Shown here: positions 1-64,000 of the stretch, one piece after another
Layout of the letters: each line of letters begins with the position of its first letter
Position numbering within the stretch: position 1 is the first letter of the stretch
Assembly (NCBI RefSeq): GCF_005696555.1
Contig: NZ_CP040005.1
Span: 1,860,001-1,924,000, forward strand
Reading direction: 5' to 3'
Length of the DNA stretch: 64,000 nt
Source: Actinomyces sp. oral taxon 171 str. F0337
GTDB lineage: Bacteria > Actinomycetota > Actinomycetes > Actinomycetales > Actinomycetaceae
Position numbers and translations under genes: made by a program
Notes under the pieces: generated by a model
The model's database searches: none
Told to the model about the DNA's origin: nothing
Seen by the model: the letters and a program-made list of their open reading frames with translations, nothing else

Positions 1-779
1 GAGTAGAAGCGAGGGTCCTCGTACGTGCACCACCGATCAGCACTGATGTGGCCAACGCCGGCACGCTCGAGCTGAGCGAGGACGCCTGCCGCGACGTCAA
101 GGCCAGGCGTGCCCCACGATGTGCGTGAGGCGCACGCCGGTTCGCGCTGCGCGGACAGCGCGAGCATGTCATCTGGGACCTCGTAGCAGGAGCCACAGAT
201 CGATGGCCCCACTGCGGCCCACAGATCAGCTGGCTCCGCTCCCGCACATTGGAGGAACTCAATCGTGGAGGCGACGACGCCGTCGAGCATGCCTCGCCGC
301 CCGGCGTGCACTGCCGCAGTCAGGGCACCGTCCCCGGACGCCAGCAGAACGGGAACGCAGTCGGCCACGAGCACGCAGCACCCTGCAGGCGCACCAACCG
401 TCCGGGCATCCAGGACGAGCGCGTCCGCCGTGGGCACCTCATCGACCTTGGCAGTGGACACGACGGCGGAGTGAACCTGGTTCATCCAGGCCAGGTGCCT
501 CCCCTGCTCAAGTCCCAGCAGATCCTCGAGTCGACGACGGTGACAATGAACACGTTGTGGGTCGTCTCCGACATGGAGCGCCAGGTTCCACCCGTCGTAG
601 GCGGCCCCACCCCCGTGTCCGCCGCCATCGCCTTCACCTCCCCGGGCATGAGTGCCGGCAGCGTTCGGGACGGAAACGGTACGAGCCCGCAGACCGCGGG
701 TAGTGAAGTACCCACGAGCCCGCGGGCCCAGATCCACCTCGATCAGGTCCGAGATCTCAACGGCGCTGGCATCACACAT
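1..779 (-). CDS. pgeF: Peptidoglycan editing factor PgeF (YfiH/laccase-domain family), C-terminus beyond window
   Basis: Reading the minus strand from ATG 779 gives 259 uninterrupted residues to the window edge, so the C-terminus is missing. The protein matches the YfiH/DUF152 (Cu-oxidase_4) family, which hydrolyses wrongly built muropeptide precursors and keeps cell wall composition correct. Visible landmarks are YFTTRGL near residue 24, GWNLALHVGDD near 63, NQVHSAVV with His103, VADCVPVLL with Cys141 and HAGRRG with His158. The His-Cys-His set fits the family's metal site. It starts 30 bp after the ftsZ stop with a GGGGGTG purine run upstream, so it is probably co-transcribed as the last known gene of the cluster; this position after ftsZ is common in actinobacteria. 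A Gly/His-rich insert at residues 47-60 is unusual. Family assignment is secure; biochemical specificity is inferred. Confidence 0.9.
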   Translation of the reverse strand, partial: MCDASAVEISDLIEVDLGPRARGYFTTRGLRARTVSVPNAAGTHARGGEGDGGGHGGGAAYDGWNLALHVGDDPQRVHCHRRRLEDLLGLEQGRHLAWMNQVHSAVVSTAKVDEVPTADALVLDARTVGAPAGCCVLVADCVPVLLASGDGALTAAVHAGRRGMLDGVVASTIEFLQCAGAEPADLWAAVGPSICGSCYEVPDDMLALSAQREPACASRTSWGTPGLDVAAGVLAQLERAGVGHISADRWCTYEDPRFY

Positions 780-809
780 GGTGGTAGCACCCCCGGGCAG
801 CGGCACCGC

Positions 810-2141
810 TCAGCGCAGGAAGTCAGGCAGATCAATGCCGTCGTCGTCGGCGTCGACCCCGATCACCTGAGGAACCTCAAGATCGGAGGCCGACTGCTGC
901 GCCGGTGCCGAGCCGTAGGAGCTGTAGGCCTCATCCACGTAGGCCGGCATGCTCCCCGACGAGAGTGCCTCAGCCGCACCGACCTCCGACAAGTGCGCCG
1001 CAGCCGCCGGCGACGACGAGGGCGGAGGGGCCAGCGGGACCGGGCGGGTTACCGGATTCTGGGCCGCGTGGGCACCGCCGCGAGGAGCGGGAGCCGCAGG
1101 CAGGTCGTCGACCGGTGACGAGGGCACCGGCGGAACAGCAGCGGCCCGCGACAGCCGAGCCATCGGATCGGACAGGCCACCGACGATCGGCTCGGAGTCG
1201 AAGCCTGCGGCGATGACCGTCACACGCACCTCGTCGCCCAGGGCACCGTCGACAACGTTTCCAACGATGATGTTGGCCTCGGGATGGACGGCCTCGCGCA
1301 CCAGGTTGGCGGCCTCGTTCATCTCGAACAGACCCAGGTCGGAGCCGCCCTGGAAGAAGAGCAGCACACCGTGGGCGCCGTCGATCGAGGTCTCCAGCAG
1401 CGGCGAGGCGATGGCCTCCTCGGTAGCCGTGATCGCACGTCCCTCACCGGTGGCCGAGCCGATACCCATGAGTGCGCTGCCGGCACCCTGCATCACGGAC
1501 TTGACGTCATTGAAGTCGACGTTGATGAGGCCGGGGGTGGTGATGAGCTCGGTGATGCCCTGGACACCTTGAAGAAGAACCTGGTCAGCCTGCTTGAAGG
1601 CGTCCACGACGGAGATGTTCTTGTCGGCGATCTGCAGGAGGCGGTCGTTGGGGATGACGATGAGGGTATCGACTTCCTCGCGCAGCGCCTGGACACCGTC
1701 CTCAGCCTGGGCCGAGCGGCGGCGCCCCTCGAAGGAGAAGGGACGGGTGACCACACCGATGGTCAGCGCACCGATGCTCTTGGCCAGGCGGGCGACGACA
1801 GGAGCTGCGCCGGTGCCGGTGCCACCCCCCTCACCCGCGGTGACGAAGACCATGTCCGATCCGTCAAGGGCCTCACGGATTTCCGACTCGTGGTCCTCAG
1901 CGGCCTTGCGGCCGATCGCCGGGTCGGCTCCTGCCCCCAGGCCCCGGGTCAGGTCTCGCCCGACGTCGAGCTTGACGTCAGCGTCGGACATGAGCAGCGC
2001 CTGGGCGTCGGTGTTCACGGCGATGAACTCCACGCCACGCAGATCGGCCTCGATCATGCGGTTGACGGCGTTGACGCCGCCGCCGCCAACACCGACGACC
2101 TTGATCTCTGCCTGATAGTGCTGTGAGTCGTCCACAGCCAT
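810..2141 (-). CDS. ftsZ: Cell division protein FtsZ
   Basis: Tubulin-like GTPase that forms the Z ring at midcell. With the start chosen here it has 443 residues. The nucleotide-binding [10 protein letters not shown] is near residues 17-26, the tubulin signature GGGTGTG is at 105-111, and the T7 loop NVDFNDV follows near 205. A long acidic/Pro-rich variable linker ends in [11 protein letters not shown], the conserved C-terminal peptide that binds partners such as SepF. The frame stays open upstream to a TTG at 2207 and an ATG at 2192 (GAGGGGAG five bases before it); I prefer ATG 2141 because [17 protein letters not shown] aligns with the usual FtsZ beginning and GGAGGGG lies upstream. The start is the only real uncertainty. 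It follows ftsQ after a 307-bp gap that probably contains its own promoter. No ftsA is present, as normal for actinobacteria. Confidence 0.97.
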
Positions 2142-2238
2142 GCTCTCGACCACTGGCGTCCCCTCCGCGAGTTTCGTCCTGAGCCCCCTCATGAGGACTC
2201 CCCTCAAACCTCAACCTCAAGTTAAGGTCAATACTTAT

Positions 2239-2263
2239 GTCATTCTCTGAATGACGGGGTCAA
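2239..2263 (-). promoter_or_regulatory. Candidate ftsZ promoter element with a perfect 17-bp dyad
   Basis: On the minus strand a TTGACC hexamer (2263-2258) is followed directly by GTCATTC-AGA-GAATGAC (2255-2239), a perfect 7-3-7 inverted repeat, then by an AT-rich CATAAGTATTG where a -10 would lie. The dyad sits in the promoter spacer, where a repressor or activator would act. Between this point and ftsZ are three TTGAGG-type repeats (about 2222-2203). Hexamers and dyad are seen in the sequence; promoter function is inferred. Confidence 0.45.
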
Positions 2264-2397
2264 CGCTATGAGACTTCCAGGACGTCGTATCGCATTGAAG
2301 CCCGGCGTGTTCGTGTGCAGTTGCCTGCGGATTCCCTGCTATATCACTGCGATTTACCTGCAATAAACCTGAAGGACTGAGCGGCGTGCGCTGCTCC

Positions 2398-2439
2398 CCG
2401 CTCCACCATCCCTCGGAACGCCATGGAGCGGTGGAGCGG
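2398..2439 (-). terminator. Hairpin downstream of ftsQ
   Basis: CCGCTCCACC (2398-2407) and GGTGGAGCGG (2430-2439) are perfect 10-bp inverted arms with a 22-nt loop, starting 10 bp beyond the ftsQ stop. No U-tract follows. It may be a weak terminator or a processing hairpin separating ftsQ from ftsZ. Both arms also contain the GTGGAG/CTCCAC hexamer found in the mraZ operator, so MraZ binding is a second possibility. Apart from this and the ftsZ promoter element I see nothing in 2142-2448. Confidence 0.4.
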
Positions 2440-2448
2440 AAGAACCGT

Positions 2449-3681
2449 TCAGGACTCCTTCGATGGTGTCGTGCTTGTCGTGGTCGCCCCGTCGGCGGAT
2501 CGGGTGGTGGGACGATGAGGCGATGAGACGTCGTAGATGGACGCAGTGGTCGTCATGAGAGTCGCCAAGACCCGCGCCTTGAGCCCGTTGTCCTGGTTGT
2601 TCCCCCAGACCACGCTGGCCCCACTGGACAAGGTCAGTGTGACCTGCCCCGCCTCAGTTGCGCTTCCGCTGCTCACCTGGGCCAGGGTCTCCGGCGCGAG
2701 AGAGCCCACCACCTGGGTGACAGCAGCCACCTGCTTGGCTGAGACCCTCTGTGGCCCCGATGCCTGCGCAGCGGGACCGGGCACGATGGTCACCAGCCCC
2801 GACGGCGCCTCGGAGACCCGTTCGAGGACCACGGCCTCGTTGTCGAGGACCTGGTATCCGTCCGAGTCCTGCACGGTGGCCACCGGGACGCGCATCGTCA
2901 GATGCACCCGCAGCCCGTGGGGCCAGGCCCTGGTCACCTGCGCCCGGCGCACCCGGACCAGCTTGTCGCTCACCTGGGTGGAGAGCCGGCCGGTGTCGAG
3001 CCGCAGCAACGAGTCGCCCTCGTACGAGGCCAGAATGTCTCGGACCTGCTTGTCGGAGACGCTGCCGTCCGATCCCGCCACGGAGATCCTGCGGACCTGT
3101 AGGCCCAGGAGAGGTGAGAAGGCCAGGGCCCAGACTGTCAGGACGATGGCGAGCGCGACAACGGCGGTCGTCACCACCCTTCGCTGCCGCAACCGGTACA
3201 GGGCGGCTTGACGCTCCTTGAGCCGATCGGCGAGCCCGGTGGAGACGACCCGGTCATCTCCTCCGGAAAGAGCCACCTGCCGGCGGCCGAACACGGTCAG
3301 CTCGGTGCTTGCGGCTGCGTCGGGACTGGGAGACGCCTGGCGGGGACTGGTTCGGCTGGTGCCTTCGCCCCTGCGACGCGACGAGGGAGAGGCGCTGGAC
3401 GCGCCCCTCGACATCGTTGAACGTCGAGGCCGCGAAGGTGGCAGGGCGCCGCCCGCGCCCCTGGATGTCCTGGAAGCGGAGGCAGTCCGGGGCCGCCTGG
3501 CAGTGGCTGACGGACCGGTCTGCTCAGTCCCCTGATCCGTCGGGGTGCTCGGCGCGGACGGTCCCTGCGCTGAACGGGTGGGACGCGGACGTCGGGGGCC
3601 GGAACGGCGAGGCGGGATGCTGGCCGGGGCGTCCTGAGCGCGGTTGGAGCGCTCAGGACGGGGGGCCGAGGGCTTCCTCAT
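2449..3681 (-). CDS. ftsQ: Cell division protein FtsQ/DivIB
   Basis: Bitopic division protein that bridges early cytosolic and late periplasmic divisome parts. The 410 residues begin with about 165 cytoplasmic residues rich in Pro, Arg and Ser, much longer than in E. coli but common in actinobacteria. A single transmembrane helix follows (VVTTAVVALAIVLTVWALAF), then the POTRA domain starting LLGLQVRRISVAGSDG and the FtsQ domain. The last about 25 residues are Thr/Ser rich. ATG 3681 overlaps the murC stop by 4 bp (ATGA), which argues for translational coupling and fixes the start. Its position between murC and ftsZ is the standard one. Family identity is secure; the low-complexity N-terminus has no recognisable domain. 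Confidence 0.93.
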   Translation of the reverse strand: MRKPSAPRPERSNRAQDAPASIPPRRSGPRRPRPTRSAQGPSAPSTPTDQGTEQTGPSATARRPRTASASRTSRGAGGALPPSRPRRSTMSRGASSASPSSRRRGEGTSRTSPRQASPSPDAAASTELTVFGRRQVALSGGDDRVVSTGLADRLKERQAALYRLRQRRVVTTAVVALAIVLTVWALAFSPLLGLQVRRISVAGSDGSVSDKQVRDILASYEGDSLLRLDTGRLSTQVSDKLVRVRRAQVTRAWPHGLRVHLTMRVPVATVQDSDGYQVLDNEAVVLERVSEAPSGLVTIVPGPAAQASGPQRVSAKQVAAVTQVVGSLAPETLAQVSSGSATEAGQVTLTLSSGASVVWGNNQDNGLKARVLATLMTTTASIYDVSSPHRPTTRSADGATTTSTTPSKES

Positions 3682-5252
3682 GCCCGCTCGCCTCGTTCCG
3701 CGGGCAAGGAGGCTGCACCGCCCTCACGCACCGCCAGGTCGGCCAGTGCCGTAGCAGCAAGCTCTGTGACGTCTCCGGCACCTACTGTCAGCAGCAGGTC
3801 TCCGGGGCGCGCCGAGTCGGCTACCGCGCGTGCGGCGTCGAGGCGCTCGGCGACGAATCTGGCTCTGCCACCGGGGACCCGCTGGGCGACCGTGTCCCCC
3901 GTGACACCGGGAAAGTCCGCCTGAGTCTCCCTGGCGGGGTAGACATCCGTGACGACAACGGCGTCAGCCAGGGCCAGCGCCTGTCCGAAGCGGTCGGCGA
4001 AGGCCCGGGTGCGGGAGAACAGGTGCGGCTGGAACAGGACCAGGACCCGTCCACCGCGCTCCTGGGCCACGCCCCGTGCCGTGCGTAGCAGTGCCTCGAT
4101 CTCCGTGGGGTGATGGGCGTAGTCGTCGATGACACGTACGCCGTCGGCCTCACCCCGGTCCTCGAAGCGCCGGCCCGTGCCTCCGAACACTCCCAGGGCC
4201 CGGGCCATGCGGGCAGGCTCGACGCCGAGCTCGATGCCCGCGGCCCAGGCGCCGGCGGCGTCGAGGGCCACATGGTCCCCAGGCACGGCCAGCACCAGCT
4301 CAACCGGGCTGCGGCTCGGTTCCTCGCCGGTGCCGCCGGCGGACTCACGGTCGGTCGCCGTGGTGAGGGTCAGCAGTGCCTGAGTGGATGAGGCTCCGCG
4401 ATCCTGGATGTCCAGGTGGACGTGCCCCTCCCCCACGAGTACTCCGCCGGGGAGGGTGTCGGGGCCGCCGAAGGAGTAGGTGACGACGCGCAGGCCCTCG
4501 GCGGCTGCGGACTGCGCCAGACGCAGTGCACCGGCGTCTGCGGCACAGGCGACCAGAAGGCCCCCGGGAACCAGCCGGTGAGCAAAATCGACGAATGCCG
4601 CCTCGAAGGCCTCCGCGGTGCCGTAGCTGTCGAGGTGGTCGGGCTCGACGTTGGTGACGATCTCCACGCGGGGCGAGTAGTTGAGGAAGGAGCGGTCGGA
4701 CTCATCGGCCTCCGCGACCAGGGCGGAACCGCTCCCCAGGTGTGCCCCGGTGCCCAGGGCCCGCACGACCCCGCCGATGGCGAAGGAGGGGTCGGCGCCG
4801 GCATCCGTCAGGGCCTCTGCGAGCATGCCTGAGGTCGTTGTCTTGCCGTGCGCGCCGGCCACGGCGACGAAGTCCAGCCCCTGAGCGGCCAGGGCCAGCG
4901 CCTGGGACCGGTGGATAACCTCCTGGCCCCGCCGACGGGCCTCGGCGAGCTCGGGGTTGGTCTCCTTGATGGCAGTGGACACCACGACCGTGCTCCGTTC
5001 GGGAACGTGTGCGGCGTCATGCCCCAGGTGGGTCGTGATGCCCAGGTCGCTCAGATGGTCGAAGGCGGGACCGCCATGGGCATCAGATCCGGAGACCCGG
5101 GCGCCACGGGCGGCGAGAAGCTGAGCGACCACGCTCATCCCCGCTCCCCCGATACCAATGAGGTGGAAGCCCCTGTCCGCCAGCGTGCAATGACCGTCGC
5201 CGGTCGGCTGGCAGGCGGTGTGGGAGCTGTCCTGGGGTGTCGTGGCGATCAT
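3678..5252 (-). CDS. murC: UDP-N-acetylmuramate--L-alanine ligase
   Basis: Cytoplasmic ATP-dependent ligase adding L-Ala to UDP-MurNAc, the first amino-acid step of peptidoglycan precursor synthesis. The 524 residues contain the N-terminal nucleotide-binding IGIGGAGMS near residue 33, the Mur-ligase P-loop GAHGKTTTSGM near 133, NVEPDHLDSYG, the central DDYAHHPTEI and the C-terminal domain with LFQPHLFSRTRAF. It is slightly longer than usual because of a 28-residue N-terminal extension and a Ser/Gly insert before the central domain (TATDRESAGGTGEEPSRS). The start overlaps the murG stop and the end overlaps the ftsQ start, each by 4 bp. Assignment is unambiguous. Confidence 0.97.
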   Translation of the reverse strand: MIATTPQDSSHTACQPTGDGHCTLADRGFHLIGIGGAGMSVVAQLLAARGARVSGSDAHGGPAFDHLSDLGITTHLGHDAAHVPERSTVVVSTAIKETNPELAEARRRGQEVIHRSQALALAAQGLDFVAVAGAHGKTTTSGMLAEALTDAGADPSFAIGGVVRALGTGAHLGSGSALVAEADESDRSFLNYSPRVEIVTNVEPDHLDSYGTAEAFEAAFVDFAHRLVPGGLLVACAADAGALRLAQSAAAEGLRVVTYSFGGPDTLPGGVLVGEGHVHLDIQDRGASSTQALLTLTTATDRESAGGTGEEPSRSPVELVLAVPGDHVALDAAGAWAAGIELGVEPARMARALGVFGGTGRRFEDRGEADGVRVIDDYAHHPTEIEALLRTARGVAQERGGRVLVLFQPHLFSRTRAFADRFGQALALADAVVVTDVYPARETQADFPGVTGDTVAQRVPGGRARFVAERLDAARAVADSARPGDLLLTVGAGDVTELAATALADLAVREGGAASLPAERGERA

Positions 5253-6508
5253 GCCGCGTTCTCCTCATCAGTGGGAGTGTCGTGGATGGAGGCGCACTGC
5301 TGGATGAGGGCGGCCAGGCGGGCCGCCGCGTCCTGGACGCCGGTGGAGGCCGCGGCCCGGGCCATGGCGGCCTGCCGCTCAGAGTCGGAGATGAGCATCG
5401 CGAAGTCAAGGATGTCGGAGGACGTGAGGTCGGCGTCGAGCACCATGCGTCCGCCTCCGGAGGCCAGGACATCAGCGGCGTTGAGACGTTGCTCCCCGTT
5501 GCCGATCGGTAAGGGGACGTAGAGCGCTGGAAGTCCCAGGGCTGTGATCTCTGCTACGGTACCGGCGCCGGAACGGCACAGGACCCCGTCGGCGCAGGCG
5601 TAGGCCTGTTCCATCGTGGTCAGGTAGTCGAGCACGTGGTACCGCTCCAAAAGGTCCTGCGCAGCGCCTGAGGCCGCTGCCGTCTCGAGGGCGGCGCGCA
5701 CCGGGGCGTCCTTGTCCTTGCCGGTCAGGTGCAGCACTTGAAGCCCTGCGGGCAGGGAGCCCAGCGACTCGCTCAGAACCTCGTTGAGGTGCTGGGCCCC
5801 CAGGGATCCGCCCGTCACCAGCAGCGTGGGCAGGTCGGGGTCGAGCCCCAGCTCCTGCGCGCCCTCGACGCGGGCCTGGCGGGTGCCCTCACTCGTGGCC
5901 CGCTGCGCCACCAGGGTGGCGATGGCCGGGCGCAGCGGCAGCCCCGTGACCTCGGTACGTCCCTTGGAGGCCTTGAGGCGGGTGGAGGCGAAGGTCAGGG
6001 CAACTGCCTGAGCCCAGGACGCCCCCAGCCGGTTGGCCAGGCCCGGACGGGCGTTCTGCTCATGGATGACGACTGGTACCCCGGCTTTCCTGGCGGCCAG
6101 GTAGGCCGGGGTCGAGACGTAGCCACCGAAACCGACGACGACGTCGGCCCCGATCGTCTCAATGGCTTCAGTGGCGGCGCCGATCGCCTTTCCCAGCCGG
6201 TGCGGCAGGCGCAGCAGGTCACCGCTGGGGCGCCGAGGCAGAGGAACTCTGGGGACAAAGGCCAGCTCGAAGCCGGCCTCGGGCACCAGTCGCTTCTCCA
6301 GTCCCTCGGCGGTCCCCAGGACGAGGATCCGCGTACGAGGATCACCGCCCAGGGCAGGGTCCTGCAGGGCCGCGGCCGTGGCCAGCAACGGGTTGACATG
6401 GCCGGCGGTACCTCCACCTGCCAGCAGCACCCGCAACGGCCGAGGTCGCTCCGAGCCGCTGGAACTCACCTGCTGGGGCGAGCCTGCGCTCTCACTTGTC
6501 TCGGGCAC
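5249..6508 (-). CDS. murG: UDP-GlcNAc:undecaprenyl-PP-MurNAc-pentapeptide GlcNAc transferase
   Basis: Membrane-associated GT28 glycosyltransferase that turns lipid I into lipid II on the inner face of the membrane. I start it at GTG 6508 because AGGAGG lies five bases upstream and residues before it are a shadow of ftsW; this gives 419 residues and a 17-bp overlap with ftsW. Landmarks are GGGTAGHVNPLL near residue 33, HEQNARPGLANR, TGGSLGAQHLNEV and the C-terminal donor site RSGAGTVAEITALGLPALYVP with IGNGEQRLNA. The N-terminal 28 residues are Ser/Glu-rich and unstructured. The order ftsW-murG-murC is the canonical one. Confidence 0.96.
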   Translation of the reverse strand: MPETSESAGSPQQVSSSGSERPRPLRVLLAGGGTAGHVNPLLATAAALQDPALGGDPRTRILVLGTAEGLEKRLVPEAGFELAFVPRVPLPRRPSGDLLRLPHRLGKAIGAATEAIETIGADVVVGFGGYVSTPAYLAARKAGVPVVIHEQNARPGLANRLGASWAQAVALTFASTRLKASKGRTEVTGLPLRPAIATLVAQRATSEGTRQARVEGAQELGLDPDLPTLLVTGGSLGAQHLNEVLSESLGSLPAGLQVLHLTGKDKDAPVRAALETAAASGAAQDLLERYHVLDYLTTMEQAYACADGVLCRSGAGTVAEITALGLPALYVPLPIGNGEQRLNAADVLASGGGRMVLDADLTSSDILDFAMLISDSERQAAMARAAASTGVQDAAARLAALIQQCASIHDTPTDEENAA

Positions 6509-8006
6509 GGTTCCTCCTAGGGACAATGACTGCCAGGGAACGACGCAGCGCCCCGGGACTCGTGGACAGGGCCTCCTGCGCACCGGGTTCGTGGCGCGCG
6601 AAGGCGAGAAGCACCCCGATGGCCAGGAGGACCGACACCAGCGCGGTCCCTCCACGGCTGACGAGGGGAAGCGGGACGCCCAGTACCGGCAGCGCACCGG
6701 TGACGACCCCCATGTTGATGATCGCCTGCCCCACGATCCACGCACCGATGGCCGAGGTCGTGGCCACGACGTACGTGGAGGTGTGGCGTCTCATGAGCCG
6801 CAGGCAGCAGGCACCGATGACCGCGAACAGGGCGATGACGACGAGCGTGCCCACCAGTCCGAACTCCTCTCCGAGCACGGCGAAGATGTAGTCGGAGTCC
6901 GCCTGGGTGAGGTAGCCCCACTTCTGGCGTGAGGATCCCGGCCCCACGCCGAGCCAGCCTCCCGTCCCCAGCGCCCACATCCCGTGCTTGGGCTGGTAGC
7001 CCACACCCGTGGGGTCCGCGCCCTCGGGATGGATCCAGGCGGTGATCCGGGCACGCCGGTTGGCGCTGAGCATGGAGGCGGCCGCGAACATGATGACGCC
7101 ACCGGCCCCCAGGAGGGCGAACCAGCGCTTCCGCATTCCCCCCACCCACAGGGCCCCGGCGACGATACTCACCAGGATGATGACGGTTCCCAGATCCTGA
7201 CCACCCAGGACACTCAGGATCGCAACGGCGACACCGCCCCAGCCCGCCATCCACACCCGGTCCCGTGGGCGGCTGTCCGCGTACCAGGTCACCAGGGTGC
7301 CCAGGACCAGGGCGAGGGCCACCTTGATGAACTCCGATGGCTGGGCGGTGCCGACCCCTGGGACCTGGATCCAGTTGCGGTTGCCGTAGACATTGACTCC
7401 GACGGGCGTGAACACCAGGCACTGCAAGGCGATCGTCAGCACCAGAAGCCCCCATGCCATCCGCGGGAACCAGGACAGCGGCATGCGGGAGACCCCCACC
7501 ATGCCCAGGGTCCCGACCACCGCGAAGATGAGGTACTTGGCGAAGTCGGTGAAGGCGTTGCCGCCGTTGGCGGCAACGGTCACCGACTGCACGGAGAAGA
7601 CCATGATGAGCCCGAAGGTCTCCAGCACCAGGGTGGAGACGAGCAGGCAGTAGTAGGTCAGAGTCACCTGCTCGGAGCTCTGAGCGGAGTCGGGCTCACC
7701 GGCCGAAGGACGCCGACGACGCTCCTGAGAGGCCCTGCCGTCCCAGGGTCGTGAGAGCCGCTCGCCCCAGTGCGCCAGGCGCCTGCGCCAGGCGTCACGC
7801 AGACGACCACCCGGGCCCGTGGGCCGTGAGCCGGATGGCTTCCCAGCCTGCTTGGACGGCGCGCCCGCACCCCTTCGGGGGGCGGTCCGCTCCGGCTTGC
7901 GACCGGCACCGGTCCCCTGCGACGAGCCTCCGGACGCCCGCGAGGAGCCTGACGAGGGGGAGGTCGACGAGCGACGAGCGGTGGCCGAGGCGGACCCGGT
8001 CTTCAC
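6492..8006 (-). CDS. ftsW: SEDS-family peptidoglycan glycosyltransferase FtsW
   Basis: Polytopic lipid-II polymerase of the divisome, partner of the ftsI product. The 504 residues start with about 110 cytoplasmic residues of Ser/Arg/Gly-rich low complexity, then about ten transmembrane segments beginning VTLTYYCLLVSTLVLETFG. The GGQDLGT motif carries the Asp expected to be catalytic in SEDS proteins. The family signature near the end reads LPLVSRGGTALVS. GTG 8006 overlaps the murD stop (GTGA). I call it FtsW rather than RodA because of its place between murD and murG. The long N-terminal tail is typical of actinobacterial FtsW and may bind FtsZ-linked partners (inference). Confidence 0.95.
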   Translation of the reverse strand: MKTGSASATARRSSTSPSSGSSRASGGSSQGTGAGRKPERTAPRRGAGAPSKQAGKPSGSRPTGPGGRLRDAWRRRLAHWGERLSRPWDGRASQERRRRPSAGEPDSAQSSEQVTLTYYCLLVSTLVLETFGLIMVFSVQSVTVAANGGNAFTDFAKYLIFAVVGTLGMVGVSRMPLSWFPRMAWGLLVLTIALQCLVFTPVGVNVYGNRNWIQVPGVGTAQPSEFIKVALALVLGTLVTWYADSRPRDRVWMAGWGGVAVAILSVLGGQDLGTVIILVSIVAGALWVGGMRKRWFALLGAGGVIMFAAASMLSANRRARITAWIHPEGADPTGVGYQPKHGMWALGTGGWLGVGPGSSRQKWGYLTQADSDYIFAVLGEEFGLVGTLVVIALFAVIGACCLRLMRRHTSTYVVATTSAIGAWIVGQAIINMGVVTGALPVLGVPLPLVSRGGTALVSVLLAIGVLLAFARHEPGAQEALSTSPGALRRSLAVIVPRRNRARDK

Positions 8007-9562
8007 GACTGCTCCTGGTCGCCGGAGACGTCCGTGCTCCGGGCGCCATCGCCATGGGTGTAGGCCTGGGCGCAGGCAGCGAACAGGTCTCCGCGCTGGG
8101 CGTAGGACGTGAACTGGTCCCAGGAGGCACAGGCCGGGGCCAGCATGACGGTGTCGCCGCTGCGGGCCATGGCGCCGGCGGCCTCCACAGCCGCGGCGCT
8201 CACCTGCTCGGCGGTACCGTCACTGACGCGGGTGACCGGCAGGTCGGGGGCCTCCCGCTCCAGAGCCGCCAAGATGTCGTCCTGCTCCTTGCCGATGACA
8301 ACGGCGCCACGCAGGTGCGGGCGCACCGTGCGGACCAGGTCGAAGAACTGGGCGCCCTTGGTGTCGCCGCCGCAGATCCAGACACCGGTCCCCTGCGGCA
8401 GAGAGGTCAGCGCAGCCTCGGCGGAGTGCGGGTTGGTGGCCTTGGAGTCATCGACCCAGGTGATGCCCTCCGCCTCGGCGACGGTGACGATCCGGTGGGC
8501 TCCGGGACTGTAGGCGCGCAGCCCGGCAGTGACCGCCTCCGGGTCGGCTCCGGCAGCACAGGCCAGTGCGGCGGCGGCCAGGGCGTCGGCCAGCAGGTGC
8601 GCGGGAAGGTTCTGGGCGCACCGCCCTGGGGCCAGGTGCACCAGGTCAGCGGTGGTGGCCAGCTCGACACCACTGGAACGTCGCTGGGCATGGAAGGCGC
8701 GGTCGACCAGCAGGTCCTCGACCATGCCGACCTGCCCCAGCCCCGGTGCGGCCAGGGTGAAGCCGACGGCGCGACAGCCCTGGACGACGTCGGCCTGACG
8801 GACCATGTCCTCGGTGGCGGCGTCGGCGAGGTTGTAGACGGCGGCGAGCCGGGTGCCGGAGTAGACGCGGGCCTTGTCCCGGGCGTAGGCCTCCAGGCCT
8901 CCGTGCCAGTCGAGGTGGTCGGCAGCCAGGTTGAGGCAGGTCGAGGCCAGGGGCGCCAGGGTTCTGGTGGTGTGGAGCTGGAAGCTGGACAGCTCCACGG
9001 CCAGGGCGTCGGCACTGCCGGACAGCACCGCCTCAATGACGGGAGTGCCGATGTTGCCGACGGCCGGGGCCGTGAGCCCTTGGGCCGCCAGGATCGTCGA
9101 GAGCATGCTGACCGTGGTGGTCTTGCCGTCCGTACCGGTCAGAGTCAGCCAGGGGACGTCCGGATGCGACGAGTCCTGCTGGATCCTCCAGGCCAGCTCG
9201 ACCTCGCTCCAGGTCTCGATACCTGCGGCCTCGGCGCTTCGCAGGACCGGTCCGGTGGCCGGGACCCCGGGTGAGACGACGAGGAGTCGCGCCGGTGAGT
9301 CCGCCAGCGCGGCCGCGGTCGTCTCGCCGTCGGCGACGGTGGCGGAGACCACGGGGGTCTCCAGCGTGTCGATGGAGGACTCACGGCTGTCGAAGACGTG
9401 GATGCGGGCCCCCAGCGTGGCCAGGGCATCGACGACGGCGCGCCCGGTGCGCCCCAGTCCGACGACGGCCACATGGGCGCCGTCGAGCTGGTCGCTCAGG
9501 GCCCCGCCAGGGCCGGTGACGGCACTGGGCGGTTCACCGGGGACTTCAGTCAGACTGGTCAC
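8003..9562 (-). CDS. murD: UDP-N-acetylmuramoylalanine--D-glutamate ligase
   Basis: Adds D-Glu to UDP-MurNAc-L-Ala in the cytoplasm. The 519 residues show VAVVGLGRTGRAVVDAL near residue 32, the P-loop LTGTDGKTTTVSML near 141, the NLAADHLDWHG motif and WVDDSKATNPHSAEAAL in the central domain, with WICGGDTKGAQFFDL in the C-terminal domain. Length is somewhat above the 450-residue family norm because of N-terminal and interdomain additions. The GTG start has no strong ribosome binding site. A 105-bp gap separates it from mraY, and its stop overlaps the ftsW start. Family identity is secure. Confidence 0.96.
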   Translation of the reverse strand: MTSLTEVPGEPPSAVTGPGGALSDQLDGAHVAVVGLGRTGRAVVDALATLGARIHVFDSRESSIDTLETPVVSATVADGETTAAALADSPARLLVVSPGVPATGPVLRSAEAAGIETWSEVELAWRIQQDSSHPDVPWLTLTGTDGKTTTVSMLSTILAAQGLTAPAVGNIGTPVIEAVLSGSADALAVELSSFQLHTTRTLAPLASTCLNLAADHLDWHGGLEAYARDKARVYSGTRLAAVYNLADAATEDMVRQADVVQGCRAVGFTLAAPGLGQVGMVEDLLVDRAFHAQRRSSGVELATTADLVHLAPGRCAQNLPAHLLADALAAAALACAAGADPEAVTAGLRAYSPGAHRIVTVAEAEGITWVDDSKATNPHSAEAALTSLPQGTGVWICGGDTKGAQFFDLVRTVRPHLRGAVVIGKEQDDILAALEREAPDLPVTRVSDGTAEQVSAAAVEAAGAMARSGDTVMLAPACASWDQFTSYAQRGDLFAACAQAYTHGDGARSTDVSGDQEQS

Positions 9563-9667
9563 GGTGCGGGCTCACGCTCCTGGTTCCTCACTGCTCCTCA
9601 CCGGGCTGCCGGCGGGAGAAGACTGCATCAATGGTTCGTCGGGTCGCGGTGGCCCGAGCGTCCGGGC

Positions 9668-10768
9668 TCACCCGAAGATGAGCTGGCGCAGGTACTCGGC
9701 GTAGAAGAGTCCGAGTCCCGCGATGACGCACAGGCCGGCGATGATCCAGAAGCGGATCACCACGTTGACCTCGGTCCATCCTCCCAGTTCGAAGTGGTGA
9801 TGCAGTGGAGCCATGCGGAAGACGCGTCGGCCTGTCGACTTGAACGAGACGATCTGAATGATGTCGCTCATGACCTCGGCCAGGAAGAGTCCGCCCAGGA
9901 TGACGGCCAGGAACTCGGTGCGGGTCAGGATCGACAGGCCTGCGACGGCCCCGCCCAGGGCCAGCGACCCGGTGTCGCCCATGAAGATCTTGGCCGGTGA
10001 GGCGTTCCACCACAGGAAGCCGAAGCAGGCCCCCATGAGCGCGGCGGCGATCATGGCCAGGTCACGGGGATCCCTGACCTGGTAGCAGGTGGTGGGGACC
10101 ATGGTCTCGTGTCCGTAGTTGCAGGACTGGTTGGTCTGCCACACCCCGATGAGCGTGTAGGCACCGAAGACCATGGCTGAGGCGCCGGCGGCCAGTCCGT
10201 CGAGACCATCGGTGAGGTTGACGGCGTTGGACCAGGCGGTGATGAGGAAGTTCGCCCACAGGATGAACAGGATGAGCCCGACGACGCTGCCGGCGAAGGC
10301 CAGGTTGACCGCCGAGTCCCGAGCGAAGGAGATCCGGGTGGAGGCCGGAGTGAGCCCATTGCGGTCCGCGAAGTGCAGGGCCGCCACCGAGAATCCGATG
10401 CCGATGAGCGCCTGCCCCACGATCTTCTGCCATGCCCGCAGTCCCAGGGAGCGCTGCTTGGAGATCTTCTCGAAGTCGTCCAGGAATCCGATGAGCCCGA
10501 GCCCGACGACGAGGAAGAGCAGCAGGACCCCGGAGGCGCGCGGTGTGCGCAGCTGGGTGAGATTGGCCAGGGTGTATCCCAGGACGGTGGAGATGATGAT
10601 GACGAGGCCGCCCATCGTCGGCGTGCCGCGCTTGGTGAAGTGTCCCTGGGGGCCGTCCTGGCGGATGAACTGTCCGTACTCCTTGGCGTGGAGGTAGCGG
10701 ATGAGCAGGGGCGTCCCCAACAGGGTGCCCACGAGTCCGACCACGCCGGAGATGAGGATGGCGGTCAT
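9668..10768 (-). CDS. mraY: Phospho-N-acetylmuramoyl-pentapeptide transferase
   Basis: Integral membrane enzyme that loads phospho-MurNAc-pentapeptide onto undecaprenyl phosphate, making lipid I. The 366-residue length is exactly family-like, with about ten transmembrane helices. Recognisable elements are QDGPQGHFTKRGTPTMGG near residue 37, GFLDDFEKI near 114 (the DD pair binds Mg2+), AVNLTDGLDGLAAG near 187 and MFGDTGS-like IFMGDTGSLALGG near 257, then MAPLHHHFELGGW. ATG 10768 overlaps the murF stop by 4 bp. Nothing unusual. Confidence 0.98.
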   Translation of the reverse strand: MTAILISGVVGLVGTLLGTPLLIRYLHAKEYGQFIRQDGPQGHFTKRGTPTMGGLVIIISTVLGYTLANLTQLRTPRASGVLLLFLVVGLGLIGFLDDFEKISKQRSLGLRAWQKIVGQALIGIGFSVAALHFADRNGLTPASTRISFARDSAVNLAFAGSVVGLILFILWANFLITAWSNAVNLTDGLDGLAAGASAMVFGAYTLIGVWQTNQSCNYGHETMVPTTCYQVRDPRDLAMIAAALMGACFGFLWWNASPAKIFMGDTGSLALGGAVAGLSILTRTEFLAVILGGLFLAEVMSDIIQIVSFKSTGRRVFRMAPLHHHFELGGWTEVNVVIRFWIIAGLCVIAGLGLFYAEYLRQLIFG

Positions 10769-12204
10769 CGGGGACGAACCTCCTTGAGGTGATCGGCCAG
10801 GCGCCAGGCGCCCGAGCCGTTGGAGCCCTTGACCAGGACGGCGTCGCCGTCGGACAGCAGGGCGTCGATCTGGGAGATGGCGGTCGCGGCATCATCGAAA
10901 CCGACGACCTCGACCCCTCGCGCCCCGGCCGCCTCGAGTGCCTCCTGGGTGGAGCCGATGCCGATGAGCATAGCGGCTCCGGCTTGGGCCGCTAGCTCTC
11001 CGGTGCGCGCGTGATCGGCAGCCGAGGACTCCCCCAGCTCGAGCATCTCGGAAACCACGACGACGCGACGCCGGTCCCCGGCCAGGGCAGGTAGCACGGC
11101 CAGCGCCGCCGTCATGGAGTCGATGTTGGCGTTGTAGGAGTCGTCGATGAGGAGAAGATCCCCACCGAGCTCCGACACATCCATGCGGTGGGGGCTCTCA
11201 ATGCTCACGGAGCCGAGCCGCTCGGCGATGAGCTCGGGGGCCAGGCCAGCGGCCAGGGCCAGGCCGGCGGCGGCCAGGGCGTTGGCCACGTTGTGAGCGC
11301 CGGCCACGGACAGCTGGACGCGTCGGGGCTCATCGAGTCCGGGCAGGTGAAGGTCGAAGGCCGCTCGGGCGGCAACGTCCAGGACCACGTTCTCGGTCCT
11401 CAGGTCGGCCGCCCGGCCTTGGGAGGAGAAGGTGAGGACGCGTGCCGGTGCGAGCTCGGCCATGGCTGCGGCGCGGGCATCGTCGGCATTGAGGATGGTA
11501 GTTCCGTCGGGTCGCAAGCCGGCGATGATCTCCGCCTTGGCCGCGGCGACGCCCTCGATGGAGCCGAAACCGCCCATGTGGGCGTGACCGACCATGAGGA
11601 CCCCGGCCGCGTCCAGGGGGGCGATACCGGTGAGGTAGGCGATGTGCCCGGGTCCGGAGGCTCCCATCTCCAGGACGAGGTAGCGGGTGGACTCGTCGGC
11701 CTCGAGCACGGTCAGCGGCAGGCCGATCTCGTTGTTGAAGCTGGCCCGGGGCGCCACCGTGGGGCCTGAGGGGGCCAGGAGCTGCCGGGTGAGGTCCTTG
11801 GTGGTGGTCTTGCCCACCGAGCCGGTCATCGCCACCACGGTGAGACGCTCACCGCGATCGGCCGCGGCACGGCGCAGTTCCTCCAGGTGGGTGCGGGCCA
11901 GCGCGCCGAGGGCCGTCACGGTGTCCTCCACGAGGACGAGCCCCATGGACGGCTCCTCGGTCCGCCCCTGAGACAGCCCACTGCGTGCGGCCTCCAGGTC
12001 GGAGACGATGGCTCCGACGGCGCCCAGGGCTCCGGCCGACCCCAGGTGGGCGTGGCCGTCGGTGCGTTCGCCGTGAACGGCGACGAACAGCGAGCCCTCG
12101 GTGGCCTGACGCGAGTCGGTGACAACCGGTCCGGTCACGGAGACGTCCGGGCCGATGAGCCTGCCGCCGACAGCGGCTGCGATCTGACTCAGGCTGAGCC
12201 TCAT
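10765..12204 (-). CDS. murF: UDP-N-acetylmuramoyl-tripeptide--D-alanyl-D-alanine ligase
   Basis: Adds the D-Ala-D-Ala dipeptide and completes the pentapeptide precursor. With ATG 12204 as start (ATGA overlap with the murE stop, GGGG six bases upstream) it has 479 residues and begins MRLSLSQIAAAVGG, which fits the family; an in-frame ATG four codons earlier (12216) has its GGAG only two bases away. The P-loop is MTGSVGKTTTKDLTRQLL, followed by NNEIGLPLTVL, ILNADDARAAAMA and the central LLIDDSYNANIDSMTAAL. The C-terminal end includes VLVKGSNGSGAWRL. Both flanking genes overlap it, as expected for a tightly coupled operon. Confidence 0.96.
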   Translation of the reverse strand: MRLSLSQIAAAVGGRLIGPDVSVTGPVVTDSRQATEGSLFVAVHGERTDGHAHLGSAGALGAVGAIVSDLEAARSGLSQGRTEEPSMGLVLVEDTVTALGALARTHLEELRRAAADRGERLTVVAMTGSVGKTTTKDLTRQLLAPSGPTVAPRASFNNEIGLPLTVLEADESTRYLVLEMGASGPGHIAYLTGIAPLDAAGVLMVGHAHMGGFGSIEGVAAAKAEIIAGLRPDGTTILNADDARAAAMAELAPARVLTFSSQGRAADLRTENVVLDVAARAAFDLHLPGLDEPRRVQLSVAGAHNVANALAAAGLALAAGLAPELIAERLGSVSIESPHRMDVSELGGDLLLIDDSYNANIDSMTAALAVLPALAGDRRRVVVVSEMLELGESSAADHARTGELAAQAGAAMLIGIGSTQEALEAAGARGVEVVGFDDAATAISQIDALLSDGDAVLVKGSNGSGAWRLADHLKEVRPR

Positions 12205-13787
12205 GCCCGTCCCCATTTCTCCTCGACGGCCTCGGCCATGACGGGCGCGTCGTTGTACCGGATGAATTCCCCGGCCATCTCCAGGAAGGGCTCGTGCCCC
12301 TTCCCGGTGACGATGACGGTGTCATCGGGTCCGCACAGCTCGACGCCCCGGCGCACGGCGTCGCCGCGCCAGGTGGTGATCTCCTCGACATCCTTCAGGT
12401 CGGGGCGCACGCCGCGCACCCCGTCCAGGATGGCGTCGCGGATGAGCTGGGGGTCCTCGCTGCGGGGGTTCTCGTCGGTGATGACCAGAACGTCCGCCAG
12501 GCGGGCGCACACCTGGCCCAGCATGGGCCGCTTGCCCTGGTCACGGTCGCCGTCGGAGCCGAAGACCACGATGAGGCGCCCCGGGGTGATGGGACGCACG
12601 GCCTTGAGGGCCAGTTCCATGGCCTCGGGGGTATGGGCGAAGTCGACGATGCACAGGCCGCGTCGGCCGTCGCGCTGGCTGATGCGCTGCATACGGCCGG
12701 GGATGTTGTGGGCACCGGCCAGGGCGGCGGCGGCCGTGGCGGCAGGCACCCCGGCACGGATGGCCATGACCAGGGCCAGGGCGGCGTTCTGGACGTTGAC
12801 GAGTCCGGGCAGGGGGCAGGACGCCTCGATCTGCTCGCCGTCGGGCCCGTGGAGGGTGAAGGTGGTGGCGGAGTCGGTCAGGGAGACGGCGGCGTCACTG
12901 ACCCACCAGTCGGCGGGGGCGTCACCGGGGTAGGCACGTACGCGGTCGATCTCGATGGGGGCATCGGCGGCCAGGGCGGCACCCCACTGGTCGTCGACGC
13001 AGACCACGCCCCGGCGGGCGTGCTCGGGGGTGAACAGCCGCGCCTTGGCCTCCAGGTAGCCCTCCATGGTCTTGTGGAAGTCGAGGTGGTCACGCTGGAG
13101 GTTGGTGAAGCCGGCGACATCGACGACGATGCCGTCGAGCCGGTGCAGGACGATGGCGTGGCTGGATGCCTCCAGGGAGGCGGCACCGACCCTGTCCTCC
13201 ACGGCCAGGGCCATCATCCGCTGCAGGACGGGGGCCTCGACGGTGGTGCGCGGGGACTCCACGGAGTGCTCCCCCACGCGCAGCTCGACGGTTCCGGCCA
13301 CCATGCAGCCACCGACGTGGGCGGACAGGATGGCGTCGAGGAAGTAGGCGGTGGTCGTCTTGCCGTTGGTTCCGGTGACGGCGGTGGTGATGAGACCGCG
13401 TGCCGGGTGATGGTAGGCCTCGGCACTCAGAGGACCGACGATGGCCCGGGGATCGCCGTGCACAAGGACCGGGGTACCGGGAGCGGACTCGTGGACGATC
13501 TGGGCGCCGTCGGAGTCGGTCAGGACGGCGACGGCCCCGGAGGCGACGGCCTCGGCGGCGAAGCGGGCCCCGTGGACGGTGAAACCGGGCAGTCCCACGA
13601 AGAGCTCGCCCGGGGCGGTGTCGGCGGAGTCGACACTGACCCCCAGGATGCTCAGGTCGTTGAGGGCGGCGGCATCCTCAGCTGAGGCGGGAGCCAGGGA
13701 GAAGCGCTCGCTCAGAGTACTGATGGGAATGGGACCATTGGAGCTCGGCCGTAGGGCGGCGGCCGACTCGTAGGCGTGGTTGCTCAT
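12201..13787 (-). CDS. murE: UDP-MurNAc-L-Ala-D-Glu ligase adding the third stem amino acid (MurE)
   Basis: Cytoplasmic Mur ligase that adds residue 3 of the peptidoglycan stem. The 528 residues include the P-loop TAVTGTNGKTTTAYFLDAI, TNLQRDHLDFHKTM and the central IVDFAHTPEAMELAL. The residue-3 specificity loop reads TDENPRSEDP (about residues 437-446): the Arg-bearing DNPR motif of meso-diaminopimelate enzymes appears here as ENPR. Actinomyces walls are known to carry L-Lys or L-Orn at position 3, so the change may matter, but the amino acid used cannot be read from sequence. The GAGGAACT ribosome binding site precedes ATG 13787. A 107-bp gap separates it from ftsI. Confidence 0.95.
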   Translation of the reverse strand: MSNHAYESAAALRPSSNGPIPISTLSERFSLAPASAEDAAALNDLSILGVSVDSADTAPGELFVGLPGFTVHGARFAAEAVASGAVAVLTDSDGAQIVHESAPGTPVLVHGDPRAIVGPLSAEAYHHPARGLITTAVTGTNGKTTTAYFLDAILSAHVGGCMVAGTVELRVGEHSVESPRTTVEAPVLQRMMALAVEDRVGAASLEASSHAIVLHRLDGIVVDVAGFTNLQRDHLDFHKTMEGYLEAKARLFTPEHARRGVVCVDDQWGAALAADAPIEIDRVRAYPGDAPADWWVSDAAVSLTDSATTFTLHGPDGEQIEASCPLPGLVNVQNAALALVMAIRAGVPAATAAAALAGAHNIPGRMQRISQRDGRRGLCIVDFAHTPEAMELALKAVRPITPGRLIVVFGSDGDRDQGKRPMLGQVCARLADVLVITDENPRSEDPQLIRDAILDGVRGVRPDLKDVEEITTWRGDAVRRGVELCGPDDTVIVTGKGHEPFLEMAGEFIRYNDAPVMAEAVEEKWGRA

Positions 13788-13894
13788 AGTTCCTCAATCT
13801 ATCGCGACCTTCCACTGTCGATGTTCCACAAGAGCATCTCCGGCTCACTTCGCCGAGGTGCTGGTGGTCACGCTCATCTAGCACATACACCACC

Positions 13895-15694
13895 TCACTG
13901 GTTCGCGTCCCGCTCTCCCCCGGCTCCGTTCCGAGCGGCTTGGGCCGCCACGACGCTCGGGTCGGGGGCGATGTTGAGCGCCTGCATGGCTGCCAGCGCC
14001 ACCTCCCGGAAGACGGGGGCGGCAACGGTGCCTCCGTAGGTCTCATCAGGCCGGTTGACGATGACCGCGATGGCCAGCGCCGGGTTGCGGGCCGGCAGGA
14101 AGCCGACGAAGGAGGCCACGGTGGAGTCGTCGGTGAGGATCTCGGAGGTTCCGGTCTTACCGGCCACCAGGTAGCCGTTGATGGAGGCGGACTCCGCGGT
14201 GCCGCCCTCCTGGGTGACGCCGATGAGCATCTCGGTGAGGGTCTTGGCAGTCGCCTCGGAGACGACCCGCACCTCCTCGGGGCGGGCCTGCGGGGTCTCC
14301 TTGCCATCGGCGTCGATCCAGGCGTCGATGACGCGGGGGGCCACGCGCACACCCTTGTTGGCCACGGTGGCCAGCACCTGGAGCGACTGGAGGGCGGTGC
14401 CGGCCACCCCGTGCCCGAACATCGTGGCGTAACGGGTGCGATCGTCCCAGGAGCTGGGCGGGTAGAGGATGCCGTCGGACTCCGCCGGCATCTCGATGCC
14501 CGTGGCCTGCCCCCAGCCGAAGCGCTTCATGTAGTCGTAGCGGACATCGTCGGAGACCTTCTGACCGATCTGGATAGTGCCTGTGTTGGAGGACTTGGCT
14601 AGGATTCCGGCGGTGGTCATCGTCTGGGTCTCGTGCTCATGGGAGTCCTCGAAGGACTCCCCGCTCTCCACCCTCAAGGTGTAGGGAACCGTCCAGGTGT
14701 CCTCGGGCTTGACGGCGCCCTCCTCCAGAACGGTGGCGAAGGTGACGACCTTCCCGACGCTTCCGGGCTCGAAGACGGCCTGAACGCTACGGGCGGTGCG
14801 GTTCTCCTCGGATGTGGCGGAGGGATCGGAGGGGTCGACCGAGTTGGAGTCGGCCAGGACCACGACCTTGCCGGTGGCCGGCTCCATGGCCACGACAACG
14901 CCCCAGTCCGCGTGCTGGGCGGAGACCGTTCGGTCGATGGTCTCCTGGGCGATGGACTGCAGATCAGAATTGAGGGTGGTTCGCACCGTGGCGCCAGGCC
15001 GGGCCGGCTTGTCCTCCTGCTCACCGGTGGGGATGATGACGCCGCTGCGCCCGACCTCCTCACTGCCCTTGCCGTCGGTTCCCGTGAGGAGCTTGTTCTG
15101 GGTGAGCTCCAGCCCAGCCGCCCCGATGAGCTCGCGGTTGCGATCGCCCTCGTGGGTGAAGCCCAGGACGTTGCCTGCCACGGTCCCGGCCGGATAGGTG
15201 CGGCGGGTGCGCTGGTCGGGCTCGACCCCGGAGATATCCAGGGCCTTAATCTTTCTCCAGGTGTCAGGAGAGACCTCCTGGGCAATGACCTGGTAGCTCC
15301 GGTCACCCACGAGCTTGGCTCCCAGCTCAAGAGGATCGACGTTCAGGATCGGTGCCAGCTGGGCCGCGACCGCCGCCGCACCGTAGTCGACGACGACCTC
15401 CTCATTGACTCCGGTGGACTCGTTGAGGCGCATCTCGGTGCGTTCGTACTGGGCGATGAGGGACTGGTTGACGCCGACGTCGTAGCTGACCGCCGAGGAG
15501 GCCAGAACGGTACCGTCCCGACCGGTGATGTCGCCTCGAGGGGCCCGGTTGACCCAGGTGACCGTACGCTCGGCCTTCGCCTTCTCGGCCAGATCCGGTC
15601 CGTCAACCGCCTGGACGTAGACGGTGCGCCCGGCCAGTGCGGAGAACACGAGCAGCCCTCCGACCTGGAGAGCCTGACGACGCGAGGGATTCAC
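13895..15694 (-). CDS. ftsI: Penicillin-binding protein FtsI/PBP3 (division transpeptidase)
   Basis: Class B PBP that cross-links septal peptidoglycan together with FtsW. The 599 residues start with a short cytoplasmic end and an uncleaved membrane anchor (LQVGGLLVFSALAGRTVYVQ), then the pedestal beginning RAPRGDITGRDGTVLA near residue 52. The transpeptidase motifs are all present: FEPGSVGK (SxxK) near 311, SSN near 364 and KTGTSE near 510. The short Arg-containing tail is unremarkable. GTG 15694 lies just after the ftsL-like stop. It belongs to the monofunctional PBP3 group rather than to bifunctional PBPs. Confidence 0.95.
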   Translation of the reverse strand: MNPSRRQALQVGGLLVFSALAGRTVYVQAVDGPDLAEKAKAERTVTWVNRAPRGDITGRDGTVLASSAVSYDVGVNQSLIAQYERTEMRLNESTGVNEEVVVDYGAAAVAAQLAPILNVDPLELGAKLVGDRSYQVIAQEVSPDTWRKIKALDISGVEPDQRTRRTYPAGTVAGNVLGFTHEGDRNRELIGAAGLELTQNKLLTGTDGKGSEEVGRSGVIIPTGEQEDKPARPGATVRTTLNSDLQSIAQETIDRTVSAQHADWGVVVAMEPATGKVVVLADSNSVDPSDPSATSEENRTARSVQAVFEPGSVGKVVTFATVLEEGAVKPEDTWTVPYTLRVESGESFEDSHEHETQTMTTAGILAKSSNTGTIQIGQKVSDDVRYDYMKRFGWGQATGIEMPAESDGILYPPSSWDDRTRYATMFGHGVAGTALQSLQVLATVANKGVRVAPRVIDAWIDADGKETPQARPEEVRVVSEATAKTLTEMLIGVTQEGGTAESASINGYLVAGKTGTSEILTDDSTVASFVGFLPARNPALAIAVIVNRPDETYGGTVAAPVFREVALAAMQALNIAPDPSVVAAQAARNGAGGERDANQ

Positions 15695-15700
15695 AGGCGA

Positions 15701-16165
15701 CTACTTCCCGGTCCTGGCAGCGTGGGCAGGCGTTCCCTCAGTGAGCTGACCCTTGTTGACGTCGACGACGCCGGGGGCGGCGGCGGGCACCATCCCAAGC
15801 TCCTTGGCGCGGCCGGCCAGCGCGTCGGGCGCCGAGGCCTCCTGGACCTGGGTGCGCAGCGTCTCGACGTGGTCCTCGGCGACGTTGAGCTCGACCTGCT
15901 TCTCCTTCATCCGGTACGCGGTGTCGGCCATCTTGGCGTTGAGGAGCATCGAGGTGATGAGGGCACCGGCCAGCACGAAGATGATGAGGGTGAGGAAGGG
16001 GAGGGATGACGAGGCCGCTCGGGAGGCGCCGCTGACGACGCGCAGCTGGGGCCGCTTGACGGAGCCCGCCTCCGTGCGTCCCTGGGTGCTGGTGGAACCA
16101 CTTGCCTGGGCGGTGCGCCGCGTCGCGATCGGGCGGGTGACTCGAGCAGTAGCAGTGGCGCTCAT
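15701..16165 (-). CDS. FtsL-like single-pass division protein
   Basis: A 154-residue bitopic protein located between rsmH and ftsI, where ftsL sits in most bacteria. ATG 16165 is chosen because AGGGAAGG lies upstream and earlier codons have no coding character. The first about 65 residues are basic, Ser/Thr/Ala-rich and cytoplasmic; a transmembrane helix follows (LPFLTLIIFVLAGALITSML), then a predicted helix VELNVAEDHVETLRTQVQEA with heptad hydrophobics and a conserved-looking RAKELGMVPA patch that FtsL proteins use in the FtsQ-FtsL-FtsB complex. Sequence conservation in this family is low, so the call rests on topology plus position. Confidence 0.8.
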   Translation of the reverse strand: MSATATARVTRPIATRRTAQASGSTSTQGRTEAGSVKRPQLRVVSGASRAASSSLPFLTLIIFVLAGALITSMLLNAKMADTAYRMKEKQVELNVAEDHVETLRTQVQEASAPDALAGRAKELGMVPAAAPGVVDVNKGQLTEGTPAHAARTGK

Positions 16166-16282
16166 CAATGTGCCTTCCCTGTGTCGTAGCTGGACTGGTG
16201 TGGATGGACGATGGTGCAGATGGTGCAGTGAGATCGATGACCGGCTGGGACGGTCTGTCGACGTCTGGAGCGGCAAGGCCGC

Positions 16283-17407
16283 CTAGCTCCGGTGGCGGCG
16301 GGCGGTGCGTTGACCGCTTCGGCGGCCGGGGTCCGCCCCCCGGCCGCCGGTGGGCGCAGGCCCCTCCGGTGAAGGCGCCTGGTCGGCCGGACGCAGGCGG
16401 GCGGCCGCCCGCAGTCGCACCGGCGCCGAGCGGGGGTTGTGGTCGAGCTCTCGAGCATCGGCCTTCTCCGCACCGCTGGTGAGCAGCTCGAGGTAGGGGC
16501 GGTCCGTCTCGGGGACGACCGGCAGGTCCTGGGGCGCCCGGGAGGTGGCTCCGTGGGCGAGTGCCCGTTTGACGATGCGGTCCTCCAGGGACTGGTAGGA
16601 CTCCACCACGAGTCGTCCTCCCACGCGCAGGCTGTTGAGTGCTCGGGGCACGGCCCGCTCCAGGACGTCGAGCTCGGCATTGACGGCGATGCGCAGCGCC
16701 TGGAAGGTCCGTTTGGCCGGGTGCCCGCCACTGCGGCGCGCCGGTGCGGGCACCGCCTGACGGACGAGCTCGGCCAGGTCCTGGGTGCTGACCACCGGCT
16801 CCCCGGCCTGACGCCGACGCACGATGGCGGCGGCGATGCGGGAGGCGAACCGCTCCTCGCCGTAGGTGCGCAGGATGCGGCTGAGCTCGACGGCGTCGGC
16901 GGTCTCCAGCAGGTCCTGGGCGGTCATTCCTGAGCCCTGGTCCATGCGCATGTCGAGAGGTGCCGGACGGGCGTAGGAGAAGCCCCGCGAGGCCTCATCG
17001 AGCTGAAGGGAGGAGACCCCCAGATCCATGAGAACGGCGTCCACCGCTCCCTCCGCACGAGCGGAGTGCTCACGAGCCACCCGGTTCACGGCGTCGTAGG
17101 TCGCCTGAACCGCGATGAAGCGGTCACCGAAGCGTGCCAGGCGCGCCGAGGCCAGCGCAATCGCCTCGGGGTCGCGGTCGATGCCCACGACCTTCAGGGC
17201 CGGAAAGCGCTCAAGCGCCGCTTCGGTGTGGCCCCCCATTCCCAGGGTGCAGTCGATCATGACAGGTCGGGCCGGACCGCCCGTCGATGTGCTGTCAGCG
17301 TGCCCCTCGATGGCGGGGGCGAGCAGGTCCAGGCAGCGCTCAAGGAGCACCGGCTGGTGCCGGCCGACGGCGTCGGCAGCGGATGCCTGTGCCTGTGAGC
17401 TGGTCAT
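16283..17407 (-). CDS. rsmH: 16S rRNA (cytosine1402-N4)-methyltransferase RsmH
   Basis: S-adenosylmethionine-dependent enzyme that methylates N4 of C1402 in 16S rRNA, tuning decoding. The 374 residues carry HQPVLLERCLDLLAPAI near the start, the SAM site DCTLGMGGHTEAAL, VVGIDRDPEAIALA, DAVLMDLGVSSLQLDEASRGFS (split by family motifs), PLDMRMDQ and the C-terminal VVESYQSLEDRIVKRAL. The last about 50 residues are Arg/Pro-rich and beyond the normal family end. AAAGGAG lies 10 bases before ATG 17407. It is the second gene of the dcw cluster. Confidence 0.96.
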   Translation of the reverse strand: MTSSQAQASAADAVGRHQPVLLERCLDLLAPAIEGHADSTSTGGPARPVMIDCTLGMGGHTEAALERFPALKVVGIDRDPEAIALASARLARFGDRFIAVQATYDAVNRVAREHSARAEGAVDAVLMDLGVSSLQLDEASRGFSYARPAPLDMRMDQGSGMTAQDLLETADAVELSRILRTYGEERFASRIAAAIVRRRQAGEPVVSTQDLAELVRQAVPAPARRSGGHPAKRTFQALRIAVNAELDVLERAVPRALNSLRVGGRLVVESYQSLEDRIVKRALAHGATSRAPQDLPVVPETDRPYLELLTSGAEKADARELDHNPRSAPVRLRAAARLRPADQAPSPEGPAPTGGRGADPGRRSGQRTARRHRS

Positions 17408-17716
17408 GGGGCGTGCTCCTTTCCGGTGCTGGCTCGGCCCCCGCTCCGGGTGCCTGGGTGGTTCTCAGTTGCTTGTTGGGTCTTTGACGTCTGACGCTCA
17501 CGCTCTCTGCGAGAGGGGCGGTTGAGGCATCCTCGATGCCCGCCTGCGATCCGGGAGGCGGCCATCTCACCAGGACTCCTCCCGTGGTTCCGGCGCCGGG
17601 GAAGAGGCGTCGGACTCGACATCGGGCGGAGACCTCACGAGATGGTTCGCCAGAGCCCTGATGGCGTCGGCGTGCGGTCCGTCGGGTTGTGTTCAGTTGT
17701 CGACAAGGTCGCGGCA
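17408..17716. other. 309-bp gap between mraZ and rsmH with no convincing gene
   Basis: This spacer has no conserved protein. A minus-strand ATG overlaps the mraZ stop as TGATG and opens a 125-codon frame that runs into rsmH, but its product is Arg/Pro/Gly-rich without any domain, so I do not call it. Only the rsmH ribosome binding site near 17420 is recognisable. The spacer is long for this junction, which is usually short. Confidence 0.5.
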
Positions 17717-18148
17717 TCAGAAGAAACCGGGGATGATCTCCTCGGCCGTGTCCGCGAAGACCTGTTCCTGAGCCACCAGGTAGGTGCTCCAGGACTCGGC
17801 GTCCCAGATCTCCACCCGGGCACCGGCTCCGATCACCGCCAGGTCCTTCTTCAGGCCCGCGTAGGCCCTCAGTGGCGCCGGCAGCGTGATACGCCCCTGC
17901 TTGTCCGGGATCTGCGAGTCCGCCCCCGAGAGCATGACACGCACGTAGTCACGCGCCTGCTTCTGAGCGAGGGGGGCCTCACGAAGCTGGGCGTACATGC
18001 GCTCGAACTCGGCAGCGGTGAAGGCGTACAGGCAGTGCTCCTGACCTCGGGTCAGAACCACGCCACCCGCAAGCTCTTCACGGAACTTCGCCGGGAGGAT
18101 GAGACGGCCCTTCTCGTCCAGCTTGGGTGCATGCGTCCCCAGGAACAC
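17717..18148 (-). CDS. mraZ: Transcriptional regulator MraZ
   Basis: DNA-binding regulator of the dcw cluster, made of two SpoVT/AbrB-like half domains that assemble into rings. I start at GTG 18148: AGGAGGTG lies four bases upstream and the protein then begins (M)[21 protein letters not shown], exactly the family N-terminus, giving 143 residues. The second repeat includes [22 protein letters not shown] near residues 80-105, with the same DKxGRxxLP pattern. MraZ proteins repress their own operon by binding short direct repeats upstream; such repeats are present here (18182-18217). It is the first gene of the cluster. Confidence 0.97.
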
Positions 18149-18181
18149 GAGCCACCTCCTTCCCCTCGACGACCCCGTGAA

Positions 18182-18217
18182 CCCCACCCTACTCCACTTC
18201 CCTCCCTTTTCTCCCAC
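18182..18217 (-). promoter_or_regulatory. Predicted MraZ operator A (four hexamers in 10-bp register)
   Basis: Read on the minus strand, hexamers GTGGGA (18217-18212), AGGGAG (18207-18202), GTGGAG (18197-18192) and GTGGGG (18187-18182) follow each other with exactly 10-bp steps, 33 bp upstream of the mraZ start codon. Known MraZ operators are TGGGN-type direct repeats spaced by one helical turn, so this is a strong candidate autoregulatory site. The second box is degenerate. Confidence 0.8.
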
Positions 18218-18326
18218 CCCTCCTCTTCGAGAGCATCACAACTGCATATCGCCGATGGAGATCCCACTGACGCAGAACCCTCGCTCTTCGTTGTAATGAC
18301 AGCAATCCAGCACCTCTTCAAGCAGG

Positions 18327-18353
18327 GTGGAGGACGGCGGAGAGCAGGTGGAG
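18327..18353 (+). promoter_or_regulatory. MraZ-box-like cluster B, plus-strand orientation
   Basis: GTGGAG (18327-18332), GCGGAG (18337-18342) and GTGGAG (18348-18353) repeat at 10- and 11-bp steps on the plus strand, opposite to operator A and about 110 bp further from mraZ. No plus-strand gene begins nearby. The hexamers match operator A; binding by MraZ is inferred. Confidence 0.5.
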
Positions 18354-18658
18354 GGAGGCGTTCACCACCACCGCCCTCGGCGTGGTGGATGCACAGGAAA
18401 AAGACAGGATCCACTCGGCCTGCACGCAGGGTTCCGGTGGGGTTCAGGACCTCTTCGGAGAGACACGAGGAGAGCCGCGACGCTCTCCCCGTAGTGTTCC
18501 GGAATCCGATGGACTCCTTGGAATATCCAGGGTTCTTCGCCGGTCTCGCAGGGTTTTCCGGAGGCCGGTCGAGTCCTCCGCACACTCAGGTCCCGTCTCG
18601 AACGGGTGAGCGTTGGAGACAGGACCTGTTGAGCCGTAGCGGCGGGGGTGATGCACGG

Positions 18659-18693
18659 GTGGAGGGATGTGGAGGCAGTGGAGTGAGGTGGAG
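18659..18693 (+). promoter_or_regulatory. MraZ-box-like cluster C, four GTGGAG repeats on the plus strand
   Basis: Four perfect GTGGAG hexamers start at 18659, 18669, 18678 and 18688 (steps 10, 9, 10). They lie about 440 bp upstream of operator A in the 642-bp gap 18149-18790 between mraZ and the DUF3040 gene, and again point the opposite way. Apart from clusters A-C I see no gene or RNA in this gap. Confidence 0.5.
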
Positions 18694-18790
18694 GTCGGCG
18701 TGCGCCGACACAGCCTGAGGGGCGCAGGAATGCGGGCGGAGAGGAGAAGGAGAGAAAGTGGGTGAGGGCGGGGAGGAAGGTACGAGCTGG

Positions 18791-19204
18791 TCAGTCCTCG
18801 GAGTCGCGTCTGCGATCCCAGCGCTCGGACTGGCGGTCCATGAAGGAGGACCGCTTCTTCCCTCCGTTCCTATCCTTGGTGGGCCTGCCTCGACCTGCAG
18901 CGGGCCGACGCGGGCTCGAAGCGCTCTCAACCCGGGTCAGCGCCAGTGCGACCCCACCGACGGCTACGAGGAAGCCCGTGACCCCCAGCAGGATGGAGAG
19001 GAGGTTGTGGGGCACCGAGACCCCTGCGATGAGAAGAGCCAGGCCGACGAGAACCAGGGCCACACCACCACCGATATGGCGGGGCGAGGGGCGCGAGAGC
19101 CGACGCTCCTCACGCTGGAACGTCTGGGCAAGTTCGGGGTCATCCTCATGGAGCTGCGATTCCAGGTCCCGCAGGACCTGCTGCTCTCGCTCTGACAGTG
19201 CCAT
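18791..19204 (-). CDS. DUF3040 family membrane protein
   Basis: A 137-residue protein of unknown function found in many actinobacteria close to mraZ or dinB. It opens with MALSEREQQVLRDLESQLHE, the diagnostic DUF3040 start; ATG 19204 is preferred over the adjacent ATG 19207 because AAGGAG is then correctly spaced. Two transmembrane helices follow (IGGGVALVLVGLALLIAGVS and LLSILLGVTGFLVAVGGVAL, residues about 45-95), then an Arg/Lys/Ser-rich cytoplasmic tail. Position between dinB and mraZ, all on the minus strand, matches its usual neighbourhood. The role is not known; association with division genes is only contextual. Confidence 0.88.
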   Translation of the reverse strand: MALSEREQQVLRDLESQLHEDDPELAQTFQREERRLSRPSPRHIGGGVALVLVGLALLIAGVSVPHNLLSILLGVTGFLVAVGGVALALTRVESASSPRRPAAGRGRPTKDRNGGKKRSSFMDRQSERWDRRRDSED

Positions 19205-19270
19205 CATGCTCCTTGCTTCCGGGCGGGGCCGGGGATCTGCGCCGTGGTTGCCAGGATAGGCGCTGTGGCG

Positions 19271-19293
19271 GCTCAGGAGAAACTCTCCTGAGC
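19271..19293. terminator. Perfect 10-bp hairpin between dinB and the DUF3040 gene
   Basis: GCTCAGGAGA (19271-19280) and TCTCCTGAGC (19284-19293) are perfect inverted arms around a 3-nt loop. It lies 105 bp past the dinB stop and 67 bp before the DUF3040 start. No U-tract is visible. It could end dinB transcription or be an operator upstream of the DUF3040 gene. Confidence 0.5.
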
Positions 19294-19397
19294 GGTTGGG
19301 CCGGACCCGATCGGGATGGAACCGGTTTCTCCCGTCCTGATCCGCCTCACCTGGGAATCGTCCGGCTCAGTGCCTCTGCCGAAGCGACCTCCCGTCG

Positions 19398-20678
19398 CTA
19401 CTGCGTCCAGCTCGCGTCATCCTGCCCTGGTCGCCTCACCTCGTCGATCGGCGTCCGTGCGGCCCCGTCTCCTGGCAGAAGGCTGGCAGGGGCCAGCGCG
19501 TGGGCACCCCATTTGCGGCGTACGGCGTCGGCAGCCCGCTCGGAGGCGCCACGCCGAGGGTCCTCGTCCAGGAGGAGCTGCACACCGTCGTCGGGGCGCA
19601 GCAGCCCCTCGACCCGCACCCCCAGGAGGCGAAAACCACCGGGCGGGCTGGGCAGGGCGGAGTAGAGCGAGGCGACGGTCTCCCAGATGTCCTGGGCGAG
19701 GTCAGTGGGAGCAGCCAGGGTGCGTGATCGGGTGACGGTGGTGAAGTCGGCCCCTCGGGCCTTGAGGACGGCGACACGGCAGCGCAGGTCCGCCGCGCGC
19801 AGGCGCGCGGCGCACTGGTGGGTCTGGTCCAGCAGGACCCGCCGGGCGTGCTCCCGGTCGGTGAGGGTCTCGAAGAAGGTCGTCTCGGTACCCACCGACT
19901 TCTCCTCGCGTACCGGCTCCACCCGGCGGGGGTCGACGCCGTGGGACAGCTCGTGCAGGTGGCGTCCGGAGGCCCGGCCGAGGATCTTCTCCAGGTGGCG
20001 CACGTCGGTGTCCGCCAAGGTACGCACGTCCTTGATATCCCACCTGGCCAGGATCTCCTGCGTCCGGGCGCCCACACCCCACAGCGCCCCGACCGGCAGC
20101 ACGTTGAGGAAGTCCTGCGTGGCGCCGGCCGGCACCAGGAGCAGGCCATCGGGCTTGGCGTGGGAGGAGGCGAGCTTGGCGATGAACTTGGTGGAGGCGA
20201 TGCCCACCGAGGCCGGAACGCCCACTCGTCGGCGTATCTCGGCGCGGACCCACCGGCCGATGGTCACCGGCGGCCCCATACGGCGCCTGGCCCCGGTCAC
20301 ATCCAGAAAGGCCTCGTCGATACTCACCTTCTCCAGGACGGGGGTGACCTCCGCCAGAACGGCCATGACCTGGGCGGAGACCTGGGAGTAGAGGCCGTGA
20401 CGCACGGGCAGGACCACGGCCTGGGGGCAGCGCCGGGAGGCCTCGGCCATGGACATCGCCGAGGAGACGCCGAAGGCGCGGGCCTCGTAGGAGGCGGCCG
20501 AGACGACGCCCCGGCCGTCACGGCCGCCGACGATGACAGGGCGGCCGACCAGCTCGGGGTGCTCGAGGAGCTCGATCGAGGCGAAGAAGGCATCCATGTC
20601 GACGTGGATGATGGGGGTGGCGGAGTCATCGTCCCCCCAGGACCGGCGTGCGGCCCGGGAACGGGGTGCCCTGCTCAT
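19398..20678 (-). CDS. dinB: DNA polymerase IV (Y-family)
   Basis: Error-prone translesion polymerase. ATG 20678 follows AGGAGGTGGAG at ideal spacing, giving 426 residues. Active-site acidic motifs are HVDMDAFFASIE (Asp27, Asp29) and VSIDEAFLDVTG near 130; VGIASTKFIAKLAS and GARTQEILARWDIK (helix-hairpin-helix thumb) follow, and the C-terminal little-finger domain includes EEKSVGTETTFFETL. The extreme C-terminus lacks a clear beta-clamp motif, so clamp interaction is uncertain. No LexA-type palindrome was seen in the short divergent gap to the next gene. It is divergent from the methyltransferase-like gene at 20765. Confidence 0.95.
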   Translation of the reverse strand: MSRAPRSRAARRSWGDDDSATPIIHVDMDAFFASIELLEHPELVGRPVIVGGRDGRGVVSAASYEARAFGVSSAMSMAEASRRCPQAVVLPVRHGLYSQVSAQVMAVLAEVTPVLEKVSIDEAFLDVTGARRRMGPPVTIGRWVRAEIRRRVGVPASVGIASTKFIAKLASSHAKPDGLLLVPAGATQDFLNVLPVGALWGVGARTQEILARWDIKDVRTLADTDVRHLEKILGRASGRHLHELSHGVDPRRVEPVREEKSVGTETTFFETLTDREHARRVLLDQTHQCAARLRAADLRCRVAVLKARGADFTTVTRSRTLAAPTDLAQDIWETVASLYSALPSPPGGFRLLGVRVEGLLRPDDGVQLLLDEDPRRGASERAADAVRRKWGAHALAPASLLPGDGAARTPIDEVRRPGQDDASWTQ

Positions 20679-20752
20679 CTCCACCTCCTCAACGAGTGCG
20701 ACGGGATCACCGGCTGAAGGACCGGATGAGTCCCCCTGTGCCCCTCTCAGGC

Positions 20753-20758
20753 TACCGT
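20753..20758 (+). promoter_or_regulatory. TACCGT -10 box placed for a leaderless transcript
   Basis: TACCGT, then six bases, then GTG 20765. In actinobacteria this spacing puts the transcription start on the first base of the start codon. It supports GTG 20765 as the true start of the downstream gene. Confidence 0.55.
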
Positions 20759-20764
20759 GGGGCT

Positions 20765-21592
20765 GTGACACGTAGACGCAGGGCCTCCGGCGCCCCGGCG
20801 CCGACCGCCCTGCCCTCAGGCCCGGTGCGCACCTCCTTCGCCACGGCCGAGCTCGTGGCGCGAGACACCGGGATCCTTCTCATGCTCGACGGCGCGGAGT
20901 CCTCCTTCCTGGACATGCGCGACCCCTCCCACCTGGACTTCGAGTACCACCAGCAGATGGACGCGGTGCTGACGGCGCTGCGCGGCGCGGGCGGCCCAGT
21001 CAAGGCTCTCCACCTGGGTGGGGCGGGTTGCGCCCTGGCCAGGGCGTGGGACGTCACCCGCCCCGGCTCCCAGCAGGTCGCCGTCGAGATCGACGAGATC
21101 CTCGCGGACCGGGTGCGAACCTGGTTCGACCTTCCCCGATCCCCCAGGCTGCGGATCCGGGTCGGCGACGCCGCCGAGGTGGTCACAGGGCTGCGGCCCG
21201 GCCAGTGGCACGTCGTGGTGCGGGACGTGTTCAACGGCGGGAGCGTGCCGGCCTCCTGCAGGAGCCAGGAGTTCCTCGGCACCTGTCTGAGGGCACTGGC
21301 GCCTGACGGGCTGCTGCTGGTCAACACCGCCTCCATGCCGCGCGCCCAGGCCGGTGCCGAGATCGCTGCGCTCACCAGAGCCCTGGACGGAGACGCCTCC
21401 TGCGCGGTCATCGTCGCCGACCCCGCAGCGGTGCGCGGCCGGCGTCGGGGCAACCTGGTGCTGGTGGCCCGCCAGACCCCCTTCACGGCGAGCGAGCTCG
21501 AGGAGATCGAGCGTGCGGTGCGTCGTCTACCGCTGCCGGTGCGCACCTGGTTGCTCAACGACGCCGCCGTACCGCGGCCCGAGGGCGGCTAG
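20765..21592 (+). CDS. Spermidine-synthase-like protein (SAM-dependent methyltransferase fold)
   Basis: A 275-residue protein with a Rossmann methyltransferase fold: LHLGGAGCALARAW near residue 83 (nucleotide-binding loop), VAVEIDEILADRVRTWF, RIRVGDAAEVV and VVVRDVFNGGSVPA, a pattern shared with actinobacterial spermidine-synthase-like proteins that often lack true polyamine activity. The upstream half (residues 20-75) resembles their N-terminal beta region (LMLDGAESSFLDMRDPSHLDFEYHQQ, interrupted here by loops). GTG 20765 is favoured by a leaderless promoter; ATG 20726 with GAAGGA upstream is the alternative. It diverges from dinB. Substrate is unknown. Confidence 0.82.
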   Translation: MTRRRRASGAPAPTALPSGPVRTSFATAELVARDTGILLMLDGAESSFLDMRDPSHLDFEYHQQMDAVLTALRGAGGPVKALHLGGAGCALARAWDVTRPGSQQVAVEIDEILADRVRTWFDLPRSPRLRIRVGDAAEVVTGLRPGQWHVVVRDVFNGGSVPASCRSQEFLGTCLRALAPDGLLLVNTASMPRAQAGAEIAALTRALDGDASCAVIVADPAAVRGRRRGNLVLVARQTPFTASELEEIERAVRRLPLPVRTWLLNDAAVPRPEGG

Positions 21593-21640
21593 ATCCGCGA
21601 GAGGCGGCCAACCGGTCTGCTTGGGGCCGCTCGGCATCGC

Positions 21641-22579
21641 TCAGCCCCCGCGGCCGGGGTTCCAGCCCTGGGGCCCCAGGTCCCCGGAATCGTTGGCCTC
21701 CAGGAACGCCTCCAGACGGGCACCGATCTCGTCGGCGCTGGGCAGGTTGAGGATCGGCGCGGACGCGTCGACCTCACCGATGGCGATCCTGGGGGCCATG
21801 GCGTCGTACTGGGCCTCCAGGGCGGAGACGACGGCACTGACCTCCGGCTGCTGCGCGGCCTCGGCGTTGATCTCGGCGCGGTTGATGCTGGCGGCGGCCT
21901 CGAGGTCGCCCACTGGCAGCGCCAGGCCGGTGGCCTGCACGACGGCGGTCAGCAGCGCCGAGGCTCCCTGCGGGAACTCGTCACGGGCCACGTAGTGCGG
22001 GATCGCGGCCGAGACTCCTCGGGAGTCCAGACCCAGCTCGCCCAGCCGCAGCTCGAGGTAGGCCGACATCGATCCGGGCAGCTCGACGTGTCCGAAGAGC
22101 TCGGGCTGGTTGGGCAGCAGGTCGGGCTGGCTGCCGTGATGGTGCACATAGGTCGGGCGCGTGTGGGGCACGGCCATGGGGACCCCGCTCATGCCGACGG
22201 CCTGGCTCACGCCCATGGAGACGGCCAGGTGGGCCACAGCTCCGACGAACTCGTCCCAGCGGTAGTCCGGCTCGCTGCCATGGAGCAGGAGGACATCCTG
22301 ACCGTCGTCGTCATGGAGGAGGTCCAGGACCAGCTCGGGCATGATGACTGAGGAGTAGTTGTTGTGGACGAAGGTCATCGTGGGACGCCTGGCGCGGTAG
22401 TCCACGAGTGCGTCGATGTCGAAGGTGGCGACACGCTCGCTGGGGAGCGTCATGAGCAGCTGGTCGACGGCCAGAGCGCCGGCGTTCCCGGCGTCCATGG
22501 CGCCCTCGAAGTGGTGGATGAGGACCCTCGGGGAGATCGGCTGATCCGCGGGGTGCTGGATGGTGAACAGTGGTCTCAC
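21641..22579 (-). CDS. PAC2 family protein (proteasome-assembly-chaperone-like)
   Basis: A 312-residue cytoplasmic protein of the PAC2 family, ATP-grasp-neighbour proteins widespread in actinobacteria with unclear function despite the eukaryotic proteasome chaperone name. It starts at GTG 22579 (AGGAGGAGA nine bases upstream) and shows ALVDYRARRPTMTFVHNNY, LLLHGSEPDYRWDEFVGAV near residue 98, VGMSGVPMAVPHTRP and YVHHHGSQPDLL, all usual for the family. A helical C-terminus carries VSALEAQYDAMAPR and the ending PSADEIGARLEAFLE. It converges on the methyltransferase-like gene with a 48-bp gap containing a weak GCGGCC/GGCCGC hairpin. No operon partner is evident. Confidence 0.85.
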   Translation of the reverse strand: MRPLFTIQHPADQPISPRVLIHHFEGAMDAGNAGALAVDQLLMTLPSERVATFDIDALVDYRARRPTMTFVHNNYSSVIMPELVLDLLHDDDGQDVLLLHGSEPDYRWDEFVGAVAHLAVSMGVSQAVGMSGVPMAVPHTRPTYVHHHGSQPDLLPNQPELFGHVELPGSMSAYLELRLGELGLDSRGVSAAIPHYVARDEFPQGASALLTAVVQATGLALPVGDLEAAASINRAEINAEAAQQPEVSAVVSALEAQYDAMAPRIAIGEVDASAPILNLPSADEIGARLEAFLEANDSGDLGPQGWNPGRGG

Positions 22580-23074
22580 AGCCCGTCTCCTCCTGTCTGG
22601 CCTGGTTCATCCTCCCGCGGCGCGGGTCCGTCGGTGCGCTCTTCGCCCGGCCTGATGGGCGCGGGCGAGACCGACGGCGCCGAGGAGGGCGTGTTCGTGT
22701 CGTGCAATGGTCTCAGCATGGTCTTCGGTTCGGTGCCCGGCGCGACCCCGTCTCAGTCACGTTCGTCTCGGTCGAGCGACGTCGAGTGACTTCGTCTCAG
22801 TGACACGATTCGGCGTTTTATCAGGATTCATCCGGGCGAGTGCCCGGGAACGGCGGTTAGCGTCCTGGGCACTTCTGCCAACACCTTCTGGATTGTCGAT
22901 GTTCCCGCCCACGCCGGGTTCGGGCGGCTTGTTCGCCCTCGGCGTCCCCGTCGGGGCGTCAGCAGGAGAATAATGGGTCGACCGTACTGAAGCCATCACC
23001 GACCCCAGTACCCGTCAGCGTCAACCAGAGCAGGTCAGCGCGTTCTACGCGCCTGCCGGCCAGAACCAGAACCG
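22580..23074. other. 495-bp divergent intergenic region without a gene
   Basis: Separates the PAC2 gene from the HelD-like gene. I see no conserved open frame. A small hairpin, CCGGGC-GAGT-GCCCGG (22832-22847), and a GTCTCAGT(C/G)AC direct repeat near 22750 and 22795 are present. The start of the plus-strand gene has no clear ribosome binding site, so promoters could not be placed. Confidence 0.5.
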
Positions 23075-25681
23075 ATGCGAGGCCTTGTGAGTCAGACGAT
23101 CCCCTCTCGCCCACCGCACTCCCAGCAGGAAGCGTCTCAGCGGGCGGAGGAAGATGCGGGCAGTGTCCGCGAGCGCGAGATGCGCGGTGAGCAGGTTGTC
23201 GTCGACCTCGCCTACAGCGAGCTGGACCGCCAGCTGGCCCAGGCCCGTCACTCCCTTGCCCGCACCGAGGCCCAGGGCGTCAGCGGCACCCATCAGTCCC
23301 GCGGGGAGCGGGACGCCTATGCCGTGCACTACTCGTCGCTGGTCTCCTCCCTGGAGGGGGTCGAGGACCGTCTGGTCTTCGGACGGATGGATATGAGCAC
23401 CTCGCCCGATGACGCGTCGGACTCGGGGGCCTCCGGGCGGGCCCCGGCCGCAGTCTCCGGCTCTGGCAGGGGCGTGGGCGGCTCCTCCCCCGTCACGGAC
23501 GGGGGCCGGCGCCACTATGTGGGTCGTATCGGCCTGCAGGACGCCCAGCACCGTGAGGTGATCCTGGACTGGCGCGCCCCTCTGGCCCGGGCCTTCTATC
23601 AGGCCACGGCCTCCGAGCCCATGGGGCTGGTGCGCCGGCGGCACATCGACACCCGGGCCCGTCAGGTGCTCGGGGTGGAGGACGAGGTCCTGGACCTGGC
23701 CGCCCTCGAGGCCGGCCAGGTCCCGTCCGGCTCGTCGGGGACCTCCGTGGCCACTGGGGACCTGCAGGGCGAGGGGGCGCTCATCGCCGCGATGTCCAGT
23801 GCCCGTGACGGCCGCATGGGTGACATCGTGGCCACGATCCAGGCCGAGCAGGACCGGGTCGTCACCTCCTCGGGCCGGGGTGTGCTCGTGGTCCAGGGTG
23901 GTCCGGGGACGGGTAAGACTGCGGTGGCGCTGCACCGGGTGGCCTACCTGTTCTACTCCGAGCGCGAGCGCCTGGAGCGCTCCGGCGTGCTCCTGGTGGG
24001 GCCGTCTCGCACCTTCCTGCGCTACGTGGAGCAGGTACTGCCCTCACTGGGTGAGACGGGGGTGGTCTCCACGACGATCGGCGACCTGGTTCCCGGGGTG
24101 CGGGCCACGGCGCAGGAGGACGCCCGCGTCGCCGAGATCAAGGGGCGCTCCCTGTGGGTCGAGGCACTGGAGCGGGCGGTGCGGGGCCTCCAGCGCGTCC
24201 CGGAGGCTCCGCGTGAGATCGAGGTCCAGGGTGTGCGCCTGTCCCTGAGGCCCGACGACGTACGTGAGGCGGCCTACCGGGCCCGTCGGGGCGGCAAGCC
24301 CCACAACCTGGCCCGTGAGGCCTTCGTGATCTGGCTCCTGGAGCGCCTGACCGACCAGTACGCGGGGGCCACCAACCAGGACGCCTCGGACGCCGACACC
24401 CGCGCCTGGATCCGTGAGGACATCCGTACCGCCCGCGACGCCCGTCGGGAGATCAACCTGTGCTGGATGCCGACGACGCCCCAGGGGCTGCTGGAGCGGT
24501 TGTGGAGCCGCCCCTCCCTCCTGGAGCAGGTGGCGCCCTCCTTGAGCGAGCAGGAGCGCGAGCTGCTGCGCCGTGCGCCGGGAGGCGGACTGACCGCGGC
24601 GGACATTCCCCTCATTGATGAGCTGGCCGAGCTGCTGGGCCCCAGTGAGGACGCCCAGGCCCGGCGCGCCCGGCTGGAGGCCCGCCGCCGCGAGGACCTG
24701 GTGGCCTACGCGGCCCAGGCGATCGAGTCCCAGGAGCTGGGTGACGGGATGGTCAGTGCCGAGATGCTGGCTGACCGGGTCTCCCAGAGCGGCCCCACTC
24801 TTACTCTGGCTGAGCGGGCCCGGGCGGATCGGACGTGGACCTACGGGCACGTCGTCGTCGATGAGGCCCAGGAGCTGGGCACCATGGCGTGGCGGGCGCT
24901 GGCGCGTCGCTGTCCGGTGCGCTCCTTCACGGTGGTGGGAGATCTGGCCCAGTACTCGGGCCCCCACGCCCCGGGCAGCTGGGGCGAGGTGCTGACCGCT
25001 CTGGGGACGGCATCGGCTGAGAAGACTGCGGGCCGCTCCCGCTCACAGTCCCGTCACCGGGCCCGTTCGCGCTCGCGGCAGGGCAGGCAGTCGGGGCGCT
25101 CGCGCGGAGGGTCGACCCCACTGCGAGAGGAGGCGCTCAGCGTCTGCTACCGTACGCCGGCCACGATCATGGAGGTGGCTGAGGAGACGGTGACGCATCT
25201 GGGCCACCCGCCGGTCTACCCGGTGCGCTCGGTGCGCGACCTGCCGGACTGCCTGGAGGTCACGGACCTGTCGCAGTCCCCTCAGGGTGCCCAGCCCGAT
25301 GCCTGGGCGAGCGTCTTGCGCGAGATCGTCTCCCAGGAGTCGTCCCGTCTGGATAAGCAGGTGGGTGCCGGTGTCGGGCGCATCGCGGTCATCTCCTCCT
25401 CCCCCAGCCGTACTGAGGCGCTGCTGCGCGAGGCCCCGGACCTGGCCGCAGCGATGGAGGCGCCGGGAGGCGACGTGCTGCGCTCGCGGCTGCTGGTGGT
25501 CGATCCGGTGCTGTCCAAGGGGCTGGAGTTCGACGTCGTGGTGCTCGTGGACCCCGCTGAGGTCGGTGAGCGCAGCGCGGGGGATCTGTACGTAGCGATG
25601 ACTCGCCCCACGCGCCGCCTGCGGGTGGTCAGCCGTCTGACTCTGCCCCGGGGCCTGGAGCCGCGTTCAGGCGACCGGTGA
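23075..25681 (+). CDS. helD: HelD-like UvrD/Rep superfamily ATPase
   Basis: An 868-residue SF1 helicase-like protein. HelD proteins bind RNA polymerase and use ATP to clear stalled or inactive complexes. The N-terminal coiled arm (residues about 20-70, EQVVVDLAYSELDRQLAQAR) matches the RNAP-secondary-channel arm, and residues 140-230 (YVGRIGLQDAQHREVILDWR, ARAFYQATA) are the HelD-specific domain. Walker A is VVQGGPGTGKTAVALHRVAY near 272-291; motif II reads VVVDEAQELG near 592; the C-terminal motif is LSKGLEFDVVVLVDP with LYVAMTRPTRRL. An unusual Ser/Arg-dipeptide insert (residues about 647-685) interrupts the region before YRTPATIM. Start codon is uncertain: no clear ribosome binding site. 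Distinction from UvrD rests on the HelD-specific N-terminal domains. Confidence 0.88.
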   Translation: MRGLVSQTIPSRPPHSQQEASQRAEEDAGSVREREMRGEQVVVDLAYSELDRQLAQARHSLARTEAQGVSGTHQSRGERDAYAVHYSSLVSSLEGVEDRLVFGRMDMSTSPDDASDSGASGRAPAAVSGSGRGVGGSSPVTDGGRRHYVGRIGLQDAQHREVILDWRAPLARAFYQATASEPMGLVRRRHIDTRARQVLGVEDEVLDLAALEAGQVPSGSSGTSVATGDLQGEGALIAAMSSARDGRMGDIVATIQAEQDRVVTSSGRGVLVVQGGPGTGKTAVALHRVAYLFYSERERLERSGVLLVGPSRTFLRYVEQVLPSLGETGVVSTTIGDLVPGVRATAQEDARVAEIKGRSLWVEALERAVRGLQRVPEAPREIEVQGVRLSLRPDDVREAAYRARRGGKPHNLAREAFVIWLLERLTDQYAGATNQDASDADTRAWIREDIRTARDARREINLCWMPTTPQGLLERLWSRPSLLEQVAPSLSEQERELLRRAPGGGLTAADIPLIDELAELLGPSEDAQARRARLEARRREDLVAYAAQAIESQELGDGMVSAEMLADRVSQSGPTLTLAERARADRTWTYGHVVVDEAQELGTMAWRALARRCPVRSFTVVGDLAQYSGPHAPGSWGEVLTALGTASAEKTAGRSRSQSRHRARSRSRQGRQSGRSRGGSTPLREEALSVCYRTPATIMEVAEETVTHLGHPPVYPVRSVRDLPDCLEVTDLSQSPQGAQPDAWASVLREIVSQESSRLDKQVGAGVGRIAVISSSPSRTEALLREAPDLAAAMEAPGGDVLRSRLLVVDPVLSKGLEFDVVVLVDPAEVGERSAGDLYVAMTRPTRRLRVVSRLTLPRGLEPRSGDR

Positions 25682-25729
25682 GCCGGATCGCACACGGCCG
25701 TCACCGCCGCCGACCACGCAGGTTACGCC

Positions 25730-25744
25730 ACCGTAGGTTACGGT
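25730..25744 (+). promoter_or_regulatory. Palindrome overlapping a probable promoter of the acyl-CoA ligase pair
   Basis: ACCGTA-GGT-TACGGT is a perfect 6-3-6 inverted repeat about 100 bp before the first ligase gene, and TAGGTT inside it could be the -10. An AGGTTACG copy lies 15 bp earlier (25720). It looks like a TetR-type operator for a fatty-acid-responsive repressor; the regulator is not in this window. Confidence 0.5.
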
Positions 25745-25840
25745 TGATCCTGACGTCTCGTCGTCGCACCGGGCAGCACCCGCGGCGGGCGAGGCCTTCC
25801 CGGTCCGAGGAAGGTTCACGGCAGACAAGGGGGAAGACCC

Positions 25841-27757
25841 ATGAGTGCTTCACGCACGTCGGTAGCCGCGCTCACGCACGACGCCGCGTCGGCGGCCGGT
25901 TCGGACGCCTCTGGCGATGAGGCCCTTGAGGCCGTCTACCGGCAGGCCGGGGTGCCCTCCACGATCCCGGCGGTGAGCGAGCCCCTGTCCTGCATGCTGC
26001 GCGACGCCGCTCGGGACTTCCCGGACCGGGTGGCCCTGGACTTCCTGGGCGCCACCACCACGTACTCCCAGCTGGAGACTCAGGTGGCGCGGGCCGCGGA
26101 GGCCCTGCGGGGCCTGGGGGTCGGGCGTGGGGACGTCGTCGGGCTCATTCTTCCCAACTGTCCTCAGCACGTGGTCGTGGCCTATGCGGCCTGGCGCATC
26201 GGGGCGATCGTGGCCGAGCACAACCCGCTGGCGCCCGCCGCCCAGCTGCGCGAGCAGTTCCACATCCACCGCGGGCGCGTCATCATCGCCTGGGAGAAGA
26301 CCCTCGAGCGCCTCGTGACGGCGGTGGGTTCCCTGGAGGCGGCCGGTCTGGGGGGCCTGAGCGTGTACTCGGTGGACCTGTCCCGTCATCTTCCGCTGCG
26401 CAGCCGCCTGGCCCTGAGGCTGCCGGTGGCCGCCGCCCGCACCCAACGTCGTGAGCTGCGCGGCAGGATCCCGGCCGGGGTGCGCTCCTGGGACGATCTG
26501 GCAGCCTCCGCCATCCCCTTGGCCACGGGCTTCCCGCTGCCGAGCGTCTCCGACACGGCTGCTCTGCTGTACACCGGTGGGACGACGGGCACACCCAAGG
26601 CCGTGTGCCTCACCCATGAGAACCTGCGCTCGAATGCCGAGATGTCCTTGGCCTGGGCGTCTCGCACCACGAGCACGGGAAAGGAGACCTTCTACGCGGT
26701 CCTGCCCTTCTTCCACGCCTTCGGCATGTCCCTGTCGCTGCTGTGCGCGGTGGGGCTGGCCGCCACCCAGGTGGTGCTGCCCAAGTTCGGGGCGGACCTG
26801 GTGCTGGCCGCCTGGAAGCGGCGCCCGGCCACCTTCTTCCCGGGGGTGCCGGTCATGTTCGACCGTCTGGTGACCCGGGCGCGGGCCACGGGGGCGACCC
26901 TGTCCTCCTGCAAGATCGCCGTGTGCGGGGCGGCCCCCAACCCGCTGGCGGTGGCCCAGGCCTGGGAGGAGGCCACCGGCGGCACCATCATTGAGGGCTA
27001 CGGGATGACCGAGTCCTCCCCCATCATCCTGGGCAACCCGATCTCGCCGGCGCGTCGACCCGGGACCCTGGGAGTGCCCTACCCCTCCACCCAGGTGCGC
27101 CTGGTGGACCCCGAGGACGTCGAGCGCGAGGTGGCCCCCGGGGAGGTCGGCGAGCTGCTGGCCCGCGGCCCCCAGGTCTTCACCGGCTACTGGGACAACC
27201 CCGAGGAGAGCGCCGAGGTTCTGCTGGACGGGGGCTGGCTGCGCACGGGTGACCTGGTGCGTCAGGAGGCGGACGGTTTCTACGTCATCGCCGACCGCCG
27301 CAAGGAGCTCATCATCTCCGGGGGCTTCAACATCTACCCCACGGAGGTGGAGGCAGCGGTCCGCTCGATGCCGCAGGTGGAGGACGTCGCCGTCGTCGGG
27401 CTGCCGGCAGAGGCCGGTAACGAGTCCGTCGTCGCCGCGATCCTGCCCAAGGAGGGCCAGACGGTCACCCTGGAGCAGGTGCGCGAGTGGGCGGCCAAGA
27501 ACCTGTCCAACTACGCCCTGCCGCGACAGATCGCGATCCTGACCGAGATGCCCCGCTCCCAGATCGGCAAGGTGCTGCGGCGCGTGGTGCGAGATGAGCT
27601 CCTGGCGGCCCGGGAGGCGGCCTCCGGGGCGGCGACGGCGGCGGCCGTCTCCATCGTCGAGCACTTCCCCGGCAGGAGCGAGCGCAAGGACGGCGGTCAG
27701 CAGGAGGGCGGCCAGGACGGCAGGACCGGCCCCCAGGACAACGCGGCCTCCCGATGA
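25841..27757 (+). CDS. Long-chain fatty acid--CoA ligase (AMP-binding enzyme), first copy
   Basis: ANL-superfamily enzyme that activates fatty acids to acyl-AMP and then acyl-CoA. The 638 residues contain the P-loop-like LLYTGGTTGTPKAVCLTH near 241, the A5 motif IIEGYGMTESSP near 382, GWLRTGDLVRQEADGFYVI, the hinge DRRKELIISGGFNIYP and the catalytic C-terminal Lys in SQIGKVLRRVVRDE. Residues 590-638 are an Ala/Gly/Gln-rich tail missing from the second copy. GGGGGAAG lies seven bases before ATG 25841. It forms a tandem pair with the next gene after 75 bp and is close to it in sequence throughout, so the pair arose by duplication. Chain-length preference is unknown. Confidence 0.92.
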   Translation: MSASRTSVAALTHDAASAAGSDASGDEALEAVYRQAGVPSTIPAVSEPLSCMLRDAARDFPDRVALDFLGATTTYSQLETQVARAAEALRGLGVGRGDVVGLILPNCPQHVVVAYAAWRIGAIVAEHNPLAPAAQLREQFHIHRGRVIIAWEKTLERLVTAVGSLEAAGLGGLSVYSVDLSRHLPLRSRLALRLPVAAARTQRRELRGRIPAGVRSWDDLAASAIPLATGFPLPSVSDTAALLYTGGTTGTPKAVCLTHENLRSNAEMSLAWASRTTSTGKETFYAVLPFFHAFGMSLSLLCAVGLAATQVVLPKFGADLVLAAWKRRPATFFPGVPVMFDRLVTRARATGATLSSCKIAVCGAAPNPLAVAQAWEEATGGTIIEGYGMTESSPIILGNPISPARRPGTLGVPYPSTQVRLVDPEDVEREVAPGEVGELLARGPQVFTGYWDNPEESAEVLLDGGWLRTGDLVRQEADGFYVIADRRKELIISGGFNIYPTEVEAAVRSMPQVEDVAVVGLPAEAGNESVVAAILPKEGQTVTLEQVREWAAKNLSNYALPRQIAILTEMPRSQIGKVLRRVVRDELLAAREAASGAATAAAVSIVEHFPGRSERKDGGQQEGGQDGRTGPQDNAASR

Positions 27758-27832
27758 AGGCCCGCCCTCAGATCGCAGCCGCTCCAGATCACCCGACTGC
27801 TCCCACCCACAGCCCGATTCAACTCCACAGAC

Positions 27833-29614
27833 ATGAGTGACAGCACGATCAACGCCGGAGCCTCGCCGCAGCAGGCCACCCAGGACCACCGCCACTACCT
27901 GCGCCCGCACTACCAGCCCGGTATCCCCGCGGCGATCGAGATTCCCGACGCGCCGTTGAGCGAGCTGCTGGAGACGGCGGCGCGCTTCTACCCCGACCGG
28001 GTCGCCATCGACTTCCTGGGTGCGGCAATGACCTACAGAGATCTGCTGGAGGCCTCGGAGCGCGCGGCGCAGGTACTGCGGACCTCGGGGGTGCACAAGG
28101 GCGACCGGGTGGCTCTCATCATGCCGAACTGTCCGCAGCATGCCGTCGCCCTCTACGGGGCGCTGCGCATCGGCGCGGTCGTGGCTGAGCACAACCCGCT
28201 GGCGCCCGCCGAGGAGATCCGCTCCCAGCTGGATGCGCACCGGGCCCGCGTCGTCATCGTGTGGGAGAAGGGCATCGATCTCGTCACGGATGCGGCCGCT
28301 GGTTCGCGCGCCGGCGACGTGCTCCAGGGGCGCACGGTCTTCAGCGTGGACCTGTCGGCAGCGATGCCGGTGCGCCTTCGAGCCGCGCTGCGTCTCCCGG
28401 TGGAGCGGGCCCGCCGGCAGCGGGCATCCTTCCGGACCCAGAGCCTGCCGGCAGGGGTGCGCTCCTGGGACAAGGAGGTGGCCGGCGCTCACCGGATCCC
28501 CTCACGCTTCCCCTACCCGGGAGGCTCCGACGTCGCGGTCCTGCTGCACACCGGTGGGACGACCGGCACCCCCAAGGCGGCGATGCTCACGCACACCAAT
28601 CTGCGGGCCAACGCCAACCAGGCCATCGCCTGGGTGCCGATGCTGCACGAGGGCGGGGAGAACTTCCTGTGCCTACTGCCCTTCTTCCACGCCTTCGGGC
28701 TGACCTTCAACCTCTTCTGCGCGGTACAGAAGGCCGCCACCCAGGTGATGCTGCCGAAGTTCTCGGTGGATCAGGTCCTCGCTGCGCACGAGCGGCGCCC
28801 CTTCACCTTCTTCGTCGGTGTGCCAGTCATGTTCGAGCGGATCCTCGACGGCGCCCAGAAGCGGGGCACGAGCCTTGACACCCTGCGCTACGGGGTGTGC
28901 GGGGCGGCCCCGATGCCTCCGGAGGTCGGGGTCCGCTGGGAGAGGGCGACCGGCGGCTTCTTCGTCGAGGGCTACGGCATGACTGAGACGAGTCCGATCG
29001 TCGCGGGCACGCCCATGGGGCCCTCGCGCCGACTGGGCGCACTGGGCCTGCCCTTCCCGTCCACGGACGTGCGCGTCGTCGACCCCGAGGAGCCGGACCC
29101 CGACCGGGAGGTGCCCGACGGCGAGCCGGGCGAGCTGCTGGTGCGCGGCCCCCAGGTCTTCGCCGGCTACTGGGAGGACGAGGCGGCCACGCGGGCCGCG
29201 ATCCTGGCGGGCGGATGGCTGCGCACGGGCGACATCGTGCGTCGCCAGGACTCCTTCCTGTGGATGGCCGACCGCAAGCGCGAGCTGATCCTCACCGGCG
29301 GCTTCAACGTCTACCCCAGTCAGGTGGAGGCGGCGATCCGTTCGATGCAGGGCGTGGCCGACGTCGCGGTGGTGGGGCTCCCTGACGGCGCTATGGGCGA
29401 GCTCGTGTGCGCCGCCGCCGTTCTCACCGAGGGGACCGCGCCGGACTCCGTGACCCTGGAGGCGGTGCGGGAGCACGCCGAGCGGACGGTCCCGCGTTAC
29501 GCGCTGCCGCACCGCCTGGAGGTCATTGAGGAGATGCCGCGCTCCCAGATCGGCAAGATCCTGCGCCGCGTCGTGCGCGAGCGAGTGCTCGAAAGGACCG
29601 CGGGAGAGGACTGA
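27833..29614 (+). CDS. Long-chain fatty acid--CoA ligase (AMP-binding enzyme), second copy
   Basis: Paralogue of the preceding gene: 593 residues with LLHTGGTTGTPKAAMLTH near 236, FFVEGYGMTETSPI near 378, GWLRTGDIVRRQDSFLWMAD, DRKRELILTGGFNVYPSQ and SQIGKILRRVVRER at the end. Shared blocks such as MPNCPQHAVALYGALRIGAV / LPNCPQHVVVAYAAWRIGAI and VVAEHNPLAPA show the two are close relatives. The start ATG 27833 has no evident ribosome binding site, so translation may depend on the upstream gene. The two differ in the substrate-tunnel region (residues 270-330), which allows different acyl specificities; that is inference. Confidence 0.92.
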   Translation: MSDSTINAGASPQQATQDHRHYLRPHYQPGIPAAIEIPDAPLSELLETAARFYPDRVAIDFLGAAMTYRDLLEASERAAQVLRTSGVHKGDRVALIMPNCPQHAVALYGALRIGAVVAEHNPLAPAEEIRSQLDAHRARVVIVWEKGIDLVTDAAAGSRAGDVLQGRTVFSVDLSAAMPVRLRAALRLPVERARRQRASFRTQSLPAGVRSWDKEVAGAHRIPSRFPYPGGSDVAVLLHTGGTTGTPKAAMLTHTNLRANANQAIAWVPMLHEGGENFLCLLPFFHAFGLTFNLFCAVQKAATQVMLPKFSVDQVLAAHERRPFTFFVGVPVMFERILDGAQKRGTSLDTLRYGVCGAAPMPPEVGVRWERATGGFFVEGYGMTETSPIVAGTPMGPSRRLGALGLPFPSTDVRVVDPEEPDPDREVPDGEPGELLVRGPQVFAGYWEDEAATRAAILAGGWLRTGDIVRRQDSFLWMADRKRELILTGGFNVYPSQVEAAIRSMQGVADVAVVGLPDGAMGELVCAAAVLTEGTAPDSVTLEAVREHAERTVPRYALPHRLEVIEEMPRSQIGKILRRVVRERVLERTAGED

Positions 29615-29654
29615 TCGGCCGAGATAGCGGTCGCCTCTGAGCCCGCTCCGATGC

Positions 29655-30101
29655 TTACGGGGTCAGTGCCCGCTCCCAGGGCTCGACGTCGCCGGGGACG
29701 ACCCGGAAGATCGGGTGCGCCTCAAGCCGCTCGGGCAGGGGCAGGAGCTCGGGGGCACGCCCGGCCAGCTTGGCCTGAAGGTGTCTGCGCTCCAGGTCCA
29801 TCTGCCCCTCGGTGACCGTCAGGCTGACGCCGGTGCACTCCGGCTCGGGCAGGTCGATGCGGGTGGCGTCGAAGCGGTAGCCGCGCTGGACGGCCTCCTC
29901 TCGCAGCCCCCACAGGTAGGCGCCCACCGCCACCGCGGGAGCGACCGGATCGGGGGCGGCTCGGAAGCGTTCGAGCTGGGGGTGGTTGCAGTAGCCGCGC
30001 GTGCGACCGGCCAGGACCGCCTGAGCCAGGAGCGACTCGCGCCAGCAGGCCACCAGGCCCGCACGGTCCAAGTGGCTCGGGTGCAGCGACCACATGCGCA
30101 T
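29655..30101 (-). CDS. Pyrimidine-dimer DNA glycosylase family protein (Pyr_excise)
   Basis: A 148-residue protein resembling the endonuclease V/pyrimidine-dimer glycosylase family found in many actinobacteria. It opens MRMWSLHPSHLDRAGLVACW with RESLLAQAVLAGRTRGYCNH and PQLERFRAAPDPV, the family core, and ends with a helical segment MDLERRHLQAKLAGRAPELL. In phage T4 endonuclease V the alpha-amino group of Thr2 is the nucleophile; here residue 2 is Arg, so the glycosylase activity is not assured. ATG 30101 is preferred because it gives the family start, though ATG 30095 is possible. It converges on the acyl-CoA ligase gene and lies 22 bp downstream of dapA, with which it may be co-transcribed. 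Confidence 0.75.
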   Translation of the reverse strand: MRMWSLHPSHLDRAGLVACWRESLLAQAVLAGRTRGYCNHPQLERFRAAPDPVAPAVAVGAYLWGLREEAVQRGYRFDATRIDLPEPECTGVSLTVTEGQMDLERRHLQAKLAGRAPELLPLPERLEAHPIFRVVPGDVEPWERALTP

Positions 30102-30123
30102 GGTGTCGGTGCCCTACCGGTTC

Positions 30124-31020
30124 TCAGAGCAGCCCGGAGGCGGCCAGGACCTCGCGCAGGGCGGCGACCTCATCCTCCTCGGCGCGCACCAGGGGCAGGC
30201 GCAGGGCAGGGCTGGGCAGGCGTCCCTGGAGGTGGAGGGCCTCCTTGGCCATGACGGCCCCCTGCCCGCCACCCATGATGGCGTGCACGAGGGGACGCAG
30301 GCTCCGGGCGAGGGTGCGGGCGCTGGCCAGGTCTCCGGCGTCGACGGCGCCGATCATCTGGCGCCAGGAGTGGGCGTCGGCGTGGGCGGCCACGGAGATG
30401 ACGCCGGAGGCGCCGTGGGTGAGCCAGGCGAAGTTGAGTCCGTCGTCGCCGGAGTAGTACTCCAGGCCGGTGGACTCCATGCGGCGGAAGCCCTGCTCGA
30501 CGTCGCCGGTGGCGTCCTTGACGGCCTTGACATGGGGGTTCTCGGCCAGGCGGGCCAGGGTGTCCTCGGTGATCTTCACGCCGGTGCGCCCGGGGATGTC
30601 GTAAACCATGACGGGCAGGTCGGTGGCCTCGACGACGGCGTTGATGTGCTGGTAGACGCCCTCCTGGCTGGGGCGGTTGTAGTAGGGGGCGTTGATGAGC
30701 AGTCCCTCGGCACCGGCCTCCTGGGAGGCCACGCCGATGCGCACCGCGTGGGCGGTGTCGTTGGAGCCGGCACCGGCCATGACCATGGCGCGTCCGGCCA
30801 GGGCGTCCTTGACCTGGCGGATCAGCTCCTGCTTCTCGGGAGTATGAGTGGTCGGGGACTCACCGGTAGTGCCCGACAGGAGGATCAGGTCGGCGCCGTC
30901 GTCGACCAGGCTGACTGCCAGGGCACGGGCGGCGTCGAAGTCGACCTCCCCGCTGGGCGTGAAGGGCGTGACCATGGCGACGCCGACGGAACCGAAGCTG
31001 CGGGAGGGGGCTGCGCTCAT
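30124..31020 (-). CDS. dapA: 4-hydroxy-tetrahydrodipicolinate synthase
   Basis: Class I aldolase that condenses pyruvate with aspartate semialdehyde, committing to the lysine/diaminopimelate pathway. The 298 residues show GSVGVAMVTPF near the start, the pyruvate-binding GTTGESPTTHTPEK near 49, the Tyr in VMVYDIPGRTGV near 139 and the Schiff-base Lys in VKAVKDATGD near 167, then GDDGLNFAWL. It is normal in length. The start ATG 31020 is preceded by TAGGGT and six bases, which predicts a leaderless mRNA. dapB, the next pathway enzyme, lies 1 kb upstream on the same strand with a divergent GNAT gene between them, an interruption of the usual dapB-dapA adjacency. Confidence 0.96.
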   Translation of the reverse strand: MSAAPSRSFGSVGVAMVTPFTPSGEVDFDAARALAVSLVDDGADLILLSGTTGESPTTHTPEKQELIRQVKDALAGRAMVMAGAGSNDTAHAVRIGVASQEAGAEGLLINAPYYNRPSQEGVYQHINAVVEATDLPVMVYDIPGRTGVKITEDTLARLAENPHVKAVKDATGDVEQGFRRMESTGLEYYSGDDGLNFAWLTHGASGVISVAAHADAHSWRQMIGAVDAGDLASARTLARSLRPLVHAIMGGGQGAVMAKEALHLQGRLPSPALRLPLVRAEEDEVAALREVLAASGLL

Positions 31021-31026
31021 GGCGCC

Positions 31027-31032
31027 ACCCTA
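31027..31032 (-). promoter_or_regulatory. TAGGGT -10 box of dapA (leaderless spacing)
   Basis: On the minus strand TAGGGT is followed by GGCGCC and then the dapA ATG, so transcription should begin at or next to the A of the start codon. Confidence 0.6.
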
Positions 31033-31127
31033 ACGCGCACCCGGCCCGCAGAGGACCCCTTCTCATGATCCGTCTCATAGGCACCCGCATTCCCGGCTGC
31101 GCCCGCCGGCCCGGCAGGACTGTCACC

Positions 31128-31133
31128 TAGGCT
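31128..31133 (+). promoter_or_regulatory. TAGGCT -10 box of the GNAT gene (leaderless spacing)
   Basis: TAGGCT, six bases (CAGTCC), then ATG 31140. This is the same arrangement as at dapA, which is divergent from it with about 120 bp between start codons. Confidence 0.6.
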
Positions 31134-31139
31134 CAGTCC

Positions 31140-31925
31140 ATGACCTCCTCGACCCCCGAGACTGCATCGCCATCATCGCCATCATCGTCATCATCACCAT
31201 CATCACCCTCCGACAGCCGGGACGGCTCCGTGCTGGGCGCCGACCCGCTGGCCGGACTCACCCCAGACCCGGATACGCGTGCACCGCACCACCACTCCCC
31301 CGGCGCTCACGACCGTACGGAGCATGACCATAGCGCCCCCCAGGCACCAGGAGGCTTCGTGCGCCCGGCTAGGGCGGCGGACCTGACGGCGATCGGGCAG
31401 GTCCAGGCCGCCACCATGCTCGCCTCCCTGGAGGCAGGACACACCGCCGAGCACGGTGCGCCGCTGCCCGAGGGCGTGCGGGCGATGATCGCCGCCCCGG
31501 TCATCGCAGCGGGCTGGGAGGCGGCGGTGGCTGAGCCGCCCTCGCCCGAGCACCACGTCCTGGTGGCCACCACCGCCCAGGCGGAGGCCGCGAGCCGGAC
31601 GGTGGTGGGCCTGCTGGGCCTGGCCCCCACCCAGTCCATGGACGCCGAGGGGCAGGCTGATGAGGCCGGGGTGCAGGCCGTGGAGGTCACGGCCCTGGGC
31701 GTGGAGCCGGCCAGTCAGCGCCGGGGACACGGCTCCCGGCTCCTGGCGGCGGCCGTGGACCTGGCCCGTCAGGACGGCGCCAGGGCTCTGGTGGCATGGG
31801 CGGTGCGCGGGGACGAGTCGGTCAGCCGGCTCCTGTCCTCGGTCGGCATGGCGCCCACCGGGGCCCACCGGGTGCTCGGCGTCGGCGAGGGCATCACCGA
31901 GGACTGCTGGGCGGCCTCGCTGTAG
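31140..31925 (+). CDS. GNAT family N-acetyltransferase with Ser-rich N-terminus
   Basis: A 261-residue protein. Residues 1-75 are low complexity (SPSSPSSSSSPSSPSDS and a His-containing patch), then a GNAT domain begins at FVRPARAADLTAIGQVQAAT. The acetyl-CoA-binding motif A reads ALGVEPASQRRGHGSRLLAA (residues about 186-205), preceded by the strand VEVT. The substrate is unknown; members near dapA/dapB are not tied to lysine synthesis in any way I can show. The start follows a leaderless promoter. The Ser-rich segment is encoded by a CATCAT-type repeat whose unit length is a multiple of three, so copy changes would shorten or lengthen the linker without breaking the frame. Confidence 0.85.
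   Translation: MTSSTPETASPSSPSSSSSPSSPSDSRDGSVLGADPLAGLTPDPDTRAPHHHSPGAHDRTEHDHSAPQAPGGFVRPARAADLTAIGQVQAATMLASLEAGHTAEHGAPLPEGVRAMIAAPVIAAGWEAAVAEPPSPEHHVLVATTAQAEAASRTVVGLLGLAPTQSMDAEGQADEAGVQAVEVTALGVEPASQRRGHGSRLLAAAVDLARQDGARALVAWAVRGDESVSRLLSSVGMAPTGAHRVLGVGEGITEDCWAASL
31165..31207 (+). repeat. CATCATCRC-type tandem repeat inside the GNAT gene
   Basis: About five imperfect 9-bp units built from CATCAT plus a CGC, CGT or CAC variant; they encode Ser-Pro-Ser steps in the N-terminal linker. Units are in frame. Confidence 0.8.
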
Positions 31926-31978
31926 CACCTCACCGTTCCTGACCGACTCCCGCCTGGCTCCTTGCCCACTCCCCCGTC

Positions 31979-32731
31979 TTAGAGGTCGAGCAGGGCGTCC
32001 AGGCCGATGGTCAGGCCGGGGCGGCCGGCGACCTGCCGCACGGCGAGGACCACGCCGGGCATGAAGGAGGCCCGGTCGAAGGAGTCGGTGCGGATGGTCA
32101 GCTGCTCACCGGGGTTGCCGAGTACGACCTCCTCGTGGGCGGTCAGTCCCCGCAGGCGCACGGCGTGGACGTGGACGCCGTCGACGACCGCCCCTCGAGC
32201 GCCGTCGGGGTCGGTCTGGGTGGCGTCCGGCATGGCACCCAGGCCCGCCTCGGCGCGGGCGGCGGCAATGCCTTGGGCAGTGGCGACCGCGGTGCCCGAG
32301 GGCGCATCGACCTTATTCGGGTGGTGGAACTCGATGACCTCGGCGGACTCGAAGTAGGGGGCGGCCTTCGCGGCGAAGCCCATGGCCAGCACAGCGGACA
32401 GGGCGAAGTTCGGGGCAATGAGAACGCTGCGACCTGCGGCCTCGGGCCGGGCCAGGTGCTCGCGGATACGCCCGTAGGACTCCTCGTTCCAGCCGGTGGT
32501 TCCCACGACGACGTCCACTCCGGCGTCGAGCAGGGCGTGAACATTGGTCTCGGTGACACTGGGGACGGTGAAGTCGACGGCGACGTTGGCGCCCGCCAGG
32601 TGCTCGGCGTCGAGGGTGTCCCCCACGTCCAGGCGGGCCACGAGCTCGAGCCCCTCGGCGTCTTCCACCGCCTGGCAGACGGTCGATCCCATGCGCCCGG
32701 CGGCGCCCACAACAGCTACGCGAATCGTCAT
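31979..32731 (-). CDS. dapB: 4-hydroxy-tetrahydrodipicolinate reductase
   Basis: NAD(P)H-dependent reductase acting after DapA in lysine/diaminopimelate synthesis. The 250 residues show the dinucleotide site VAVVGAAGRMGSTVCQAV near residue 5, VDFTVPSVTETN, VVGTTGWNEE, APNFALSAVL and the substrate motif IEFHHPNKVDAPSGTA near 138, ending with GLDALLDL, the usual terminus. The ATG 32731 is preceded by TAGGGT and six bases, predicting a leaderless transcript. Its usual partner dapA is 1 kb downstream on the same strand. Confidence 0.96.
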   Translation of the reverse strand: MTIRVAVVGAAGRMGSTVCQAVEDAEGLELVARLDVGDTLDAEHLAGANVAVDFTVPSVTETNVHALLDAGVDVVVGTTGWNEESYGRIREHLARPEAAGRSVLIAPNFALSAVLAMGFAAKAAPYFESAEVIEFHHPNKVDAPSGTAVATAQGIAAARAEAGLGAMPDATQTDPDGARGAVVDGVHVHAVRLRGLTAHEEVVLGNPGEQLTIRTDSFDRASFMPGVVLAVRQVAGRPGLTIGLDALLDL

Positions 32732-32737
32732 GGCCCC

Positions 32738-32743
32738 ACCCTA
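32738..32743 (-). promoter_or_regulatory. TAGGGT -10 box of dapB (leaderless spacing)
   Basis: Minus-strand TAGGGT followed by GGGGCC and the dapB ATG. The hexamer and spacing are identical to those of dapA, suggesting shared promoter design. Confidence 0.6.
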
Positions 32744-32841
32744 GCCACCGGCTTCTACGCGAAGCGAGACTCACCAAACATTGGATACCCCCTCACGGCC
32801 CATGAGTCTCAGCATCATCAACCAACCATCATCACAAGCAC

Positions 32842-32869
32842 TTGTTTTAATACAATTAAATGTTATACT
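32842..32869 (+). promoter_or_regulatory. Promoter and dyad operator of the MarR-family gene
   Basis: TTGTTT (32842-32847), 16-bp spacer, TATACT (32864-32869), then six bases to ATG 32876. A perfect TTTAAT-ACA-ATTAAA dyad (32846-32860) fills the spacer, where bound MarR protein would block RNA polymerase. The segment is far more AT-rich than its surroundings. Confidence 0.65.
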
Positions 32870-32875
32870 CCCGAC

Positions 32876-33304
32876 ATGGAATCCACAAACCGACTACTCC
32901 CTCACCTCCGTCTAACATCCGAGGCCAGCCAGAAGGCCAAGGATCGAGCAATTCTCGACAGCGGCCTGACCAAGGCCCAGTACAACGCCCTGATCATGCT
33001 GCAGCGAAGGGATGAAGCCACCGCGTCGCAACTGGCACGGGACTGCAACATCTCCCAGCAGGCCATGAGTCAGACCGTCAAACGGCTCAGGGAAGCGGAG
33101 TTCATCGCCCTCCAGCCATCTCCGCACGGCGGCAGGGCGCTGGTCCTGCGGCTGACCGAACGCGGAAGAAGCAGCCTGGCAGTAGCAGATAAGAGAGTTC
33201 GCGCACTGGAGCGTTCACTACAGGAAGCAGGCACTCCGCTTGCCATTAACAGCCTCATCGAAGCCCTGGATCGGATTCGCGAAACAGCAGAGTCGTTTGT
33301 CTGA
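32876..33304 (+). CDS. MarR family transcriptional regulator
   Basis: A 142-residue winged-helix regulator. The DNA-binding part is GLTKAQYNALIMLQRRDEAT followed by ASQLARDCNISQQAMSQTVK (recognition helix, residues about 55-72) and the wing ALQPSPHGGRALVLRLTERG; N- and C-terminal helices form the dimer interface. ATG 32876 lies six bases after a strong TATACT -10 and directly follows a dyad likely to be its own operator, so autorepression is probable. Likely ligands and targets are unknown; the neighbouring PEBP gene, 51 bp downstream on the same strand, is a candidate target. Base composition is lower in GC than the flanking dapB, consistent with recent acquisition. Confidence 0.9.
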   Translation: MESTNRLLPHLRLTSEASQKAKDRAILDSGLTKAQYNALIMLQRRDEATASQLARDCNISQQAMSQTVKRLREAEFIALQPSPHGGRALVLRLTERGRSSLAVADKRVRALERSLQEAGTPLAINSLIEALDRIRETAESFV

Positions 33305-33319
33305 ATCATGAGACAGATG

Positions 33320-33348
33320 TTCATATAAAGAGACACCCCACCTATGGT
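33320..33348 (+). promoter_or_regulatory. Possible promoter of the PEBP-like gene
   Basis: TTCATA (33320-33325), 17-bp spacer, TATGGT (33343-33348), then seven bases to ATG 33356. Weak -35, plausible -10; again nearly leaderless. Confidence 0.4.
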
Positions 33349-33355
33349 TGAGGCC

Positions 33356-34123
33356 ATGCGAAACGCTCTCAGTCCCACCTCAGACCATCTCGCCACCCCC
33401 GGCGACGACCCCCGTCTTCTCAGTCGGCTCAACAGGCAGACACTCAAGGAACCTTGTCTCCGCAGACGCCAACGGATGAGTATCGGCTGCATCGTCCTCC
33501 TGTGCTGCTCCGCCTGCTCCCCCATCTCCGCATCTGACGCATCCACCTCTGCAGCGACAACAACGTCAGCGAGCGTTTCAGCCACCTCGGCACCGGACGA
33601 TCCTTACGAGAAGCTGCCGAAGGTGCCGAGCCTGTCTGTGAGCAGTCAGACCCTCATGGATGGGGCACCTTTGCCCCGAGCCCAGATGTCGGGCATCTTC
33701 GGGGTCCCTGGCGGGCAGGACCAGTCCCCTCAGCTGGAGTGGAGCCCTGGCCCCGAGGGAACCAAGAGCTATGTCGTCACCATGTATGACATCGACGCAC
33801 CGACCGGTTCCGGGTTCTGGCACTGGGCAGTGCACGGCCTGCCCGCTTCCACCACCACGCTGCCGGCAGGTGCGGGTGACGCCAACTCGACACTGCTTCC
33901 CCCTGGAGCGGTTCAGGTCCCCAACGACGCCGGTATGCCCCGCTATCTGGGCGCGGCCCCTCCCAAGGGGGACTCACCGCATCGGTACTACTTCACCGTG
34001 ACCGCTCTCGACATCGAGCAGCTGCCGGAGTCAGGTACCGCCACCCCCGAGATGCTCGGCTTCACGATCAGGACTCACACCCTGGCCCGTGGCCACCTCA
34101 TGGCAACGGCCGCCCCGGCCTAG
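33356..34123 (+). CDS. YbhB/YbcL-type PEBP family protein, probably exported
   Basis: A 255-residue phosphatidylethanolamine-binding-protein-like protein. A basic N-terminus of about 40 residues leads into a hydrophobic stretch MSIGCIVLLCCSACSPISAS that resembles a lipoprotein signal (Cys after Ser-Ala), then a Ser/Thr-rich linker and the PEBP fold from residue 80: QSPQLEWSPGPEGTKSYVVT, DIDAPTGSGFWHWAVHGLPA and YYFTVTALDI, with the conserved ligand-pocket Asp-x-Asp-Ala-Pro and the His of HWAVHGLP. ATG 33344 and ATG 33476 (directly before the hydrophobic stretch) are alternative starts; the latter would give a normal short signal peptide. PEBPs of this group have unproven physiological roles in bacteria. 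Confidence 0.8.
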   Translation: MRNALSPTSDHLATPGDDPRLLSRLNRQTLKEPCLRRRQRMSIGCIVLLCCSACSPISASDASTSAATTTSASVSATSAPDDPYEKLPKVPSLSVSSQTLMDGAPLPRAQMSGIFGVPGGQDQSPQLEWSPGPEGTKSYVVTMYDIDAPTGSGFWHWAVHGLPASTTTLPAGAGDANSTLLPPGAVQVPNDAGMPRYLGAAPPKGDSPHRYYFTVTALDIEQLPESGTATPEMLGFTIRTHTLARGHLMATAAPA

Positions 34124-34163
34124 ACAACGGCTCAACCAGAACTCCTCACCACCCTCGGATCTC

Positions 34164-34811
34164 TCAAACCCCCTGGGAGTCAGAGCTCGCGCGCCCCAGC
34201 AGACCGGGGCGGATGAGTTCGAGCCAGCGCCGACGGACCTCGGCAGAATCGTCACCGGGGTAGAAGACCATAAGGATGTAGAGGTCGGAGACGGTGAGGT
34301 CGCATCGCAGCCGGCCGCTGGAGCGCCCCGCCTCGATGAGGCGCCCCAGCGCCTCGGTGGCGCGACTCTCCGGCTCGGCGTACTCCACCTCCGCCCCCAG
34401 CGCCTGAGCAACACTCTTGGCGGCATGGCTGCGGGCGATCAGCTCCAACGCCCGCTCCAGGAAGCCCAGGAGCTCCTGGTCGACATCGGACCGACCGGCC
34501 TCGACACGCTCCCAAGCGCCTTGAGCGTCATCGGCCAGAGCCTCGACGTACTCGTTGACAACCGCCGCGAGCAGGTCGGCCTTGTTGGGGAAGTGCCGGT
34601 AGAGCGTACCCACGGCCACGCCGGCTGCCCGAGCGATCTCCCCCATGGCAACGTCTGCGCCCTGCTCGGCGACCAGCTGCTTGGCTGCCTCCAGGATGGA
34701 GGTCCGGTTGCGCACCGCATCAGCACGCCGTACCGAGCGCTCCGACACCACACCGCTCGCCTCCGACACCGTCCGGCCCCTATCGACCGCACCATGGGTC
34801 ACCCGAGCCAT
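34164..34811 (-). CDS. TetR family transcriptional regulator
   Basis: A 215-residue regulator with the N-terminal TetR helix-turn-helix (RTSILEAAKQLVAEQGADVA, MGEIARAAGVAVGTLYRHFP, NKADLLAAVV, residues about 36-85) and a helical ligand-binding domain of the SbtR-like C-terminal type. ATG 34811 follows GGGAGAAGA. It is divergently arranged with an SDR dehydrogenase gene, 122 bp away, and the gap has two TGAA-N6-TTCA dyads, so it most likely represses the dehydrogenase and itself until an unknown small molecule binds. Inducer unknown. Confidence 0.92.
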   Translation of the reverse strand: MARVTHGAVDRGRTVSEASGVVSERSVRRADAVRNRTSILEAAKQLVAEQGADVAMGEIARAAGVAVGTLYRHFPNKADLLAAVVNEYVEALADDAQGAWERVEAGRSDVDQELLGFLERALELIARSHAAKSVAQALGAEVEYAEPESRATEALGRLIEAGRSSGRLRCDLTVSDLYILMVFYPGDDSAEVRRRWLELIRPGLLGRASSDSQGV

Positions 34812-34866
34812 TCTTCTCCCTTTCCTCAGGCATGCCCGATACCGTGCCGAGCATTTCACTTGCACA

Positions 34867-34912
34867 AACATGAATCTACATTCACGATAGTACCTGAACG
34901 ACGATTCATGTT
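34867..34912. promoter_or_regulatory. Twin operator of the TetR/SDR divergon
   Basis: Two TGAA-N6-TTCA dyads (34871-34884 and 34895-34908) are 24 bp apart, and the whole block is bounded by AACATGAATC (34867-34876) and GATTCATGTT (34903-34912), perfect inverted copies. This is a typical layout for two TetR dimers controlling both directions. Confidence 0.75.
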
Positions 34913-34933
34913 AACGAGAGGACACCTCAGACG

Positions 34934-35830
34934 ATGACCACCACCGCTCCCGACCAGGCCACCGCCACTACGAGCTCTCCTGCCGACTCAGCAGACCACG
35001 GTGCGACCCGCACCGCGCTCGTCACCGGCGCCTCCTCCGGCATCGGCGAGGACACCGCCCGCAAGCTCCAGGCACTGGGCTACATCGTCTACGGCGCAGC
35101 CCGCCGCACCGACCGTCTCCAGGTCCTGGCCGCTGACGGCATCCGCCCGCTGGCCATGAACGTCACCGACGACGCCTCCATGAGCGCCGGCGTGAACCGC
35201 ATCCTGGAAGAGACCGGCCGCATCGACGTCCTGGTCAACAACGCCGGCTACGGCTCCTACGGGGCCATCGAGGACGTCCCGATCGACGAGGCCCGGCGCC
35301 AGTTCGAGGTCAACGTCTTCGGCCTGGGGCGCCTCACCCAGCTCGTCACCCCGCACATGCGCGCCCAGGGCTCGGGAACCATCATCAACATCTCCTCCAT
35401 CGGCGGGAAACTGACCACACCGCTGGGCGGCTGGTACCACGCCACCAAGTACGCCGTCGAGGCCCTGAGCGACGCCCTACGCATCGAACTGTCTCCTTTC
35501 GGGATCGACGTCGTCGTGGTCGAGCCCGGCGGCATCCGCACCGAGTGGGCATCGATCGCCGCCGACCACCTGGAGGCCACGGCCGACGGCAGCGCCTACG
35601 CCAATCAGATCAGGGCCGTGGCCGGAGCCATGCGCAGCGAGTCGAACCGGCGTCGCTACTCCCCGCCGGAGGTCATCGCCCGCACCGTCGGCAAGATCGT
35701 CACCGCCCACCACCCCCGGACCCGTTACGCCGTGGGCTTCATGGCCAAGCCGCTCATCGCCGCGCGCCGGGTCCTGCCCGACCGCGCCTTCGACCAGCTC
35801 ATCAGCGCCGCCTTCGGCTTCCGTCGCTGA
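34934..35830 (+). CDS. Short-chain dehydrogenase/reductase (classical SDR)
   Basis: A 298-residue NAD(P)-dependent oxidoreductase. The Rossmann motif is LVTGASSGIGEDTARKL near residue 33, then NNAGYGSYG near 101, the catalytic Ser in IINISSIGGK near 154 and YHATKYAVEAL with Tyr and Lys near 168, followed by VVEPGGIRTEW. The first 28 residues are an Ala/Thr-rich extension. AGAGGACACC is the nearest purine-rich ribosome binding site. The substrate is unknown; the divergent TetR gene suggests induction by a toxic or metabolic small molecule. Confidence 0.92.
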   Translation: MTTTAPDQATATTSSPADSADHGATRTALVTGASSGIGEDTARKLQALGYIVYGAARRTDRLQVLAADGIRPLAMNVTDDASMSAGVNRILEETGRIDVLVNNAGYGSYGAIEDVPIDEARRQFEVNVFGLGRLTQLVTPHMRAQGSGTIINISSIGGKLTTPLGGWYHATKYAVEALSDALRIELSPFGIDVVVVEPGGIRTEWASIAADHLEATADGSAYANQIRAVAGAMRSESNRRRYSPPEVIARTVGKIVTAHHPRTRYAVGFMAKPLIAARRVLPDRAFDQLISAAFGFRR

Positions 35831-35864
35831 CCCAAGGCCCGGCCCATGCGGATCACTAGCACGA

Positions 35865-35902
35865 GGGGCCAACGACGCCTGCCGCAGTGCGTCGTCGGCC
35901 CC
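35865..35902. terminator. Bidirectional terminator between SDR and M16 peptidase genes
   Basis: GGGGCC-A-ACGACGC pairs with GCGTCGT-C-GGCCCC around a 10-nt loop: 13 paired bases with one internal mismatch. It lies 34 bp after the plus-strand SDR stop and 19 bp after the minus-strand peptidase stop, so it can serve both. Confidence 0.75.
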
Positions 35903-35921
35903 GTTCAGTTATCGGCAGTCA

Positions 35922-37343
35922 TCAGTCGACCGGGCCCACGAGGATACGGGCGCGCTTCTGCTCCACCAGCCAGGCGGCCATCTCACGGACCGCCTCGGGG
36001 GTGACGGCCTCCAGGCGGCGCAGGTTCTCCTCCATGGAGCGCAGGCGCCCGGTGACGACCTCGGCCCGCCCCAGGCGTCCCATGCGCGCCAGGGAGTCCT
36101 CTCCCCCGAGCACCATGGCCCCGCGCAGCTGGCCGCGGGCGCGCATCATCTCCCGCTCGGTGACGCCGTGCTCGGCGAGCTTCTCGAACTCACCGATCAT
36201 GACGGCGCACACCTCGTCGACGTCGCCGGGGGCGCAGCCCGCGTAGAGCCCGAAGGCTCCGGCGCCGGCGTAGGAGGCGTCGAAGGCGTAGGTGGTGTAG
36301 GCCAGGCCCCGCTTCTCGCGCACCTCCTGGAACAGGCGCGAGGACATACCCCCGCCCAGGATGGTGGTGAGCACGCTCATGGCCCAGCGCCGCTCGTCGC
36401 GCACGGCAATGCCCTGGCAGGTCAGGTACAGGTGGGTCTGCTCGCTCTCACGCGGGACGGTGATGTCGTGGACGTCCAGGGGCGCGAAGGGCTCGATCTC
36501 GAAGCGGCGCTCGCGCGGGACGGCGTCGGGTGAGGCGTCCCAGCCGGCCGCGGCCAGATCGGCCAGGACCCGCTCGCAGACCTCGTCGTGGTCGACGGCG
36601 CCGGCGGCCGCCACCACGAGGGTGTCGGAGGCGTATGTGCGCCTGTAGTGCTCCCACACGGCGTCGCGCGGAACCGCGGTGACGGTCTCGTTGGTGCCGC
36701 CGATGGGCCGGCCCAGCGGCGTGTCCTCACCGAAGGCGGCACGGGCGAAGGCCTCCTGGGCGACGTCGGCCGGGTCGTCGGCGGCGTCGGCCAGCTCGGA
36801 GACGATGACGCCGCGCTCGGTCTCGACGTCGGTCGGCTCCAGGAGGGAGGAGGTCACCATGTCGGCGAGCACGTCGAGGGCCTGCATGCTGTCCGGGGCG
36901 AGCACGCGGGCGTAGTAGGAGGTGTGCTCCTTGGAGGTGGCGGCGTTGGACTCCCCGCCGATCATGTCGAAGGCCTCGGCGATGTCGTGGGCGTCACGTG
37001 TAGCGGTGCCTTTGAACAGCAAGTGCTCCAGGAAGTGGGTGGAGCCCTCCTGGCCGGGCACCTCGTCACGGCTCCCGACACCGAACCACATGCCGATCGA
37101 TGCCGAGCGCAGCCCCGGCACGGACTCGGTGATGACTCGCACCCCACCGGGAAGGACTGAGCGGCGGGTGAGCGCGCCGTCGTCGTGCAGGGTCAGCTCG
37201 GTCCCGTCGCGGCCGGGCCGCCCGCGCCCGAGATCCACCTCGGCGTAGTCGGTCGGGCTCGAGGACTCCCCGGTCGCGGGGGTCGAGGAGGGCTGAGAGG
37301 CCGCCGGCCGGGCTGAGCCGGGTCGCATGTCTGGGTTGGTCAC
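35922..37343 (-). CDS. M16 family zinc metallopeptidase (processing-peptidase-like)
   Basis: A 473-residue insulinase/pitrilysin-family protein, the usual downstream neighbour of pnp in actinobacteria. The inverted zinc motif HFLEHLLFKGT is near residue 84, with the third ligand Glu expected in ERGVIVSELADAADD near 157. The C-terminal half contains the family's glycine-rich substrate loop (LGGGMSSRLFQEVREKRGL). Start GTG 37343 is placed by TAGTCT plus six bases (leaderless). The first about 40 residues are unstructured. No signal peptide is visible, so it is probably cytoplasmic. Physiological substrate is unknown. Confidence 0.92.
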   Translation of the reverse strand: MTNPDMRPGSARPAASQPSSTPATGESSSPTDYAEVDLGRGRPGRDGTELTLHDDGALTRRSVLPGGVRVITESVPGLRSASIGMWFGVGSRDEVPGQEGSTHFLEHLLFKGTATRDAHDIAEAFDMIGGESNAATSKEHTSYYARVLAPDSMQALDVLADMVTSSLLEPTDVETERGVIVSELADAADDPADVAQEAFARAAFGEDTPLGRPIGGTNETVTAVPRDAVWEHYRRTYASDTLVVAAAGAVDHDEVCERVLADLAAAGWDASPDAVPRERRFEIEPFAPLDVHDITVPRESEQTHLYLTCQGIAVRDERRWAMSVLTTILGGGMSSRLFQEVREKRGLAYTTYAFDASYAGAGAFGLYAGCAPGDVDEVCAVMIGEFEKLAEHGVTEREMMRARGQLRGAMVLGGEDSLARMGRLGRAEVVTGRLRSMEENLRRLEAVTPEAVREMAAWLVEQKRARILVGPVD

Positions 37344-37349
37344 CCGCGA

Positions 37350-37355
37350 AGACTA
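37350..37355 (-). promoter_or_regulatory. TAGTCT -10 box of the M16 peptidase gene (leaderless spacing)
   Basis: Minus-strand TAGTCT, then TCGCGG, then GTG 37343. It lies 150 bp downstream of pnp, so the peptidase gene has its own promoter rather than depending only on read-through. Confidence 0.55.
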
Positions 37356-37508
37356 ACGGGCTGCGGGGCCCACTGTCGTTCCCCCACCCGGCCACGCCCT
37401 GCCGCGCGCAGCGAACGCGCTCCCCGATGACGACGGTGTCCCCTCCCGGCCCAGGGGACCGATCGGGGACACCGTGCACGTCAGCCGGCTAGCGCCGCTG
37501 AACGGGCC

Positions 37509-39866
<2,358 letters not shown>

Positions 39867-40296
39867 GAAGTCTCTTTCTCGCGATCGTCGTGCCGGGTCC
39901 GTGGCCTTCGATCGAGGCCCACGGAGCCGAGTGCTACCACACGCAGATCTCCATGATCCAAGGGCGCGAGCGCGGTTCCGGAGGCCACCACCGAAAACCG
40001 ACGGGGCCGGCCGCTCTCCGGGTCTCTTCCCGGAGGCGGACTGCGACTCCTCCGCACTCCTGGTCGGCTCACACGCTGGGAGAGCATCGAAGAGCCGTGG
40101 CGAGTACCCGAGGGCGCAGCCGCGCAGATTCTATCGTGCGCGGCCTCATGATGCCGATCAGCGCCACCGGATGCCACGTGAGATGGGACGCGCGGAACCG
40201 ATGACTTCCTGGACCGGGCTCACCTGATCGTGACAAGGTGGCGACCGACGGCAGGACGAAGCAGTCCTGTTCCTTCTCTTCTCAGGAGTGTCAACG
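39867..40296. other. 430-bp divergent region between pnp and fucO, with a pnp leader hairpin
   Basis: On the minus strand, CCGTGG-G-CCT-cgatcga-AGG-CCACGG (39924-39899) folds into a stem with one bulge, 33 bases before the pnp start codon. In E. coli a leader hairpin is cut by RNase III to let PNPase repress itself, so this element may play a similar part. The rest of the gap shows no gene; AGGAG at 40284-40288 is the fucO ribosome binding site. Confidence 0.5.
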
Positions 40297-41448
40297 ATGA
40301 CCCACCGCATGATCTTCAACCAGACCGGCTACTTCGGCAGGGGCGCGATCGCCCATATCGCCCCCGAGATCGCCCGCCGGGGCCTGACCAAGGCCTTCAT
40401 CGTCACCGACCCGGTCCTGGCCGAAAACGGCACCGCCGCCCGCATCACAGATCTGCTCGATGAGGCCGGCATCGGCTGGGAGGTCTTCTCCGACGTTGCC
40501 CCCAACCCACCGATCAAGAAGGTTCAGGCCGGACTGGCAGCCTTCCGCTCCTCGGGCGCCGACGTACTCATCGGCCTGGGCGGGGGCTCGCCCCAGGACA
40601 CGTGCAAGGCGATCTCGGTCATCGCCACCAACCCCGACTTCGAGGACGTGCTGAGCCTGGAGGGCCTGTCCCCCACCACCAGGCCGGGCGTGCCGATCAT
40701 CGGCGTGCCCACCACTGCGGGCACGGCCAGCGAGACCACCATCAACTACGTCATCACCGACACCGCCAAGCAGCGTAAGTTCGTGTGCGTCGACCCCCAC
40801 GACATCCCGGTCCTGGCCATCGTGGACCCCGACCTCATGGACGGCATGCCCCGTTCGCTCAAGGTTGCCACCGGTCTGGACGCCCTCACCCACGCCATCG
40901 AGGGGTACATCACACCGGGTGCGTGGGAGCTCTCCGACGCCCTGTGCCTGCGCTCCATCCAGATGATCGCGGCGAACCTGCGGGCCGCTGCCGACGGGGA
41001 CGCCGACGCCGTCGAGCAGATGAGCCTGGCCGCCTACATCAACGGCATGGCCTACTCCAACGTCGGACTCGGTCTGGTCCACGGCATGGCCCACCCGCTG
41101 GGCGGGCGCTACAACGCCCCGCACGGGGTTGCCAACGGGATCCTCCTGGCACCGGTCATGGCCTTCAACGCCGAGCACACCGGGGAGAAGTACCGCGATA
41201 TCGCTGAGGCCTTCGGGGTTGAGGAAGCCCGGACGATGCCACTGGAGGAGGCGCGCTCCGCGGCCGTGGAGGCCGTGGCCCAGCTGACGCGGGACCTGGG
41301 CAACCCCACCCGGATCTCCGAGGTCGGAGTGGAGGCCGACGGCATCGAGGCCCTGACCGAAGACGCCTTCGCCGACGTGTGCACGCCGGGCAACCCGCGT
41401 CCCGCGACCCGCGAGGACATCAAGGCGCTCTACACCTCACTGCTCTGA
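40297..41448 (+). CDS. fucO: Iron-dependent alcohol dehydrogenase, lactaldehyde reductase type
   Basis: Group III metal-dependent dehydrogenase; FucO reduces L-lactaldehyde from fucose/rhamnose breakdown to 1,2-propanediol with NADH. The 383 residues show MIFNQTGYFGRGA, LIGLGGGSPQDTCKAI near 95, PTTAGTASETT, the metal-binding region GLDALTHAIEGYI near 196 and HGMAHPLGGRYNAPHGVANG near 262. AGGAG lies eight bases before ATG 40297. There are no fucose or rhamnose genes beside it, so the metabolic setting is unclear. The gene sits between rpsO and pnp on the opposite strand, an insertion into a usually adjacent pair. Confidence 0.92.
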   Translation: MTHRMIFNQTGYFGRGAIAHIAPEIARRGLTKAFIVTDPVLAENGTAARITDLLDEAGIGWEVFSDVAPNPPIKKVQAGLAAFRSSGADVLIGLGGGSPQDTCKAISVIATNPDFEDVLSLEGLSPTTRPGVPIIGVPTTAGTASETTINYVITDTAKQRKFVCVDPHDIPVLAIVDPDLMDGMPRSLKVATGLDALTHAIEGYITPGAWELSDALCLRSIQMIAANLRAAADGDADAVEQMSLAAYINGMAYSNVGLGLVHGMAHPLGGRYNAPHGVANGILLAPVMAFNAEHTGEKYRDIAEAFGVEEARTMPLEEARSAAVEAVAQLTRDLGNPTRISEVGVEADGIEALTEDAFADVCTPGNPRPATREDIKALYTSLL

Positions 41449-41475
41449 GCGTGGGCGAAGCATCCCGGAAACGCC

Positions 41476-41515
41476 GTGCGGCCCGGCTCCCCTCACAGTG
41501 GGGGCCGGGCCGCAC
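41476..41515. terminator. Bidirectional terminator between fucO and rpsO
   Basis: GTGCGGCCCGGC and GCCGGGCCGCAC are perfect 12-bp arms, continued inward by CCCC/GGGG around a short loop. It lies 28 bp past the fucO stop and 22 bp past the rpsO stop on the other strand. Confidence 0.8.
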
Positions 41516-41536
41516 GGCTCGAGGCTGTCAGCGCGC

Positions 41537-41806
41537 TCAGCGGCGGATGCCGAGGCGGGCGATGAGGGCACGGTAGCGCTCGATGTCCTCCTTCATGAGG
41601 TAGTCGAGCAGGCGGCGGCGCTTACCGATGAGCAGGTAGAGGCCACGACGTGAGTGGTGGTCGTGGGTGTGGCCCTTGAAGTGCTCGGTGAGGTTGGAGA
41701 TGCGCTCGGTGAGGATGGCGACCTGGACCTCCGGGGAGCCCGTGTCGCCCTCGTGGGTGGCGTACTCGGCGATGATCTCTTGCTTGCGCTCTGCGGTAAC
41801 CGACAT
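41537..41806 (-). CDS. rpsO: 30S ribosomal protein S15
   Basis: An 89-residue primary 16S-rRNA-binding protein that nucleates the central domain of the small subunit. It reads [20 protein letters not shown] and contains [32 protein letters not shown] and [14 protein letters not shown], with the typical IARLGIRR end. GGAG lies seven bases upstream of ATG 41806. It lies 220 bp downstream of ribF; that spacer has no gene. Confidence 0.98.
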
Positions 41807-42026
41807 GCGGACTCCTTCGGGTCTCGTTGCACGGAGCGCCGGGGCAGGTTCTCCCGGGCATGAGGTATCCGTGGCCGATCGACGGCCCGCCAACCTTACC
41901 AGCGCCGTGTCCCTCCGATCGCGCCAGAGGCTGTGTGAACCGGCACAATCGCAGGGCTGAAGCGGGATACCACGGTCGTGCCCTGACGATGGGCACTCCC
42001 CCGAGGACTCAGCTTCACCACCGAGG

Positions 42027-43073
42027 CTACTGCGCGGTGACGTCCTCGGGACGAATCGGCTCGGGGACCGGAACCCCCAGAATTCGGGCGGTGTCCTCGA
42101 TATCGGAGCGCATCTGAGCCAGGAGCGGATCCAGCCCGTCGAAGGCGAGCATGGGACGCAGGCGCTCGACGAGCTCGACCCCCACCTCCTCGCCGTAGAG
42201 GTTGAGGTCGGCTCGCCCCAGGACGTGAGCCTCGACCGTACGCTGGGGGACGTCGTCGAAGGTGGGATTGGTTCCGATCGAGATGGCAGCGGGCAGCCGC
42301 TGGACGCTGCCTCCGTCACCGCCACCACGAATCAGCCAGCCGGCGTAGACGCCGTCCGGCGGCACGACGCCGGCGGTGGCGGCCTCCAGGTTGGCGGTGG
42401 GGAACCCGAGCTCGCGGCCGCGGCGCAGGCCTCGTACGACGACGCCGCGCAGCCGGTGGGGCCGGCCCAGGACCCGGCTGACCTGCCCCATGTTCCCGTC
42501 CTTGAGGCACTGCCGGATCCACGTCGAGGACCAGCGCCGCCCCTCGTCGGAGCGGATCGTGGAGACGATCTCCACCTCGAAGCCGTCAGCCCTCCCGATC
42601 TGCTCCAGGGTGGCGGCGTCTCCGGCGTTGCGCCAACCGAAGCGGACGTCGTCGCCGACGACGACCGCACGGGCCCCGAGCAGCCCCTCCAGCCAGGTGC
42701 GCACGAAGTCCTGCGGGTTCTGGGAGGCGAAGTCGAGCGTGTAGGTGATGACCAGGACCGCGTCGAGGCCGAGGTCCTCCAGGGAGGTCAGGCGGTCGGT
42801 CAGGGAGGCGATGAGGGGCAGGTCGGCCTCCGGCTGGTGGACGCTACGGGGGTGGGGATCGAAGGTGATCGCGACGGCCAGGGGCCGCCGGTCGCCGTGG
42901 GCGAGCTCGTGGGATAGCTCGACGACGCGCCCCAGGACCGCCTGATGCCCGCGGTGGACGCCGTCGAAGATGCCCATCGTGACCACGGAACCCGGTCCTC
43001 CCGGAGCGCTCAGGCTCGCTGGCACCTGCTCGGCGCCGTACCAGACCTCCACTGTCGCTGTCCCTGCTCTCAT
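42027..43073 (-). CDS. ribF: Bifunctional riboflavin kinase/FAD synthetase
   Basis: Makes FMN from riboflavin and then FAD. ATG 43073 gives 348 residues; a GTG seven codons later (43052) is an alternative. The N-terminal adenylyltransferase shows [18 protein letters not shown] near 32, [11 protein letters not shown] and the [16 protein letters not shown] loop near 162. The C-terminal flavokinase shows [20 protein letters not shown] and the Asn-Pro-Thr/Glu-x-His motif [11 protein letters not shown] and RTVEAHVL. Both domains are complete. It is in its conserved place upstream of rpsO; the usual truB neighbour is displaced by the ABC exporter block. Confidence 0.95.
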
Positions 43074-43216
43074 CGGCCCGCGGGGCGCAACGCGCCCCTG
43101 TCTGCATCCGCATCCGCACGCTCCTGCCCACCCGGCCGGGTCGGGAGAGGTGCCTGTGCGGGACAACCCTGCCACGGGGGCGCCGCAGGATGCGACCCGG
43201 TCGCCCTCGACACGCC

Positions 43217-43264
43217 TTGACGAGTTTCGACCGTCGGTCTATTCTCGATACCGACTGCCAGTCG
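43217..43264 (+). promoter_or_regulatory. Strong promoter with two dyads for the ABC exporter operon
   Basis: TTGACG (43217-43222), exactly 17 bp, TATTCT (43240-43245). A GACC-GTC-GGTC dyad (43229-43239) touches the -10 and a CGACT-GCC-AGTCG dyad (43252-43264) covers the expected start point; their centres are 24 bp apart. This fits repression by a dimeric regulator not encoded here. Confidence 0.7.
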
Positions 43265-43355
43265 ATTAACGTCATGAACCGTTCCCTCACCTGGGAATCC
43301 CTCACCTGTGAAAGAGCCCGCAAGACCGAGGACAGACTCCAAGGAGGCTGCTGTC

Positions 43356-45686
43356 ATGCTGATGCGACTTCTCAAGGCGGACCTTGCGCGCGGCGCCGTT
43401 GTGGCCGCGACCCTGACCGCTCTCATCGCCCTGGCTGCCACACTGATGTCGGCCGGGATGTCACTGATCGTGGACAGCCTGTCGGCATCGAATCGGCTCT
43501 CGCAGCGGGCAGAGCTGCCGGACCTGGTACAGATGCACGCCGGCCGGATCGACGACCGCGACCTGCAGGCGATCGAGACGTGGATGGAGGCCCGCAGCGA
43601 CGTCACCGACCACGAGGTCATCAAGACCCTGCCGGTGGCGCGCCAGGAGCTGTCCATCAACGGCGTCAACCAGTCCGAGTCCTACAACGAGCCCGCCTTC
43701 GTCACCTCCCCCAAGCACCTCGACCTCCTGCTCGACGACGATGGCGAGCCCGTCAGCCCGGGGCCGGGAGAGGTGGTCCTGCCGATCCACTACCGGGCGA
43801 TCAAGAGCGCCGATGTCGGCGACACGGTGACCGTCAGCAGCGCCGGCAGGACGACGACCCTGACCGTGGTGGGATTCGCACGCGACGCCCAGATGAATGC
43901 CGCCATGATCCCCTCCAAGCGCCTGGTGGTCTCACCCGAGGACTTCTCCGCCCTGGAGCAGCAGATCACCGAGCCCGAGTACCTCATTGAGATGACCCTG
44001 ACCGACTCCGCCCGTCCCGGTGGCGTCATCGACGCCTACAAGGAGGCGGGTCTGCCCAGCAGTGGCATCAACATCAGCGCCTCGATGATGCAGCTCATGA
44101 ACTCCCTGAACACCATGCTCATCGTGGCCGTGGCCCTGGTGGTGGCGATCGTTCTGGCGGTTGTCGCCATCCTCGCCCTGCGCTACACAGTGTTCGCGGC
44201 CATCGAGACGGACCTGGCTCAGATCGCCGTGCTCAAGGCCATCGGAGCTCCACTGAGGGGGATACGCCGCCTCTACGTGGCCAAGTACCTGGCCCTGTCA
44301 GCAGTGGGAGCAACCCTGGGCTATGCGGTGGGGCAGTCCCTGGCCACCGCCCTGGAGGCACCGACGAACCTCTACCTGGGCAGGCCCGCGACAACCCCGT
44401 GGAGCGTGGGGCTGCCGATCCTCACGGTGCTGGTCCTGGCACTCGGCGTCATCGGCTTCACCTGGTTGGCCCTGCGGCGCATCGGCCGTATCTCGGCGAT
44501 CGAGGCACTGCGCAGCGGCACCAGCGCCAGCCTGCGCCCGCGCCGACAGCGTTGGAGACTGGCCGCTCTCCGCCGCCTCCCGGTTCAGGTGTGGCTCGGG
44601 GCGCGCGAGGCGCTGCGCCCCTCCAACGCCCTGCTGCTCGGCATCCTGGCGCTGTGCACCTTCACCATGGTGCTGCCGACGAACGTCTCCACCACCCTGA
44701 GCAATCCGCAAGTCGCCACCTACCTGGGGGCGGGCCGGGCCGATCTGCGCATCGATGTGCGCGCCGGGGTCCAGGACCTGGCCGCCGTGGAGAAGGCCGT
44801 CGACTCCGACCCTCGCGTCACCCGGCACGCCACCATGCTGCGCCGCAGCTACAAGATGTCCTCGGCCGCCGGCCGCTGGGAGCCGGTGATCATCGATATC
44901 GGGAACCATGAGGCCTTCCCCATGAAGTACATCTCCGGGCGCGGTCCCAGCACGGACGACGAGGTCTCCCTGTCCTACAGCCAGGCCGAGGCCACGGGCG
45001 CCAAGGAGGGATCCACGGTCACCGTGCAGACCGCCGACAGCAACAAGGACCTCACGGTCACGGGCGTCTACCAGGACATCACCAACGACGGGCATACCGC
45101 CAAGGCCACCTTCGACGACGGCGCTCCCGCGCTGTGGCAGATCGTCTACGCCGACGCCCACTCCACCAAGCAGGCCAGTAGCCTCGCCAAGCAGCTGAGC
45201 GGCGAGTATCCGGGAGTCCAGGCGATCAGCATGAATCAGTACGCCGCCCAGTTCTTCGGGGCCACCGGCTCCCAGGTCCGCGTCATCACCACGCTGGCCT
45301 GCGCCATCGCACTGGGGCTGTCCTTCCTCATCACGGTGCTGTTCACCGTCCTCATCGTCTCGCGGGAGCGGCCTCAGATCGGCGTCCTGATGGCACTGGG
45401 CTGCACCAGGCGGGCCGTTGCGGGGCAGTACCTCGTCCGTTTCGGTCTTCTGGCGCTGACAGGGATCGCGCTGGGGCTCCTGGGGGCCTCGGCCCTGGGC
45501 AGCCCTGCGATCGGGATGGTCATGGCCTCACGCGGAGCACCCGACCTCCAGCTCCTTCCCAATTGGTGGCTGGTGGGGCTCGTCCTGCCGGGGGCGCTGC
45601 TGGCCACCGTCATCGGCGCCGTCGCGCTGGCCCTCAAACGTCTGCGCACCATGCCCCTGACCATGACCCTGAACACCGGCGAGTAA
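43356..45686 (+). CDS. ABC transporter permease with two FtsX-like domains
   Basis: A 776-residue membrane protein of the MacB/FtsX superfamily. ATG 43356 follows AAGGAGG. A first helix (GAVVAATLTALIALAATLMS) precedes an extracytoplasmic domain of about 200 residues, then three helices from MLIVAVALVVAIVLAVVAIL, a second extracytoplasmic domain (residues about 450-640) and three final helices starting VITTLACAIALGLSFLITVL. Such long duplicated permeases export peptides, antibiotics or lipoproteins, or pull on substrates by mechanotransmission. The ATPase gene follows 11 bp later. No two-component system or bacteriocin gene lies beside it, so the substrate is unknown; regulation from the dyad-bearing promoter is likely. 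Confidence 0.92.
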   Translation: MLMRLLKADLARGAVVAATLTALIALAATLMSAGMSLIVDSLSASNRLSQRAELPDLVQMHAGRIDDRDLQAIETWMEARSDVTDHEVIKTLPVARQELSINGVNQSESYNEPAFVTSPKHLDLLLDDDGEPVSPGPGEVVLPIHYRAIKSADVGDTVTVSSAGRTTTLTVVGFARDAQMNAAMIPSKRLVVSPEDFSALEQQITEPEYLIEMTLTDSARPGGVIDAYKEAGLPSSGINISASMMQLMNSLNTMLIVAVALVVAIVLAVVAILALRYTVFAAIETDLAQIAVLKAIGAPLRGIRRLYVAKYLALSAVGATLGYAVGQSLATALEAPTNLYLGRPATTPWSVGLPILTVLVLALGVIGFTWLALRRIGRISAIEALRSGTSASLRPRRQRWRLAALRRLPVQVWLGAREALRPSNALLLGILALCTFTMVLPTNVSTTLSNPQVATYLGAGRADLRIDVRAGVQDLAAVEKAVDSDPRVTRHATMLRRSYKMSSAAGRWEPVIIDIGNHEAFPMKYISGRGPSTDDEVSLSYSQAEATGAKEGSTVTVQTADSNKDLTVTGVYQDITNDGHTAKATFDDGAPALWQIVYADAHSTKQASSLAKQLSGEYPGVQAISMNQYAAQFFGATGSQVRVITTLACAIALGLSFLITVLFTVLIVSRERPQIGVLMALGCTRRAVAGQYLVRFGLLALTGIALGLLGASALGSPAIGMVMASRGAPDLQLLPNWWLVGLVLPGALLATVIGAVALALKRLRTMPLTMTLNTGE

Positions 45687-45697
45687 GGAGAGACAGA

Positions 45698-46519
45698 ATG
45701 CGCGCCTCCACACCATCGGGCTCCGCATTGCGCACCGGCTCAGCAGCCGTGGAACCAGCCGTCCCCACGGGAGACGGACAACTAGCCCTACGGGCCCAGC
45801 ACCTGTCCAAGAGCTACCACTCCCCCGTCCTGCGAGACCTCGACCTGGATGTCGAGCAGGGGCAGTTCGTCGCCATCATGGGGCCCTCCGGGTCTGGGAA
45901 GTCCACCCTTCTGCACTGCCTGAGCGGTATGGACCGGCCCGATGCCGGCTCGGTGCTCCTGGGCGGCACTGAGATCACGAGCCTGAGTGAGAAGGAGCTG
46001 GCGGTGCTGCGGCTGACGCGCTTCGGATTCATCTTCCAGCGGGCGCACCTCATGACCACCCTGTGCCTGCTGGACAACATCGTCCTGCCCGGGTTCCTGG
46101 CGGGTCTGCGTCCGCGTCCCGAGGTCACGGCGCGTGGAGAGGAGCTGATGGAGCGCATGGGGATCGCCGAGCTGGCCACCAGCGGCGTCACCGAGGTCTC
46201 CGGCGGCCAGCTGCAGCGCGCCGGCATCTGCCGGGCCCTCATCAACGACCCCGGGATCGTCTTCGCCGACGAGCCCACCGGAGCGCTCAACTCCGCCACC
46301 GCGCTGCAGATCCTCGACCTGCTCGGGGAGATTCACGCCTCGGGAACGACTCTCGTCATGGTCACCCACGACGCCCAGGTGGCGGCCCGGGCCGACCGGG
46401 TCCTGGTGCTGGTGGACGGGCGGATCATGGAGGACCTGCTCCTGGGCGGATACGAGGAGGCTGAGGGGCCCTCACGCCTGGCGACGGTCACCGAGGCCCT
46501 CCAGCGGCGCAGCGTGTGA
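45698..46519 (+). CDS. ABC transporter ATP-binding protein (LolD/MacB-type)
   Basis: A 273-residue ATPase pairing with the preceding permease. AAGGAG lies seven bases before ATG 45698. Walker A is IMGPSGSGKSTLLHCLSG near 70, the Q-loop FGFIFQRAHLM near 113, the signature VSGGQLQRAGICRALI near 169 and Walker B IVFADEPTGALN near 190, with the switch His in LVMVTHDAQ. The first about 28 residues are a Ser/Gly extension. It should energise export by the permease. It ends 10 bp before the convergent Cys-rich gene. Confidence 0.94.
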   Translation: MRASTPSGSALRTGSAAVEPAVPTGDGQLALRAQHLSKSYHSPVLRDLDLDVEQGQFVAIMGPSGSGKSTLLHCLSGMDRPDAGSVLLGGTEITSLSEKELAVLRLTRFGFIFQRAHLMTTLCLLDNIVLPGFLAGLRPRPEVTARGEELMERMGIAELATSGVTEVSGGQLQRAGICRALINDPGIVFADEPTGALNSATALQILDLLGEIHASGTTLVMVTHDAQVAARADRVLVLVDGRIMEDLLLGGYEEAEGPSRLATVTEALQRRSV

Positions 46520-46529
46520 CTGGGCCGGC

Positions 46530-46832
46530 TCAGTGGCCTCCGCAGCCGCAGCCGCCGCCGCTCGAGGCGGACGCGGAGACGTCGCGCAGGCCCAGCAGGT
46601 TGCCGGCCTTGTGCCCAGGGGTGATGCCCTGCGGCGCAGCCGCCCCCAGCGCTGTCGTCACCGCTGAGGCGATGGCGACGGCGTCGACGGCCTCCGGGGA
46701 GGTCTGTGCGGGCTCCGGCCGGTAGCCCTCTCCCACCGGCTGGGAGACTGTGGGAGCGGCGGCCCGCTCGTCCTGCTCATTGCGCTTGCCGTGCCCGCCG
46801 CATCCGCAGCGGCATCCGCCGGTCTGGCTCAT
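46530..46832 (-). CDS. Small Cys/His-motif protein of unknown function
   Basis: A 100-residue protein with no domain I recognise. Its two ends carry nearly the same motif: GGCRCGCGGHGKRNE at residues 4-18 and GGGCGCGGH as the last residues. Between them is a Pro/Glu-rich linker and an Ala-rich helix (VDAVAIASAVTTALGAAAPQ). ATG 46832 is chosen because GGAG is then five bases away; ATG 46835 is adjacent. Cys-x-Cys-Gly-Gly-His ends are plausible metal or Fe-S ligands, and CGCGGH leaders occur on some proteins of nitric-oxide metabolism, but this one shows no DUF2249 domain. It precedes truB on the same strand by 70 bp of non-overlap, being downstream of truB. Confidence 0.7.
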   Translation of the reverse strand: MSQTGGCRCGCGGHGKRNEQDERAAAPTVSQPVGEGYRPEPAQTSPEAVDAVAIASAVTTALGAAAPQGITPGHKAGNLLGLRDVSASASSGGGCGCGGH

Positions 46833-46904
46833 CATGTCTCCTCACGGAAAGGTACTCATCGTGTGTGCTCCCGCCGGACGGGCCGGCGGCCCGTTGTACG
46901 CGTC

Positions 46905-48014
46905 TCAGGCCGGATCAAGGACCAGCACCGGGCGCGCACGTGGGCCCTGGTGCCTCAACAGTGCCACGAGTCGCCCGCTGGGAGCGAATCCGGCCACGAC
47001 GCGTTGCTCGGCCGCGTTCCGTGAGACCGGCGATCGCCGGCCCTCGGGCGCCTCGGCCCGCTCCAGGACCGCGGCGTCGAGAGGCCGGCCGTAGCGCAGT
47101 GAGCGTGCCTCATCCTCAGCGAGGGCCAGCTGCTCGAAGCAGCGCCGGGCGACCTCCTCCAGCGGGACCGTGGCGACCCCGCGAGGCTCAGGGGCCGAGG
47201 CATCGGCCTCGACCTGCTCGGACAGGGCCGCCAGGGTGCGGGCCTCGTCGACGTCGAAGGGGCCGACTGCGGTGCGTCGCAGCGCGGTCAGATGAGCCCC
47301 GCAGCCCAGTGCCCGGCCCAGGTCGCGGGCCAGGGCGCGCACGTAGGTGCCTGAGGAGCAGGAGACGAGGATGTCGATGTCGACGGCCTCCACCGCGTCT
47401 GAGACGTCGCTCCGAGCTCCGTCGGTGATCGTCTTCCGGGGCTCTCCGGTCAGGCGCAGCTCGTGGATGGTGACGGGCCTGGCCGACAGCTCGACGTCCT
47501 GCCCGTCTCTGACCCGCTTGTAGGCGCGCACGCCGTCGACCTTAATGGCGGAGACCACACTGGGCACCTGCTGGATCCGTCCGGTCAGGCTCGTCAGCGC
47601 CTCCTCGAGGCGATCCTCGGGAAGGTCCTCGATCCGGCAGCCGCGGGCTGCGGTGATCTCCCCGTCGGCGTCCTCCGTCGTGGTCTCCACCCCGAGACGG
47701 ACGGTGGCCTCGTAGGTCTTGCCTGCCCCTACCAGGTAGGTGAGGAAGCGGGTGGCGCGCCCGATGCCCAGGAGCAGCAGGCCGGTGGCCATGGGGTCGA
47801 GGGTGCCGGCGTGCCCCACCTTGCGGGTTGCGGCCAGGCGGCGGGTGGCGCCGACGACGTCGTGGCTGGTCAGCCCTTGGGGCTTGTCCACCACGAGGAT
47901 CCCGTCGGCGGCCGTGACCACGCCGCGGGGGACGTCGGGCCGACGACGTGCACGGTCGTGGCCGCTACGGAGGCCTGTCCGCTCCACCGGCTCAGCCCGC
48001 TCGGAGGCCTTCAC
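46905..48014 (-). CDS. truB: tRNA pseudouridine55 synthase
   Basis: Makes pseudouridine 55 in the T loop of tRNAs. The GTG at 48014 overlaps the rbfA stop by 4 bp and is preceded by GAGGACCT, giving 369 residues; the first about 31 residues are an Arg-rich extension before the conserved start [17 protein letters not shown]. Family motifs are [20 protein letters not shown] (the Asp is catalytic, near residue 78), TKTYEA-like [31 protein letters not shown] and [13 protein letters not shown]. The C-terminal extension fits the actinobacterial TruB. It is coupled to rbfA as usual. Confidence 0.95.
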
Positions 48015-48499
48015 AGGTCCTCGGCATCCGCTGCGGATTCCGGACCGGTCTCCTCGACCTCGGGGTCGCCATCCTCGGTCTCCTCGTCATGACGGTAGGG
48101 GTCGGCGTCACCGGCGTAGGTGGCCCCCTCGGCGACCTTGGCGATCTGCGCATCGCGCACCCGGGCCTGGGCCAGGGCGTCCTCGAGGGTCTTGGCAGTG
48201 GTGGGGAGGGCGTCGAGCTGGAAGGACAGCGAGGGGGTCAGGCGGATTCCCAGTGCCTTGCCCACCTCGGAGCGGATGAGTCCCTTGGCTGAGCGCAGCG
48301 CCTTGGCCGTCTCCCCACGCTCCTCATCGCTGCCGTAGACGGTGTAGAAGACGGTGGCCTGCTGGAGGTCCCCGGTGACGCGGACGTCGGTGACGGTGAC
48401 GAAACCCAGGCGCGGGTCCTTGATACGCCCTTGCAGGAGGCGGGCCACCGTCTCGTGAACACGGTCGGCGACCTTGCGGGCGCGGGCGGTATCAGCCAT
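48011..48499 (-). CDS. rbfA: Ribosome-binding factor A
   Basis: A 162-residue 30S maturation factor that acts on the 5' end of 16S rRNA. It reads [20 protein letters not shown] and shows [20 protein letters not shown] and VFYTVYG with the KH-like core [20 protein letters not shown]. The C-terminal about 30 residues are very acidic ([18 protein letters not shown]), a common actinobacterial tail. In most actinobacteria it lies directly after infB; here 7 kb of other genes separate them. Its stop overlaps the truB start. Confidence 0.95.
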
Positions 48500-48690
48500 G
48501 GCGGGGCTCCTTCAGGTGCGGGGTCCGGGTCGTCGTGATCGTGGCGGATCGGTGCGCGCCGTCCACGGCCGGGAGCGGGGTCACGTGATCCCCTCCCCTG
48601 GCGGATCTGCGCGCCTCAGTATGCTACGTGGAGCGGTGGTGCGGATAGCGCCACCATCCCCGAGCGCGAACGGACTGAGAACAGATCACA

Positions 48691-49731
48691 ATGGCCTCCT
48701 CCCCCGATGCCCCCTCCTGGAAGCACGACCCCGCCGCCGCGCCGAACACTCCGGCCGCCACCGCGGCCTCGGCGTCAGGGACGCTCGATGGCACCGGGAT
48801 GGCTCTGGTCATCGGCTGCTACTCCCTGTGGGGCGTCTTCCCCCTCTACTTCCGGCTGCTCTCGGCGGCCGGAAGCGTAGAGATCATCGGTCACCGGATC
48901 GCCTGGACGCTCGTCTCCTGCCTGGCGCTCATCGCCCTGCGGCACCGCTGGGTGACGCTGGCCCGCGTGGTGCGCACGCCTCGTCTGCTGGGGATGCTGG
49001 CCGTCTGCGGGCTCCTGGTCTCGGTCAACTGGCTCGTCTACGTCTACGGCGTCAACACCGCTCGCACGGCCGACGCGGCCCTGGGCTACTTCATCAACCC
49101 GTTGGTGACGGTGGCGCTGGCCTCGCTGGTGCTGCATGAGCGGCTGCGCCCCGCGCACCAGGTCTCGATCGCGCTGGCGGGCGCTGGAGTGGCCCTCCTG
49201 GTGGTGCTGCAGGGCTCGCTGCCGTGGATCTCCCTGGCGCTGGCCTTCTCCTTCGCCCTGTACGGACTGGTCAAGAAGCGGATCGGGCCCGACGTGGATG
49301 CTCTGACCGGGCTGACGGTGGAGAGCGCCGTCGTGGCTCCCCTTGCGCTGGCATACATGGGCCACCTGGCCTGGCAGGGTCAGTCGGCCTGGCAGGCCCC
49401 CGACCAGGGTTGGCAGATCCTGGCGCTGCTCGTGGTGGCCGGCCCGGTGACGGCCGTGCCACTGCTGCTCTTCGCAGCCGGAACCCGGCGAGTACCGTTG
49501 TCTGTGGTCGGGATGGGTCAGTACATCGCCCCGACCATCCAGTTCCTGCTGGCTTGGGGCGCCTTCCATGAGCAGATCCCGCCGGCCCGGTGGGCGGCCA
49601 TGGTGCTGGTGTGGGCGGCGGTGGCGGTCTTCATCGGTGACGCGGTGCGACAGCTCATTCGTCGCCCTCGTCGTCGTCAGCGTCCGACAGAGCGGCCTGG
49701 GGGCCGAAGCGCTCCAGGAGCGGGCCGATAA
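48691..49731 (+). CDS. rarD: EamA-family transporter RarD
   Basis: A 346-residue drug/metabolite-superfamily permease with about ten helices. The RarD start GMALVIGCYSLWGVFPLYFR with IGHRIAWTLVSCLALIALRH is near residues 31-80, and the second EamA half includes NTARTADAALGYFINPLVTV and GMGQYIAPTIQFLLAWGAFH. The last about 35 residues are Arg/Pro-rich and overlap the convergent slipin gene by 77 bp. Start ATG 48691 has no strong ribosome binding site; a TATGCT -10-like box lies at 48618. Substrate unknown (RarD was first named for chloramphenicol sensitivity). Confidence 0.9.
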   Translation: MASSPDAPSWKHDPAAAPNTPAATAASASGTLDGTGMALVIGCYSLWGVFPLYFRLLSAAGSVEIIGHRIAWTLVSCLALIALRHRWVTLARVVRTPRLLGMLAVCGLLVSVNWLVYVYGVNTARTADAALGYFINPLVTVALASLVLHERLRPAHQVSIALAGAGVALLVVLQGSLPWISLALAFSFALYGLVKKRIGPDVDALTGLTVESAVVAPLALAYMGHLAWQGQSAWQAPDQGWQILALLVVAGPVTAVPLLLFAAGTRRVPLSVVGMGQYIAPTIQFLLAWGAFHEQIPPARWAAMVLVWAAVAVFIGDAVRQLIRRPRRRQRPTERPGGRSAPGAGR

Positions 49732-50455
49732 TGTCCATCGGCAGGGGGAAGACGACCGTGGAGTTCTGGTCGGCGCCGAGCTCCAGAAGGGTCTGCAGGT
49801 AGCGCAGCTGGAGGGAGGCTGGTGACTTCGAGAGCGTGTCCGCCGCCTGACGCAGCTCCTCGGAGGCCTGGAGCTCACCGCGGGCGTTGATGATCTTGGC
49901 GCGGCGCTCACGTTCGGCCTCGGCTCCACGGGCCATGGCCCGCTGCATCTGCTCGGGGATCTCGACGTCCTTGATCTCGACGACGCTGACCTCCACGCCC
50001 CAGGGCTCGGTGAGCTTTTCGATGATGTCACGCAGGTCGGCGTTCAGGGCGCTGCGGTGGGCGAGCACGGTGTCCAGGTCGACCCGGCCGAGGACGGATC
50101 TCAGCGTTGTCTGCGCGATCTGGGAGGTGGCGATCGCGTAGTTCTCCACCGCCATGACGGCTTTGACGGGGTCGGTGACGTTGAACAGGACGACGGCGTT
50201 GACGCGCGCCGGCACGTTGTCCTCCGTGATGACCTCCTGGGGCGGGATGGTCAGGGTGACCACTCGGGTGTCGACCCGTACCAGGCGCTCGAGGAAGGGG
50301 ACGACCAGGTGCAGGCCGGGCTCGTAGACGGGTCGCAGACGCCCCAGCCTGAAGACGATGCCCCGCTCGTACTGGGTGATGATCTTGAGCGAGAGCGCCA
50401 GGGCGATCAGGACGAGGACGGCCAGGGCCGCGATGGCGACGGTGGGAGTAGTCAT
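49655..50455 (-). CDS. Slipin/stomatin-like SPFH-domain membrane protein
   Basis: A 266-residue SPFH protein: an N-terminal membrane helix (VAIAALAVLVLIALALSLKI), then YERGIVFRLGRLRPVYEPGL, the stomatin block VDTRVVTLTIPPQEVITEDN, DTVLAHRSALNADLRDIIEK and the coiled stretch ERERRAKIINARGELQASEE, with the helix RYLQTLLELG before the acidic end. These proteins oligomerise into membrane microdomain scaffolds; no partner NfeD is nearby. GAAGGACC precedes ATG 50455. It is 50 bp downstream of the WhiB-like-motif membrane gene and could belong to the norB operon. Its 3' end overlaps the rarD end. Confidence 0.9.
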   Translation of the reverse strand: MTTPTVAIAALAVLVLIALALSLKIITQYERGIVFRLGRLRPVYEPGLHLVVPFLERLVRVDTRVVTLTIPPQEVITEDNVPARVNAVVLFNVTDPVKAVMAVENYAIATSQIAQTTLRSVLGRVDLDTVLAHRSALNADLRDIIEKLTEPWGVEVSVVEIKDVEIPEQMQRAMARGAEAERERRAKIINARGELQASEELRQAADTLSKSPASLQLRYLQTLLELGADQNSTVVFPLPMDIIGPLLERFGPQAALSDADDDEGDE

Positions 50456-50505
50456 GGAGGGTCCTTCAGGAAGGTGGGTCGAAACGGCTCAGGGCTGGAT
50501 CCGGA

Positions 50506-51438
50506 TCATCTGCTTGTGTTGTCGGTGGCCTCGTTCCACACCGAGGACCATGAGCGCCGGGCTCCGCCGCGGGCGCCGTCGCCGACACCGTCCGAGCTGA
50601 GCTCGGCACTGGCGGTCGGGATTCGCTTGCGGGTGCGCAGGGCGGTCACGCGACGCAGCTCGGGCTCTGCGGAGGCAGCAGTCCTGCCGTCCGCTCTCCC
50701 GGCGCCGTCGGAGTCGGCGAGGAAGGAGACGTGCACGGTTCGCCCTGACGCCGTCGCACGCGCCTGAGCGGCAGCGATCGCTTCGGCAGCCTCACGCACT
50801 GAGCGGTAACCCGAGGGGCGTGAGCCGATCGCCACCGGCACGGGCCTGGTGCTCGCCGAGCGACGTGCCTCCTCCGCCTCGCGGTACTCCTGGGAGCCGA
50901 CGTGGGGCAGGTGGGCCGGCGCGTTGTCGGGGACGTTCCACAGGTGGCGGGCCAGCGGCAGGACTCCGGCGACAATGACGACGACCATCGTCGTGCCCAG
51001 GACGATGAGGTCGCCGGTGGCGTGAAAGGCCACCATGAGCAGCATCGGGATGAAGACGCCGACGCAGGCGATGACCAGGCCCACGCCGCGATGAAAGCGT
51101 CCGGCGTCGGAGTAGGGCCACGGGTCGACGGGCCGGGTGATCTCCCGCGGGCCGGGGGTGGGAGAGCAGCTGTCCTTGGACGGGCAGCGCCCGCAGATCG
51201 CGTGGGCCCCCTCGTAGCGGATGACGCGCTTGTCCGGGTCGAAGGCGGTGGGCCAGAGCCACTGATCCTCGTGGCACCTCCAGCCGTCGACGTCGTCGTG
51301 GTACATGAAGTCCGCGTGCCGCCAGGACATCGAGTGCCGGGCGCTGCGCGAGCCGAGGACGTCCACGGCCCACCCAGCGGCCAGCATGATGAGCGCGTAG
51401 GCGGAGATGAGCCATACGCTCAGATCGGGTGAGTCCAT
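50506..51438 (-). CDS. norB-coupled membrane protein with WhiB-like tetracysteine motif
   Basis: A 310-residue protein I cannot assign to a named family. One helix (residues about 8-30), a soluble loop (31-117), two helices (about 118-142 and 145-167) and a long basic Ser/Arg/Ala tail. The loop holds Cys55 in WRCHEDQWLWP and Cys82, Cys85 and Cys91 in ICGRCPSKDSC. C-x2-C-x5-C with an earlier fourth Cys is the cluster-binding pattern of WhiB-like (Wbl) proteins, here spaced C-x26-C-x2-C-x5-C, but the Wbl G-[VI]-W-G-G turn is missing. Its ATG shares one base with the norB stop (TGATG), so it is translated with the nitric oxide reductase. A role in NO sensing or electron transfer is an inference; a zinc site is the alternative. 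Confidence 0.8.
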   Translation of the reverse strand: MDSPDLSVWLISAYALIMLAAGWAVDVLGSRSARHSMSWRHADFMYHDDVDGWRCHEDQWLWPTAFDPDKRVIRYEGAHAICGRCPSKDSCSPTPGPREITRPVDPWPYSDAGRFHRGVGLVIACVGVFIPMLLMVAFHATGDLIVLGTTMVVVIVAGVLPLARHLWNVPDNAPAHLPHVGSQEYREAEEARRSASTRPVPVAIGSRPSGYRSVREAAEAIAAAQARATASGRTVHVSFLADSDGAGRADGRTAASAEPELRRVTALRTRKRIPTASAELSSDGVGDGARGGARRSWSSVWNEATDNTSR

Positions 51439-53780
51439 CAGTCGTTCAGCTCCGCGCGCTCACCGCGCCAGACCTTGCGCCCGCCCTTGATCTCCTCGTA
51501 GAGGGCGTCCTCGGCGAAGGTGTCCACTGTTCGTCCACGACGCCAGTTCCTCAGTCCCAGGAAGGCGATGTAGAGGTAGGGCAGGACTCCGCCGATGATG
51601 AAGATGAGGTCTCCGGGCATCCGTCCCCACTCGATGATCGTGTTGACCGAGTTGGTGACGTAGGTGAGCTGGCGAGCCTCGAAGTAGCCCGTTCCCACCG
51701 AGTAGCGCAGCTGGAGGATGCCCAGCGGCAGCAAGGTGGCGAAGCACATCCATGCCAGGCCGATGTTGAGGCTCCAGAAGGAGGTCTTGGCGAGCTTCTC
51801 GGGCCACTTGTCGGCCGGCACCAGGTAGCGCAGGGCGAACATCCCCAGCGCCAGCGCCATGAAGCCGTAGACACCCATCATGGAGGCGTGGGCGTGGTTG
51901 GCCGTCAACGCGGTCCCGATCTCGTAGTAGGACACGATGGGCAGGTTGACCAGGAAACCGAAGACACCGGCGCCCAGGAAGTTCCAGAAGCCGACAGCCA
52001 TGAGGAACATGACGGCCCAGCGGTGCGGGAAGGGGCCGGCCTCCTTGCCGTGGCGGTTGGCGCCCAGCTGCATGAAGGCCCAGGCCTCAACCGTCAGGAA
52101 GGTCAGGGGGATCACCTCGGCCGCTGAGAAGAAGGCACCCAAAGCCATGTGCTCCACCGGCGTGCCGGAGAAGTAGAGGTGGTGCATGGTGCCGATGACG
52201 CCTCCGGCGGAGTACAGGATGATGTCCATGAAGATGATGCCCAGTGCGATCCTCTCCCGGACCACGCCCAGGAGGACGAACACGTAGGCGACCATGACGG
52301 TGGTGAACAGCTCGAGGAAGTCCTCGACCCACAGGTGCACCACCCAGAAGCGCCAGAACTCGGCGACAGTGACATGGGTACCGGTGCGCGCCATCATCCC
52401 CACGGCATAGAAGGCGGGGATCGCCAGGGCGGCGAACATGAACAGCCAGGGCATGTTCGCCACGTGCTCGTTCCTCAGGCGCGAGCGCATGGCGCGCCAG
52501 ATGATGAATACCCAGACGAACAGGGCCAGGGTCAGCAGCACCTGGAAGACGAAGGGGAGGTCGAGATACTCCCACTGCTGGGCGAACAGCGGCCCCTTGG
52601 CCCAGCTCAGGCCGTGCTGGCTGGCCCCCTCCGCCAGGCAGGACAGGACGACGACGACCGTGGCCGCGATGAACAGGATCCACACCAGCACGTGCTGCTT
52701 CTTCGGCTCGCGCCTGGCGATGAACGGGGTCAGGAACAGGCCTGCAGCCAGCAGCCCGATGGCCGTCCAGAACAAGGAGAGCTGGACGTGCCAGGTGCGG
52801 GCCAGGGAGAAGGGCAGGAGCCGGCCCAGGTCGAAGCCGAAGAACGACAGCACATCGGCCCGGTAGTGCTCGGCCAGGGCTCCCAGGAGCGTCTGAACGA
52901 GGAACAGGGCGGCAATGGTGAAGACGTACCACGCAACCACCCTCTGCGACTTGGTCAGCCCGATCTCCTCAGGTTGTCGGAAGGACAGCGCCGGGGCCTC
53001 CTCGGAGTGCCAGCCGATCTTCTGGCTCCAGCGGCCGTAGATGGCGAACATGACCCCGGTTCCACCAATGAGGACGATCAGCGACAGGACCGACCAGATC
53101 ATGAGGTCGCCGGTGGGCGCGTTACCTACCAGGGACTCGGCAGGCCAGTTATTCGTGTACGAGTAGTCGTGCCCCGGGCGCTGCGCGGACGAGCCCCAGG
53201 CGGTCCAGCCGAAGAAGGCCGTCACCTGCTTGACCTGGACGGGATCGGTGATGAGATCCGGCTTGAGACCGTGACTGTGGGCTTCGGGCCCGAACATCGT
53301 GGTGTAGTGGCTGACCGCCTCGTTGTAGGCCTTGACCTGCTCATCGGTCCACACCAGGGTTCCCGTGGAGGGGTCATAGCGGTTGGTCCGCATCATCTCC
53401 TTGGTGGCGTCCGCCGGGTTGGCAACCCCCTGGGCGGCGAGCTGCTCCTTGACGCTCGTGGCCTCCATACGGAGGTACTCGGCAGTGAAGTCAGGACCGA
53501 GGTAGCCGCCGTGCCCCAGGATGGAGCCGTACTCCATGAGCCCTCTGGCCTGGAAGAGCTTCTGCCCCTCGGTGATGTCCTGCGTCGTGAAGACGGTCTC
53601 GCCGCTCTCAGTGACCACCTTCTGTGGCTGAGGCATGGAGTTGGTATAGGTGCGATAGGCCAGCAGGCCCATGACGGTGAACCCGAAGAGCATGACCAGG
53701 GCGACGCCCTGGATCCACCCCTTGCCGATGAGGCGAGCGCGCCGGGAGACCGCCCCCTCAGTCGTGGCAGCGGATGACAT
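51438..53780 (-). CDS. norB: Quinol-dependent nitric oxide reductase (qNorB)
   Basis: Membrane enzyme that reduces two NO to N2O with electrons from quinol. The 780 residues are family-length for the single-subunit form. A first helix (IQGVALVMLFGFTVMGLLAY) precedes a cytochrome-c-like extracytoplasmic domain lacking a CxxCH heme site (residues 40-230, with GHGGYLGPDFTAEYL), as in known qNors. The catalytic part has the haem-copper helices: TWHVQLSLFWTAIGL, RFWVVHLWVEDFLELFTTVM and NHAHASMMGVYGFMALAL, with the His ligands for the haems and FeB. GGAGGT lies six bases before ATG 53780. It is translationally coupled to the tetracysteine membrane protein. It likely detoxifies NO rather than serving full denitrification, since no nir genes are seen. 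Confidence 0.95.
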   Translation of the reverse strand: MSSAATTEGAVSRRARLIGKGWIQGVALVMLFGFTVMGLLAYRTYTNSMPQPQKVVTESGETVFTTQDITEGQKLFQARGLMEYGSILGHGGYLGPDFTAEYLRMEATSVKEQLAAQGVANPADATKEMMRTNRYDPSTGTLVWTDEQVKAYNEAVSHYTTMFGPEAHSHGLKPDLITDPVQVKQVTAFFGWTAWGSSAQRPGHDYSYTNNWPAESLVGNAPTGDLMIWSVLSLIVLIGGTGVMFAIYGRWSQKIGWHSEEAPALSFRQPEEIGLTKSQRVVAWYVFTIAALFLVQTLLGALAEHYRADVLSFFGFDLGRLLPFSLARTWHVQLSLFWTAIGLLAAGLFLTPFIARREPKKQHVLVWILFIAATVVVVLSCLAEGASQHGLSWAKGPLFAQQWEYLDLPFVFQVLLTLALFVWVFIIWRAMRSRLRNEHVANMPWLFMFAALAIPAFYAVGMMARTGTHVTVAEFWRFWVVHLWVEDFLELFTTVMVAYVFVLLGVVRERIALGIIFMDIILYSAGGVIGTMHHLYFSGTPVEHMALGAFFSAAEVIPLTFLTVEAWAFMQLGANRHGKEAGPFPHRWAVMFLMAVGFWNFLGAGVFGFLVNLPIVSYYEIGTALTANHAHASMMGVYGFMALALGMFALRYLVPADKWPEKLAKTSFWSLNIGLAWMCFATLLPLGILQLRYSVGTGYFEARQLTYVTNSVNTIIEWGRMPGDLIFIIGGVLPYLYIAFLGLRNWRRGRTVDTFAEDALYEEIKGGRKVWRGERAELND

Positions 53781-54142
53781 GAGATTACCTCCGTGTATCT
53801 CAGGAGACGGCGGACGTCTTCCGCGTCGTCACAACCACCGTACAAGCCGTGCAGGGTCGAGAGGAGGAACGATCCGGGAGCTCTCCGTCGATATAACGAC
53901 TGATCGGTCCCATTTCATTAGATTCTCTCCGTTGGTATTCAACACGTGGAATGACGCGACAGCCAGGGTGTCACATATTTTAAATACCAATATGTTTCCT
54001 ATTTAAGGAAGGTTGACTTAAGTTCTGTTCCGTCACGTCGAACCCTTGATCGCGACATCTTGTCACCACACCCTACATAGAACTGAGAAACAGCAGTACA
54101 ATGATTTATACGGAAAGTTTGTCACCCCGTTCGTAAGGCACG
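53781..54142. promoter_or_regulatory. Divergent control region of norB and the molybdo-oxidoreductase, with NsrR-like core
   Basis: This 362-bp AT-rich gap has TATTTTAAATA (53976-53986), identical to the core I recall for NsrR sites of Bacillus nitrite/NO genes. It is framed by CATATT/AATATG arms (53974-53979, 53989-53994) and by TTGGTATT/AATACCAA (53932-53939, 53983-53990). TTCCT-ATTTA-AGGAA (53996-54010) and GTCG-N6-CGAC (53888-53901) are further dyads. TACAAT near 54098 could be the -10 for the plus-strand gene. No gene was found here. Confidence 0.55.
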
Positions 54143-55717
54143 ATGATGTCCCTCCTGCCCCTTGCCGCCCAGACCGCCAACGACGTCGCCCAGCAGTGCG
54201 TCGATACTGAGACCTTCCCACTGTGGCTGCGCGTCACCCACTTCATCAACTTCCTCCTCATGGGCGTTCTCATCCGCTCCGGTATCGAGATCATCGCCTC
54301 GCACCCACGCTTCTACTTCAAAGACCAGTGCGAACCCGGCTCCGAGTGGATCCGGTTCACCAAGGACAAGGTGCCCCTCGAGGAGGGCGCCTTCACCGCC
54401 CGGGACGACCAGCGAGACCTCTCCCCCTTAGTGTCCCTGCCCGGTCGGGCCAAGATCGGGCTGGGTCGTGCCTGGCACGGAATAGCCACCAGCTTCTGGC
54501 TGCTCAACGGCATCGTGTACGTCGCCTTCCTCGTGGGTACCGGGGCGTGGCAGCGCCTGGTTCCAACCACGTGGCAGATCCTGCCCGACGCCTGGGACTC
54601 CCTGCTGACCTACGCACACCTGCGCACCCCGTCCTTGTGCGACTTCACCCCCTACGACAGCCTTCAGCAGCTCGGGTACTTCTTCATCGTTTTCATCGCC
54701 GCCCCGCTGATGATCGTGACGGGGCCGGTCATGTCCCCCGCCCTCGTGGGGCGCTTCCCCTGGTACGCCAAGATGTTCGGTGGCCGCCAGGCTGCCCGCT
54801 CCCTGCACCTGATCGGCATGTTCGTCTACCTGGGCTTCGCCATCGTCCACGTGGGTCTGGTGTTCATCGTGCACGCCCCCCACAACCTCACCCACATCGT
54901 CTTCGGCTACTACGACCCCAACCGGGTGGGTCAGGCCTACGTCACCGTGATCGGAACGGTCGTCGTCGTTGTGGCGCTGTGGATCGCCATGTCGTACTGG
55001 ACGCTGACGGACACTCGCCGCAGCCAGCGGATCCTGTGGGATGCCACGCGTGGGATCCGCCGCGTCACGGTCGACCGTTTCAAGTCGCAGCAAGCGGCCA
55101 GGAAACCGTGGACGGAGAAGGACATCTCCAAGTTCCACTGGGTCAACACCCGCACCCCCTCTCGAGAGGAGTCCCCGGAGTACCAGGAGCTGGCGGCTAA
55201 TGACTTCGCCGACTTCCGCCTCGAGGTGGGCGGTATGGTCTCAGCACCGGCATCCTTCTCCCTCGCAGAGCTCAAGGCGATCTCCAGCCAGTCCCAGATC
55301 ACTATGCACACCTGTATGCAGGGCTGGACGGGAATCGCCAAGTGGACGGGGATCCGTGTGCGGGACCTGCTCGGGCAGGTCGGTCAGATCGATCCCGAGG
55401 CCGAATGGGTGATGTTCGAGTCCTTCGGGATGGCCCAGCACATGCACGACGGGCGCCCGGTCGAGCCGTACTACACGTGCCTGCCCCTGGACATGGCCCT
55501 TGAGGACGACACGATCCTGGCCTGGGACCGCAATGACGAGCCGCTGTCGGGCATGTTCGGCGCTCCGCTGCGCCTGCGCTGCGAGACGAGCCACGGGTAC
55601 AAGATGATCAAGTGGGTCCGGTCAGTGACGTTGATCCGTCACTACAGCGAGGTCGGTGACGGTATGGGCGGGACCCGTGAGGACTCCGGGTACCAGGATG
55701 TCAACGCGCGCATCTGA
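54143..55717 (+). CDS. Fused cytochrome b561-like / molybdopterin oxidoreductase
   Basis: A 524-residue fusion. The N-terminal half is a cytochrome-b-type membrane domain with about five helices; candidate haem His residues are in LWLRVTHFINFLLMG, RAWHGIATSFWLLNG, RSLHLIGMFVYLGFAIVHVG and FIVHAPHNLTHI. After a linker near 320 comes a sulfite-oxidase-fold molybdopterin domain: FRLEVGGMVSAPASFSLAEL, then TMHTCMQGWTGIAKWTGIRV with Cys391 as the probable Mo ligand, and GAPLRLRCETSHGYKMIKWV. It resembles MsrP (YedY) plus its membrane partner MsrQ (YedZ) joined into one chain, though no Tat signal precedes the catalytic part, so the side on which it acts is unclear. It is divergent from norB. Confidence 0.88.
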   Translation: MMSLLPLAAQTANDVAQQCVDTETFPLWLRVTHFINFLLMGVLIRSGIEIIASHPRFYFKDQCEPGSEWIRFTKDKVPLEEGAFTARDDQRDLSPLVSLPGRAKIGLGRAWHGIATSFWLLNGIVYVAFLVGTGAWQRLVPTTWQILPDAWDSLLTYAHLRTPSLCDFTPYDSLQQLGYFFIVFIAAPLMIVTGPVMSPALVGRFPWYAKMFGGRQAARSLHLIGMFVYLGFAIVHVGLVFIVHAPHNLTHIVFGYYDPNRVGQAYVTVIGTVVVVVALWIAMSYWTLTDTRRSQRILWDATRGIRRVTVDRFKSQQAARKPWTEKDISKFHWVNTRTPSREESPEYQELAANDFADFRLEVGGMVSAPASFSLAELKAISSQSQITMHTCMQGWTGIAKWTGIRVRDLLGQVGQIDPEAEWVMFESFGMAQHMHDGRPVEPYYTCLPLDMALEDDTILAWDRNDEPLSGMFGAPLRLRCETSHGYKMIKWVRSVTLIRHYSEVGDGMGGTREDSGYQDVNARI

Positions 55718-55776
55718 CGGCCTCACGGCACTCGGTCAGGCTCACACGAGGCGGCCGACGTGCGTCCGTCGCTGAT

Positions 55777-55819
55777 GATGGTGGCCGGCCACCCCACACT
55801 GGGGTGGCCGGCCACCATC
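55777..55819. terminator. Strong bidirectional terminator, 19-bp perfect stem
   Basis: The arms 55777-55795 and 55801-55819 are perfectly complementary around the 5-nt loop ACACT; the core of each arm, TGGCCGGCCA, is itself a palindrome. It lies 60 bp past the oxidoreductase stop and 31 bp past the infB stop on the other strand. Confidence 0.88.
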
Positions 55820-55849
55820 TATGAACGCGGTCTATGAACGCCGTCACGC

Positions 55850-58798
55850 TCAGTCGCGAGGCTTCTCACGCATCTCCCAGGTCTCGATGACGTCGCCCTC
55901 GGCGATGTCCTTGTACCCCAGGTTGATACCGCACTCGTAGCCCTCGCGGACCTCCGTGACGTCGTCCTTCTCGCGGCGCAGCGTCTCAATGGACAGATCG
56001 CCGTTGATGACGACGCCGTCGCGCACCAGGCGGGCCTTGGTGCCCCGCTTGATGATGCCCGAGCGGACAATGGAACCGGCGATGGAGCCGAACTTCGAGG
56101 AGCGGAAGATCTGCCGGATCTCGGCCGTACCGAGCTCGACCTCCTCGTAGACGGGCTTGAGCATGCCCTTCATGGAGGCCTCGACGTCCTCGATCGCGTT
56201 GTAGATGACCGAGTAGAACTTCATGTCGACGCCCTCGCGGTCGGCGATCTCCGAAACGCGCTCGGCGGGCCGGACATTGAAGCCGATGATGACGGCGGAG
56301 TCCACCGTGGCCAGGTTGACGTCGTTCTGCGTGATGGCACCCACGCCCCGGTGGATGACGCGCAGAGCGACCTCCTCACCAACGTCGATCTTGAGCAGGG
56401 AGTCCTCCAGGGCCTCGACCGCACCCGAGCTGTCGCCCTTGAGGATGAGGTTGAGGGTGTCGACCTTACCCTCCTTGAGGACGTCGGTGAGGTTCTCCAG
56501 GGAGACCCGCTTGCGACGCTTGGCCAGCATGGCGGCGCGCTCGGCGGCCTCACGCTTGTCGGCGATCTGTCGGGCCGTGCGGTCGTCGGGGGCGACGATG
56601 AAGGAGTCACCGGCGCTGGGCACGTTGGTCAGCCCCAGGACCAGGGCCGGACGGGCGGGCCCGGCCTCAGTGAGGTTCTCCCCGTGCTCGTTGAACATGG
56701 CGCGCACACGCCCGTAGGCGCTTCCGGCCACGATCGGGTCCCCGACCCGCAACGTGCCACGCTCGACCAGGATGGTGCTCACGGCGCCGCGTCCCTTATC
56801 GAGCTTGGCCTCGATGGTGACGCCGCGGGCCTCGGTCTCCGGGTTGGCCCGCAGATCCAGGGCGGCGTCCGCGGTGAGCAGGACGGCCTCGAGGAGCTCG
56901 TCGATGTGGAGACGCTGCTTGGCGGAGATGTCCACGAACATCGTCTCGCCGCCGTACTCCTCGGGGACCAGGCCGTACTCGGTGAGCTGGCCACGGATCT
57001 TGTCCGGGTTGGCGCCCTCCTTGTCGATCTTGTTGACCGCCACGACGATCGGCACGTTGGCCGCCTGGGCGTGGTTGAGGGCCTCGACGGTCTGGGGCAT
57101 GACGCCGTCATCGGCGGCCACGACAAGGATGGCGATGTCGGTCACCTCGGCACCACGGGCACGCATGGCCGTGAAGGCCTCGTGACCGGGGGTGTCGATG
57201 AAGGTGATCGGACGCTCCTCGTCGTTCAGGTTGACGCGCACCTGGTAGGCGCCGATGGACTGGGTGATGCCCCCGGCCTCCCCGGCGACGACGTCGGTGG
57301 AGCGGATGGCGTCCAGCAGCTTGGTCTTACCGTGGTCGACGTGGCCCATGACCGTGACCACCGGGGGCCGGGGCATGAGGTTGGCGTCGTCCTCGTCGGG
57401 CTCGAGGTCGATGTCGAAGGACTCCAGGAGCTCGCGGTCCTCGTCCTCGGGCGAGACGATCTGGACGTTGTAGCCCAGCTCGGCGCCCAGGAGGGCGAAG
57501 GTGTCCTCGTCGAGGGACTGGGTGGCCGTGGCCATCTCACCGAGATGGAACAGGACGGTCACCAGGGCCGCGGGGTTGGCGTTGATCTTCTCGGCCAGAT
57601 CCGTGAGAGTGGCCCCCTGGCGCACGCGCACCGGGGTGGAGCCGTCACCTCGTGGGACGATGACACCGCCGATCGACGGCGCGCTCTGCTGCTCGAACTC
57701 CTGACGCTTGGCCCGCTTGGACTTGCGTCCTCGCGGAGCGCCGCCGCCACGACCGAAGGCGCCCTGGGTGGAACCGCGACCACCACGACCACCGCGGGGT
57801 CCGCCGAAGCCGCCACCGGGACGGCCGCCGCCTCCGGGACGGCCGCCACCACCGGGACGCGAGCCGCGGCCTCCGCCGCCGGCACCGCCACGCGCCGGAG
57901 CGCCGGGGCGGCCGATGGAGGACTGGCCGGGCATCATGCCCGGGTTGGGACGCGGACCACCCGGACGCGGGGCACCGGAACGACCGGCTCCCTGAGACCG
58001 TGCACCGCCCTGAGGACGGGGGCCACCGGGGCGCGGGCCGCCCTGAGGACGGGGACCGCCCGAGCCGCCCGGGCGAGGCATGCCCTGGGAGGCGGCGAAG
58101 GGGTTGTTGCCAGGACGCGGCGCACCCGAGCGCGACTGGCCCGAGCGCTGGCCGCCTCGGCCTCCCTGGCCACCCTGACGGGGCATGCCCTGGGAGGCGG
58201 CGAAGGGGTTGTTGCCAGGACGCGGTGCCCCGGGACGCGGCCCCGGCGTCGGGGCGCTACGACGCGAGCCGGGCGTCGGCGCGCCGGGGGCTGCACCTGC
58301 TGGCTTGGAAGCGCCGGCTCCGGGCTTGGGGGCCTTGGGCGCGTCGCCGGCGGCGCCTTTCTGGGGCGCCAGTTTGTCGGCAGCCGCCGGAGCCTGGGTT
58401 CCGCCACTCGGCTTGGCGGCCTGAGCACCTGGCTTGGGAGCGCCGGTACCCGGTTTGGGGGCGGCCGGCTTGGCAGCGGGGCTCGGAGCCCGGTCCTGAG
58501 CACCGGCGGGTCCCGGCTTGGCAGCCTGAGCTCCTGGCTTGGGAGCACCCTTGGAGGGCTTGGGGGCCTGAGAGGCAGTCTTGGCCGGCTTGTCGACCGC
58601 AGTGTCCGCCGGCGCTTCCTGCACCTGGGCGGCGAAGTGCTCACGAACCCGGCGAGCGACGGGGGGCTCAACGGCGGAGGAGGCCGCCTTGACGAACTCT
58701 CCCTGGTCCTTGAGCCAGGCCAGGATCACCTTCGAGGTGACCTTCTTGCCAGTGGGGTCGAGCTCTTTAGCGAGCTCATGAACGCGTGGTTTAGCCAC
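55850..58798 (-). CDS. infB: Translation initiation factor IF-2
   Basis: GTPase that places initiator tRNA on the ribosome. GTG 58798 with AGGAG four bases upstream gives 982 residues. IF2_N is at 1-55 ([20 protein letters not shown]), then a 320-residue linker of Pro, Gly, Ala and Arg containing two [14 protein letters not shown] copies, a second IF2_N-like domain (about 377-450), and the GTPase: [17 protein letters not shown] near 482, [33 protein letters not shown]. Domains II, III and the initiator-tRNA-binding C2 domain follow to [11 protein letters not shown]. The RNA just upstream can hide the ribosome binding site. It follows ylxR; rbfA, its usual downstream neighbour, is displaced. 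Confidence 0.97.
58077..58120 (-). repeat. 44-bp direct repeat in infB, copy 1
   Basis: Identical over 44 bp to 58182-58225. The copies encode the [13 protein letters not shown] segment twice in the IF-2 linker and are 105 bp apart, a multiple of three. Confidence 0.9.
58182..58225 (-). repeat. 44-bp direct repeat in infB, copy 2
   Basis: Second copy of the preceding repeat. Recombination between the copies would remove 35 residues without changing frame. Confidence 0.9.
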
Positions 58799-58802
58799 AT
58801 TA

Positions 58803-58837
58803 CTCCTGTCCGGTTTCCCACCCCGGACAGGGGTGGG
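58803..58837 (-). promoter_or_regulatory. infB leader with two competing hairpins over the ribosome binding site
   Basis: In the mRNA, CCCACCCC (58837-58830) can pair with GGGGTGGG (58824-58817), loop TGTCC. Alternatively CCTGTCCGG (58831-58823) can pair with CCGGACAGG (58813-58805), whose last bases are the first three of the AGGAG ribosome binding site (58807-58803). Both stems are perfect, and they share bases, so they cannot coexist. The second would hide the infB start signal. Confidence 0.65.
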
Positions 58838-58889
58838 TGCTTCTAGAGGCAGCTCATCGCTGGGTACTCATCGGGTGCCCATCGGCTTC

Positions 58890-59222
58890 CTACCCGCCTT
58901 CGCTATCGGTGGTCCGCTCACCCGGTCGGGCAGCGGGAGCCTCGCCGTCGTTGACCACTCCCCGCTCCAGGAACCCGCGCACCCGGGCCACATCGAGTGG
59001 TCCGCCGGTGCGCAGGGCGCGTGGAGCGGCGCGTCGTCGCTCAGCGAGGTCGAGGCACACCGGATCCGGGTGGATCCAGGCGCCGCGCCCGGGTCTGACG
59101 GCCCGGGCATCGACGTCGAGCTCACCGCTCGGCGTCAGTACGAGACGCAGCAGCTGCGTCCGCGGGGCCCTTTGTCGACAGCCGATACAGGTGCGCTCGG
59201 GCACGTGGGGGATGGTGACCAC
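58890..59222 (-). CDS. ylxR: YlxR family RNA-binding protein (DUF448)
   Basis: A 110-residue member of the YlxR family, found between nusA and infB; reported members bind RNA or RNase P components, but the role differs between studies. It begins MVTIPHVPERTCIGCRQRAP and has the conserved RTCIGCR, LLRLV, RPGRGAWIHPDPVCLDLAER stretch. GTG 59222 is the first in-frame start; GTG 59204, giving VPERTCIGC, is equally plausible and no strong ribosome binding site decides. The C-terminal about 25 residues are a disordered Glu/Gly tail. A GCCGGG-AGAT-CCCGGC hairpin (59273-59288) lies in the gap to nusA. Confidence 0.9.
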   Translation of the reverse strand: MVTIPHVPERTCIGCRQRAPRTQLLRLVLTPSGELDVDARAVRPGRGAWIHPDPVCLDLAERRRAAPRALRTGGPLDVARVRGFLERGVVNDGEAPAARPGERTTDSEGG

Positions 59223-59340
59223 CGTCCGTCGGTGTCCTTCCGCTGCTCTGCAACCGCTGACGCGGGCACCGCGGCCGGGAGATCCCGGCGCAGGACCCGC
59301 AAAGGTCCGCCGGAAAGTCTACATCGCCCCGCAGGGCGGT

Positions 59341-60381
59341 TCAGTCGCCCAGCTCTGAGGGACCTGTCACGTCGTCGGACTGGGAGCCCTGACCGGGGGT
59401 GATCTCACCGGACTCGGCATCGGCGTGGATGTCGATCTTCCACCCGGTCAGGCGGGCGGCCAAACGGGCGTTCTGCCCCTCCTTGCCGATGGCCAGGGAG
59501 AGCTGGAAGTCGGGGACGATGGCGCGAGCGGTGCGCTCCTCGGCGTCGATGACGCCCACGGCGGCCACCCGGGCCGGCGACAGGGCGTTGGCGATGAAGC
59601 GCGCAGGATCCTCCGAGTGGTCCACGATGTCGATCTTCTCTCCACCGAGCTCGGTCATGACCGCACGCACCCGCTGCCCCATGGGGCCGATGCAGGCCCC
59701 CTTGGCGTTGACGCCACGGACCTTGGAGCGCACGGCCATCTTGGTGCGGTGACCGGCCTCTCGGGCGACGGAGACGATCTCGACGTCGCCCGAGGAGATC
59801 TCAGGAACCTCGCGCTCGAAGAGCTTGCGGACCAGACCGGGATGGGTGCGCGACAGGATGATCTGCGCCCCGCGGGTGCCGCGTGAGACGTCGGTGACGT
59901 AGGCGCGCACGCGGTCGCCGTGGCGGTAGCGCTCAGCAGGGACCTGCTCGTGGGGAGGCATGATGCCCTCGTGCTCCTCGTCCAGGCGCACGTAGACGAT
60001 GCGGGGGTCGCGTCCCTGCTCCACGGTGCCGGAGATCAGCTCGCCGGTCTTGTCCTTGAAGGCACCCAGGACCTCGAAGTCACGGCGGTCCTGGATGCGC
60101 TGGACGATGACGCTGCGGGCCGTGGCCTGGGCGATGCGACCGAAGTCGTCGGGAGTGTCGTCGAAGTACTCCCCCGTGGGCTGGTCGTCATCATCGACCT
60201 CCGGGGCCAGAACGCTCATGTGCCCAGTTCGGCGGTCGATCTCGACGTGGGCACCCCGGATGGCACCGGGAACCTTGGAGTAGGCCCCCAGGATGGCGTC
60301 CTCGATAGCGGGCAGCAGGTTGTCCAGGTCAATGCCGAGCTCGTCGGCAGCGCCTCGCAGCTCCGGCATATTGATGTCCAT
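59341..60381 (-). CDS. nusA: Transcription termination/antitermination protein NusA
   Basis: RNA-polymerase-binding factor controlling pausing and termination. The 346 residues lack the C-terminal acidic repeats of E. coli NusA, as normal for Gram-positives. The N-terminal domain (MDINMPELRGAADELGIDLD, LPAIEDAILGAYSKV) is followed by S1 (ELISGTVEQGRDPRIVYVRL near 117) and two KH domains (VRGVNAKGACIGPMGQRVRA near 227 and LAIGKEGQNARLAARLTGWK near 297). The last about 25 residues are a polar tail. AAGGA precedes ATG 60381 closely. The upstream gap to rimP is 193 bp with an AT-rich pocket (60500-60535) that may hold a promoter. Confidence 0.96.
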   Translation of the reverse strand: MDINMPELRGAADELGIDLDNLLPAIEDAILGAYSKVPGAIRGAHVEIDRRTGHMSVLAPEVDDDDQPTGEYFDDTPDDFGRIAQATARSVIVQRIQDRRDFEVLGAFKDKTGELISGTVEQGRDPRIVYVRLDEEHEGIMPPHEQVPAERYRHGDRVRAYVTDVSRGTRGAQIILSRTHPGLVRKLFEREVPEISSGDVEIVSVAREAGHRTKMAVRSKVRGVNAKGACIGPMGQRVRAVMTELGGEKIDIVDHSEDPARFIANALSPARVAAVGVIDAEERTARAIVPDFQLSLAIGKEGQNARLAARLTGWKIDIHADAESGEITPGQGSQSDDVTGPSELGD

Positions 60382-60574
60382 GGGTCCTTGGGTCCTCTCT
60401 AGTCCGCTGAGCGGGTGTGCACTGGGTTCCCGTCGACGGTAGCCCGTGACGGGCCGGATGGTCCATCACATCGTTCCGGGCCGGTCCGTCAACCTATCAG
60501 TTATCAGGACATACATTATTCCCGGTCACTATCCGCGGGGAGCATCTTATAGACCTTCGGCCTGTTGCCCGGCC

Positions 60575-61093
60575 CTAGAGCCCGGCCACCACCATCCGTG
60601 CCTCTGTGATGTCCCCAAGGGCGATACGGTCCTCAACGCCATCGACCTTGATCCTGACCATGCCGCCGTTGTGCTCACTGGCATCGCCGTCCCCATCAGC
60701 CGCGGTGACGACGCCGGTGAGCTCGTCATCGGCCGTGCGCACCCGGACACTATGACCAACGGCACGCCTGAAGTGACGCAGGGTGGTCAGCTCCCGCTCG
60801 GCTCCGGGGGTGGAGACCTCGAGGGTGTACTGCCCCTTGACGGGGTCGGCCTCATCGAGGGCCTGGGAGACGGCCGCCGTCACGGGCCCCAAGGAGTCGA
60901 GATCGAGGTCTCCGGGACCGTCAACCAGGTCCACGAGGACGCGCACGACTGAGTACTTGCCCGCACGGGTGGTCTCCACGCCCTCGAGATGAAGCCCGGC
61001 ATCGTTGACGACGGGGACGAGCAGGTCAGTGAGACTGCGGGCCAGAGCGTCAGCGCGCTTGCGCGGATCCTGACGCGGATCATGGGCTGCCAT
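60575..61093 (-). CDS. rimP: Ribosome maturation factor RimP
   Basis: A 172-residue factor for 30S subunit assembly. I start at ATG 61093 (GGAGG ten bases upstream); ATG 61177 upstream in frame is possible. The core shows LTDLLVPVVNDAGLHLEGVE, SVVRVLVDLVDGPGDLDLDS, QALDEADPVKGQYTLEVSTP and GAERELTTLRHFRRAVGHSV, matching the RimP N-terminal domain, then a short Sm-like C-terminal domain ending DITEARMVVAGL. Divergent from the DUF4439 gene. It opens the rimP-nusA-ylxR-infB operon. Confidence 0.94.
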   Translation of the reverse strand: MAAHDPRQDPRKRADALARSLTDLLVPVVNDAGLHLEGVETTRAGKYSVVRVLVDLVDGPGDLDLDSLGPVTAAVSQALDEADPVKGQYTLEVSTPGAERELTTLRHFRRAVGHSVRVRTADDELTGVVTAADGDGDASEHNGGMVRIKVDGVEDRIALGDITEARMVVAGL

Positions 61094-61207
61094 GGTCGTT
61101 CTTCCTCCCGTGCTGGCCCGAGCCGAGGCTCGGGCGGACGTGGTCGACATGATCGAGGTGGTCGAGGTCGGGGTCATGCTACCTGCCGTCTGTGGGAGGA
61201 TTCCCCG

Positions 61208-62257
61208 GTGAACACTCGCCGCACTCCCCTCCCCACCCAGCTGAACGGCATTCCGTCACCCTACGGTGACCGAGTCGGTGCCAGTCCCCGTACCAGTGGC
61301 GACATTGGCGCGGCGGGCCACGGCCTGACGCGCCGCACCGCAGTGCTTGCGGTGGGAACGGCTCTGACTGCGGCACTAGGCGGTTGCGGACTGCGCCTGG
61401 GGAAGGGGTCGCCGGCGTCCCTGCCGTCGGCCTCGGCGGCCGAGACCACTCGTGACGGCCTGGCCAGGCAGGCCGCGCTCATCTCCTCCACCGCCGGTGT
61501 GGTCGCACAGTCCGGCGGCGTGGACTCCACCACCGCTCCCCTGGCCGAGGGAGTGAAGCAGACGGCTGACGCTCAGCTCGAGACCCTGGGCGGAGTATGG
61601 CAGCCATGGCCCACGCAGGTGCCATCCTCCTACCCCACAGTTGCTCCGGTGCCGTCGGCCTCGGCGGGCGCCTCCGTGCAAGACCTGGCCACGGCCCTGG
61701 CCGATGGATCGACACTGGCCCGCAGGGCGGCGATCACCGCGACCTCGGAGCAGGACGCACGGCTCTTCACCTCGCTGACAGTGGCCTGGAGTCTCCAGCA
61801 CGACCTCTTCGCGCCACCGAGCTCGGCGGACACGCCACGGGTGGAGGTCGCGCAGGGCAGCAAGATCAGTTCCGGTCTGCTGACCTCCTACGACGCGGCC
61901 CGGTACGCCATGGAGGAGCTCGCGGCGCGCAGCGACGACCCTCAGCGCACCCAGGCGATTGCCGACTCCAAGGTCGCCACCTCCGTCGTCAATGCCGCGG
62001 TGGCCGCGGGCACTGAGGACAAGCGGCTGAGCGCCTACGTCGCCCCGACCGAGTCCACCGATCCCAACGTCAGCACCCAGGTGCTCTGGGCCCGGCAGGT
62101 GTGGTCCAACATCGTCTCCGGAGAGGTGCAGGAGGCCGGTTCCGCCAAGGCCTCCAGTCCGGCCCGCGAAGCGGCCGTCACTGGGGCGGTCGACGCCGCC
62201 CGGCGCGCCACCGCCTGGGGCACGGACTTCTCCTCCCTGCCCGGCTACGCCGCCTGA
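61208..62257 (+). CDS. Tat-exported lipoprotein with ferritin-like DUF4439 domain
   Basis: A 349-residue protein. GTG 61208 gives a signal region with an Arg pair, LTRRTAVLAVGTAL, then a lipobox LGGC (residues about 55-58), so it is likely exported by Tat and lipid-anchored. The C-terminal half (residues about 200-345) is a helical ferritin-like bundle of the DUF4439 family: LTSYDAARYAMEELAARSDD, VASVVNAAVAAGTED-like VVNAAVAAGTEDKRLSAYVA and VWSNIVSGEVQ. Clear iron-ligand Glu/His pairs are not obvious, so ferroxidase activity is doubtful. GGGAGG lies nine bases before the start. DUF4439 genes usually sit next to rimP, as here. Function unknown. Confidence 0.85.
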   Translation: MNTRRTPLPTQLNGIPSPYGDRVGASPRTSGDIGAAGHGLTRRTAVLAVGTALTAALGGCGLRLGKGSPASLPSASAAETTRDGLARQAALISSTAGVVAQSGGVDSTTAPLAEGVKQTADAQLETLGGVWQPWPTQVPSSYPTVAPVPSASAGASVQDLATALADGSTLARRAAITATSEQDARLFTSLTVAWSLQHDLFAPPSSADTPRVEVAQGSKISSGLLTSYDAARYAMEELAARSDDPQRTQAIADSKVATSVVNAAVAAGTEDKRLSAYVAPTESTDPNVSTQVLWARQVWSNIVSGEVQEAGSAKASSPAREAAVTGAVDAARRATAWGTDFSSLPGYAA

Positions 62258-62258
62258 C

Positions 62259-62531
62259 GTGCGTCTCCTCGTAACGGTCCTGGTCCTCATGGCCGCCCTG
62301 GCGGCCGTGGACCAGCTCTTCTTGTGGATGGAACGCCGTGGCTGGATCTACTGGCGGCGCTCCAAGCGCGACCCACGTGGCGCCCTCCTGGGTCCCATCG
62401 ACAACGTCTTCAACCCGGCCCACGAGCACGTGGTTGAGCAGCAGGAGACCGAGGAGCGCCTGGCCGACTTCCAAGCCGACTTCCAAGCCGACATCCGGGC
62501 CAGCATCCAGGCGAACACGGTCCCGAGGTGA
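62259..62531 (+). CDS. Small single-pass membrane protein
   Basis: A 90-residue protein starting at GTG 62259, one base after the DUF4439 stop, so probably co-translated. An N-terminal helix MRLLVTVLVLMAALAAVDQL anchors it, followed by a basic stretch (WMERRGWIYWRRSKRDP) and a polar C-terminus with ADFQADFQADIRASIQ, encoded by two and a half copies of a 12-bp tandem repeat (62463-62496). No known domain. The next gene starts 4 bp later. Function unknown; a role with the lipoprotein is only suggested by the operon. Confidence 0.75.
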   Translation: MRLLVTVLVLMAALAAVDQLFLWMERRGWIYWRRSKRDPRGALLGPIDNVFNPAHEHVVEQQETEERLADFQADFQADIRASIQANTVPR

Positions 62532-62534
62532 GAC

Positions 62535-64000
62535 ATGAGGAGCGCAGCCGCCGCCACCGCGCAGCGCCCGCTGCACCGGTGGGCACGTCAGGTACCGCTA
62601 CGCGATTACCAGCAGGAAGTGCTTGATCGGCTCCACCCCGACGACGGCTCCACGTTGCACCTGCTCGCACCGCCGGGAGCAGGTAAGACTCTCGTGGGGC
62701 TGGAGCTGGCCGTACGCAACGGCCGTCGTGCGCTCGTCCTAGCACCCACCACGGTCATCAGGGCCCAGTGGATCCATCAAGCGCAGAAGCTCTACACCTC
62801 CCCCGCCTCCGGCTCCTCTTCGGTCACCGACTCGGTCAACGCCCGCCTGCCGAGCGCGCGTCTGGAGCAGGTGGCAGAGTGCGCCGACCTGACGGTTCTG
62901 ACCTATCAGTCTCTGGCCGTCGTCGACTCCTCCCCCGCCTGGAACGAAGCGGCCCGCTCGCGCTGGGTCACTGAGCTCACTGCTGACGGACGAAGCGCCG
63001 TGAGCGCCGAGGCGTGGTTGAGGCGGCTGGAGGCCGACAACCCCAGGGCCTACACCCGCGGGATCCGTTCACGCACCGCCATCATCCGCCGCCAGGTCGA
63101 TGAGCTCGACGACGCCGCCGTCGCCTCTCTTCTGGGACCTGGTGCCCAGGCACGTCTGGACACACTCATCGAAGCGGGTGTCACCACCATCATCCTCGAC
63201 GAGTGCCACCATCTGAGGGCCCACTGGGCCGTCGTCGTCCACTACCTCGCACGGCGCCTGAGGCGAGCGGGCCTGTCTCCCACTCTCATCGGCCTGACGG
63301 CCACTGGACCTTCGGACGAGGACCGGTCATCCCGGCGCTATCGTGCGCTCCTGGGCGACGTCGACGCCGAGATTCCGGTTCCTGCCGTCATCCGCGCCGG
63401 TCATCTCGCCCCATGTCGTCAGCTGGCCTGGTTCACGCTCCCGTCCCCGGAGGAAACGGAGTTCCTGACCACCGCCGGAGAAGAGCTTCATCACCGGATA
63501 GACGAGCTGCTGCTGAGCCCTGACGGCGTCGACTACCTGCTAGAAGTCGTCGCCCCACCCGCTCCGACCACCGCACTCGGTGACGGGGGCGGGCTGGAAC
63601 CACCCCCTCGTACCCGCAGAGCGGATGGTGACCGTGCCTCTGCAGCGACTAGGCCTCCTGGGGATGACGAACTGGTGCGTCGGATCGTTGCGGGTTTCGA
63701 CGCCGATCCGACACTGGCCGCGTCCGCGGCCGCGCTGCTGCAGAGAATAGGCAGCTACCGGGCCACGGCTCTGAGCACCCGGGTTGTTCCGCTCCTGCCC
63801 GAGCTCGAGCTGCTCGATCTTGACGATGAGCTCAGGCTCCTGGGTCGGTACGCTCATGACCGGCTCCTGGCAGTGCCCGAGCGCCGGCGGGACTGGGAGT
63901 CCACGCGCGAGCTGCTGAGAGGTTTCGGCCTGTACCTGACCGATTCCGGCATCCGGGCGGGACGATCCCCGGTGGATACCATCACTGCCGCATCGAGGGC
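62535..64000 (+). CDS. DEAD/DEAH-type SF2 helicase, truncated by window end
   Basis: ATG 62535 with GAGGTGAGAC upstream opens a frame that runs to the window edge (488 codons). Motif I is LLAPPGAGKTLVGLELA near residue 49, motif Ia LVLAPTTVIRAQW, motif II IILDECHHLRAHW (DECH) near 222, motif III LTATGPSDED near 254. The second RecA domain is beyond the window. The motif spacing and HLAPCRQLAWF resemble XPB/RIG-like DEAD/DEAH helicases of actinobacteria. It may act in DNA repair or defence; the sequence does not show which. It is the third gene of a plus-strand operon. Confidence 0.9.
   Translation, partial: MRSAAAATAQRPLHRWARQVPLRDYQQEVLDRLHPDDGSTLHLLAPPGAGKTLVGLELAVRNGRRALVLAPTTVIRAQWIHQAQKLYTSPASGSSSVTDSVNARLPSARLEQVAECADLTVLTYQSLAVVDSSPAWNEAARSRWVTELTADGRSAVSAEAWLRRLEADNPRAYTRGIRSRTAIIRRQVDELDDAAVASLLGPGAQARLDTLIEAGVTTIILDECHHLRAHWAVVVHYLARRLRRAGLSPTLIGLTATGPSDEDRSSRRYRALLGDVDAEIPVPAVIRAGHLAPCRQLAWFTLPSPEETEFLTTAGEELHHRIDELLLSPDGVDYLLEVVAPPAPTTALGDGGGLEPPPRTRRADGDRASAATRPPGDDELVRRIVAGFDADPTLAASAAALLQRIGSYRATALSTRVVPLLPELELLDLDDELRLLGRYAHDRLLAVPERRRDWESTRELLRGFGLYLTDSGIRAGRSPVDTITAASR

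Follow-up and report, generated by a model that had tools for sequence, protein, structure and literature searches.

Organization of the norB locus

The window, meaning the whole 64,000-nucleotide stretch of Actinomyces DNA analyzed here, contains three genes that follow one another on the minus strand. The first, norB (51438..53780), encodes a single-chain quinol-dependent nitric oxide reductase (qNor) of 780 aa, identified as such by a single polypeptide that joins the NorB core to an N-terminal cytochrome c-like domain (PF22085, E = 2.7e-55; PF00115, E = 4.7e-50). Its residues 25-745 align with solved qNors (PDB 6qq5, 6fwf, 3ayf and others), at E values down to 4.9e-141. Scans for promoters and inverted repeats 5′ of norB gave nothing reliable.

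The second gene (50506..51438) is an open reading frame of 310 aa with an ATG start, whose product, which we refer to as the qNor partner, has three transmembrane (TM) helices and a four-cysteine (Cys4) loop. In GACTGATGGAC the A of the norB TGA is also the A of the partner ATG, at 51438, confirming the one-base overlap that had been reported in the initial annotation. Similarly tight spacing was found elsewhere: when the start codon closest to the norB stop was taken by script, 33 of 35 loci had a stop-to-start distance between -4 and +7 nt, and the other two had distances of +26 and +31 nt. The third gene (49655..50455), 50 nt past the partner gene, encodes a stomatin (SPFH/Band 7 protein) of 266 aa, which carries the SPFH domain (PF01145, E = 4.7e-43) and has a full-length match to PDB stomatin chains (E = 3.3e-62, residues 15-245).

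A three-helix protein with a conserved cysteine loop

Hydropathy analysis of the window partner identified three TM segments (residues 6-22, 121-137 and 144-160), and AlphaFold2 predicted confident helices at residues 6-41 (51316..51423, minus strand, as for all features of this gene), 111-137 (51028..51108) and 141-167 (50938..51018), in agreement with the membrane anchoring originally proposed. In two structure predictions, based on 19 and 16 sequences, the TM helices were confident and the Cys loop had a pLDDT below 50. The loop itself has the composition first described, C-x26-C-x2-C-x5-C, formed by Cys55 (codon at 51274..51276), Cys82 (51193..51195), Cys85 (51184..51186) and Cys91 (51166..51168), while a further cysteine, Cys125, lies within TM2. 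The mean net charge of 50 partners was -0.88 in the N-terminal tail and +2.10 past TM1, and by the positive-inside rule the Cys4 domain (about residues 43-103, 51130..51312) is therefore probably cytoplasmic, on the same side as stomatin domes. Searches for solved structures resembling the partner returned no credible match (best E of 1.5, and of 0.2 in a second search); citrate synthase, at E = 0.2, was rejected.

All four cysteines are invariant in the 25 partner members of set A3, in which the Cys-less match L047 was not included, and residues 43-118, loop included, are the most densely invariant stretch of the protein among Actinomyces. The first spacer is x26 in 47 of 50 Cys-bearing partners and x24 in three; since these 50 were picked by the C-x2-C-x5-C pattern, three cysteines are conserved by construction in the spacer and motif counts. 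Ahead of TM2 lies a WPxSxxxRFHRG motif (residues 107-118, 51085..51120), in which P108 is present in 57/57 partners and W107 and H116 each in 56/57. This motif is mostly retained by Cys-less relatives.

Linkage of the partner to norB and loss of the loop

We found 56 norB loci in Actinomycetota, 53 of them readable downstream, and in 52 of these 53 the partner lies directly 3′ of norB, with the Cys4 loop in 46 and without it in six. The gene thus stays beside norB, and the family is not one that occurs mostly away from NO genes, the situation that the initial annotation had named as evidence against its reading. In a class sample of 394 genomes, all 16 partner-positive genomes were among the 18 norB-positive ones (Fisher p = 1.3e-26, uncorrected for kinship). 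Weak PF22085 matches in genomes G657 (E = 3.2e-4) and G874 (E = 9.7e-4) were not scored as norB, and profile model A2 missed the Cys-less partner of genome G174, so norB-free genomes may hold Cys-less copies. The set of partner pairs comprised 56 loci, 50 of them Cys-bearing, without L128 and L140, which were scored as Cys-bearing by eye (the L140 frame is open for only 139 aa); the partner tree omits 11 near-identical Actinomyces loci as well as L001-L012, L025, L029, L128, L139 and L140. Searches for the partner in phage records and in viral contigs gave no match.

The sole norB without a partner among the 53 readable loci, in G874, also has no stomatin. Outside the phylum, four qNor plasmid loci contained neither gene; taken together with G874, these indicate that qNor as such needs neither.

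The six Cys-less partners (of 52 linked to norB) keep the rest of the protein. What stays constant is thus the three-helix scaffold, which has persisted after loss of the loop in two or more lineages. The invariance of the four cysteines, which the initial annotation had proposed to check, holds throughout A3 and fails in these six, which are homologues of exactly the kind that the initial annotation had regarded as counting against it. No norB was found in 185 genomes of the family to which G075 belongs, and hence no more Cys-less cases came from that family.

A stomatin gene accompanies most Cys-bearing partners

The stomatin gene is next after the partner at 41 of 46 Cys-bearing norB-anchored loci and at 0 of 6 Cys-less ones; in the remaining Cys-bearing loci (L109, L127, L130, L140 and L141), no stomatin was present within 4.4-6.7 kb past norB. 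One genus with five loci has the stomatin at the three that are Cys-bearing and lacks it at the two that are Cys-less. The association of the Cys loop with the stomatin rests on only two to three independent Cys losses, and a comparison of sister pairs had no power. Neighbor clustering over all open reading frames was spoiled by antisense frames in this GC-rich DNA, and still pointed to the third gene. Among 49 genus genomes, each of which gives some match to the stomatin query, a stomatin orthologue of 83-100% identity occurs in exactly the 16 that are norB-positive, whereas the 33 norB-free genomes have only paralogues of 36-40% identity or weaker matches. These counts show that the three genes are linked and that the partner family is conserved; the stomatin as third gene of the row is new.

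Pairs of an SPFH protein with a small membrane partner, QmcA-YbbJ and SPFH-NfeD, appear in a title cited in PMC12624060. The window row resembles them, as far as that title goes, in that an SPFH gene adjoins the gene of a small multi-TM protein. It differs in also holding a respiratory enzyme, and NfeD was absent from the Pfam matches (E up to 0.1) of the 25 partner members.

The cysteine loop resembles a region of IS1182 transposases

At E up to 0.1, the NCBIfam model for IS1182 transposases, NF033551, matched all 25 partner members, the best of them at 1e-11, and it matched the window partner core at 5.5e-5. Model positions 347-418 correspond to residues 33-105, which take in all four cysteines, and residues 34-105 are the only NCBIfam stretch in the window protein. 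The whole-protein cut-off of 270 bits is not reached (22.2 bits for the window), since the match is confined to about positions 344-423 of the 488 in the model. In hhalign comparisons with the IS1182 Cys region, the probability was 94-97, and the loop scored 41.4 over 60 columns, a value reached by none of 100 Cys-preserving shuffles (mean 13.3, maximum 27.4). The IS1182 set was made up of the 12 sequences, from 27 loci scanned, that fit the four-Cys pattern. One sequence of the set, L137, which has no annotated gene and owes its IS1182 name to our own reading, had come from a tblastn search with the window protein itself, in which its E value of 1e-3 was just at the threshold; including it raised the score to 58.9 over 75 columns (shuffle maximum 23.3), and the figure used is the L137-free 41.4.

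In common with the IS1182 Cys region (NF033551; PF13751, DDE_Tnp_1_6), the loop starts with F-x-[YI], has a first cysteine that is mostly followed by proline, and continues with C-x2-C-P-x4-C. In the partners, unlike in the transposases, the loop that holds the Cys4 domain belongs to a three-TM protein, NCBIfam detected no DDE nuclease domain in the window partner, and the first spacer is 24-26 residues long, compared with a more variable length in the transposases. At the level of sequence, these comparisons show the loop to be homologous to the IS1182 Cys region. We know of no link of that region to NO, and on its metal the literature search gave nothing among the matches listed.

The initial annotation had called the protein WhiB-like. 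In the portion of PMC6282962 available, the WhiB1 cysteines are C9, C37, C40 and C46, and Wbl proteins carry a G[V/I]WGG motif past the last of them. The partner shares with these proteins, as described there, four cysteines in nearly the same order and spacing (x26-x2-x5 versus x27-x2-x5 in WhiB1), but it is membrane-bound, has the G[VI]WGG motif in 0 of 56 cases, and matches Wbl profiles weakly and over one half only. Pfam Whib (PF02467) had no match in the window protein at E up to 1; with E values up to 0.1 allowed, it matched 11 of the 25 members, the best value being only 0.019. Against 24 distinct Wbl sequences from 30 loci, hhalign gave 26.2 over 31 columns with the first cysteine outside the alignment, a score equaled by one of 100 Cys-preserving shuffles (an initial set of just two Wbl sequences gave 30.3). 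On these results we rejected Wbl homology of the loop, and the WhiB-like label was not borne out; the score against the IS1182 Cys region was 41.4.

Discussion

qNor is regarded as a one-subunit enzyme, and to our knowledge the solved qNors have been described without such a partner. No title among the matches listed concerned the three-TM protein, and we found no paper joining the terms 'stomatin', 'SPFH' and 'nitric oxide reductase'. The accessible part of PMC4289026, where neither 'SPFH' nor 'stomatin' occurs, states that only norB was predicted in the genome of C. pseudotuberculosis, and 'SPFH' was likewise absent from the corresponding part of PMC13332983, on norB of Rhodococcus equi.

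Our preferred reading, to which we assign a probability of about 0.42, is that in actinobacteria the partner acts as a qNor adaptor, docking a dedicated stomatin dome through its cytoplasmic metal loop. The partner would be an accessory subunit, with its three TM helices lying with or beside NorB, and its cytoplasmic loop would carry a Cys4 domain, probably metal-binding, like the one within transposases of the IS1182 family. The stomatin encoded by the third gene may dock at this loop. By forming an oligomeric dome at the cytoplasmic side, the stomatin would hold or protect qNor in a membrane patch of its own, as stomatin does with transporters in mammals. Stomatin encapsulates AQP1 and UT-B according to the part of PMC12407830 available. 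After loss of the stomatin, the loop could disappear as well, and the three-helix part would stay with norB. NorB binding, the metal, stomatin docking and encapsulation are all steps that we infer. A bolder version, which we consider a long shot, has qNor run inside the dome, held by a three-helix adaptor with a metal loop of shared transposase descent; the dome would keep NO reduction, and NO itself, within an enclosed patch of membrane, and through the loop NO or the redox state would open or close it.

Among the alternatives, the three-TM protein could be a structural small subunit of qNor, with the Cys4 loop a zinc-stapled fold of no special function and the stomatin a general membrane organizer linked by chance. 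The persistence of the scaffold after loop loss and the wide distribution of SPFH proteins agree with this, but the operon encodes a distinct stomatin orthologue (present in 16/16 norB-positive versus 0/33 norB-free genus genomes) and the loop lies in the most densely invariant part of the partner, and we regard this explanation as unlikely. NorQ and NorD have a role in FeB assembly in cNor systems. By analogy, the partner could be an assembly factor that inserts or guards the non-haem FeB iron of NorB, with a metal held by the Cys4 loop. One partner accompanies each norB even where norB is doubled (L126/L127 and L129/L130), and the part of PMC12624060 available discusses SPFH proteins in connection with the quality control of membrane proteins; however, Cys-less versions adjoin norB genes that look intact, which leaves this role rather improbable. 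We think still less of a reading that takes up the initial annotation, in which the loop holds an NO-reactive [4Fe-4S] cluster and, like Wbl proteins, senses NO locally or acts as a redox switch for qNor: the WhiB1-like spacing, the tie to qNor and the invariant cysteines of A3 are consistent with it, but the resemblance to Wbl proteins is limited to the CxxC half and lacks G[VI]WGG, the loop's nearest kin found is a transposase region, and the Cys-less partners make it unlikely that the protein universally serves qNor as NO sensor, cluster donor or electron carrier, although such a role may be confined to the Cys-bearing majority.

Returning to the adaptor reading, qNor in the sampled Actinomycetota comes with a near-constant membrane partner and usually with its own stomatin, which points to an unstudied way of arranging a respiratory enzyme in the membrane. 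A Cys4 domain occurs both in a family of transposases and in what is probably an accessory protein of respiration. If the reading is true, these loci would offer a bacterial system with a single stomatin, a single probable client and a single probable adaptor, where stomatin function would be directly testable.

The norB locus of the window

The nitric oxide reductase (qNor) gene norB (51438-53780, minus strand; 780 aa) is the first of a row of three genes, followed by the gene of its partner protein (50506-51438, minus strand; 310 aa) and by an SPFH (Band 7) gene (49655-50455, minus strand; 266 aa). The last base of the norB TGA is the first base of the partner ATG. This row, together with a divergent gene and an EamA transporter gene, stands between infB (55850-58798, minus strand) and rbfA/truB (46905-48499, minus strand), below nusA (59341-60381, minus strand). 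The nusA-infB-rbfA/truB region (46905-60381) usually forms one gene row, and the norB row lies inside it; infB or rbfA flanks also occur at other Actinomyces loci. The divergent gene (54143-55717, plus strand) encodes a fusion of a sulfite-oxidase-like molybdopterin domain with a membrane part resembling cytochrome b561, and homologues are found near norB in 12 loci, every one Actinomyces. Because some sulfite-oxidase-type molybdopterin enzymes convert nitrite to NO, its product could supply NO to qNor.

The partner protein and its cysteine loop

Both hydropathy and AlphaFold2 give the partner three transmembrane (TM) helices, placed by AlphaFold2 at residues 6-41 or 6-42, 111-137 and 141-167, with Cys55, Cys82, Cys85 and Cys91 in the TM1-TM2 loop. 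Across 50 relatives, net charge averages -0.88 ahead of TM1 and +2.10 over the 22 residues that follow it, so that by the positive-inside rule the Cys loop is predicted to be cytoplasmic. Pfam and NCBIfam searches returned no family name of the partner's own. Searching genome contigs identified relatives at 12 Actinomyces loci and 7 further loci, one of these in Propionibacterium acidifaciens and six in Micrococcales-type organisms that are either named or binned.

The initial annotation had described the loop as WhiB-like (Wbl), a label that gave way on profile comparison. The NCBIfam IS1182 transposase model matched 25/25 members of the Cys-bearing family model A3 at E values up to 0.1 (best 1e-11), PF13751 matched 18/25 (best 1.9e-4), and the IS1182 model matched the window gene at 2.0e-4; used as a genome query, it found two partner-family members (1.3e-10 and 5.0e-10). 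The single tblastn match of the window protein among 72,556 plasmid records (E 1e-3) was an unannotated Roseobacter litoralis ORF that reads like an IS1182 transposase. In profile-profile comparison with 11 Cys regions of IS1182, the loop had a score of 41.4 across 60 columns, and the highest of 100 shuffles with the Cys kept in place reached 27.4; adding the Roseobacter sequence, itself found via the window protein, raised the score to 58.9 over 75 columns. Against 24 Wbl sequences the score was 26.2 over 31 columns, with the first Cys outside, and was equalled by 1/100 shuffles; an initial set of two Wbl sequences gave 30.3. These comparisons make the loop a homologue of the Cys region of IS1182 transposases, with a likeness to Wbl that lies mainly in Cys spacing, although a very remote kinship with Wbl may exist. 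The distances between the four Cys fit both [4Fe-4S] and zinc as a putative metal.

Distribution of the partner among norB loci

Our survey took norB, not the partner, as its starting point, which avoids circularity. The norB model PF22085 matched 18/394 genomes of the class, 17/251 and 11/200 of two families, 16/49 of the genus, which the named relatives and the NorB tree indicate to be Actinomyces, and 6/246 of the phylum; it matched 0/185 in a family sample taken as Streptomycetaceae, despite the Streptomyces plasmid locus described below. The class sample, which spans 138 genera and has 360 good-quality genomes among its 394, served both the partner and norB searches. Removal of repeats left 56 loci, 53 of them readable. 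In the other three, norB was interrupted beside an ORF resembling an IS256-type transposase (G136), lay at a contig end (G577), or broke off after a norB-like start of 364 aa with unrelated-looking neighbouring ORFs (G957, locus L138). The ORFs after this last break resemble amino acid synthesis genes, and the contig is perhaps chimeric. Two assemblies carry the whole cassette twice near contig ends (L009/L012 in G036; L021/L022 in Actinomyces haliotis), either by true duplication or as an assembly effect.

A partner with all four Cys lay directly downstream of norB in 46/53 readable loci and a Cys-less partner in 6/53, while one norB (G874, outside the class) had none. By source, the Cys4, Cys-less and absent counts were 15, 2 and 0 in the class, 13, 4 and 0 in the families, 16, 0 and 0 in the genus, and 2, 0 and 1 in the phylum. 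The reverse search with partner model A2 found the partner in 16/394 class genomes, 16/16 of them norB-positive, and none in the 376 genomes without norB, a negative that speaks mainly for Cys-bearing copies since A2 missed the Cys-less partner of G174. The coupling to norB noted in the initial annotation is thus real, and norB is the right neighbour.

The Cys-less partners (L100, L101, L126, L129, L131, L132, and a seventh, L178, beside norB on the Streptomyces plasmid NZ_CP108071.1) have 109-147 aa and keep TM1 and TM2-TM3 without the Cys loop. Their WPxSxxxRFH motif is kept at varying strength; Y14 and P108 are present in 57/57 partner sequences and H116 in 56/57. At L178, transposase genes stand on both sides. 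Two genomes with two norB each have one Cys-bearing and one Cys-less partner (L126/L127 in G686; L129/L130 in G724); no stomatin lies near either copy. On the NorB tree, presence or absence of the Cys loop calls for 3 changes, and well-supported branches force 2 of these. The Cys loop is therefore an optional, not the constant, part of the partner.

The stomatin gene

The SPFH protein matched PDB chains named stomatin better (E 3.3e-62, residues 15-245) than QmcA (2.2e-34) or HflC (2e-16), which assigns it by sequence to the stomatin type. Lying outside the stretch first annotated, it is the more telling neighbour. Close orthologues (83-100% identity) occur in exactly the 16 norB-positive of 49 genus genomes, at 17 places; the remaining 33 genomes carry only paralogues of 36-40% or weaker. 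In Corynebacterium pseudotuberculosis, an SPFH protein that may or may not be the norB-linked one, CpC231_1066, is listed with changed abundance in a results table (PMC4604328).

Stomatin follows the partner in 41/46 Cys-bearing norB-anchored loci and 0/6 Cys-less ones, and is absent from L178 too; the five remaining Cys-bearing loci have none within 4.4-6.7 kb after norB. Within one genus it stands beside three Cys-bearing loci (L104, L133, L134) and is absent at Cys-less L131 and L132. In the 45-row tree, 35 rows have both Cys and stomatin, 4 Cys only, 0 stomatin only and 6 neither; with only 2-3 independent Cys losses a paired test is unable to reach significance, and the association is a lead, not proof.

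A possible role beside NorB

NorB of the qNor type reduces NO in the membrane. The partner is its near-constant membrane companion and would most simply be a small subunit or adaptor. Against such a role, and against docking of a stomatin by the Cys loop, stand the five Cys-bearing loci with no stomatin nearby, the phylum locus in G874, which lacks partner and stomatin alike, and the AlphaFold2 models, in which the loop has no resolved structure. Also against it are four qNor plasmid loci of Sphingobium, Cupriavidus, Methylosinus and Desulfosarcina, which by annotation and tblastn showed neither partner nor stomatin. Mammalian stomatin is described as enclosing AQP1 and UT-B in a dome, with cytosolic SPFH domains (PMC12407830), and the title of a review raises the question whether Band-7 proteins act as scaffolds when the respiratory chain is assembled (PMC3986555). 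The presence of a dedicated stomatin gene after the qNor partner, and its absence beside all seven Cys-less partners, suggest docking of a stomatin dome by the Cys loop. The linkage of the genes and the homology of the loop are observed in the sequences, while binding, metal and dome are what we infer.
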